IMG/VR virus record: IMGVR_UViG_3300042402_000440
Span: 1 to 31,163 of that record
Length of the DNA stretch: 31,163 nucleotides
From: a virus
Direction: 5' to 3' (one strand)
Below are positions 1 to 31,163 of this stretch, piece by piece (position 1 is the stretch's first letter; every line of letters starts with the position of its first letter). Below the pieces are notes generated by a model that saw nothing but the letters and a program-made list of their open reading frames with translations, made no database searches and was not told the origin of the DNA. The translations under genes were made by a program, and so were the position numbers.

Positions 1-254
1 TACCAAGGTATTTAACTACATTGTGAGCACGATCAAAAGCATAGTAAATGCGTCCTGAGAATGTTTCGAATGTGGCCATATACTCTTGGCGAAAGGTGCG
101 TTCATCTAAGTCCTTGCGGGCTTGATCTATTTCTTCTTGTGGGACTTGTCCACCGTCTAGTGTAGTGAATGAGAATGATTGCCAGTTGGCAGCGTCATCC
201 TGTGTGTTCTGGTAGATCTCATAAGCCCAGTTACCAATACCTTTGGGCGTGCCG
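1..254. repeat. Terminal direct repeat, left copy
   Basis: These bases recur at the right end of the window with three differences, at positions 128, 155 and 168 (98.8% identity by my count). The repeat lies inside the large terminase gene and keeps its reading frame across the junction. It therefore represents the overlap of a circular or circularly permuted genome of 30,909 bp. Confidence 0.95.
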
Positions 255-682
255 ATAAAGAGTGCTTTGCCTGCTTTGTCGGACAGGGTGGGGCGGAGGG
301 TTTCATACCAGGCTTCTGGGTCGATGTCCGCGAACTCATCAAGAACAATAAAGTCAAGACCCACGCCACGCAGGCTATCATAATTATCGGCACCCTTGAG
401 ACTGATAACACTACCGTTGACAAGAGTGATTGTAAGTTCTGTTTCATTTGTTTTAGTCACCCAGTTGAGATCTTGTAGTTTGTTCTTTAACTTACGCCAA
501 ACTATTTGTCGTGCCATTTTGTAGGTAGGAGCCACATACCATACATCCTTCCCAGGATCCTTGGCGTGGTAGCATAACTCTCTTATAGAAAGGTGGGTTT
601 TACCAAAGCGACGACCCGCAACTACCACCCTGAATCGTGCGGGGTTTTTGGCCACTGTGTCTTGTGCTAGACTAAGCGGCAT
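1..682 (-). CDS. terL: Terminase large subunit, N-terminal part (continues at the right end of the window)
   Basis: This is the motor ATPase that packages phage DNA into the prohead. Residues 1-227 are here, and the gene runs off the left edge and continues in frame at 30353-31163 through the terminal repeat. The joined protein is 412 aa, a normal size for the family. Walker A is at residues 22-29 (AGRRFGKT). Walker B is FIVLDE with D115 and E116. A following FIGTPKG segment fits the ATPase coupling motif. The start ATG overlaps the stop of the small terminase gene by one base (TAATG), so the two are translationally coupled. The C-terminal nuclease domain is in the other fragment. The assignment is firm; only the split is an artefact of where the map was opened. 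Confidence 0.95.
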   Translation of the reverse strand, partial: MPLSLAQDTVAKNPARFRVVVAGRRFGKTHLSIRELCYHAKDPGKDVWYVAPTYKMARQIVWRKLKNKLQDLNWVTKTNETELTITLVNGSVISLKGADNYDSLRGVGLDFIVLDEFADIDPEAWYETLRPTLSDKAGKALFIGTPKGIGNWAYEIYQNTQDDAANWQSFSFTTLDGGQVPQEEIDQARKDLDERTFRQEYMATFETFSGRIYYAFDRAHNVVKYLG

Positions 683-1080
683 TACTCATCGTCACTCCAC
701 GGCAGAGGTTTCTTGTCTTCAGTGTTCACAGGCACATCGCTCATACCCAGCATATTCTTAGCCAAGAATATTTGCACAGCGGCATTGTGATTACGGCAGG
801 CATTGTCCAGCATTGCACGGCGTAAGGCTATCTTTACCTCCTCACGCCCTTTTGTGATAAAGGCGGCAAAGTGACGGGAAACATTGCTTTCTTCAATGCC
901 AAAGAAGTTAGCAATATCACGGTTTGAACACCCCAAGGCTGCAAGTTTTTGCACTTCATCTGGGGGAACAACCTTCTTGTCACGGCCAATAGGATAGCCT
1001 TCAATGACACCTTCTACCAATTGTTTTTCTTTTTTAGGCGGCTTGAGAGAGACGGCCCCGCTGTCGTGTGTTTCGTTCAT
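682..1080 (-). CDS. terS: Probable terminase small subunit
   Basis: A 132-aa protein directly upstream of the large terminase and overlapping it by one base (TAATG), which is the usual place for the DNA-recognition subunit of the packaging motor. A helix-turn-helix-like stretch is visible around residues 50-70 (CSNRDIANFFGIEESNVSRHF region), followed by a charged helical segment that could form the oligomerisation core. The tail is acidic (PWSDDE). No good Shine-Dalgarno sequence precedes the ATG; instead an AATAAATAA stretch lies four bases upstream. A strong terminator lies just upstream at 1101-1127, so this gene should begin the late transcript unless the terminator leaks. The function is inferred from position, size and the HTH rather than a sequence match. 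Confidence 0.8.
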   Translation of the reverse strand: MNETHDSGAVSLKPPKKEKQLVEGVIEGYPIGRDKKVVPPDEVQKLAALGCSNRDIANFFGIEESNVSRHFAAFITKGREEVKIALRRAMLDNACRNHNAAVQIFLAKNMLGMSDVPVNTEDKKPLPWSDDE

Positions 1081-1100
1081 ACAGTTATTTATTCAAGACC

Positions 1101-1127
1101 AAAAAAAAGCCTGACTAAAACAGGCTT
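1101..1127 (-). terminator. Rho-independent terminator ending the accessory/early module
   Basis: On the minus strand a 7-bp stem (AAGCCTG/CAGGCTT, loop of seven) is followed by an unbroken run of eight T. The stem overlaps the stop codon of the 105-aa gene. It separates the accessory/early genes from the late operon that starts with the small terminase. Confidence 0.88.
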
Positions 1128-1443
1128 ATTGGTTGTTTTGCATCTTGAGTAATTCTAGTTTGGCACCTTGCTGTATGACTTCGTGTCTCAGTGCGTCAAC
1201 CATTTGTTGCAATTTGCGATTGTTGAATTGCAGTTGTTGAATGATTTCTTGTTGATGGTTATACTTATTGGCCAGTTCTTTCATAATCTCAGAACCGTTG
1301 TTGATTGCTGCCGCACATTGCATTAGGTTCTGCTCGCATTGTAGCAGGGCTTGATGCGGGTCCCAACCCGTGTTAAACATATCATCCATCAAGTATTTAA
1401 CTGCCGAATCCAATCTGGAATCTAATAGGCTGTAGGCCTTCAT
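1126..1443 (-). CDS. Small coiled-coil protein, unknown function
   Basis: A 105-aa protein with no recognised family. The second half (about residues 55-105) is rich in Gln, Leu, Glu and Lys with heptad-like spacing (QEIIQQLQFNNRKLQQ), suggesting a coiled coil and self-association. It is the last gene before a strong terminator. The chosen start overlaps the upstream gene by 47 bases and lacks a clear ribosome binding site. An in-frame ATG at 1389 would leave a shorter overlap, so the start is uncertain. No transmembrane segment or signal peptide is seen. Confidence 0.65.
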   Translation of the reverse strand: MKAYSLLDSRLDSAVKYLMDDMFNTGWDPHQALLQCEQNLMQCAAAINNGSEIMKELANKYNHQQEIIQQLQFNNRKLQQMVDALRHEVIQQGAKLELLKMQNNQ

Positions 1444-1792
1444 AGCAGTTGCCCATTATGGCTGAAACATACTCAATGTCTTCCATCTGCTTGTTGGTCA
1501 AGTCACGCTGTGGGGGTGTCTTGAACATCATATTGTTGATCATACCTGAGATGATTGAACAAGGAGTGTTCTGACCCAGTTGTCCTTTATGCACTTTGTC
1601 CGTGCGTTTGTGCCACCATTGATCTCTTACCCACTTTGAATCATCATCTCTGTTTTGATCTAGTTCACCCATCAATGCCACATAACGCACCAATTGGGTC
1701 TGTATCCAAGCCAAGTCATCTGTGTCGCATTCACGATATTCTGTGCCAGCGGCTGTGTTCTTGGGTATGTATTTTACGATTCTAGTTGCCAT
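1397..1792 (-). CDS. Conserved-looking hypothetical protein, 131 aa
   Basis: The start is set at the ATG at 1792 because AGGAG lies eight bases upstream. A longer open frame to 1873 has no such signal and would run deep into the upstream gene. The protein begins MATRIVKYIPK and is soluble, with several Trp residues in the middle (WVRDQWWHK around residues 54-62). I recognise no family. It overlaps the 106-aa gene upstream by 19 bases, so the two are probably co-translated. It may be an accessory protein; nothing in the sequence shows its role. Confidence 0.7.
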   Translation of the reverse strand: MATRIVKYIPKNTAAGTEYRECDTDDLAWIQTQLVRYVALMGELDQNRDDDSKWVRDQWWHKRTDKVHKGQLGQNTPCSIISGMINNMMFKTPPQRDLTNKQMEDIEYVSAIMGNCYEGLQPIRFQIGFGS

Positions 1793-2094
1793 TTCCGTTT
1801 CTCCTTTTTGTAAAGACCAGTTCTTCTTAGATGTTCGTGTCTGGGTATGCACACCACATTGCCCAAGACCCAAGCACCTCGTTGATCTTCTCGTGTCAAG
1901 CAGTAGTCATCAATGCCACGACCCTTGCGTTCCCAATGCCCCAACCATAACTGTCTAAAGTCGTCGAATGTCAGCATCCAAAGTTCTTTGCGATAGTTGG
2001 CCTGTGCTTTCATTTGGCTCCAGGCACAATACTGCTGGTGTGGTATTTCACCTTGCACTTTCCAACAATGGGGTCTGGGTCCTTTTCTGCTCAT
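1774..2094 (-). CDS. Small protein with a weak HNH-like signature
   Basis: A 106-aa basic protein. The C-terminal part reads as L-x-R-x-D, then W, then G-N-V-V-C-I and H-E-H-L (about residues 66-90). This resembles the strand-helix pattern around the Asn and last His of HNH/homing endonucleases, but the catalytic first His is not obvious. It could be a degenerate nuclease, a DNA-binding protein, or an unrelated family. A TATAAATA octamer lies six bases before the ATG and there is no Shine-Dalgarno. The stop lies inside the next gene. I am confident it is a gene, much less so about its function. Confidence 0.65.
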   Translation of the reverse strand: MSRKGPRPHCWKVQGEIPHQQYCAWSQMKAQANYRKELWMLTFDDFRQLWLGHWERKGRGIDDYCLTREDQRGAWVLGNVVCIPRHEHLRRTGLYKKEKRKWQLES

Positions 2095-2099
2095 ATGTT

Positions 2100-2107
2100 T
2101 ATTTATA
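2100..2107 (-). promoter_or_regulatory. TATAAATA octamer upstream of the 106-aa gene
   Basis: The minus strand reads TATAAATA immediately before the gene start at 2094. This is the same word as the T4 late-promoter box and recurs at 25059-25066 and 28128-28135. Here it is only six bases from the ATG, so a transcript would be nearly leaderless. It could equally be a chance AT-rich stretch. Confidence 0.3.
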
Positions 2108-2139
2108 GTCGCCCGTAAATAAGTAGATCAAAGTGATTG

Positions 2140-2421
2140 TTATTCGTTGTGATCGCCAAACAATTGATCGCTGAACCAATGCTTGATCTCTCTAGCACGA
2201 GTTTGGGTAACTCGAACTGTTGCGGCACCCTCACCATCCCAGCGGATATGTTCTTGTCCCCAACTGCCCTTGTAGGTTCGGTATGGTGCTGATTTGAAGT
2301 TGTGAAAGAACTTGTGGCGAGGATTTTTGGGTTCATACACTTCAATCACACCCGTGCTCTCAAGTTCTCGCATCTCAGTGGCTGAGGCGATTGTGTGTTC
2401 TTCTAGCGTTACTTTATACAT
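2140..2421 (-). CDS. Hypothetical protein, 93 aa
   Basis: A soluble mixed-charge protein. The first half contains a helical acidic stretch (EEHTIASATEMRELESTG), the second half is rich in aromatic residues and Arg. I recognise no family. The start ATG overlaps the end of the upstream NUMOD-like gene by eight bases, and AAGGA lies about nine bases upstream, so the start is well supported. It probably belongs to the same transcript as the AAA+ ATPase and the NUMOD-like genes. Confidence 0.7.
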   Translation of the reverse strand: MYKVTLEEHTIASATEMRELESTGVIEVYEPKNPRHKFFHNFKSAPYRTYKGSWGQEHIRWDGEGAATVRVTQTRAREIKHWFSDQLFGDHNE

Positions 2422-2836
2422 AATAATATTCCTTGGGAAATTTTTTCATTAAACCAGTAAAATAATCAAAAGTTTTATTCAAAGATCGTGCGGCTGCCGC
2501 CCTCGATGGAAACAAACCGTTTGGAGTCATAAAAGGTTTGCCAATATTCTTGTTGCGGGCTGGTCGACCTTTAAGAGAGGCACTTATTTTAGCACGAGTC
2601 TCTTCAGAGACTATTTTGCCTTTGTTAGCGGCTCTTATCTTATCACGAGTCTCAGGAGTATGCCGCTTTTTTTTGCTGGCAAGACTCATTTTAGCACGAG
2701 TCTCATCTGAACACTTTTTGCCTTTATGGACCTTGCTCATAAAGTCACGGCCCTCTTTTGTTTTTAGATAATGAGTAGAGGCACCCCAAAGTGGTCTTGT
2801 ATTGTTATTCAATAATAGCAGTTCAATGTCAGTCAT
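2414..2836 (-). CDS. NUMOD3-type DNA-binding protein without a nuclease domain
   Basis: A 140-aa basic protein. Residues about 43-90 hold three tandem copies of a motif of the type S-x-E-T-R-x-K-(I/M)-x-x-A-x-K-G-(K/R). This is the NUMOD3 pattern found as a DNA-binding module in homing endonucleases. The C-terminus (from about residue 99) has KPF-x-TP-x-G-x-F-x-S followed by AAARSL, a helix-turn-helix-like unit of the NUMOD1/IENR type. No GIY-YIG or HNH catalytic motif is present. Its N-terminus (MTDIELLL) and C-terminal unit match the neighbouring gene at 2836-3222, so the two are paralogues. The ATG overlaps that gene's stop by one base, with GGGAG upstream. Confidence 0.8.
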   Translation of the reverse strand: MTDIELLLLNNNTRPLWGASTHYLKTKEGRDFMSKVHKGKKCSDETRAKMSLASKKKRHTPETRDKIRAANKGKIVSEETRAKISASLKGRPARNKNIGKPFMTPNGLFPSRAAAARSLNKTFDYFTGLMKKFPKEYYYV

Positions 2837-3222
2837 TATTCGGCACTCCCGAGATAGTAACGATCACTCATACTGTAAAGTCTGCTATAAAGTGTGGCAT
2901 ACTTTATGCCCAACACTTCGCTGGCTTCACGAACACTACTAAACACACCATACGGTGTATGAAACGGCTTTGCCATAGCACGGGCTCGCTTACTCACTGC
3001 GGCTTTGCGTTCAGTGTCGTTGGACCAGCGTGTTTTTTGTCCGTCACTTATATTTTGAATAGCCTTGGCACTCAACTTATAACCACCTTTGTTGGTAACA
3101 ACACCCTCACGATGAAGGCGTTTCATCATCTCACTTTGACGCTTACGCCACTCGTCATTATGAATAGTGCCGCAAAGTTTGGCTGGAGGTATATTACCAA
3201 GTAACAGTTCGATATCAGTCAT
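2836..3222 (-). CDS. Paralogous NUMOD/IENR-like DNA-binding protein
   Basis: A 128-aa basic protein that shares with the next gene the N-terminus MTDIELLL and a C-terminal unit KPF-x-TP-x-G-(V)-F-S-S followed by a helix-turn-helix-like EASEVLGIKYATLYSRL. The central NUMOD3-like repeats are more degenerate here (SAKAIQNISDGQKTRW). No endonuclease catalytic motif is visible. It is coupled to the upstream AAA+ ATPase by a TAATG overlap and has GGAG before its start. Possible roles are sequence-specific DNA recognition for the ATPase, or a remnant of a homing endonuclease. The family call rests on motif patterns seen by eye. Confidence 0.75.
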   Translation of the reverse strand: MTDIELLLGNIPPAKLCGTIHNDEWRKRQSEMMKRLHREGVVTNKGGYKLSAKAIQNISDGQKTRWSNDTERKAAVSKRARAMAKPFHTPYGVFSSVREASEVLGIKYATLYSRLYSMSDRYYLGSAE

Positions 3223-4082
3223 TATGCACTCTCCAAAATACGACGGGCACGGCGTTCCCAGTTCTCGGGACGGCTCTTCATCTCGCGAGCGATGGCCTCG
3301 GGCATACGCAAGTCCAGTCGTCGAGGCAAGTCCAAGTTGTCGAGGAAGAACTTTAGTAGTGCTACCTTCTGCTCTTCGTCGAGTGTAGTGTCCGGTGAGG
3401 CACTCAAGTAGTCCAGTTCAGTCATAGCATAAAAAATCTGAGCATACTGATCTGAACGATCTTCAAGTGCGAGGTGGAAGCCGGGCATACGACTGCGAAG
3501 TGCGTCCCAGTGATTGCTCATACGGCCTTTGCCTTGGGCTAATCTCACATTGGTAATAACTATCAAACTGCCGTCAAAGTTAAACTGTGAGTTGATGGGC
3601 TGACCCGAGGGTGACTTTATGGCAACACTACTGTGCCAGCCGATTTGACGAAACTTGTTATCAGTAGCCGCTTTGACGATGTTCAAACCGATCTCGTTAG
3701 TTAAAATGCCGTCACAGTCATCGAGCACTACTATTTTACCAGCCTGACGCATAAAGTAAAGCAGTTGATATAACTGAAGTGGAGTGGCGTGACTGCGAAC
3801 GATAATGTAGTCATCGTTCTCGATTTTGCCAGCGGACTGGAGAGCACTGGTCACTGTGTGCGTCTTACCAAGTCCGGGGGGACCGTAAATAACGGCACTG
3901 CGGTGAACACCACTGATCACGCCGCTGATGAAGTCATTTAAGTCCGCATTCAAATCAGCGACATTTGAGATACGCTTCTTAAGTCCGGGAGTGAATACTG
4001 GGTCTGCCAGTATCTTGCTCACTGCGGGATTACCGAAAAACCCGTTATGCGTGGGTATGACGCTTTTTGCTACTTTAGGCAT
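3222..4082 (-). CDS. AAA+ ATPase, candidate replication or helicase-loader-like factor
   Basis: A 286-aa P-loop ATPase. Walker A is GPPGLGKT at residues 67-74. Walker B is IVVLDD with D121 and D122. A later hydrophobic strand ending in ITN fits sensor 1, and an SRMPGFHLAL segment fits the arginine-finger region. The size and single AAA domain match phage helicase loaders and related DNA-remodelling ATPases. It is the only visible candidate replication protein in the genome. It has its own strong promoter (4113-4141), an AAGGG ribosome binding site, and is translationally coupled to two NUMOD-like DNA-binding proteins. The ATPase call is firm; the replication role is inference. Confidence 0.85.
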   Translation of the reverse strand: MPKVAKSVIPTHNGFFGNPAVSKILADPVFTPGLKKRISNVADLNADLNDFISGVISGVHRSAVIYGPPGLGKTHTVTSALQSAGKIENDDYIIVRSHATPLQLYQLLYFMRQAGKIVVLDDCDGILTNEIGLNIVKAATDNKFRQIGWHSSVAIKSPSGQPINSQFNFDGSLIVITNVRLAQGKGRMSNHWDALRSRMPGFHLALEDRSDQYAQIFYAMTELDYLSASPDTTLDEEQKVALLKFFLDNLDLPRRLDLRMPEAIAREMKSRPENWERRARRILESA

Positions 4083-4112
4083 ATTTCACCCTTTCTTTGT
4101 TAATAAGTGTTT

Positions 4113-4141
4113 ATTATAGCACCGAACTTGCATTGTGTCAA
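4113..4141 (-). promoter_or_regulatory. Sigma70-type promoter for the AAA+ ATPase gene
   Basis: On the minus strand TTGACA (4141-4136), a 17-bp spacer and TATAAT (4118-4113) match consensus exactly. TG-C before the -10 adds an extended -10 element. The start codon is at 4082, leaving a leader of about 25 bases. The element is the distal end of the 45-bp repeat also seen at 4507-4551. Confidence 0.92.
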
Positions 4142-4159
4142 GTCCGGCACTCTCCGATT
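4115..4159 (-). repeat. 45-bp promoter cassette repeat, copy 1
   Basis: Identical over 45 bp to 4507-4551. On the minus strand it begins at the stop codon of the upstream gene, runs through 18 bases of leader, the -35, the spacer and most of the -10. The identity of the spacer and flank, not only the boxes, points to recent duplication or selection for a bound regulator. Confidence 0.95.
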
Positions 4160-4449
4160 TAGTTATTAGAGTTTTCGAATGCTTCAACTGCCGCATCCAA
4201 TTCACTTTGGATTTGTGCTTGTGCTTCTTCAAACTCGTCCAAAGCATAGTTCAAATCGCGAAGTTGTGATGTTGCTGTGGCACAACCATCAACACTTTCG
4301 TAAATTGCTTCTTCAAGTGCAACATCATTGTCGCTTTCCAATGCTGAACGCAACATTGCCAACTCTCGTTGCAAATTTTGTCCGTAATAACGATCAACGA
4401 TTGATTCCATACGCTCAACTGCTTTGAGCATTTTTGCTTTACTATCCAT
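4159..4449 (-). CDS. Small acidic helical protein, 96 aa
   Basis: The protein is strongly acidic and almost all predicted helix. Residues about 60-95 show heptad-like spacing (LRDLNYALDEFEEAQAQIQSEL), suggesting a coiled coil. No family is recognised. GGAG lies upstream of the ATG and it has its own promoter (4505-4533), so it is made as a single-gene transcript that may read on into the ATPase gene. Small acidic early phage proteins often inhibit host enzymes or mimic DNA, but nothing here proves that. There are no membrane segments. Confidence 0.75.
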   Translation of the reverse strand: MDSKAKMLKAVERMESIVDRYYGQNLQRELAMLRSALESDNDVALEEAIYESVDGCATATSQLRDLNYALDEFEEAQAQIQSELDAAVEAFENSNN

Positions 4450-4504
4450 TTTGTGACTCCAAGTAAGTTAAAAAAATGTAGTGCATTTCTCTCACTACAA
4501 ATAT

Positions 4505-4533
4505 AGTATAGCACCGAACTTGCATTGTGTCAA
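4505..4533 (-). promoter_or_regulatory. Sigma70-type promoter for the 96-aa gene
   Basis: On the minus strand TTGACA (4533-4528), 17 bp, TATACT (4510-4505), with an extended -10 TG one base upstream of the -10 hexamer. The start codon is at 4449, giving a leader of about 48 bases. Confidence 0.92.
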
Positions 4534-4551
4534 GTCCGGCACTCTCCGATT
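4507..4551 (-). repeat. 45-bp promoter cassette repeat, copy 2
   Basis: Exact copy of 4115-4159, in the same position relative to its flanking genes: from the stop codon of the upstream gene to the -10 box of the next. Confidence 0.95.
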
Positions 4552-4879
4552 AATTCCAGCCAAACTCACGGAATCGCAAGTCAGTGTGAATTCGTTCAGC
4601 ACGGATCTCCAGCAAGTCAGCCTCAATCAGTGCATCCACTGTGCTTTGGTGATCACCCAAGTCCTCCAATTGATTGCTGTAAACTGACTCGATAGCCATT
4701 TCAGCCCACTCTTCTTCAGTGGCTGTTTGATCCCCACCAAACATATTGTCATAGTTGTTGAATTGGATCATTCCCAATCCCACGCATACTTCAGTGTCAG
4801 TGCCACGAATGAAAAAACGGATTGCGTGGGCGGGTTCAGTTTTGATTGTCTCTGAAAACAAATTTATAACATTAGTCAT
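4550..4879 (-). CDS. Hypothetical protein, 109 aa
   Basis: A soluble acidic protein starting MTNVINLFSETIK. The middle (about residues 45-75) is rich in Glu, Asp and Trp; the C-terminal half is helical and ends FREFGWN. I recognise no family. GAAAG precedes the ATG and a strong promoter (4932-4960) gives it a short leader. It is the first of three consecutive single-gene units with near-identical promoters. It may have an early host-takeover role, inferred only from promoter type. Confidence 0.72.
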   Translation of the reverse strand: MTNVINLFSETIKTEPAHAIRFFIRGTDTEVCVGLGMIQFNNYDNMFGGDQTATEEEWAEMAIESVYSNQLEDLGDHQSTVDALIEADLLEIRAERIHTDLRFREFGWN

Positions 4880-4931
4880 TTTTCAACTTTCGTAAAGTTC
4901 TGGTATGCAATATCGCTTTCCCAGTTTCATT

Positions 4932-4960
4932 AGTATAGCACCAAACGGCTAAAGTGTCAA
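4932..4960 (-). promoter_or_regulatory. Sigma70-type promoter for the 109-aa gene
   Basis: On the minus strand TTGACA (4960-4955), a 17-bp spacer and TATACT (4937-4932), with the same GGTGC extended -10 sequence as the other copies. It sits just downstream of a strong terminator, so it restarts transcription after the four-gene small operon. The gene starts at 4879. Confidence 0.92.
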
Positions 4961-4982
4961 CCAATTGTTTGTTGTAAAAAAG

Positions 4983-5016
4983 CCACAAAAAAGACCCTTT
5001 GTTTACAAGGGTCTTT
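4983..5016 (-). terminator. Rho-independent terminator after the small-gene operon
   Basis: A 10-bp stem on the minus strand (AAAGACCCTT with AAGGGTCTTT, loop of seven) runs into TTTTTTGTGG and a second T run. It lies downstream of the 57-aa gene (5093-5266) and upstream of the promoter at 4932-4960. Confidence 0.9.
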
Positions 5017-5025
5017 GCTCAGTAA

Positions 5026-5091
5026 GTTCCCCCGTTTCGCGGACCACTACGGGGGGAAGTGGTAGAACAAGGGTAGCACCCCCAGTCCGCT
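5026..5091 (-). ncRNA. Structured 3' untranslated RNA with an H-type pseudoknot
   Basis: Between the stop codon at 5093 and the terminator the minus-strand RNA can form a 6-bp stem (5063-5058 with 5048-5043). The loop of that stem (5055-5049) pairs over 7 bp, GC-rich, with 5035-5029 downstream. Connecting loops are about 1-2, 0 and 7 nt, the textbook geometry of an H-type pseudoknot. A second possible pairing, GCGGAC (5039-5044, plus-strand numbering) with GTCCGC (5085-5090), could enclose or compete with it. The function is unknown. No slippery heptamer precedes it and the open frame has already stopped, so it is not an obvious frameshift signal. Confidence 0.6.
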
Positions 5092-5092
5092 G

Positions 5093-5266
5093 TCACAACC
5101 TAACGGAGTCACTCGTTGGTTGAAGTTGTTCTAATCGTTGTTGTGTCTGGCGTTCAAGTCTTCGCCACGCAAGATATTCTCCGTGTGCCTTGATCCGGAG
5201 ATTGCGAAAGTATTCTCGATTGGCTTCCAGTGCCGCAAGACCTAAATTGGGTTTGGGATCAGTCAT
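5093..5266 (-). CDS. Small basic helical protein, 57 aa
   Basis: Begins MTDPKPNLGLAALEANREYF and ends TSDSVRL. It is rich in Arg, Gln, Leu and Glu and probably one long helix. No family is recognised. The ATG overlaps the stop of the 51-aa gene upstream as ATGA. This is the fourth link of a chain of such overlaps, which is the main reason to accept so short a frame. It is the last gene of the operon; a structured RNA element and a terminator follow. Confidence 0.7.
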   Translation of the reverse strand: MTDPKPNLGLAALEANREYFRNLRIKAHGEYLAWRRLERQTQQRLEQLQPTSDSVRL

Positions 5267-5418
5267 TGATATTCTCTTTGGCGTTCTTGTTGTTCTTTTT
5301 GAGCACGACGAAGTTCTTTAATTTTATTTATGGCTTGTTGTTTTTTTAGTTCGTGTTTGACTGCTTCTTGCTGATTTAGACGACGGATTTGTTCCATCAG
5401 TGTTTCGTGTGTGTTCAT
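5263..5418 (-). CDS. Very small charged coiled-coil-like protein, 51 aa
   Basis: Begins MNTHETLMEQIRRLNQQEAV and ends QRQREYQ. It consists almost entirely of Lys, Arg, Glu, Gln and Leu, predicting a single amphipathic or charged helix. Both its ends are ATGA overlaps with neighbouring genes, which strongly supports translation. No function can be assigned; low sequence complexity makes homology hard to judge. Confidence 0.68.
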   Translation of the reverse strand: MNTHETLMEQIRRLNQQEAVKHELKKQQAINKIKELRRAQKEQQERQREYQ

Positions 5419-5840
5419 TCTGCGGCCTCATAATCTGTCCAGTCAGTGTAGAAGTCTCTTTCAATCACTGAATAATTATCATTTTGACAATCTAATCGTT
5501 CTTTGCCAATTAATGTAGCATTGTCACGAAGCCATTTAACATTTAGATATGTGTGTGGCAAACTGGATTCATTAAACTCGTAATGTTCTATTTCAAGATT
5601 GCTGAGCATAGCACCGTGTCCATCAGTTATTTTCATAATGCTATTGAATATTAGTTCTGTGGTTAAGATATCATAATTCAATTCACTAATTGGAAATTCA
5701 ATGAAAGTGTCACCATTTAATTTATATTCAATATTAGGACATAATCCATAACCTTCTGAATTCGAGTTTTTTAGATGCGTATGAAACTCTACAAAATCAC
5801 CGAAACATTCTGCGTAAGTGGAATAAACTCTCGCTTTCAT
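5415..5840 (-). CDS. Hypothetical protein, 141 aa
   Basis: A soluble acidic protein with alternating beta and helical character, many aromatic residues (FGDFVEFHTHL; YNDEF-like composition) and no transmembrane segment. No family is recognised. Its ATG overlaps the preceding stop as ATGA and its own stop overlaps the 51-aa gene in the same way. A promoter at 5870-5898 lies inside the end of the upstream gene and would transcribe this gene with a short leader. A weak GAAAGA ribosome binding site is present. Local base composition is more AT-rich than in the tail genes. Confidence 0.72.
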   Translation of the reverse strand: MKARVYSTYAECFGDFVEFHTHLKNSNSEGYGLCPNIEYKLNGDTFIEFPISELNYDILTTELIFNSIMKITDGHGAMLSNLEIEHYEFNESSLPHTYLNVKWLRDNATLIGKERLDCQNDNYSVIERDFYTDWTDYEAAE

Positions 5841-6166
5841 TCTGCTGTCTTTCTGTGTGTTAAAAATATAGTATAGCAGGGAACGAGGCTGAAGTCAATG
5901 GGTGATTTAGCCAAACTGCGTCGATGCTGTTTTTGCACACGAGTGATTTTGGACTTCTTGCGTTTTGGTTTTTTGCGGATAAGGTATGGGCCTTCGCTTA
6001 TGCCACCCTCAATGAGTTCAGTGGCATCTTCATCTCGTAGCCAATCGAGAAACACATCGTGAAACTTACAAAATAAACCAGCAGTGGGTTTATCTTTATT
6101 CTTAAACTGCTTCCACCTGATTTCACATTGGCAAAGATTATGTAAGTCAATATTTTTAAGTTTCAT
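5837..6166 (-). CDS. Basic hypothetical protein, 109 aa
   Basis: The central part is very basic (KKPKRKKSKITRVQKQHRR, about residues 63-81), suggesting nucleic-acid binding. The N-terminal half contains three Cys (C13, C15, C33) that might bind metal, though no regular CxxC is present. The last 30 or so codons coincide with the promoter for the next gene. No good Shine-Dalgarno precedes the ATG. A possible weak promoter (TTGCTC, 17 bp, TATCAT ending at 6173) lies just upstream. This is the first gene after the large noncoding region. Confidence 0.65.
   Translation of the reverse strand: MKLKNIDLHNLCQCEIRWKQFKNKDKPTAGLFCKFHDVFLDWLRDEDATELIEGGISEGPYLIRKKPKRKKSKITRVQKQHRRSLAKSPIDFSLVPCYTIFLTHRKTAE
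5870..5898 (-). promoter_or_regulatory. Sigma70-type promoter inside the 109-aa gene, driving the 141-aa gene
   Basis: On the minus strand TTGACT (5898-5893), 17 bp, TATACT (5875-5870), with the extended -10 TG and the same CTATACTATA context as the copy at 4505-4533. The start codon of the 141-aa gene is at 5840, about 25 bases from the expected transcript start. Confidence 0.85.
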
Positions 6167-6189
6167 ATTGCAATGATACTGTCTTTAAG

Positions 6190-6955
6190 GTAAAAGAGCA
6201 ACTTCGCTTTCGCTCATTTGCTCTGTTCTGCGTAAAACCACTTCGCCCTCTGGGCTCGTTCGTTTTACTTGAACTTATCTCTCTTTCCCAACTCAAAAGA
6301 AAGAAATCCAAGTGGCTCATTAGTAAATGACAACGGATTGCGAAGCAAGCCAGTTAGGCATTTGCTAATAAGCAAGGCGGACGCAGAGCGTCTGACTTTC
6401 TTATGTGTAATGTATTTGACGCACAATACCACTTTAATCATTTAATCTCACTGACATCTTCATAGGTTAGCAACACGCATTTTTTTATGCGTGAAAACCA
6501 GGACACTATCGTTTATCAAGTTTATACCCTTGGCTGTGTCTGCCTCGTGATATAAGTTATTAAATCCCCACGCCTCTCTTTATGCTTTCGCACCCCTCTG
6601 GGTCCGCACCGTGTTTGACTTAGGCGTGTCCGCCTTATCATAAGGATAACTCATATCATCGTTGCCAATATGTTCTTCGTCAAGCGAATGAGATACTGAC
6701 TACGGGTGGGTCGTGTTTTAACCCCGTTTCTAATGCCTAAGTGGATTTGCCAATAATGCCTGGTTATGATTGCCTGTCACACTTATTTAGCAGGGACCTA
6801 AAATATCAGGGGTAAATGTGGTAAAAGACGAAACCCAGTAAAGACTGGGTTTCTAACAGGGCTCATCTCTAATGGCAATAAGAGATTACTTTAAGTGTGA
6901 CAGCACTAACCAATATCCAGGTAGAATATAACGGAATCTGTCCCTGCTACTATTA
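6190..6955 (-). ncRNA. Candidate large ornate noncoding RNA, about 770 nt
   Basis: No reading frame of note exists on either strand, but stems are packed throughout. Clear ones (plus numbering) are 6195-6201/6218-6224; 6232-6238/6262-6268 enclosing 6245-6248/6252-6255; 6319-6329/6359-6369 enclosing a GGATTGC hairpin; 6378-6384/6388-6394; 6474-6480/6487-6493; 6592-6595/6600-6603; 6618-6627/6733-6742; 6633-6637/6641-6645; 6702-6706/6723-6727; 6830-6839/6844-6853. Two interleaved perfect repeats, 6774-6785/6892-6903 and 6788-6797/6940-6949, imply a pseudoknot. The octamer GCGAAAGC, a GNRA-capped mini-hairpin, occurs twice on the minus strand (6206-6213, 6584-6591), supporting that strand. The 3' end resembles a terminator. 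Size and phage setting recall GOLLD and ROOL RNAs; I cannot show homology. Confidence 0.7.
6192..6224 (-). terminator. Terminator-like 3' hairpin of the large noncoding RNA
   Basis: On the minus strand AGAGCAA and TTGCTCT form a 7-bp stem enclosing 16 bases that contain GCGAAAGC, followed by TTTT then ACC. The T run is short, so termination may be partial. Confidence 0.5.
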
Positions 6956-6956
6956 T

Positions 6957-7439
6957 TTATTCCGACTGAGAGTTTTCACTGTGTATTGTGATGATTTCGT
7001 GATCATTTTCAAATGATACTTGATGGCCTGGATTGAGTTTGGTGCTGTAATGATTGTAGGCTTCGTTATTCGATACTGTGTATTCGCCAGTGTCTTTGTT
7101 GAGATATCGTTGACAGGTCACGCATCGTTTACGCCAATGTAGGCCTAGGCTTCTTGATGGATATAGTTTGGCAGTGACTTCACGACCATTGGGGCAGTGT
7201 TTACCGCAGTCTTCGCAGGTTGTGGCACAGGGCAGTAGGCTAACTAGGGTGACTGCCATTGTGGGATTTGCACCATCTACCAATGTCACAGCCAATTCAG
7301 GTTCTGGATCGCCTTCTACTATGGGTTTGGTTTTGCCACGGGCTCGTCTAATGCCTTCTTTGACAGAGGTGTTGCTGACCTTGTCTATTCGCCAGACTGC
7401 TACTTCACTAAGTTTTCGTTTGAATTCTGCGTCGTCCAT
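6957..7439 (-). CDS. Zinc-binding hypothetical protein, 160 aa
   Basis: Four Cys in two C-x-x-C pairs (CEDC near residue 75, CVTC near residue 107) plus extra Cys and His between them suggest a structural zinc site in the middle. The flanks are polar and without membrane segments. No family is recognised. It overlaps the upstream zinc-ribbon gene by 40 bases and lacks a clear ribosome binding site, so the start is moderately uncertain; the next ATG is about 60 codons in. It is the last gene before the large noncoding region, and an AATAAATAA stretch sits at its end. Confidence 0.7.
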   Translation of the reverse strand: MDDAEFKRKLSEVAVWRIDKVSNTSVKEGIRRARGKTKPIVEGDPEPELAVTLVDGANPTMAVTLVSLLPCATTCEDCGKHCPNGREVTAKLYPSRSLGLHWRKRCVTCQRYLNKDTGEYTVSNNEAYNHYSTKLNPGHQVSFENDHEIITIHSENSQSE

Positions 7440-7603
7440 TGTTCATATAACGGCCACTTGCCTAGGGGGCAATGAGCACCAATTAACCTCGTCTTCAGTG
7501 TCATAAAGCATCCGCATTGTTGACATCTGTTAAGTGTAGTTAGTTCTGGACAACTTTCGCATATAGCCATTCTGGCTTGCTGTAAATCTTGTGGTGCTGG
7601 CAT
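7400..7603 (-). CDS. Small zinc-ribbon protein (DUF6171-like)
   Basis: A 67-aa protein. The start is set at 7603 because that ATG overlaps the preceding stop as TAATG; an open frame to 7678 exists but would run into the upstream gene. It carries CESC (about residues 15-18), CQQCGC (about 27-32), MTLKTRL and CPLGKW. This pattern recalls the small DUF6171-type zinc-ribbon proteins found in many tailed phages. It probably binds one zinc through four Cys. The role is unknown; it sits directly after a holin-like gene. Confidence 0.78.
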   Translation of the reverse strand: MPAPQDLQQARMAICESCPELTTLNRCQQCGCFMTLKTRLIGAHCPLGKWPLYEQWTTQNSNENLVK

Positions 7604-7794
7604 TAGTTTATGCTTTTTACAAATTCCAATAACACGGGTATAAAGGTTGCACCACAAAGAATAATCAAGATGGCCCAAATTCTGTTGTCAATCTTGTCTA
7701 CCTTGCTTTCAACACGGTCAATGTCTTCTGCCATATGAGCCAAGTGATTGGTCTTGATTACTTCAATCTCTTTGGCAAGTTCTTTGAGTGTCAT
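7603..7794 (-). CDS. Holin-like small membrane protein
   Basis: A 63-aa protein. Residues 1-38 are a charged amphipathic helix with coiled-coil spacing (AEDIDRVESKVDKIDNR), followed by one hydrophobic segment of about 18 residues (WAILIILCGATFIPVLLEF) and a short basic tail. This layout is like XhlA/holin-type phage proteins, which help disrupt the host inner membrane at lysis. Both ends overlap neighbours as TAATG. No endolysin is recognised next to it, so the holin role is inferred from topology and position. It could instead be another small membrane protein. Confidence 0.65.
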   Translation of the reverse strand: MTLKELAKEIEVIKTNHLAHMAEDIDRVESKVDKIDNRIWAILIILCGATFIPVLLEFVKSIN

Positions 7795-8120
7795 TATGCT
7801 GATCTCGCTAGGACTTTGACACGGAAGTTTCTGCGATCAATCAAGCCCATTGTGGTAGTCACTTGCACAGTCACAGTATAGATCTTGCCCAACTGTCCTT
7901 CTTTGAGTTCTACATAGGTTGAGGTTGAGGTGCGTCCTTGACTATGTATGGCCAATGGATCTGGATCGTTGGCTCTTGCCGTAATGGTGTAAGTGCTGGC
8001 AGAAATGGTATCACCTGTGGGCAACCATTCGCTCCAGTCGAATGTGTAAATTAATTGAGCGTGAGTATCCTTTTGGATTGTTAGTCCTTGGATGGTTTGC
8101 TCAAATCCTGAAATAGCCAT
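7794..8120 (-). CDS. Probable fibre-tail adaptor protein
   Basis: A 108-aa protein rich in beta strand with a single Ig-like composition: IYTFDWSEWL near residues 24-33, GDTISASTYT, and TVTVQVTTTMG near the end. This layout (FDWS-x-W-L-x-x-GDTI) matches small adaptor proteins found beside tail fibres in many siphoviruses. They are thought to join fibres to the tail tip. AGGAG precedes the ATG. It lies between the last large fibre gene and the holin-like gene, as expected for the end of the tail module. Confidence 0.7.
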   Translation of the reverse strand: MAISGFEQTIQGLTIQKDTHAQLIYTFDWSEWLPTGDTISASTYTITARANDPDPLAIHSQGRTSTSTYVELKEGQLGKIYTVTVQVTTTMGLIDRRNFRVKVLARSA

Positions 8121-8150
8121 ATGCTTCTCCTAAATTGTATATATGCGAGT

Positions 8151-10985
8151 CTATTGTCTAATTTTATGTATGCGAGTCTCGCTTCTTATTACATACACTC
8201 TGGTTTCGCCTGGAATAACATACACAATGTTATCCAATCTTATTTCACGCACTGTGACCACAAATGTCAAGGCTGACGCAATGTTGGCCACAGCACCAAA
8301 AGTATATCCACTATTTGCTGCCAATGAACTATTCGCAGTCAAAGCGGCACTGAAATTACTGTTGTAACCACCTTGTGCTGTGAATTGACTGTTGGTTTGA
8401 ATTGCGGCAGTGGCAACACGATTTCTAGTGCCTTGCACCGTCATTGTTGCCACAGTAGACAATGCGGCTTGCAATCCTGATATTTCTACGACCACACTCA
8501 ACTGAGATGCCACAGTGGCAAAAGCCGCACTGGCTGTGATTACACTTTGTCCCGAAACACTAACAGCACTGTTGGAAGTAACCGCTGATGCGGCGTTCTG
8601 TATGCGATTGGCTATAACATTCACAGTGGCAACGGCTGCTGGCAGAGTTGACGCCACACCAACCATTTTCATTGCGGTGGCTGTTAAGGTAACTGCATCA
8701 AACAATGTGCATTCTATTTTGCCAAGATTGATACCTGTGGCAGAGACTTGACTGACTGATCCTACTGACATTGCAGAGAATCTAATTCTATCGCCTGCGG
8801 CACTTTGTGCAAAATCACTACTGAAACTACCAGCGACAACTTTAACCACCACTGCATTTGCTGTGAGTGTGGCAGATGATTGCAAGGCACTGGAGAATTG
8901 TTTGATGTTAAATGCAGTAACCGTTAACTGCGATGTAATGGTTTCAAAACCGCCTTGTGCTGATGCTGTGCGACTTCCAACAGTGGTTACAGTAAATTCG
9001 CAGAGATCATCCGCAAACAATCCTGCCAATCTTGCCACTGCAGAAAGTTGTGAACTGATTGCCTGTGTGACAATGACAGCGTTTCTGTTAGCAGATACTG
9101 TGGTGCTCTGCGAAACCACAGATTCTATATTTGATTGTGTTACTGTGGTTTTAACTGCATCGGCACTGACACTGACAGCACTGGTTATATCTAATGTCAG
9201 TGATTTGATTCTTGTGGCTGTGGCTAAAAGTTCAGCATCATCAAATGCCACAAGGTTGATTTCTTGGGTTTTACCACCAATTGCGGTAACACTGCTTGAT
9301 GCGGATATTGCGGCTTGACCTATTACAATGTAACTAACGGCTGCTGATACTGCGGCTTGAGATTGTATTGCGGCTGCACCTAGTAAAGTGGCACCTAGGT
9401 CTTCATTGCCGTTGTTGAACTGATATAAAAACAGGGTGTCTTCAGTGTTGGCCACAGTAGGTGCAGTGTAGGTAGTCGCACCGTTGTTGGTATAATTGCC
9501 TAGAGTCAACCAAGCGTAACCAGTAAAACCAGACATAGTCTTGCCAGCAAAAGTATACGGGAATCCTCCACCAAATGTCACAGTTTGAGTTTTGGGTATG
9601 ACCCATCCGCTGGAGTTAAAATTTTCGTTGAACGCAACTCTTACGCCATTAACATACACAGCCACTCGTTGACCACCAGTGAATGAGATTGCCAAGGTGC
9701 CTGGGCTGACCGATGCAAAACTTGTGCCAAGACCTTGGCCACCAAGAGTAAGTCCTTCACTACCTCTAAACCTTAATTGAAATGCAAAATTACCTTTGTT
9801 GCCTAATGGAATATTCAGTATTTCTCTGTCCATTACATCAAGACTAGGAGATCCTGAAGCACCTAATGTAGTTTCATAATACCAATTGTCGCTGTCTAAG
9901 GCTCTTAGATCACTGACTCTGGTTGCACTGTTTACTAAATTACCATTACTAAAGGTGCCAGTTAGTGTCTTAGGTCTATCACTGCCCGCATATCTGCTAA
10001 CAACTATACCACTAAATGCGGTTAGTGCAGACGATGCTAAGGTGCGTTTTCCACCATTGAAGAATACTGTGCCAGTGGATTGTATCGATGCTGACACATT
10101 AGTTGTAAAGTTTGGAATACAATTAATGGCAGCAACACCAGTGCCTGTCAAGTGAGCATCACGGATCTTTCTTGCAGCCGCAGTTAGTGCAAATTCTGAA
10201 CTTAGGCTGACTGCTGAGAATCGTATTCTATCACCCTGGGCGGATACTGTGGCAGTTGATGTTGTGCTTATTACCGCACTTCTAGTAACGACTGCTGATG
10301 CACTGACTGAACTTTGAGCAAGTGATATACTTTCAAATGGTAGGATGACACCAGCACCGCTGACAAAAGAAAACGCAGCCTGCGTCTGTAAATTGACATC
10401 ACGGCTGCGTAGTCCTGCAATTATGGCAGAGAATATAGCGTCAACATCTGCGTCAGCACTTCGTTCGACCACAAAGTCAGTGGCAACATCAAACACTGAC
10501 GAAGCGGCAATGTTATTACCGCGAATTCTACTTACTTCTACAGCAATAGCGGCATCACCAAACGCAAACAAGTTGATGTCAGTGATTAATCTAGCCTGGG
10601 CAGTTTGTTGGAACACAGAGGCAAAGTCTGCTGTGGCATTTCTTGTTCTTGTGGCTTGGCAAGAAACTGTGGCCTTGGCTGATCTGTCTTCTATGTAACC
10701 ATTGACAAAATATCCTGGCTCAAAATAATCTTGCAAAGATACATTGGCATTAACAATTTTATCTATAGTAACTGTAACTGTGGTCTTTATAGAATTATCG
10801 TGATAATAACTGCCATCAATGTAATTGCCTAGATAGTATTCACCTGTGACAAACACGCCACCCCTAATGTTGTCAATGTCGCATTGTAAAAATGCTCTAG
10901 ACACATTGGGTTCAGTGTAGTCCCCAAGGAAATACCCTGGTTCAAAGTAATTCTGGGGACCGCTGGAAAACTCTTGGATGGCCAC
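8151..10985 (-). CDS. Large repetitive tail fibre/adhesin with an internal lectin-like domain
   Basis: A 944-aa virion protein, starting at GTG with AAGGA upstream. The N-terminus carries two copies of an aromatic motif, F-E-P-G-Y-F-x-x-(D/G)-Y (about residues 14-23 and 87-96), a tail-attachment style repeat. Most of the length is degenerate beta-rich repeats, rich in Ala, Ser, Thr and Val with recurring A-x-R-I-R. A concanavalin/LamG-like domain lies at about 340-525 (VAVYVNGVRVAF, WYYETTLG). The C-terminus ends in short tandem units of the type Y-V-I-x-x-E-T-R. It probably reaches out to the host surface. It shares the Ala/Ser/Val-rich repeat style with the N-terminus of the 668-aa protein. 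Confidence 0.8.
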   Translation of the reverse strand: MAIQEFSSGPQNYFEPGYFLGDYTEPNVSRAFLQCDIDNIRGGVFVTGEYYLGNYIDGSYYHDNSIKTTVTVTIDKIVNANVSLQDYFEPGYFVNGYIEDRSAKATVSCQATRTRNATADFASVFQQTAQARLITDINLFAFGDAAIAVEVSRIRGNNIAASSVFDVATDFVVERSADADVDAIFSAIIAGLRSRDVNLQTQAAFSFVSGAGVILPFESISLAQSSVSASAVVTRSAVISTTSTATVSAQGDRIRFSAVSLSSEFALTAAARKIRDAHLTGTGVAAINCIPNFTTNVSASIQSTGTVFFNGGKRTLASSALTAFSGIVVSRYAGSDRPKTLTGTFSNGNLVNSATRVSDLRALDSDNWYYETTLGASGSPSLDVMDREILNIPLGNKGNFAFQLRFRGSEGLTLGGQGLGTSFASVSPGTLAISFTGGQRVAVYVNGVRVAFNENFNSSGWVIPKTQTVTFGGGFPYTFAGKTMSGFTGYAWLTLGNYTNNGATTYTAPTVANTEDTLFLYQFNNGNEDLGATLLGAAAIQSQAAVSAAVSYIVIGQAAISASSSVTAIGGKTQEINLVAFDDAELLATATRIKSLTLDITSAVSVSADAVKTTVTQSNIESVVSQSTTVSANRNAVIVTQAISSQLSAVARLAGLFADDLCEFTVTTVGSRTASAQGGFETITSQLTVTAFNIKQFSSALQSSATLTANAVVVKVVAGSFSSDFAQSAAGDRIRFSAMSVGSVSQVSATGINLGKIECTLFDAVTLTATAMKMVGVASTLPAAVATVNVIANRIQNAASAVTSNSAVSVSGQSVITASAAFATVASQLSVVVEISGLQAALSTVATMTVQGTRNRVATAAIQTNSQFTAQGGYNSNFSAALTANSSLAANSGYTFGAVANIASALTFVVTVREIRLDNIVYVIPGETRVYVIRSETRIHKIRQ

Positions 10986-10995
10986 TGTTTATTCC

Positions 10996-11709
10996 TTAGG
11001 CTGTATCATCTGTAAATGTTGTAGAATTATTAGTTCCGTCTGCGTGTATTAACAATTTGGTGTTAGCATCGTTGACAAATGCGGCAGTAGTTGGTGTAAA
11101 GGTGGTGGTGTAACGAGCCGTGTTGGAAATGCGGAGTTCATCAAGGTATCCATTTAAACTTAAATTGTTGTCTTCACGATTACCTATATACAAAGCACTC
11201 TGACTGCTTAAACTTGCACCAAGTGTGGCAGCAGTCCCACCTGAAACTCCGTTGACATATATTGTTAAGGTATTTGAATTTCTTACCAATGCAATGTGAT
11301 TCCAGGTGCCTGTTGTTATGTATTGCGAACTTGTAATTTGCGGATCAGTTGGATCCGCACCTGTGTTGTTAAGATATACGTGAGGGAAGATGTTGGCACC
11401 AGTTCTTCTTATTTCAATGCGAATACCATCATCGTGATAGAACACTGCGTGTCTGTCACCTGCGGCAATTGCAGTTGTGTTTACAAAAAATTCATATGTA
11501 AAAGCCCCTGTGCCAAAATTAAAAGGATTACCAGTATTTGAAACATTCAGTCTATCACCAGCACCATCAAACAATGCTGATGCACTACCAAACTTTGATT
11601 GTGCTGTAGATATCTTGGCATTGCCGACTGCAGTAATGGTGATAGCGGTTCTAGGTGGGGCCGCTACTGCATAGGTAGCACCAACCATTGATGATAGAAA
11701 GCCACTCAT
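10996..11709 (-). CDS. LamG/concanavalin A-like lectin-domain tail protein
   Basis: A 237-aa protein, start set at 11709 where ATG overlaps the fibre gene's stop as TAATG; a longer frame to 11766 has no support. After a hydrophobic N-terminus (MSGFLSSMVGATYAVAA), residues about 30-220 form a LamG_3-type jelly roll: SALFDGAGDRL, FTYEFFVNT, TGTWNHIALVRN, LTIYVNGV, GYLDELRISN and a final KLLIHADG. Such domains bind sugars, so it is a likely receptor-binding or fibre-tip protein. It is followed nine bases later by the 944-aa adhesin. Confidence 0.85.
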   Translation of the reverse strand: MSGFLSSMVGATYAVAAPPRTAITITAVGNAKISTAQSKFGSASALFDGAGDRLNVSNTGNPFNFGTGAFTYEFFVNTTAIAAGDRHAVFYHDDGIRIEIRRTGANIFPHVYLNNTGADPTDPQITSSQYITTGTWNHIALVRNSNTLTIYVNGVSGGTAATLGASLSSQSALYIGNREDNNLSLNGYLDELRISNTARYTTTFTPTTAAFVNDANTKLLIHADGTNNSTTFTDDTA

Positions 11710-13640
11710 TATGATACATTCCCAGTTATGATACAGCGTGTTCCACTTAGAAACAGGATGTTGCAAACACCTCTAGTGGCCAAACTCACTGTGGCCTTGT
11801 CAGTGTCAGTGCCGCCAATATAAGCATCTGAAATAGTGCAGGTAATGGTAATGGCTGCGGTGTGATTGTTTACAACCACAACCACATCACCTTCTGCAAA
11901 TGTAGAGTTAGGTATGGTGATTGAACCACCACTTGCCACTTGCACATACTTGCCCACATCGCCTACTGCTAGGGTGTATGATCCACTTTGGGTGCCCACT
12001 GCTGGTAGGTCTCTAAAACCTACAGGGTTGGTGCCATCCACAGTGGTGTTGGTTAGGTTACCACTTGCTGGTGTTCCTAAGGCAGGTGTTACCAATGTTG
12101 GTGAAGTGGCAAATACCAATGCACCTGTGCCAGTTTCATCTGTGACTGCTGAGATAAGGTTGGCAGAACTTGGTGTTGCTAGGAATGTAGCAACGTTTGA
12201 TCCCAATCCACTTACACCTGTGCTAATTGGCAAGCCTGTAGCGTTAGTCAATGTGCCACCACTTGGTGTGCCTAGAGCACCACCACTCACTAACGGTGTA
12301 GCACCATTAGAAGCGGCTGTGATACGACCTTGAGCATCAACTGTAATTGAAGCGTATGTATAGGCAGCAGGTGTTACTGCGGTATTAGCAACGGCTATTG
12401 CACCTGTTGAACTATTGTATGAAATACCAGTTGAGCCACTTAGAGCACTACGAGCACTTGCATCAGTGTATTGTGTGATAGTAGAACTGATAGCACCATC
12501 AGTGATGCTAATGCCTGTGCCTGCTGAAATATGAGCACGAACTTCTGCGGCACTTGGGCCAGTGTAAGTGAATACACCTGTTGATGAATTGTAGGCAAGA
12601 CTACCATCACCACCTGAGTCTGTTACACTAACTGCGGCTCTTGCACCTGCGTCAGTATATTGTGTAATGGTTGTGGCAATAGCACCATTGATAATTGTTA
12701 TACCAGTTGATGCTGAGAACGCATCACGGGCTCGCTGTGTGGTAAAATAAAGATTGGTTGAACCTTCAGTAACTGAGTCTGTTGATCCAGGACTTGCTGA
12801 TATCTCAACATAGGCTGATCCACTCCAACGATAGATCTTGTTGTTGTCTAGAGCAACATAAATCTTTGATGTTTCACCAGTTACTGGAAACCCTGCTTGA
12901 TTGGCATATTCTTCTACATCATCAACATAACTTGGCAATTGTGCTGAAGCAACCTTACCACCAGCGTCTAGGCCAGCATATCCATTGTTTTGATTCTTTG
13001 CACTTGTAACTTCTAGTCCTGAAAAACTTGGACCTGTATAGGTAAACACACCTGTGGTATTGTTGTAGGCAAAACTTCCTTCACCACCTGCGTCTGTGGC
13101 AGATACTGCTGATCTGGCAGCAGAGTCAGTGTATTGAGTGATTGTTGAACTGATTGCACCAGTTGTTGAATTGTATGAAATACCTGTTGATCCACTTAGG
13201 TGAGCACGGACTTCTGTGGCACTAGGACCTGTGTAGGTAATAACACCTGTGGTATTGTTGTAGGCCACACTACCGTCGCCACCTGCATCTGTGACTGATA
13301 TTGCTGTTCTTGCATCGGCTGTGGCAAAGTCTGCTGAGCCATTTGATGCGGCTGTGATACGACCCTGTGCATCTACAGTGATTGAGGCTTTGGTATATGA
13401 ACCTGCTGTTACTGCTGTGTTGTCTAGATTTAGTGTAACGGTGTCGGTGCTCATCACAGACGATAATCCAGTGCCACCTGCAACGGTTAGTGTATCATTG
13501 AGATCCAAGGCCTGTGTGGTGCCTGAATCACCTGCCACTGATACTGTGGCATTTTGTAGGTTTGTGAAATTAGCATCACCTTCGCCGAAGGTTAATTCAC
13601 TGCCCTTTCCTATTCTTGTGACGATGATTGGCTTAGCCAT
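11709..13640 (-). CDS. Tail fibre with tandem repeats
   Basis: A 643-aa fibre, with AAGGAG before its ATG. The N-terminus (ITRIGKGSELTFGEGDANFTN) is a common fibre start in environmental phages. Two repeat types follow. One is S-I-T-V-D-A-Q-G-R-I-T-A-A-S-N-G (two copies). The other is a T-D-x-G-G-x-G-S-x-A-Y-N-x-x-T-G-V-x-T-Y-T-G-P-S unit in at least three copies, alternating with S-S-T-I-T-Q-Y-T-D linkers. A stretch of GTP-x-x-G-x-L-T-N units comes next, and a small C-terminal domain at about 570-643 probably trimerises or binds receptor. DNA repeats make the gene prone to recombination. Confidence 0.85.
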   Translation of the reverse strand: MAKPIIVTRIGKGSELTFGEGDANFTNLQNATVSVAGDSGTTQALDLNDTLTVAGGTGLSSVMSTDTVTLNLDNTAVTAGSYTKASITVDAQGRITAASNGSADFATADARTAISVTDAGGDGSVAYNNTTGVITYTGPSATEVRAHLSGSTGISYNSTTGAISSTITQYTDSAARSAVSATDAGGEGSFAYNNTTGVFTYTGPSFSGLEVTSAKNQNNGYAGLDAGGKVASAQLPSYVDDVEEYANQAGFPVTGETSKIYVALDNNKIYRWSGSAYVEISASPGSTDSVTEGSTNLYFTTQRARDAFSASTGITIINGAIATTITQYTDAGARAAVSVTDSGGDGSLAYNSSTGVFTYTGPSAAEVRAHISAGTGISITDGAISSTITQYTDASARSALSGSTGISYNSSTGAIAVANTAVTPAAYTYASITVDAQGRITAASNGATPLVSGGALGTPSGGTLTNATGLPISTGVSGLGSNVATFLATPSSANLISAVTDETGTGALVFATSPTLVTPALGTPASGNLTNTTVDGTNPVGFRDLPAVGTQSGSYTLAVGDVGKYVQVASGGSITIPNSTFAEGDVVVVVNNHTAAITITCTISDAYIGGTDTDKATVSLATRGVCNILFLSGTRCIITGNVS

Positions 13641-13656
13641 TGAAAATCTCCTTGTA

Positions 13657-13691
13657 AGTAAAAAGAGGGTGCTAGAACACTAACACCCTCT
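13657..13691 (-). terminator. Terminator between the 139-aa gene and the tail fibre
   Basis: An 8-bp stem on the minus strand (AGAGGGTG with CACCCTCT, loop of 12) runs into TTTTTACTT. It sits only some 15 bases before the fibre's ribosome binding site. It either attenuates fibre expression or implies a promoter close by. Confidence 0.8.
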
Positions 13692-13700
13692 ACGAGCCTA

Positions 13701-14120
13701 TTAGGCTAAAGATACTGTTAAGTTACCAGAACTTACTTGGAAAGTGTCGCCAGTTTCGATGGTCTTTGCAGTTGTAACTGCACCGTAGAACAACACATTG
13801 CCAGCACCTGCTGTGCTACCGTCCATAATGGCGATGTGAGTGATTGTGCCCCAGTTAGCAGTAGCGGCATCGAATGTCACTGTTGCGTTGGTTGCTGATG
13901 TTCCACTTGAAGCGGATGCGAATGTCACTGCCTTACGAGCATAGGCAGAAGAGGAAGTTGTTACTTCGTCTGACAATGTTCCTGCTTCTAGGTTAGCGGC
14001 TGCGTTTGTAGAAGTGTTTGTGAACAGGGCCAAATAACGAGCGGCTGGCTGTGAGAATGCTGTGGCTGTTAGAGTGTGGTCTAACAATTTGTTTTCTAGA
14101 TAATTTGAGGCTGCTGACAT
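13701..14120 (-). CDS. Conserved phage tail-associated protein, 139 aa
   Basis: It starts SNYLENKLLDHTL, then YLALFTN, AYARKAVTF, NWGTITHIAIMDG, NVLFYGAV and a final DTFQVSSGNLTVSL. This succession matches a small beta-rich protein widespread in phages of aquatic bacteria, usually located among tail fibre genes. It is probably a structural component or chaperone of the tail fibres. AAGGAG lies six bases before the ATG. Its leader carries a 10-bp hairpin, and a terminator follows the gene, so it may be expressed as its own unit, perhaps at a higher level than its neighbours. Confidence 0.8.
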   Translation of the reverse strand: MSAASNYLENKLLDHTLTATAFSQPAARYLALFTNTSTNAAANLEAGTLSDEVTTSSSAYARKAVTFASASSGTSATNATVTFDAATANWGTITHIAIMDGSTAGAGNVLFYGAVTTAKTIETGDTFQVSSGNLTVSLA

Positions 14121-14262
14121 AATAATCTCCTTGGTTGATATGTTGTCATAGCAGACAACATATGGTTGTCTGTTGTCATCACTGTCTTCTGACTGTGTAT
14201 TTAGTCGAAACCTAAATAATCACTGAAAAAAGCAAATAAAAGGTAAAAAAAGTTAAAAAAAG
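14121..14262 (-). promoter_or_regulatory. Leader with hairpin and poly-T tracts upstream of the 139-aa gene
   Basis: This intergenic stretch begins (in transcription order) with a minus-strand AACTTTTTTT unit twice plus further T runs right after the 668-aa gene, without an obvious stem. It ends with a perfect 10-bp hairpin (14138-14147 with 14154-14163, loop of six) just before the ribosome binding site. Two more GTTGTC copies in the plus strand (14165-14170 and 14172-14177) could pair alternatively with the GACAAC arm. It may control expression; no convincing promoter is visible. Confidence 0.45.
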
Positions 14263-16269
14263 TTAGAAAGAAAACACTCTAACTTTTCCTGCGGACTCGT
14301 TGGTTGATACTACAAATTTAGTTCCGTGGATGGCCACATCAATGGCTCCGGACACTGAGACCGTGGCTTCGAGACTGCCATCTAAGATGTTAAAAATATG
14401 AACTTGGTTGAAGTCCGCAACAATGGCGTATCTATGATTTATGTCTACACTCTTACCAAATGCATCGCTTTGTTGTGGATCAGGATTGGCAAGTGTCTGC
14501 ACAAGATTACCATTGGTTAAATTGAAGATATAGGCTTTGCCCACATTACTGCCTGCATCGGAACTGGAGATATCCTCACCTGGTGCACCTACCACAGCAT
14601 AGTTTCCATATATGGCCACAGCACTACCAAATTGGTCTAGATATTGTGTAGAGAATGGATTTGGATTGTCGATGGTTCTAATCAAGTTACCTGTAGATGC
14701 TGAATATTGATACAGTCTGTATGTGTCTGTGAAATTTGCAGTAACTCTTCTAGTGCCAACAATTATATTATCACCGTAGATGTCTACAATAAATTCGCGA
14801 TTTCCTAAAATAAATTCTACATTTACTGTTCTTAATAATTGTCCTGTGCTTAATGAATATATAAGAACAGAATCGGTATTCTGCCCTATAACAATATAAG
14901 TGTCACTGATAGCCACAGAATAGCCGGTGTAATAGTCAGTGGCATCGTTTGGATTATTTAATGTATAAAGAATTACACCTGTGGGTATGTCAATCACATA
15001 GGCTCGACCTTTAAACGAAGTATTAGATCCATCTTCATATGGTGCTCCTATCACTGCATAGTTGCCCGACACAGCCACAGCAAAACCAAATTCATCGTCA
15101 GTGAAATTTAGAGTCTGACTTGCATTGGGATTGCTGATAGTTCTAGTTAATGCTCCAGTTACCGATGAAAACACATAAGCAATACCATTGTTAGTGCCAT
15201 TGACATCATAACTTGGTGCTCCTACAACAATATTGGTTCCTTCAAATGCCAACGCACGACCAAAGCCTGTTTCACCGGACGCAGGATTTGTTATCTCCAC
15301 AGTTTGTGTGGTAGTTACATTCAAAGCAGAGGTCATTGATGACACGGTATTCACTGTTAAACTTGTGTTTCTTCTTCTTGAATTTAGAGTATCTGAAAAG
15401 AACACAAAATTGTTGGTCAATGCTTGATTAAAAATAAATCGTATTCTGCTGTTTGCACTTGATACAGTTTTGGTAAATTCAGAAGCCAAACTTGAAGCAA
15501 ATTCTATAACCACTTGGAATTCAGGTAGACTTAGACTAAAGTTGCTGTTCATTGTAGACAACAGTTGTTTGATTCTAGTTATTGTCAGCAGTGCCGGAAA
15601 ACCAAAAGGAGGACTAAAAGCACTAGACAAGGTTGCACTGGCCACCGCTTTCATTGTGGGATTAATAACAGTCTGACTTACACCAGCAAACAATGCGGCA
15701 AACTTGCCTGGGTTGAATATAGCAACCGCTGACAAGGTGCTGACACTGGCCACCACACTTTGTAATTGCTTTATACGCAATGCAGTTTTGGTAGGGATGC
15801 TGAAAACTGCGTTGAATGCAGAACGGAAAAACTTTGGTATTCTAAATGTGACAAAACTAGGAAATTCAGGCGAAGGTGCATTCTGTGTGTTAGAGCCGTA
15901 TTCAAAAGCACCGCTGGGTAATTGTCTACCTCGATCTTCTAACTGCCATCCTTCTTGAAAATTTAGCACACAGTCAATGCCTTCAGGCAGTCCTTGAAGC
16001 ACCAATGCTTCTATGTCAATTTCAATGTAGGTTGGGAATTCACAGACTAAACTGCTGGAGACAGCAAATATGCCTTGACCGCCTTTGGTTGCATAACGCA
16101 TTGTATGAGACAATGTCGAAGTTGATTCTAAATCACTATAGGTGCGTCTAGTTCTACGCACCACGGCAGCAAGTGTGGTTGTGTTTGTAAGTGCCGCTGA
16201 TATATTTTTATCAACTACTCTTACCCTAAAGGCATTAGTTAGTTTTGCGGTTGCTGTAAGTGTGGCCAT
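14263..16269 (-). CDS. Tail protein with a C-terminal seven-bladed FG-GAP-like beta-propeller
   Basis: A 668-aa protein. The first half has degenerate Ala/Ser/Thr/Val-rich repeats like the 944-aa adhesin. From about residue 325 to the end there are seven repeats of the form F-G-x-(A/S)-V-A-(I/V)-x-G-x-Y-x-(V/I)-(V/I)-G-A-P. Each is followed by a strand pair and S-x-x-T-G; the first, second and fifth blades are near-consensus and the others degenerate. This is the FG-GAP/integrin-alpha propeller pattern, and seven is the number that closes such a ring. It lies directly after the J-like tip protein, suggesting a side fibre or receptor-binding role. AAAGGA precedes the ATG. Confidence 0.8.
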   Translation of the reverse strand: MATLTATAKLTNAFRVRVVDKNISAALTNTTTLAAVVRRTRRTYSDLESTSTLSHTMRYATKGGQGIFAVSSSLVCEFPTYIEIDIEALVLQGLPEGIDCVLNFQEGWQLEDRGRQLPSGAFEYGSNTQNAPSPEFPSFVTFRIPKFFRSAFNAVFSIPTKTALRIKQLQSVVASVSTLSAVAIFNPGKFAALFAGVSQTVINPTMKAVASATLSSAFSPPFGFPALLTITRIKQLLSTMNSNFSLSLPEFQVVIEFASSLASEFTKTVSSANSRIRFIFNQALTNNFVFFSDTLNSRRRNTSLTVNTVSSMTSALNVTTTQTVEITNPASGETGFGRALAFEGTNIVVGAPSYDVNGTNNGIAYVFSSVTGALTRTISNPNASQTLNFTDDEFGFAVAVSGNYAVIGAPYEDGSNTSFKGRAYVIDIPTGVILYTLNNPNDATDYYTGYSVAISDTYIVIGQNTDSVLIYSLSTGQLLRTVNVEFILGNREFIVDIYGDNIIVGTRRVTANFTDTYRLYQYSASTGNLIRTIDNPNPFSTQYLDQFGSAVAIYGNYAVVGAPGEDISSSDAGSNVGKAYIFNLTNGNLVQTLANPDPQQSDAFGKSVDINHRYAIVADFNQVHIFNILDGSLEATVSVSGAIDVAIHGTKFVVSTNESAGKVRVFSF

Positions 16270-16278
16270 TGTTATCCT

Positions 16279-19200
16279 TTAATCTTGAAATGGAACATTG
16301 TGTTGAAACTTTACCACAGGGTCTTTTGCACTTACATTGGTAAGAAACACGCCAGCGGATGTTGTAATATTTACAAAAGCATTGCCTGGCACAGTTTTTC
16401 TGTCCGTCTTCCATCTTAATTTTACACTGCTGTAGGTCAGTGGGTCACCAGCAGGTGCAGTCATTGTTGCTCCCTCTGTGGTCCATTTAATAGTAGTTGA
16501 ATCACTGATACCTGGCCAAGCCAAATCGCAGTTGGCATCAATGATAACACCTGCTGGAATGTTCATATAGTAATTGGTAGCACCTGACATCATTTGACTA
16601 GGGTTTACTAATATGGTTCTATCATCTACAAGTTCGCTGTTGGCAGTATCAAGATTGTCTGCACCACTGTTGGCACCTTCATAGATGTCACCGTATTTCT
16701 TTGAGGTAAATGTTCCGCGGAGATCAATCTTTTGAAACAAGGTGCCAAAAACGCCGCCAAATATGCTGACCTCTGCCGGTGATGAGGCTTTGACCTTGAT
16801 TGGCTTGTTGAATGTGATTTTGATGTTGGTTCGCTTGGTGCTCTTACCTCCAGGTGCAGGACAAAATTCTACATTGGTTATTCTCAATTCTTCTTGTGCA
16901 ATAAGTCCCCAAGTCTTGGCTAAACTTGGTCTTGCCACTCTTAATGAAGTGGTAGCCTTGCCGCAGAATGTGCTGTTTAATGCTGTGCCGTCTGTGGTCA
17001 ACAATCCTTGGGGTGCGTTTATGATATAACGAGCATCTGGAGTTAATGAAGGAATTGCACCAAAATTAACCACTGTGGTAGTTACTCCAGCCACTGTGGT
17101 TGTAGTCAGTGTGGCTGCACTTACACTAAGACTGGCTGCTACTGTGTTTGTAGATTGTTCGGTGAATGTAATACTACCACTGCCTTCGATCACTTGAGGA
17201 TCGCCAACCGGAGCAGTGCCAGTAAAGGTTAATTTTAATGTTTGCCCATTGCCACACAATGCACCACTTGGTTCAAATGTGTAGTCTATTTTGCTACGAG
17301 TCAAGACATCACTGGCATCAGTTTGTAAATTAGCAGGACCCATTGATGCTGGAGCATACGGAGTTTGGTCTATTTCACTGGTAGTAAATTTCCATATATC
17401 TGCAGATGACGGTGTGTAAAATTCAGACTGAGGACCTCGTGCATCATTGCTGTTGGCAGCATCATTTTCACAATCACAGTTGGTAACAATGCCTGCTGGC
17501 CATACTACATAATAATCACTGCCTGGGGCTCTTTGTTTAAAAGGTATTTCAACGGTATCTGAAATCACAGTGCAGTTAGCAATTGGCACCGTGTCGTAGA
17601 TTACTCCATCTGATTGATACAAAACAAAACTGCCTGTGCCTTTGGCAATTGGAATAACTATGCCTTTGCTGTCGTCGGGATCAATTTCACCAAGTCCATA
17701 AACCCAGCCTGTGTCATCCGTGGCTCTGTCTACAGTGGCTGTTCTTTCAGTGCCTACTGCTGTGGCAGTAAATGGGTCACCAACTGTAGGGGCTGAGTTT
17801 GCAGTTTCACCTTCCCAACCCAATGATGTCCAATAGTTTTTTACTTTTAAATCGGTGTTGAGATTTGTTCCAGAACCCAAGGCACGAATTTTATATCGCT
17901 TGCCTACAGTGATTTCTAGTGATAGTTTGCCATTAGGAAAGTTTGTGGCTGGTGCTGTGGCAAACCATTGTGTGCCGTTGGTGTTATTAGGAGCACCGAA
18001 CCAACTGAAATCAGTGTTGCCTGCTTGTGCAATGGTATATTTGTAGTCTAAGGTTGGCGTAATGGAACTTGAGGTTACAGGCACCGCTCCCAGTCTAGCC
18101 GCTTCAATTGAAAAGCGTATGAAATAACTGCCTTTGAAAGGCACATTCGAACTTGCAACACACACGGTGCTGTCACTGCCTGCAAAATTGTTTGCTGGCA
18201 AAGTCTGTGCCACTAATAATTTACAAGGGGTGGTTGGACCATCTGCCGGTGGTATATTTTCAAAGTCACAATCAATACAACCACTTATGGTTTGCCATTG
18301 TGCTGTGCCTTTGTTGTAGGCTAGAATGTCTTTGTTTTTAGCACCTGGCTTAATTTTAACTTCTACGGCAGGGCCACCTGTGGCCAACAAAGGTGTTTTG
18401 AAATCAATGCTGGTAGCACCAGTGGTTAGATTTACTGTGTCTGCTTTGACTGTAAGACTACTGGCCACAACCAAACTGCCACCCGATGCTGTGCCAACTA
18501 GGTCAACGCCTGTGGCACTTTGGAAGGTTTCAAATATTCTTGTGAATAGACTCTTACCAGTGTCGCCTGATCCAAATAGATCGCTGACCTTGCTTAACAA
18601 TGATACCAAACTCAACGCACCCAACAAGCCGCCTGTGCTATCGAAAATTGAAGTGCTGGGATCCACAGCCTGTGTGGTTTGTCTTGGCACGAAGTTGACC
18701 AATCCGCTGACACCGCTGAAAGGACCTGTTGTGGCTGTGTTTATGCCTCGAGTCTTGACAACAAAATCACTGCTACTTACGCTATCATATTCAAATGTCA
18801 CTGATGTGCCGCTGGTGTAGACACCACCGCCTACGGGACGCTGAACTGATATAACTCTATAACTACGGTTTTCTTCAGCAAGACTGACATCGTTGCTTAA
18901 CCAAAATTCAAGGGCTTCAACAATGCCGGTTGGAGCAGTGCTTGAGATCTGGACCCTAGGACGAGCATCGATTTCTACCTTGCTGACTGTGGGTGTGCCA
19001 GGTGTGCCAATGCTACCGAATGTTATGATACCATTGGCATCACTGCGAGTGAAACGGAATAGATCTACTACACTATACACATTCACATTGTATTCCAATG
19101 CAGTGAGGTCCATCATCAATGCACCGTCGTTGTCCTGCTGTTCTTTGACAGCAATTATGCGGAACAGTTTGGCACTAAAACCAAATCGTGAATTAGTAAC

Positions 19201-20547
19201 ATCAATGACATCACCGGCTTTGAGATTGTAGTAGGTCCAATCTGTTTTGAATTGTATGACCTTGTCTATGCGGCTCTGTTTAAGTTCAATCAAGCCCAAC
19301 ATCTGTGCCTGAATGGGCTCATTCACAATGTCATAGGTTATGTTTAAGGTCTTGGGCTCTTCATTTGAGTTGAGACTGAACGGTGTCCAATCGGCTGGCA
19401 CTGAACTGGTTGGAACTGCAATATTGTAGAAGTCTGCACTGTCGCGAAGTTCTCTATGTGGGAACTGCACCTTGACAGCATTGTATAAATCTTGTAGGCC
19501 TGTGCCGCTGACTGATATGTTGCCAATGATGTTGGTGTCATCGAAAGCAGCCACACTGGTTTCTGCTTTGTTGATTATGACGCCCCACTTGCCTTCGTGC
19601 GTGTCATAACTCAACCAACTTGCAGTAGCATTTAGTATGGCCTCTGAATTGTCTAACACGCTGTTGGCAGTGTCGATGAGACCGTTGATCTGATATCTAT
19701 CGCCTAGGGTCTGTGCTCCGGTGCCTTCATCTGCATAAGCCACACTGGCTAGACTGTAGGTGTTGAGTGCAGTAATATCTGCAGTAAGTATGTCACCGGC
19801 GGCTATGCCTGCACCGTAAGTGGTGTTGGTAAGGTAATCATAAATGACATCGCCTGGTGTAAACATTGAACTGGCAATGTTAAATTTGACATCCGGTAGT
19901 GAAGTAACACCTTTGTCTCGGTTGTAGTCTACCTTGACCAATGCAAACACCACATTGGTTAGAGCATTGTCTGTGTCGGTCCAATTTGGAAATACTGATT
20001 CAGAGTTGGCTACTGCACCTGCAAAGCCCACAGGTAGTTGTCCTGCTGTTCTACCACCTGCATAAAAATAGATCTGTATAAGTCCGCTGGCGTTGCGGTC
20101 AATGTTGCCTCCACGATCTAGTGTGTAGTCAACAGTGATACCATCTGATTTGAATTGCACTCTTTGGTCATTGAGATAGACATTGTTTAGTAGATAGGTT
20201 GTAGCCGAACTGGTTGAATATAGACTACCAGTCTTTTCTGTTAGAGCCAATGCAAACCACATTGTCTTGTTGTTGTTGGTCATTACGGCATCAATGATGT
20301 TGCCGCCAAAGAATGCTGAACCATATAACACTGGTATCTTAGAATCAGCATTGGGCTTGACCTGTAGTCTTACACCTTCATCAATGTTGTTGGTGCCGCT
20401 ATCCTGACCTTTGTTAGCACTCTTGCTGAGTCTGTTTACTGCATAGCCTAGTATGGCTGTTCGTGCCAATGTGCCAAATATGCTGTTGCCACTAACAATT
20501 CCTACAGCACTCTTGGCAAAGTTTACAATGCCTGATAGAAAACTCAT
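16279..20547 (-). CDS. Tail tip attachment protein, lambda J-like
   Basis: At 1422 aa this is the largest protein, placed after tape measure and two small tip proteins exactly as J is in lambda. The N-terminus has a hydrophobic stretch (FGTLARTAILGYAVNRL). The first 500 residues look like a tail hub (LQVKPNADSKIPVLYGSAFF; later VKVQFPHRELRDSADFYN). A fibronectin III-like segment follows at about 515-620. The remaining 800 residues contain beta-sandwich domains and clustered Cys (CIDCDF; CDCEN). It should form the central tip that contacts the host receptor and controls DNA release. Its start overlaps the upstream stop as ATGA. Confidence 0.87.
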   Translation of the reverse strand: MSFLSGIVNFAKSAVGIVSGNSIFGTLARTAILGYAVNRLSKSANKGQDSGTNNIDEGVRLQVKPNADSKIPVLYGSAFFGGNIIDAVMTNNNKTMWFALALTEKTGSLYSTSSATTYLLNNVYLNDQRVQFKSDGITVDYTLDRGGNIDRNASGLIQIYFYAGGRTAGQLPVGFAGAVANSESVFPNWTDTDNALTNVVFALVKVDYNRDKGVTSLPDVKFNIASSMFTPGDVIYDYLTNTTYGAGIAAGDILTADITALNTYSLASVAYADEGTGAQTLGDRYQINGLIDTANSVLDNSEAILNATASWLSYDTHEGKWGVIINKAETSVAAFDDTNIIGNISVSGTGLQDLYNAVKVQFPHRELRDSADFYNIAVPTSSVPADWTPFSLNSNEEPKTLNITYDIVNEPIQAQMLGLIELKQSRIDKVIQFKTDWTYYNLKAGDVIDVTNSRFGFSAKLFRIIAVKEQQDNDGALMMDLTALEYNVNVYSVVDLFRFTRSDANGIITFGSIGTPGTPTVSKVEIDARPRVQISSTAPTGIVEALEFWLSNDVSLAEENRSYRVISVQRPVGGGVYTSGTSVTFEYDSVSSSDFVVKTRGINTATTGPFSGVSGLVNFVPRQTTQAVDPSTSIFDSTGGLLGALSLVSLLSKVSDLFGSGDTGKSLFTRIFETFQSATGVDLVGTASGGSLVVASSLTVKADTVNLTTGATSIDFKTPLLATGGPAVEVKIKPGAKNKDILAYNKGTAQWQTISGCIDCDFENIPPADGPTTPCKLLVAQTLPANNFAGSDSTVCVASSNVPFKGSYFIRFSIEAARLGAVPVTSSSITPTLDYKYTIAQAGNTDFSWFGAPNNTNGTQWFATAPATNFPNGKLSLEITVGKRYKIRALGSGTNLNTDLKVKNYWTSLGWEGETANSAPTVGDPFTATAVGTERTATVDRATDDTGWVYGLGEIDPDDSKGIVIPIAKGTGSFVLYQSDGVIYDTVPIANCTVISDTVEIPFKQRAPGSDYYVVWPAGIVTNCDCENDAANSNDARGPQSEFYTPSSADIWKFTTSEIDQTPYAPASMGPANLQTDASDVLTRSKIDYTFEPSGALCGNGQTLKLTFTGTAPVGDPQVIEGSGSITFTEQSTNTVAASLSVSAATLTTTTVAGVTTTVVNFGAIPSLTPDARYIINAPQGLLTTDGTALNSTFCGKATTSLRVARPSLAKTWGLIAQEELRITNVEFCPAPGGKSTKRTNIKITFNKPIKVKASSPAEVSIFGGVFGTLFQKIDLRGTFTSKKYGDIYEGANSGADNLDTANSELVDDRTILVNPSQMMSGATNYYMNIPAGVIIDANCDLAWPGISDSTTIKWTTEGATMTAPAGDPLTYSSVKLRWKTDRKTVPGNAFVNITTSAGVFLTNVSAKDPVVKFQHNVPFQD

Positions 20548-21107
20548 TGTGGGGCTCCGAAGTTGAAGTTAGCACTCTGTAATGGTAGCACACGAGCCAT
20601 ATCGCCGCTGGTAAAGTCACTGGGGTTAGTGCGTCTGCCTGTGATTTTGTCTTGTAGCATTTCAACAACCGAAGTCACTGTAAGTGTTAGCACCACGGTG
20701 CCTGTGCTGGATCCCATATCCAAATCATCTGATATGTCGTAATTAGAAACAATGCCTTGAAACTTGCCAGCGGGGTTGCCAGCAATGCTTAGGAGTTCAC
20801 CAGTTGTGACATCAAAGAAGCCACGGAATATTTTGCATTCACTGCCTTTGATTCTGTTGTCAATGATGTCTGTGACATTTGAACTAGGCACACCAGCAAT
20901 GGCAATTGAGATATCACTAGGTGAAGCACGAAGTGTATCTTCAGTGCTGCCGATGCTTAACAATTGACCCAATCCAGTATAACTCAAACCCCCTATACTG
21001 TAGGCTTTGTGATAGTCACTGAATGTCAGTATGGCATACCCTGGTATGTCTAACTTCACAAACAGGTTGGTCTGTATGTTCTTGTAGGCACTAAGACTAA
21101 TGGCCAT
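20544..21107 (-). CDS. Tail tip/hub protein, lambda L- or DUF2163-like by position
   Basis: A 187-aa beta-rich protein (NLFVKLDIPGYAILTFSDY near the start, CKIFRGFFD in the middle, VVEMLQDKITGRRTNPSDF near the end). The segment MLQDKITGRRT followed by an acidic-aromatic stretch recalls small tip proteins that precede the J-like protein in siphoviruses. It is coupled by a one-base overlap to the previous gene and by ATGA to the next. A distal tail-tip role is inferred from gene order. Confidence 0.68.
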   Translation of the reverse strand: MAISLSAYKNIQTNLFVKLDIPGYAILTFSDYHKAYSIGGLSYTGLGQLLSIGSTEDTLRASPSDISIAIAGVPSSNVTDIIDNRIKGSECKIFRGFFDVTTGELLSIAGNPAGKFQGIVSNYDISDDLDMGSSTGTVVLTLTVTSVVEMLQDKITGRRTNPSDFTSGDMARVLPLQSANFNFGAPQ

Positions 21108-21727
21108 TACAGACTCTCCGCAAACACAAACGGACCATCCCAGGCCACTTGATCTCTATCAAAGATATTCCAATTAGGAAACTTCACGCATATCACTGAC
21201 CAAGTCACTGCCTGTCCTACTAATAGGGTGTAGGTGCCTGCGGCATCACGCAAGGGTCTGTGTAGTGTAATGGTGTTTGAATTGTGTGCAACATCAGCGG
21301 CCACGGTATAGACCTTGCCGCTTGCTCCTAGTTGTATGAAATCACCTGCTTTGAATTTAAATTGTCCGCCACTGAGTCCGCTGGTGCCACCTGTTATTGT
21401 CAAAGTGTTGCCAGAGGTTGCTGTGACTGTGATAGCCGAGACATTGCTGAGATTGCCTTGATAACCATTAAGCCAACTGTGTCCGGCAAGATTGATCTGT
21501 ATGGTGCCTACAGTGACTCTGTCTAAGGCTTCCATCTTTTCAATCAAGCCACGGAAATCACTCCACCTGGGTCCATTAGGCAGTGACACTTCGAATTCCC
21601 ATATCTGGCCACCTAGGCTTGTGGTTTTCACTGTGCCATCACGACTGGTAGTCTGTGCTACTTTCTTTTTCTTGTTGATACTGATTGCTTGACTGTAATC
21701 AATAACGGTTTGAAATGCTGTGGTCAT
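21107..21727 (-). CDS. Distal tail protein, lambda M-like by position
   Basis: A 206-aa beta-rich protein: QIWEFEVSLPNGPRWSDF near residue 40, then NLAGHSWLNGYQGN, a Ser/Thr/Gly-rich insertion around 100-150, and VKFPNWNIFDRDQVAWDGPF near the C-terminus. It lies immediately after the tape measure, where siphoviruses encode the first ring of the tail tip. AGGAG lies within the end of the tape measure gene. The gap is two bases, so translation is coupled. The exact family is not recognised. Confidence 0.7.
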   Translation of the reverse strand: MTTAFQTVIDYSQAISINKKKKVAQTTSRDGTVKTTSLGGQIWEFEVSLPNGPRWSDFRGLIEKMEALDRVTVGTIQINLAGHSWLNGYQGNLSNVSAITVTATSGNTLTITGGTSGLSGGQFKFKAGDFIQLGASGKVYTVAADVAHNSNTITLHRPLRDAAGTYTLLVGQAVTWSVICVKFPNWNIFDRDQVAWDGPFVFAESL

Positions 21728-21729
21728 TA

Positions 21730-24030
21730 TTATCTCCTACCCGACGGTATGGTTCGTCTACCTTGTTCAGTGACAGCGTAGATGAAACTTGGATCTGACG
21801 CCACTAATTGTTTGAAACTTTGTGCATCTACTGCTGATATGTTGTAGTTCACGGTGCCGCTGGCTAATTGATCATTAGGTATAACACGATTGCCACCTGC
21901 ACCTACCAATAGTTCTGGACCTCGTTCACCTACTATCACTGGACCATTGGTGCCTATTAGGCCACCTGAGGCAAAGCCTGGAATCAAATCACCGATAGTG
22001 ACTGTGCCTCGCTTGCTGGTGCTGCCAAACAATCCACCGAATGTCTGTGCTATTAATGATCGCACTTGACTGCGTAACAGTTCTTCTAACACACTGTTGA
22101 GAAAGCCACGGAATTCAAACTTACCTGTCTTGGCAAAGTCTACAATTGAGTCTTCCATACCTTGTGTTATCTTGCCAAACACACGACCAGCAGTTTCAAA
22201 ATTGTTCTTGGCTGATTCAGCATAGGTCTTGAATGCTTTTTCAAATCCTTTGCTGAAGTTCTCTTGATTCTTGAGATCTTGTTCTTGTTGTTTTTCTGTT
22301 ATTGCCAATCTTTCTTCAAAGATAGCGTTAATTTCTCGTTCTCTTGCGGCTCTATCTGCTTCTGGTAGATCTTTGATCTGTCTAATACGACGCAGAATCT
22401 CTTCACGATTTTCTTCTATGTCTACCAGTGCTTGTAAATTATTTCTTGCTCTGTCAGTGTCACCTAGAGTTGCGTTCAATAGTTCATTGCGTTCTTTGAT
22501 CTGATTATTCAATGTCTGCTCTTCTGTAATACGAGCCTTGGAGGTGCGGATAATTTCTTCTATGCGTTCTTTTTCTTTGGCTAATTGTTCTGCTTCACGC
22601 TTGGCCTTTTCTGCAACGGCTTCTTGTTCTCGTTTTATTGCTTCAGCACCGGCCAATCTAATATTGGCTCTTTGAGTTTCTGTTTGAGTTTCTAATTCCA
22701 GTTTCTTTAACTGAAATTCTTTTTCTTTTTCTAAAGCAGTGCCTCGTTCTTTAGAGAATATCTCAAGTCTGGCTTTGGCAATGTCAGAAGCGTTTTTAAT
22801 ATCAAGTTCTCTAAGGTCGGTTTCTTCTTTTAATTTTATAGCACTTTCTTTGTCTGCGAAGTCTAATAGAGTTTTTAATCTTTCAGTGTTGCCGGTCAAC
22901 AGAGCATTCTTCTTGATTTCTTCTAAGGCTATGGCATTGCGTTTTTCTCTTTCTCTTATGTCAGCCAATACTGCAGGTGGAGTAGCACCAAAGTCTCCAG
23001 CACCGCCTGGTGTTTTGGCTCCGCTTTTTCCACCTTGGGACCCACGCCTTGGATCATTTTTAGCAAAGTCTGCTCTGGCCTTTAAGGCTGCTTCTGCTTT
23101 CTTTTGTTCTTCATTGAACGCCAGTCTATCTTTGCGAGCCTGCTCTGCCGCTATTTTTAACGGCGTTCCTAGTCCTACTGGATCTTTAATATTCGCACCA
23201 AATAGATTAAGGAACTTGGCCAAGTAGTCTGTGGGTAAATTTAAGATTTCACCTGACAGATTAGCCAGTCCTTCTACAATCGCAGCCAAACCTCCTACAA
23301 TGCCACCATCATTGATGGCTTGGGCAAAATCACCAAATCCTTTTATTATTTTCTTGTTGATGTTTTGGAATAAGATATCTATCTGGTCATTGATTTTGTC
23401 TAACTGTTCAATGGCAGCGTCAAGTTCTGGATCAGGCAAGGCAGTAAGTTTAGCGGATTCTAATTTTCTAAAGTTCTTACCAAGTATGTCGAGAGCGGCA
23501 TTGAATTCATCAGAAGTTAGTTTGCCTTCTTGAAATCTTGCAACAAGGTCTTTGAGAATATCTTCTCCTTCTCGCACCTCACCGCTGGCATCTCTGACAA
23601 ATACACCTAGGTCTCTAAATGATTTCTGAGCAGTTTCGCTGCCACTGGCTGCTTCTGATATACTCTGCGTTAATTTTTGCAGTAATTGTCCTGCATCTTC
23701 TGAACTACCGCCTGCGAGAATCACACTGGTTTTAAAATTTGCAATGGTGCCTGCGGCAATACCTGTGGCACCAGCAATGTCGCCCATCTCGGAGGCCAAT
23801 GAAAGAGCCTTGCCTCCTAGAAGACTCAATGCTGTTCCGGCTGCGGCTGCGGCAAGTCCAACAGGGCCTAGTCTTGCCACAATACCGTTTAGGGTATTAC
23901 CTACTGGGCCGCCTATCTGTGCAAAACTACTGAGATCATTTTTAAGATCATTAACAGAATCACCAGCCTGCTTGATTTTTTCAGTGCCAACAGTTTTAAA
24001 CCGTAATATGAAATCTTCTATTGTAGCCAT
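21730..24030 (-). CDS. Tape measure protein
   Basis: A 766-aa protein that sets tail length and is ejected with DNA. It starts IEDFILRFKTVGTEKIKQAGD, typical of tape measures. A hydrophobic, Ala/Gly-rich region at about 50-80 (LGPVGLAAAAAGTALSLL) fits the membrane-active part. A long charged coiled coil covers about 330-600, and the C-terminus has GGLIGTNGPVIVGERGPEL, a motif common at tape measure ends. At roughly 1.5 angstrom per residue the tail would be a little over 110 nm. It follows the tail chaperone as expected. AAGGAG precedes the start. Confidence 0.93.
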   Translation of the reverse strand: MATIEDFILRFKTVGTEKIKQAGDSVNDLKNDLSSFAQIGGPVGNTLNGIVARLGPVGLAAAAAGTALSLLGGKALSLASEMGDIAGATGIAAGTIANFKTSVILAGGSSEDAGQLLQKLTQSISEAASGSETAQKSFRDLGVFVRDASGEVREGEDILKDLVARFQEGKLTSDEFNAALDILGKNFRKLESAKLTALPDPELDAAIEQLDKINDQIDILFQNINKKIIKGFGDFAQAINDGGIVGGLAAIVEGLANLSGEILNLPTDYLAKFLNLFGANIKDPVGLGTPLKIAAEQARKDRLAFNEEQKKAEAALKARADFAKNDPRRGSQGGKSGAKTPGGAGDFGATPPAVLADIREREKRNAIALEEIKKNALLTGNTERLKTLLDFADKESAIKLKEETDLRELDIKNASDIAKARLEIFSKERGTALEKEKEFQLKKLELETQTETQRANIRLAGAEAIKREQEAVAEKAKREAEQLAKEKERIEEIIRTSKARITEEQTLNNQIKERNELLNATLGDTDRARNNLQALVDIEENREEILRRIRQIKDLPEADRAAREREINAIFEERLAITEKQQEQDLKNQENFSKGFEKAFKTYAESAKNNFETAGRVFGKITQGMEDSIVDFAKTGKFEFRGFLNSVLEELLRSQVRSLIAQTFGGLFGSTSKRGTVTIGDLIPGFASGGLIGTNGPVIVGERGPELLVGAGGNRVIPNDQLASGTVNYNISAVDAQSFKQLVASDPSFIYAVTEQGRRTIPSGRR

Positions 24031-24039
24031 AATCGCTCC

Positions 24040-24321
24040 TTACACCTTTTCGTCTAAGTATTTTTTTATAGCCTTAAGAGTAGGCTCACTCATACCAACA
24101 CCACCTTTTTGTTTTGAATATCCTTCGTCCAATCGTTTGGCATAGGGATAATCTGCGTGTATGGTATCACCTTTGAGTCTTGTGTTTCTCTTGGCATTAC
24201 CGCTGAGAATAGGAGTGTATTCTTTAAATGTGTCAAAGGCCACACGAGCCAAAGCGGTAGGCTTGGTATTCTCTTGAATATTGTTAAGCCGCATCGTGAT
24301 GTTGTTGTTTGCGTTTTTCAT
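24040..24321 (-). CDS. HK97 gp10-like tail completion/joining protein
   Basis: A 93-aa protein with TPILSGNAKRNTRL (about residues 36-49) and ADYPYAKRLDEGYSKQKGG (about 56-74). This T-P-x-x-(S/T)-G-N followed by Y-A-x-x-x-(D/E)-x-G is the hallmark of HK97 gp10-like head-tail joining proteins. The usual place is before the tail tube; here it lies between the chaperone and the tape measure, which is unusual. The gene overlaps the frameshifted T domain by 38 bases. GGAG is upstream of the ATG. Confidence 0.72.
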   Translation of the reverse strand: MKNANNNITMRLNNIQENTKPTALARVAFDTFKEYTPILSGNAKRNTRLKGDTIHADYPYAKRLDEGYSKQKGGVGMSEPTLKAIKKYLDEKV

Positions 24322-24568
24322 TTTTTACTCTCTCCATCATTGCCTGCATTTGATCTACAGATAATTTAGGCGGTGCCTTAACTCCTGTGCTGGCTTCTTC
24401 GTGTATTCTGTGCTCCCAAGCAACCAACGCTTCAGTGACCTTGATATCATACAATGTGCCTCGGCTACGGACTTCGCTGGGCAATAGTCCATAGGCTTTG
24501 GCCATTCTACCTATACTGATGACTTCGGCGAATTCCCAGTCTGCTTCTCCGATTTCTTGGGTTTTGAC
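24284..24568 (-). CDS. T extension of the tail assembly chaperone, made by -1 frameshift
   Basis: This frame has no stop from the slippery site at 24568-24574 to 24284 and adds 94 residues to the first 99 of the chaperone, giving a GT fusion of 193 aa. An internal ATG at 24505 could mimic a separate 73-aa gene, but it lacks a ribosome binding site and the frame is open upstream all the way to the slip site. In lambda the T part recruits the tail tube subunit while G binds the tape measure. Here it ends ERVKNEKRKQQHHDAA and overlaps the gp10-like gene. Confidence 0.85.
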   Translation of the reverse strand, partial: VKTQEIGEADWEFAEVISIGRMAKAYGLLPSEVRSRGTLYDIKVTEALVAWEHRIHEEASTGVKAPPKLSVDQMQAMMERVKNEKRKQQHHDAA

Positions 24569-24864
24569 TTTCCCAAAAAATCATTTACTCCTACTAACAC
24601 TCCTAATACCAAATCAATTGGTAGAACCTGATCGTTATCTAACGCTGGTGTGCCATCTTCTTTGCGGATTAAACCACGCAGAAGTTCGTTTAATTCTTCG
24701 GTGTTTTGTTCTTGTTGTAGGCGATAGAACTTGAAGTATGTGTCTATGCCCATCTCATCTATCATCCAGAATGAGACTACTTCACCGTAACGACTGACTA
24801 TGTCCTCGTCGGTGATTTCTATTTTTGCTAACTTGGGTATTTTTGCTAATGTTGAAATGTCCAT
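24511..24864 (-). CDS. Tail assembly chaperone G
   Basis: A 117-aa protein (starts MDISTLAKIPKLAKIEITDE) placed between the tail tube and the tape measure, as in lambda. The N-terminus is compact and helical; the zero-frame C-terminus (KPKKSEKQTGNSPKSSV) is a short polar tail. At codon 99 there is an in-frame GGGAAAG heptamer that shifts a fraction of ribosomes into the -1 frame, producing GT. It is not found in the finished virion in related phages. The stop overlaps neither neighbour; the start is three bases from the stop of the 57-aa gene upstream. Confidence 0.87.
   Translation of the reverse strand: MDISTLAKIPKLAKIEITDEDIVSRYGEVVSFWMIDEMGIDTYFKFYRLQQEQNTEELNELLRGLIRKEDGTPALDNDQVLPIDLVLGVLVGVNDFLGKSKPKKSEKQTGNSPKSSV
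24568..24580 (-). other. Programmed -1 ribosomal frameshift site, tandem slippery heptamers
   Basis: On the minus strand T-TTT-TTG (24580-24574) runs directly into G-GGA-AAG (24574-24568), both in phase with the G reading frame. GGGAAAG is the very heptamer used by lambda G/GT. A slip at either leads to the same -1 frame, which stays open for 94 codons. Confidence 0.9.
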
Positions 24865-24867
24865 CTG

Positions 24868-25041
24868 TTAATCCTTTTGTCTGTTAATCAATTCGTGTGC
24901 CAATACCAAGAGAAACTTGATACGACCTTGAGCCTTTTCTAGATCACCACGGGCACATTTTACTTCATTAGTGCATTTGGCAATCTCTGCTATTAGACTC
25001 TCTAGCAGTTGTTTGTCTGTTTTGTTATCTAAGACATCCAT
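24868..25041 (-). CDS. Small helical protein, 57 aa
   Basis: Begins MDVLDNKTDKQLLESLIAEI and ends LAHELINRQKD. It is predicted to be nearly all helix with two Cys (C22 and C29). AAGGAA lies about ten bases before the ATG and the stop is three bases before the chaperone start, so it is probably a real gene of the tail operon. It follows a strong terminator and a TATAAATAC box, suggesting it opens a new transcript. The role is unknown. Confidence 0.72.
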   Translation of the reverse strand: MDVLDNKTDKQLLESLIAEIAKCTNEVKCARGDLEKAQGRIKFLLVLAHELINRQKD

Positions 25042-25058
25042 AAATCTTCGTTCCTTTG

Positions 25059-25066
25059 TATTTATA
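25059..25066 (-). promoter_or_regulatory. TATAAATA late-promoter-like box
   Basis: On the minus strand TATAAATAC lies between the terminator at 25075-25100 and the 57-aa gene at 25041. Because a terminator is just upstream, some promoter is needed here, which makes this copy the most convincing. The same octamer is the core of T4-type late promoters, though the T4 late sigma factor genes are not seen. Confidence 0.42.
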
Positions 25067-25074
25067 GGCAGGTA

Positions 25075-25100
25075 AAGAAAAGGGGGCTGTTATGCCCCCT
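25075..25100 (-). terminator. Rho-independent terminator after the tail tube gene
   Basis: A perfect 7-bp stem on the minus strand (AGGGGGC with GCCCCCT, loop of six) is followed by TTCTTTACC after the stem's last T. It lies 23 bases beyond the tail tube stop and should limit expression of downstream tail genes relative to head and tube genes. Confidence 0.85.
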
Positions 25101-25122
25101 ATCCTGACTCGCTCCCGAGTTC

Positions 25123-25611
25123 TTAAGTTGCCGCTACTGTGTATTCGCCAGTCACTGTAATAGTGATTGGGGATACCCAAACAGGTGCATCTGCTGTCAC
25201 AGTCGGTGCAAGGCCAGTGATGTATCCTGTGCCTTTGATGAATGTGTCAGCGGCTGCATTTTCAACTCTGATTATGAAGTTAATCAATGTCTTGTTACGA
25301 CTGCAACCAAATAGACCTTGTGCTGCCATAGTATCTGAAATTGTTGATGCTAATGTCGTGCCAAAGAATGTGGCTTGATCAACAACAATGTTCATTGAAA
25401 TACTATTTGTAGAAGTAGTAGCAACCTGCTTCTTGGCAGTTGAATCTAATTGACTCCAAGTAAAGACATCGTTGGCCGCATTGATAGTCATATCCTGTAG
25501 TGCAGGAATAGTCAATGCTGAGGCTTGAGTGATGTCACTCTCACTGTCTGCTTTGTCTAGCGTTAGGGTCACTTGATTTCCAGTGCCCGGTGCTGGGTTA
25601 ATATATGCCAT
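25123..25611 (-). CDS. Major tail tube protein
   Basis: A 162-aa beta-rich protein: ITQASALTIPALQDMTINAA near residue 30, SISMNIVVDQATFFG near 75, ending ITITVTGEYTVAAT. Size, strand-rich composition and place (after the joining proteins and before the chaperone) fit the tube subunit that stacks around the tape measure. A strong AAGGAG and a strong terminator after the gene both fit a highly expressed structural protein. A C-terminal Ig-like extension, as in lambda V, is absent. Confidence 0.8.
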   Translation of the reverse strand: MAYINPAPGTGNQVTLTLDKADSESDITQASALTIPALQDMTINAANDVFTWSQLDSTAKKQVATTSTNSISMNIVVDQATFFGTTLASTISDTMAAQGLFGCSRNKTLINFIIRVENAAADTFIKGTGYITGLAPTVTADAPVWVSPITITVTGEYTVAAT

Positions 25612-25623
25612 TTGGCAATCTCC

Positions 25624-26019
25624 TTATGATGATAATTTTGTAAATTGTATTTCTATCTCTGTTACCATAACATCGTTCTCATAACTCACAGCCACATTGG
25701 CTTCACGACGGTTTGTGCCATCAGCGATTGCAATGTTCTTAGCAAGTATGAGATCCTGAACTAGGGTATCATAGTTAGAAGGAACTGTTTTTGCGTCATT
25801 GGCAAAATAGATCCGAGTGCTTTGTGTTTGTTGGTTGATACTTAGCGTGCCTAAGGTTGCAATCAAGGGTTCTGAAATATATTCTACATTGTCTACATAA
25901 ATCTTTTTCAAGTTTTTTCTGTAAAGCGGTATTGCGTTGTCACTCCAAGGCACTTCTTGTGAAAGAAGATAGCCTCCTAGTGCTAACGAATTGATATAAT
26001 CAAGAACTTCTTGTCGCAT
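25624..26019 (-). CDS. Probable tail completion/terminator protein
   Basis: A 131-aa protein with helices then strands (RQEVLDYINSLALGGYLL; later VAVSYENDVMVTEIEIQFTKL). A final long strand ending in an acidic-hydrophobic pattern is typical of tail terminator (gpU/gp17-like) folds. It is located between the head-tail adaptor and the tail tube. Its ATG overlaps the adaptor's stop as TAATG. The assignment rests on order and secondary structure only. Confidence 0.6.
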   Translation of the reverse strand: MRQEVLDYINSLALGGYLLSQEVPWSDNAIPLYRKNLKKIYVDNVEYISEPLIATLGTLSINQQTQSTRIYFANDAKTVPSNYDTLVQDLILAKNIAIADGTNRREANVAVSYENDVMVTEIEIQFTKLSS

Positions 26020-26528
26020 TATCTCACTCTCTTAAGGTTGTATTGACCAGGTGACTTCTCATCAGAACTTATGGTTCCGGAGTTGTCAAAGTCATACCAG
26101 TCACCATTGGTAATCAACTCACCAAATAGTGTTTCAGCCTTGTTAGTGTAATAACCCATCTTCTGTCTTTCAGCATTGTCTTCGTTGCCAAAGTCTGCGA
26201 TTGACGGAAGAATAAACTCACCTAGTGCAACATACACGCAGAGATCCGTAAAGTCATTAAGTCTTGCCTTAATTCTGTTAGGGTTCACTGCGGGAATGTC
26301 TGCTGCCGTATTGTAAACAGTAGCGGTGTCGCGAATCACATAGTAACTCCTCCACCAAGGTGACGAGCGTATCTTTGAAAGGATACGCTCTGTCGCTCTT
26401 ATCAACTGTTGATCCACAATGTCGTCGGAGAGGCCTTCATTGGCTTCAAAGAGGCGTTGATCTTTATTCACCACATCTTGAAACTCAGCGAAACTTGTAA
26501 TTATTCCTGCTTCTTCAATGAAAGCCAT
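26019..26528 (-). CDS. Head-tail adaptor with a C-terminal EF-hand loop
   Basis: A 169-aa, mainly helical protein directly after the capsid gene, fitting the first connector ring below the portal (HK97 gp6/SPP1 gp15 type): DDIVDQQLIRATERILSKI and later LCVYVALGEFILPSI. At residues 146-157 the sequence DFDNSGTISSDE fulfils the canonical calcium-binding EF-hand loop D-x-D-x-S-G-x-I-x-x-x-E. AGGAG precedes the start. The connector role is inferred from order; the EF-hand match is direct. Confidence 0.78.
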   Translation of the reverse strand: MAFIEEAGIITSFAEFQDVVNKDQRLFEANEGLSDDIVDQQLIRATERILSKIRSSPWWRSYYVIRDTATVYNTAADIPAVNPNRIKARLNDFTDLCVYVALGEFILPSIADFGNEDNAERQKMGYYTNKAETLFGELITNGDWYDFDNSGTISSDEKSPGQYNLKRVR

Positions 26529-26541
26529 TCTATTCTCCTAA

Positions 26542-27387
26542 TTACTCAATACTTGAGTCAAATTGTAGGTATTGAGCCGCATCACCATTGGTAATACCGT
26601 GACCATATATTGCCGAACCAACAATGTCAAAGCCACGCTTGGTTGCTTCACGCTGTGATTCAATGCGGATATCTTGCATCATTGCTAGACCAAATGCATC
26701 TCTGTGGAACAGAACTGAATTGTAGTCACCAGCAGTGCCAGTGTTGTTTACTAGACTAGACTGATAAACAGGAACGCCACCTAGTGTGCCCATAAAGCCG
26801 GCACGCAATGCGTCATTACCCACTTGACTTGCTGGGGCAGCAAATGTGCTTGTTAATACTTTGGCAATATCAAATGCCACATTAGGGTGTAGAACGATAG
26901 CACAATCATTAGATGTGTCATAGCCTTGAGTGCGTAGTTTAGCAATGGCTTGGAACAACAGTTCTGGAGTTGCTAGAGTTGAGGCACCACCAACGCCTGC
27001 TGCCAATGAACCAACATTGCTGAGAATGTCTGCGTCCATCTTGCGAGCGATTGCTTCGCCGAACAAACGACCAATATCTGCAACCACATTAGAAGCAGAA
27101 GCCATCATTGCCAAATCACTGATCTGTGCAGTCAAACCAACTTCGCTAACTGTTAGCACAGCACTGTTGGTAGAAATTGCTGTGAATGAAGGTGCTACAC
27201 CCTCAGTCAAACCAGCCGCTGTCTGCTTAGGGTAGATAGGAACTGTAACAGTCTTACCTTGTCCTGCTGACAGAGTATAGTTGCGAACAAGTCCACGCAT
27301 AATAGACTTCTCGCTTGCCACGAATAATGCTTCTGCAACGATACTTGGCAATAGGTCGTTGAGGGTTGTTGTGTTAGTAACAGTCAT
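26542..27387 (-). CDS. Major capsid protein, HK97-fold type
   Basis: A 281-aa protein following the scaffold gene, with a long N-arm (TVTNTTTLNDLLPSIVAEA), a P-domain-like helix (NVVADIGRLFGEAIARKMDADIL) and beta strands near GGVPVYQSSLV and NSVLFHRDAFGLA. This last segment is characteristic of phage coat proteins of the HK97 lineage, including those of marine phages. It is short for the family, with no obvious protease or delta domain, consistent with a separate scaffold. AAGGAG lies before the ATG. It should be the most abundant virion protein. Confidence 0.9.
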   Translation of the reverse strand: MTVTNTTTLNDLLPSIVAEALFVASEKSIMRGLVRNYTLSAGQGKTVTVPIYPKQTAAGLTEGVAPSFTAISTNSAVLTVSEVGLTAQISDLAMMASASNVVADIGRLFGEAIARKMDADILSNVGSLAAGVGGASTLATPELLFQAIAKLRTQGYDTSNDCAIVLHPNVAFDIAKVLTSTFAAPASQVGNDALRAGFMGTLGGVPVYQSSLVNNTGTAGDYNSVLFHRDAFGLAMMQDIRIESQREATKRGFDIVGSAIYGHGITNGDAAQYLQFDSSIE

Positions 27388-27412
27388 TTAAGACTCCTTT
27401 TATAAGTTAAGT

Positions 27413-28096
27413 TTAAGAAAGACCTTGTGTCTTTCTGTGTTCTCTATACAAGGCACGATGTTCTGGGTTGTTCATATCCAATTTGGTTACATCCAACGGA
27501 GCATTCGCCTTGCTTACAATATTGCTTTTGGAATTTGTAGTTGCAGGATTAGCAAGTTTGAAATGCGGATTCGAATCTAGGAACTCCCGCACTAGGTCCT
27601 CAACGCCAATGGCTTCACCTTTGTCATTGTATCGGACTGACCCCTTACCATCTACTACTTCTACATCACCACTGTCATTAAGTCTTACATTTGTTGAGAG
27701 TAGAGCCTTAACCTGTTCAGCATTTACCGCATTATATTTGGCAGCGGCTGATAGAATAGGCACATTCACTTTGTATTCTTTAATGACACTATCTCTCTTG
27801 GAGATTTCAGCATCCTTTTTAGCGGCTAATTCTTGTAGTGTCTTTTCAAACTCCCCACGCTTGATTGCTTCGGCTTGCTGTTTCTTAGCGGCTTCTTCAC
27901 GAAGTTGTCTAAGTTCAACAGGGTCGCCTAAGTCTTCATAGGGCTTCAAGAGTTTCTTTTCCAACGACCCTTTCATACGGGCCATCATATTGTCTACTTC
28001 TTGTTGACTATAAGTTTTTGTCGCTTGTGCCTGATTTTCAGTTTGTTCAGTCGCCGCATCAGTTGCGTTATCTGTTACCAATGTATTATCTGACAT
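27413..28096 (-). CDS. Capsid scaffolding protein
   Basis: A 227-aa protein immediately upstream of the capsid gene. The acidic Gln/Thr-rich N-terminus is followed by a charged coiled coil (about residues 40-110: LRQLREEAAKKQQAEAIKRG) and a basic C-terminus (EHRALYREHRKTQ) suited to bind the coat protein, as in other scaffolds. A perfect AAGGAGG lies upstream and a TATAAATA box lies 32 bases before the ATG. It is removed from the head during maturation in known systems. Confidence 0.85.
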   Translation of the reverse strand: MSDNTLVTDNATDAATEQTENQAQATKTYSQQEVDNMMARMKGSLEKKLLKPYEDLGDPVELRQLREEAAKKQQAEAIKRGEFEKTLQELAAKKDAEISKRDSVIKEYKVNVPILSAAAKYNAVNAEQVKALLSTNVRLNDSGDVEVVDGKGSVRYNDKGEAIGVEDLVREFLDSNPHFKLANPATTNSKSNIVSKANAPLDVTKLDMNNPEHRALYREHRKTQGLS

Positions 28097-28127
28097 TGTG
28101 CATCGCCTCCTTGGAGTGTTAATAAGT

Positions 28128-28135
28128 TATTTATA
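28128..28135 (-). promoter_or_regulatory. TATAAATA box upstream of the scaffold/capsid genes
   Basis: On the minus strand TATAAATAACTTATT lies 32 bases before the scaffold ATG, in the short gap after the 116-aa gene. The position suits a dedicated promoter for scaffold and coat protein. The similarity to T4 late promoters is by sequence only. Confidence 0.4.
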
Positions 28136-28149
28136 TGAATGATTACATA

Positions 28150-28500
28150 TCACGCCGATAAACGAGATCTTAGATCGTTTAACTGCTTTCTATTCTGTTG
28201 TATCAAGACCTTGACTGGTGTTGCAAACTCTCCATATCCTGGATAAGAAAACAACCATTCACAGTCAGTGTCTCTCTCATCTAGTTCTGTGGCCATTGTC
28301 TCAACAATGCTGTCAGGGTAATCAACCACATACATTCTTGCTTGATAATTTTCTAGACCCTTAAGGGTCATACCTGGCAACCAATCAACTATGTCAATCT
28401 CGCCCTTTTGGTATGCACGAAGACTCCAAGGGCACTCTCGTTGAATGCTCTCAAAGTATTCTAGCCAATTAACGCTTTGGTGGCTTCTTGCCTTTTCCAC
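28150..28500 (-). CDS. Hypothetical protein, 116 aa
   Basis: A soluble acidic protein with several Trp and Tyr (WLEYFESIQRECPWSLRAY near the start; WLFSYPGYGEF near residue 82). It starts at GTG within the end of the endonuclease gene (32-base overlap). No family is recognised. Lying between the resolvase and the scaffold, it could be a head-morphogenesis or packaging accessory protein, but nothing proves this. Confidence 0.68.
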   Translation of the reverse strand: MEKARSHQSVNWLEYFESIQRECPWSLRAYQKGEIDIVDWLPGMTLKGLENYQARMYVVDYPDSIVETMATELDERDTDCEWLFSYPGYGEFATPVKVLIQQNRKQLNDLRSRLSA

Positions 28501-28846
28501 GGCCTCTGCCCATTGCTTTCTTCATCATCGCTTTCTCCTCTTTGGTTTTAAATGTTGGATGTATCCAATTGGTAGCAGTATTAGAAATGTAGTCTGCTAC
28601 TGTGCTTGAAATCTTCATCAAACGAAATAAATCTATTTCACTGCGAGCCATATTGTTTTCTATCTTGCCTAACATTGAATTACAGCCTCGGTGTAGAACT
28701 CTTCTTATTATCCCAGATCTATGATCGTGGTCCAATACTGCCTTACCTTCATCAATGATGTCATTACATAAACCACATCGATGTCCTTGTTGTTCTATTA
28801 GATAATTTCTAACAGCAGGGATGTCTTTGTATTTTAATTTTTCCAC
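28469..28846 (-). CDS. Recombination endonuclease VII-like resolvase
   Basis: A 125-aa His-Me finger nuclease. C24-x-x-C27 and H52-x-x-C55 form the expected zinc site, in which one family Cys is replaced by His. The catalytic segment is LDHDH (residues 38-42) with N56 completing the motif. The C-terminus is strongly basic (GRGRGKGKKPPKR). Endonuclease VII cuts Holliday junctions and other branched DNA before and during packaging, in line with its place between portal and capsid genes. It starts at GTG, two bases after the portal stop. Confidence 0.87.
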   Translation of the reverse strand: MEKLKYKDIPAVRNYLIEQQGHRCGLCNDIIDEGKAVLDHDHRSGIIRRVLHRGCNSMLGKIENNMARSEIDLFRLMKISSTVADYISNTATNWIHPTFKTKEEKAMMKKAMGRGRGKGKKPPKR

Positions 28847-28848
28847 AC

Positions 28849-30339
28849 TTAACTTTCATCTTTGTGATAGTAACCCAGTGCCGCATAGTCCATATGTTCT
28901 TGTTCAGTGCGAGCAATGTATTCTTTGCCTGACACTGGGTCAATCATAATGTGTGGCTCGAATACAGTTTCAGCCGGAAGAACATCTTGACCTTGTAGCA
29001 TATCAGCGGCAAAATAAACTGCCGGATCTTCACCTAAGAACTCTGCAATTTTACCATCAATCAAGTCAAAGACTTTAGGATTGGTAGCGGCTGCTTTGGC
29101 CTGTTGCAGTTGTGTGATTTCTTGTGCGGTGTCACGAATGTTGAATGAGCCTGGATATTCTATTTCACCTTGCCAGGTTGTGCCCATATAGGCACACCAT
29201 ATGTGCCACATCTGTTCTTCTGCCAATTGTAAGTTGTCTGCCTTCTCGCTTAGACGAGCGTTGAGCAATTGAAACTCTGTCTCCATAGCCACGCCACTCA
29301 TAACCTTTGATTCAGTTGCACGAACTGCACCAGTGTTGGCCATCTTGTCTATGCTGGAGATTGAATGTTCAATGGCCTTGTATATAGAATCAACTGAAGC
29401 ACCACCAAACTCTAGTAGGTATGGCTTCAAGCCTGGATCCAAGTTCTCTGGCATATGAATAATGCTTCCAGCACCAATGCCTGCCTGTGTTTCAGGTGTC
29501 TTGACTAGGCTAGGATGACTGTCCATTCTTAGACTTTGTTCAACCTCTGAAGTTGCGTTGTAGATGAACTTCTGTGCATCAGCAATGTCAGCAATGTCAG
29601 ATATGCCAAAGCCACGAATGATTGAACGACCATTGTAGGCACACACGGCTGGTATCATACCTAGACCGTTGACTTCTATAATCTCTTCTTGAATTACTGA
29701 TTTCTTGGTGTCTATGACTGAGGTTGTGATTGTGTCTAGTGTATAAGTCTTAACAGTCTTGAGATCGCCTGTGGTTTCTTCTAGGTAGCGGAAGTAACTT
29801 AGTGTAACACGACCGCTTGGTGCACGGGTATATTCCCAGTCTAGCACAACCATCGGAGTTAGTAGACTCACATAAGGTCTAACGCCTGCAGCCTGCTCAT
29901 CGGCCACAGTGACTGCACCAACATTAGGCTTTGAAACCATAATCCAAGCGTGTCCAAACACTGACATCCAGCAGGCCACATCTTTCATAAATGCGTCTAG
30001 GCTGCGACCATCAAAGTCTGCATCATACAAGAAGTCTTCAAGTTCTGGCATTGCCTCTAGTCCCATAAACTCACGCTCGGGATCTTCACGGAACAAGAAT
30101 GAATTGTAGACAGCAATCACTGACTGACAGTGGTTCTCTAGGGGTGTTGAATATATTCTAGCACGGTATTCATTGTCTGTCTCAAGTTGATAGCGTGTTA
30201 GGTGGTTAGCGTCTTTGTATTCTTGTCCACCAACATATGATTCTAGTAGATATTTCCACTGTGGAAAATAGGTTTCATAAAGTAGATTACCTTGCAGTAG
30301 TCTTTTAAGTTCATCTGATAGCGTTTGAATAATGTTCAT
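28849..30339 (-). CDS. Portal protein
   Basis: A 496-aa protein after the large terminase, forming the dodecameric ring through which DNA enters the head. Typical features are an N-terminal helical part (LLYETYFPQWKYLLESYVGG), ENHCQSVIAVYNSFLF, a wing region around MVVLDWEY, and a clip/stem with PAVCAYNGRSII followed by DIADIADAQKFIYNATSEVEQ. The C-terminal helix (EEQMWHIWCAYMG) is also expected. AAGGA precedes the ATG, 13 bases after the terminase stop. Length is normal for SPP1/DUF4055-type portals. Confidence 0.9.
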   Translation of the reverse strand: MNIIQTLSDELKRLLQGNLLYETYFPQWKYLLESYVGGQEYKDANHLTRYQLETDNEYRARIYSTPLENHCQSVIAVYNSFLFREDPEREFMGLEAMPELEDFLYDADFDGRSLDAFMKDVACWMSVFGHAWIMVSKPNVGAVTVADEQAAGVRPYVSLLTPMVVLDWEYTRAPSGRVTLSYFRYLEETTGDLKTVKTYTLDTITTSVIDTKKSVIQEEIIEVNGLGMIPAVCAYNGRSIIRGFGISDIADIADAQKFIYNATSEVEQSLRMDSHPSLVKTPETQAGIGAGSIIHMPENLDPGLKPYLLEFGGASVDSIYKAIEHSISSIDKMANTGAVRATESKVMSGVAMETEFQLLNARLSEKADNLQLAEEQMWHIWCAYMGTTWQGEIEYPGSFNIRDTAQEITQLQQAKAAATNPKVFDLIDGKIAEFLGEDPAVYFAADMLQGQDVLPAETVFEPHIMIDPVSGKEYIARTEQEHMDYAALGYYHKDES

Positions 30340-30352
30340 TTACTTGTCCTTG

Positions 30353-31163
30353 TTATACCACACGGTGTCCCCAACGCTGTGGTATCAGCAGGCTTGGGTC
30401 AATATCTTTTCGCACTGGAAATAGGTAATCAACCATATAACCGAGTGCGTCGTTCATATGATCGTAGCCACTGTCTTTGTCAGGCTGGCTGCTACCTTCT
30501 TTGTAGGTTTGTCTTTCTAAACCTTCTATTGTATATTTACACTTAGGATCAATAATCAAGTGTCTAATGCCACTGCTTGAACACAATCTTGAGTTCACTG
30601 CATTGATACGATCACGGACTGGTGTATGGTTACGAGGTGCCTTGACAACGAATCCAGCATTGCTCAACAAGGTGACATCAGTGACACCACCTGCTGATGT
30701 CTTGCGTTGATTGCCAGCAGGATCAGGGTAGACCCAAAGTTTGCTTGTGCCGAAGCGTTGTTTCAGTTCCGTGATCACTTCTTGTGTGTTGGAACTAAAG
30801 ATCCTCACTTCATCTATGATATGTAAGGTATCGCCCATTCTGGTAGCAACCACTGCTGACATTGGGTCTATGTTAAAGTCCATACCAACATAAAGAACAT
30901 CAGGAGTATTACCAAGGTATTTAACTACATTGTGAGCACGATCAAAAGCATAGTAAATGCGTCCTGAGAATGTTTCGAATGTGGCCATATACTCTTGGCG
31001 AAAGGTGCGTTCATCTAAGTCCTTGCGGGCTTGATCAATTTCTTCTTGTGGGACTTGTCCACCATCTAGTGTAGTGTATGAGAATGATTGCCAGTTGGCA
31101 GCGTCATCCTGTGTGTTCTGGTAGATCTCATAAGCCCAGTTACCAATACCTTTGGGCGTGCCG
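30353..31163 (-). CDS. terL: Terminase large subunit, C-terminal part (partial at the window edge)
   Basis: Encodes residues 144-412 of the terminase in frame with the fragment at 1-682; residues 144-227 are present in both because of the terminal repeat. The RNase H-like nuclease domain has its first acidic residue in GMDFN (D238), a later HIIDE strand, and a final acidic cluster near DSGYDHMNDALGYMV. It cuts the concatemer at the start and end of packaging. There is no real start codon in this fragment. The duplicated codons differ at three places, giving one Phe/Tyr change. Confidence 0.94.
   Translation of the reverse strand, partial: GTPKGIGNWAYEIYQNTQDDAANWQSFSYTTLDGGQVPQEEIDQARKDLDERTFRQEYMATFETFSGRIYYAFDRAHNVVKYLGNTPDVLYVGMDFNIDPMSAVVATRMGDTLHIIDEVRIFSSNTQEVITELKQRFGTSKLWVYPDPAGNQRKTSAGGVTDVTLLSNAGFVVKAPRNHTPVRDRINAVNSRLCSSSGIRHLIIDPKCKYTIEGLERQTYKEGSSQPDKDSGYDHMNDALGYMVDYLFPVRKDIDPSLLIPQRWGHRVV
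30910..31163. repeat. Terminal direct repeat, right copy
   Basis: Matches 1-254 with an offset of 30,909 and three substitutions (window positions 31037, 31064 and 31077). Two are silent in the terminase and one changes Phe to Tyr. Confidence 0.95.

Follow-up and report, generated by a model that had tools for sequence, protein, structure and literature searches.

The window analysed here, the whole 31,163-nucleotide stretch of IMG/VR record IMGVR_UViG_3300042402_000440, carries genes for a terminase, a portal protein, a major head protein and a tape-measure protein. Judged by the portal protein, its nearest annotated relatives are DSL-LC06, a phage from a lake (45% identity), and the Pelagibacter phages HTVC202P, HTVC026P, HTVC111P and HTVC112P (43-44%). 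Positions 1-254 and 30910-31163 are near-exact repeats of each other, with the terminase gene at both ends, which suggests that the genome is complete and either circular or terminally redundant.

As originally predicted, no gene lies between positions 6181 and 6956. The region is bounded at 6957 and 6166 by ORFs 6957-7439 and 5837-6166, which share the minus strand with most of the genome, and its stop-to-stop frames reach 69 aa at most. The tested frames yielded no matches to PHROGs or Pfam, and the decayed coding sequence that the prediction had proposed to look for was not found in them. Folding of the minus strand (6167-6956) gave -241.6 kcal/mol and a z-score of -7.4 against dinucleotide shuffles, compared with -3.6 for the plus strand, in keeping with the many clear stems described earlier, and the individually named stems were found as well. 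The 7-bp stem around a 6x6 loop is formed by GUAAAAC/GUUUUAC closing GAACGA/GAAGUG (plus-strand coordinates about 6233-6269), and the terminator-like stem with its UUUU lies at 6189-6223. Minus-strand windows of 200 nt across the region had z-scores of about +0.1 to -3.4, which is low for a genome with a mean of -0.70 (sd 1.24) and neither unique nor extreme. Energy alone is therefore no proof, and comparison and covariation have to decide.

Searches against Rfam revealed no relevant family, either in the window at the gathering threshold or in 5700-7440 at E up to 10, and the related loci and the DSL-LC06 region were likewise without match. This agrees with the earlier suggestion that the RNA may be a new class. 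Group I and group II introns were rejected, with no match above the gathering score and no gene interrupted; the one group-II-D1D4 match in the 5700-7440 search (13.6 bits) is located inside a gene. ARAGORN detected no tRNA or tmRNA genes in the window, bearing out the statement that neighbouring tRNA genes are missing, and 11 of 12 related loci were without tRNA as well. The tRNA-like domain and tag ORF of a tmRNA, including a permuted one, were not detected by ARAGORN, and a CRISPR-like array and a tRNA-linked GOLLD were considered and set aside.

Covariation in relatives is strong, and the RNA nature of the region, as structured RNAs on the minus strand, is well supported. In this respect the original prediction that this part of a phage genome encodes large structured noncoding RNA was confirmed, and the search for covarying pairs in homologues that it had called for was successful for RNA1, for the type 1 RNA described below and for the pair formed by the window and DSL-LC06. 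The view of the region as one large RNA had to be revised: an internal terminator and two TAAATA boxes divide it into two units, a small RNA of ~130 nt with its own terminator (RNA1) and a separate RNA of ~540 nt (RNA2). The features are as follows, in window coordinates.

6954-6960, minus strand: box ATAAATA, T4-late-promoter-like, putative RNA1 promoter; TAAATA is found here in nearly all RNA1 relatives
6823-6953, minus strand: RNA1, structured small RNA of ~130 nt (covariation, model R1, fold z-score -3.2)
6871-6878, minus strand: apical loop of RNA1, UUGCCAUU, with complementarity to the UGGCAA elements in the leader of RNA2
6830-6853, minus strand: RNA1 intrinsic terminator hairpin, followed by GUCUUUU; the stem covaries
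6784-6790, minus strand: second box CTAAATA, putative RNA2 promoter, also found in relatives
6734-6774, minus strand: RNA2 leader with four GGCA repeats (GGCA excess), the site of a tiny ORF in relatives
about 6190-6729, minus strand: RNA2 of the window (~540 nt, z-score -4.5), large and structured, with an end-to-end homologue in DSL-LC06
6708-6725, minus strand: RNA2 hairpin GGGUU-AAAACAC-GACCC, identical in DSL-LC06
6541-6660, minus strand: long helix in the middle of RNA2, which the two homologues form at matching positions when folded independently
6523-6549, minus strand: RNA2 conserved stretch GAGGCA..CCAAGG..AUAAA in the DSL-LC06 alignment
6233-6269, minus strand: RNA2 7-bp stem with 6x6 internal loop, compensatory change in DSL-LC06
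6189-6223, minus strand: RNA2 intrinsic terminator GAGCAA..UUGCUC, followed by UUUUAC, with a counterpart in DSL-LC06

About 20 distinct RNA1 sequences were recovered from related phage contigs by pattern scans and by an alignment-based scan with the upstream 160-aa protein; four IMG/VR relatives reached via this protein match the window over no more than the initial ~210 nt of the region. All of the about 20 sequences contain the TAAATA box or a close variant and a strong intrinsic terminator, and in the window the putative promoter box shares bases with the stop codon of the gene upstream. RNA1 is built from a closing helix, three hairpins and the terminator. The closing helix AGCAGGG/CCCUGUU is replaced by AGCAGAG/CUCUGUU in L056, and the hairpin that carries the loop UUGCCAUU or a near variant has the stem AUCUCU/AGAGAU in the window and UUCGCG/CGCGAA in L064. 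In an alignment of 16 sequences, 90.2% of cells were paired, compared with 34-46% when the partners were slid, and 12 pairs changed on both sides (53 double-change cells vs 17 in shuffles). The covariance model R1 scored 137.9 bits on the window, itself a training member, and recovered L081, L144, L151 and L152, none of which belonged to the training set. This match and the terminator place the window in the RNA1 family. R1 was found in one copy per record in nine small-phage records and had no match in the large-phage records searched. The protein encoded upstream of RNA1 (6957-7439 and its relatives) is strongly variable apart from invariant cysteines (CxxCG and CxxC), and we regard this cysteine-rich protein as a candidate RNA-binding partner.

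The leader between the two RNAs is rich in GGCA, with 68 occurrences in 15 phages vs 4.5 expected from mononucleotide shuffles. In many relatives it is a tiny ORF starting with AUGGCAA, in many large phages a short ORF ends at the start of RNA2, and in L003 a whole ORF is inserted between the RNA1 terminator and the second TAAATA box. Part of the GGCA excess could stem from AAG-GCA codons of these leader ORFs. Complementarity suggests that the RNA1 loop UUGCCAUU may pair with the leader's UGGCAA elements. L134 (CUGCCAUU with AAUGGCAG) and L151 (AGCCAUU with AAUGGCU) preserve the complement, and L064 and L089 do not preserve it in full; because the RNA1 loop is nearly invariant, the case for pairing is based on two or three variants. 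The window has ten WTAAATA boxes, every one on the coding strand, and several stand immediately upstream of a gene start. We infer from their likeness to T4 late promoters that the TAAATA boxes may act as promoters for late expression. ATAAATA boxes of this kind stand upstream of genes in the 31-kb phage, in whose partial annotation no polymerase or sigma gene was recognised, which raises the question of who reads them.

Searches with the window's RNA2 by BLAST or nhmmer among the fetched loci and GenBank phages at first returned nothing. Three IMG/VR matches to the exact motif AAGGCGGACACGCCTAAG were rejected as chance occurrences in apparently coding DNA, and a scan with the 109-aa neighbour protein for RNA2 relatives recovered only a shared promoter region. 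At 5848-5898 the window has a sigma-70-like promoter (TTGACT N17 TATACT, then TATTTTTAACACACAGAAAGACA), a stretch that is kept at about 87% in the otherwise different phage loci L157-L159. The RNA2 homologue was reached via the portal protein, in an unannotated 755-nt gap (573-1327) of phage DSL-LC06 (OR003941.1). This phage is a metagenome-assembled genome from a freshwater lake for which a new family was proposed, and the accessible part of its source paper describes no ncRNA (PMC10611076). DSL-LC06 resembles the window in its RNA2 homologue, the comparable position and the terminator, and also has GGCA repeats, but differs in that RNA1 was not detected.

The alignment of the two RNAs spans GGGGUUAAAACACGACCC through the terminator. 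Their consensus contains 75 pairs, 17 of which are changed on both sides, compared with 0-2 when partners were slid, and part of this compensatory excess is expected since the consensus was built from the same two sequences. The stem GUUC/GAAC of the window becomes GUCC/GGAC in DSL-LC06 and is continued by GUAAAAC/GUUUUAC in the former and GCAAAA/UUUUGC in the latter. The final terminator stem is retained with a largely different sequence (GAGCAA/UUGCUC vs GGACAG/CUGUCC). Folded independently, the two RNAs reached z-scores of -4.5 (window) and -4.6 (DSL-LC06) and agreed in the long central helix and in similarly placed 3' hairpins. Support for the window's RNA2 structure thus comes from one homologue; the two sequences are the only members of this family (type 3), and a profile made from them recovered nothing else among the fetched loci.

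In sister phages, the slot behind RNA1 is occupied by RNAs that are mostly mutually unalignable. The commonest, type 1 (~400 nt; L001-L005, L007, L014), takes the same slot as the window's RNA2. Its conserved motif had 87 IMG/VR matches, of which inspection placed about 75-80 in the expected context; 28 matches in bacterial genomes were in chance contexts only. Among 34 type 1 sequences, 95.7% of cells were paired (30-43% in slid controls), 45 of the 71 pairs showed changes in both partners, with 233 double-change cells vs 64 in shuffles, and the helices of a pseudoknot covary too. Type 1 is distributed from 30-kb relatives of the window up to 364-kb contigs, including phages of more than 100 kb with T4-like genes, where SbcC/SbcD-like and baseplate-hub genes are close by. 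In many loci type 1 is adjoined by a gene for a SegE-like GIY-YIG endonuclease, upstream in large phages (e.g. L026, L028, L061, L085) and downstream in small ones (L002, L005, L007, L014). In alignment A4, which comprises L056:4860-5291 and 33 other type 1 loci, a GGAACC..GGUUCC hairpin is flanked by two direct repeats of 7-8 nt. These repeats vary together (ACAUAAAG, ACAGAAAG, ACAUGAA, GCAUAAU, GGCGAAAG, CCAUCAAG, GAUUCAAG), with a mean shared length of 7.5 vs at most 6.6 when partners were swapped.

Type 2 (L008, L095) has only the 5' module in common with type 1 (27 bits, model R2). Two further slot forms without detected similarity had no Rfam match and, for the two tested, none among GenBank phages. 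They are located as follows.

L135:3940-4540 and L142:3940-4400: one further RNA2-slot form
L134:1650-2160 and L144:4290-4800: the other further RNA2-slot form

With filters off, the type 1 models scored 5.5 bits (R2, 5' part) and 5.2 bits (R3, core) on the window, which leaves its RNA2 outside type 1. Local alignments of the window's RNA2 with types 1, 2, 4 and 5 were not convincing against mononucleotide shuffles; the best among the matches listed, with the type 4 RNA of L142, scored 308 against a shuffle maximum of 309. The RNA1 region is 86-89% identical to that of the window in L095, L007 and L014. Since L095 nevertheless carries type 2 and L007 and L014 carry type 1, the exchange appears to be fairly recent.

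Comparison across these phages shows two conserved predicted RNA structures, separate putative terminators and an exchangeable second slot. We consider it likely that the region is a two-RNA phage cassette on the minus strand, consisting of a small RNA and an exchangeable large structural RNA expressed late, in the conserved order late box, sRNA, GGCA leader, RNA slot and terminator. RNA1 would start at the TAAATA box and stop at its own terminator, and RNA2 would start at the second TAAATA box and comprise the GGCA-rich leader, the structured part of ~540 nt and its own terminator. To judge from the T4-late-like boxes, both would be made late in infection. The functions of the two RNAs are a matter of inference. 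Because two relatives with a variant loop (L134, L151) retain the complement, we propose that RNA1 might tune the RNA2 transcript; tentatively, pairing of the loop with the leader (GGCAA/AUGGCAA) may control how the leader ORF is translated, or how RNA2 folds or is processed. By analogy with GOLLD and ROOL, RNA2 could conceivably be an abundant structural RNA that self-assembles or holds a component of the phage or the host, a reading we regard as rather doubtful. Similarly speculative is the idea that 30-kb pelagiphage relatives and phages of more than 100 kb with T4-like genes draw on a common pool of interchangeable large structured RNAs, plugged into a conserved sRNA-controlled cassette, and that these RNAs are new classes and possibly RNA-only assemblies or ribozymes.

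The location between same-strand genes, together with an internal hairpin and U-run that could attenuate, might point to a cis-acting leader, that is, a long 5' UTR or attenuator in which the RNA1 terminator attenuates and folding of RNA2 controls the 109-aa gene and those that follow. We consider this unlikely, because RNA2 has a terminator of its own immediately ahead of the next gene, as in DSL-LC06, because relatives with the same RNA have different downstream genes, and because type 1 is found downstream of different genes in large phages. The single copy of type 1 in all 24 records and the strong conservation of its structure across wide divergence argue against RNA2 types being intron-like or homing remnants, or active forms, that spread with GIY-YIG genes at no benefit to the phage. 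Such a mobile element would account for the endonuclease gene adjoining type 1, for different RNAs in one slot and for one RNA common to very different phages, but it is improbable given that intron models found no match and that no GIY-YIG gene adjoins the window's RNA2.

It is very improbable that the cassette belongs to a known large-RNA class, such as GOLLD, ROOL or similar, diverged beyond recognition by Rfam. While size, phage setting, dense stems and modular build would fit, permissive Rfam thresholds give nothing in the window or its relatives, there are two units, their conserved and variable parts are placed opposite to those of GOLLD, and the window has no tRNA genes. Decayed coding sequence or a structure-rich spacer arisen by chance is hardly credible: the 200-nt fold scores that are not extreme in the genome and a leader that looks like a degraded tiny ORF are in its favour, yet the tested frames give no protein match and the strong covariation in RNA1, in type 1 and in the window/DSL-LC06 pair contradicts it.

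The cage of GOLLD is a homo-oligomeric 14-mer; its 3' part is conserved, and proximity to tRNA genes is frequent, not universal. ROOL, found in phages and prophages, is large and structured, contains multiple pseudoknots and has a very abundant transcript. Few natural RNAs are as elaborate as GOLLD and ROOL, for which we know of no function. GOLLD has been described as an ornate RNA of phages and prophages, about 800 nt long, whose modular build combines a conserved with a variable part, and like ROOL it forms RNA cages in vitro (PMC12286853). The cassette resembles GOLLD in size, phage setting and the possession of conserved and variable parts, but it is the 5' unit that is conserved and the 3' unit that is exchanged, and neither a match to the Rfam model nor a nearby tRNA gene was found in the window. 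With ROOL it shares a pseudoknot, present in type 1, the relative that occupies the window's slot; it differs in forming two separately terminated RNAs instead of one, in a window without tRNA, and the Rfam model of ROOL had no match in the window either. Without an Rfam match, the cassette is neither GOLLD nor ROOL by homology. Of the likeness to these classes that had originally been noted, size and phage setting hold, and homology does not.

The lytic phage ICP1 has a gene-free region of ~1 kb that yields a very abundant RNA of ~800 nt and has no tRNAs nearby (PMC7567579). By its description this RNA is similar in scale and setting, and the accessible part of that paper describes no two-unit structure, unlike the cassette. 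According to the same part, P1, P7, N15 and P4 have antisense RNAs that bind leaders, and these and the PLE IIR transcript are small RNAs complementary to leaders (PMC7567579). RNA1 likewise is complementary to a leader, with a pairing suggested by two or three covarying variants, but compared with the antisense RNAs as described there it has its own fold and intrinsic terminator. No description of the cassette was found in the open-access literature; closed-access reports might exist.

The locus adds several structured phage RNAs that are absent from Rfam; one of these is type 1, with its covarying pseudoknot, present in about 75 viral contigs. Different large RNAs take one genomic slot behind a common small RNA, and as they replace each other at one locus they probably do the same job. 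This exchangeability offers a handle on their function, and box-driven late expression, the GGCA elements and the upstream cysteine-rich protein are pointers for the search for partners.
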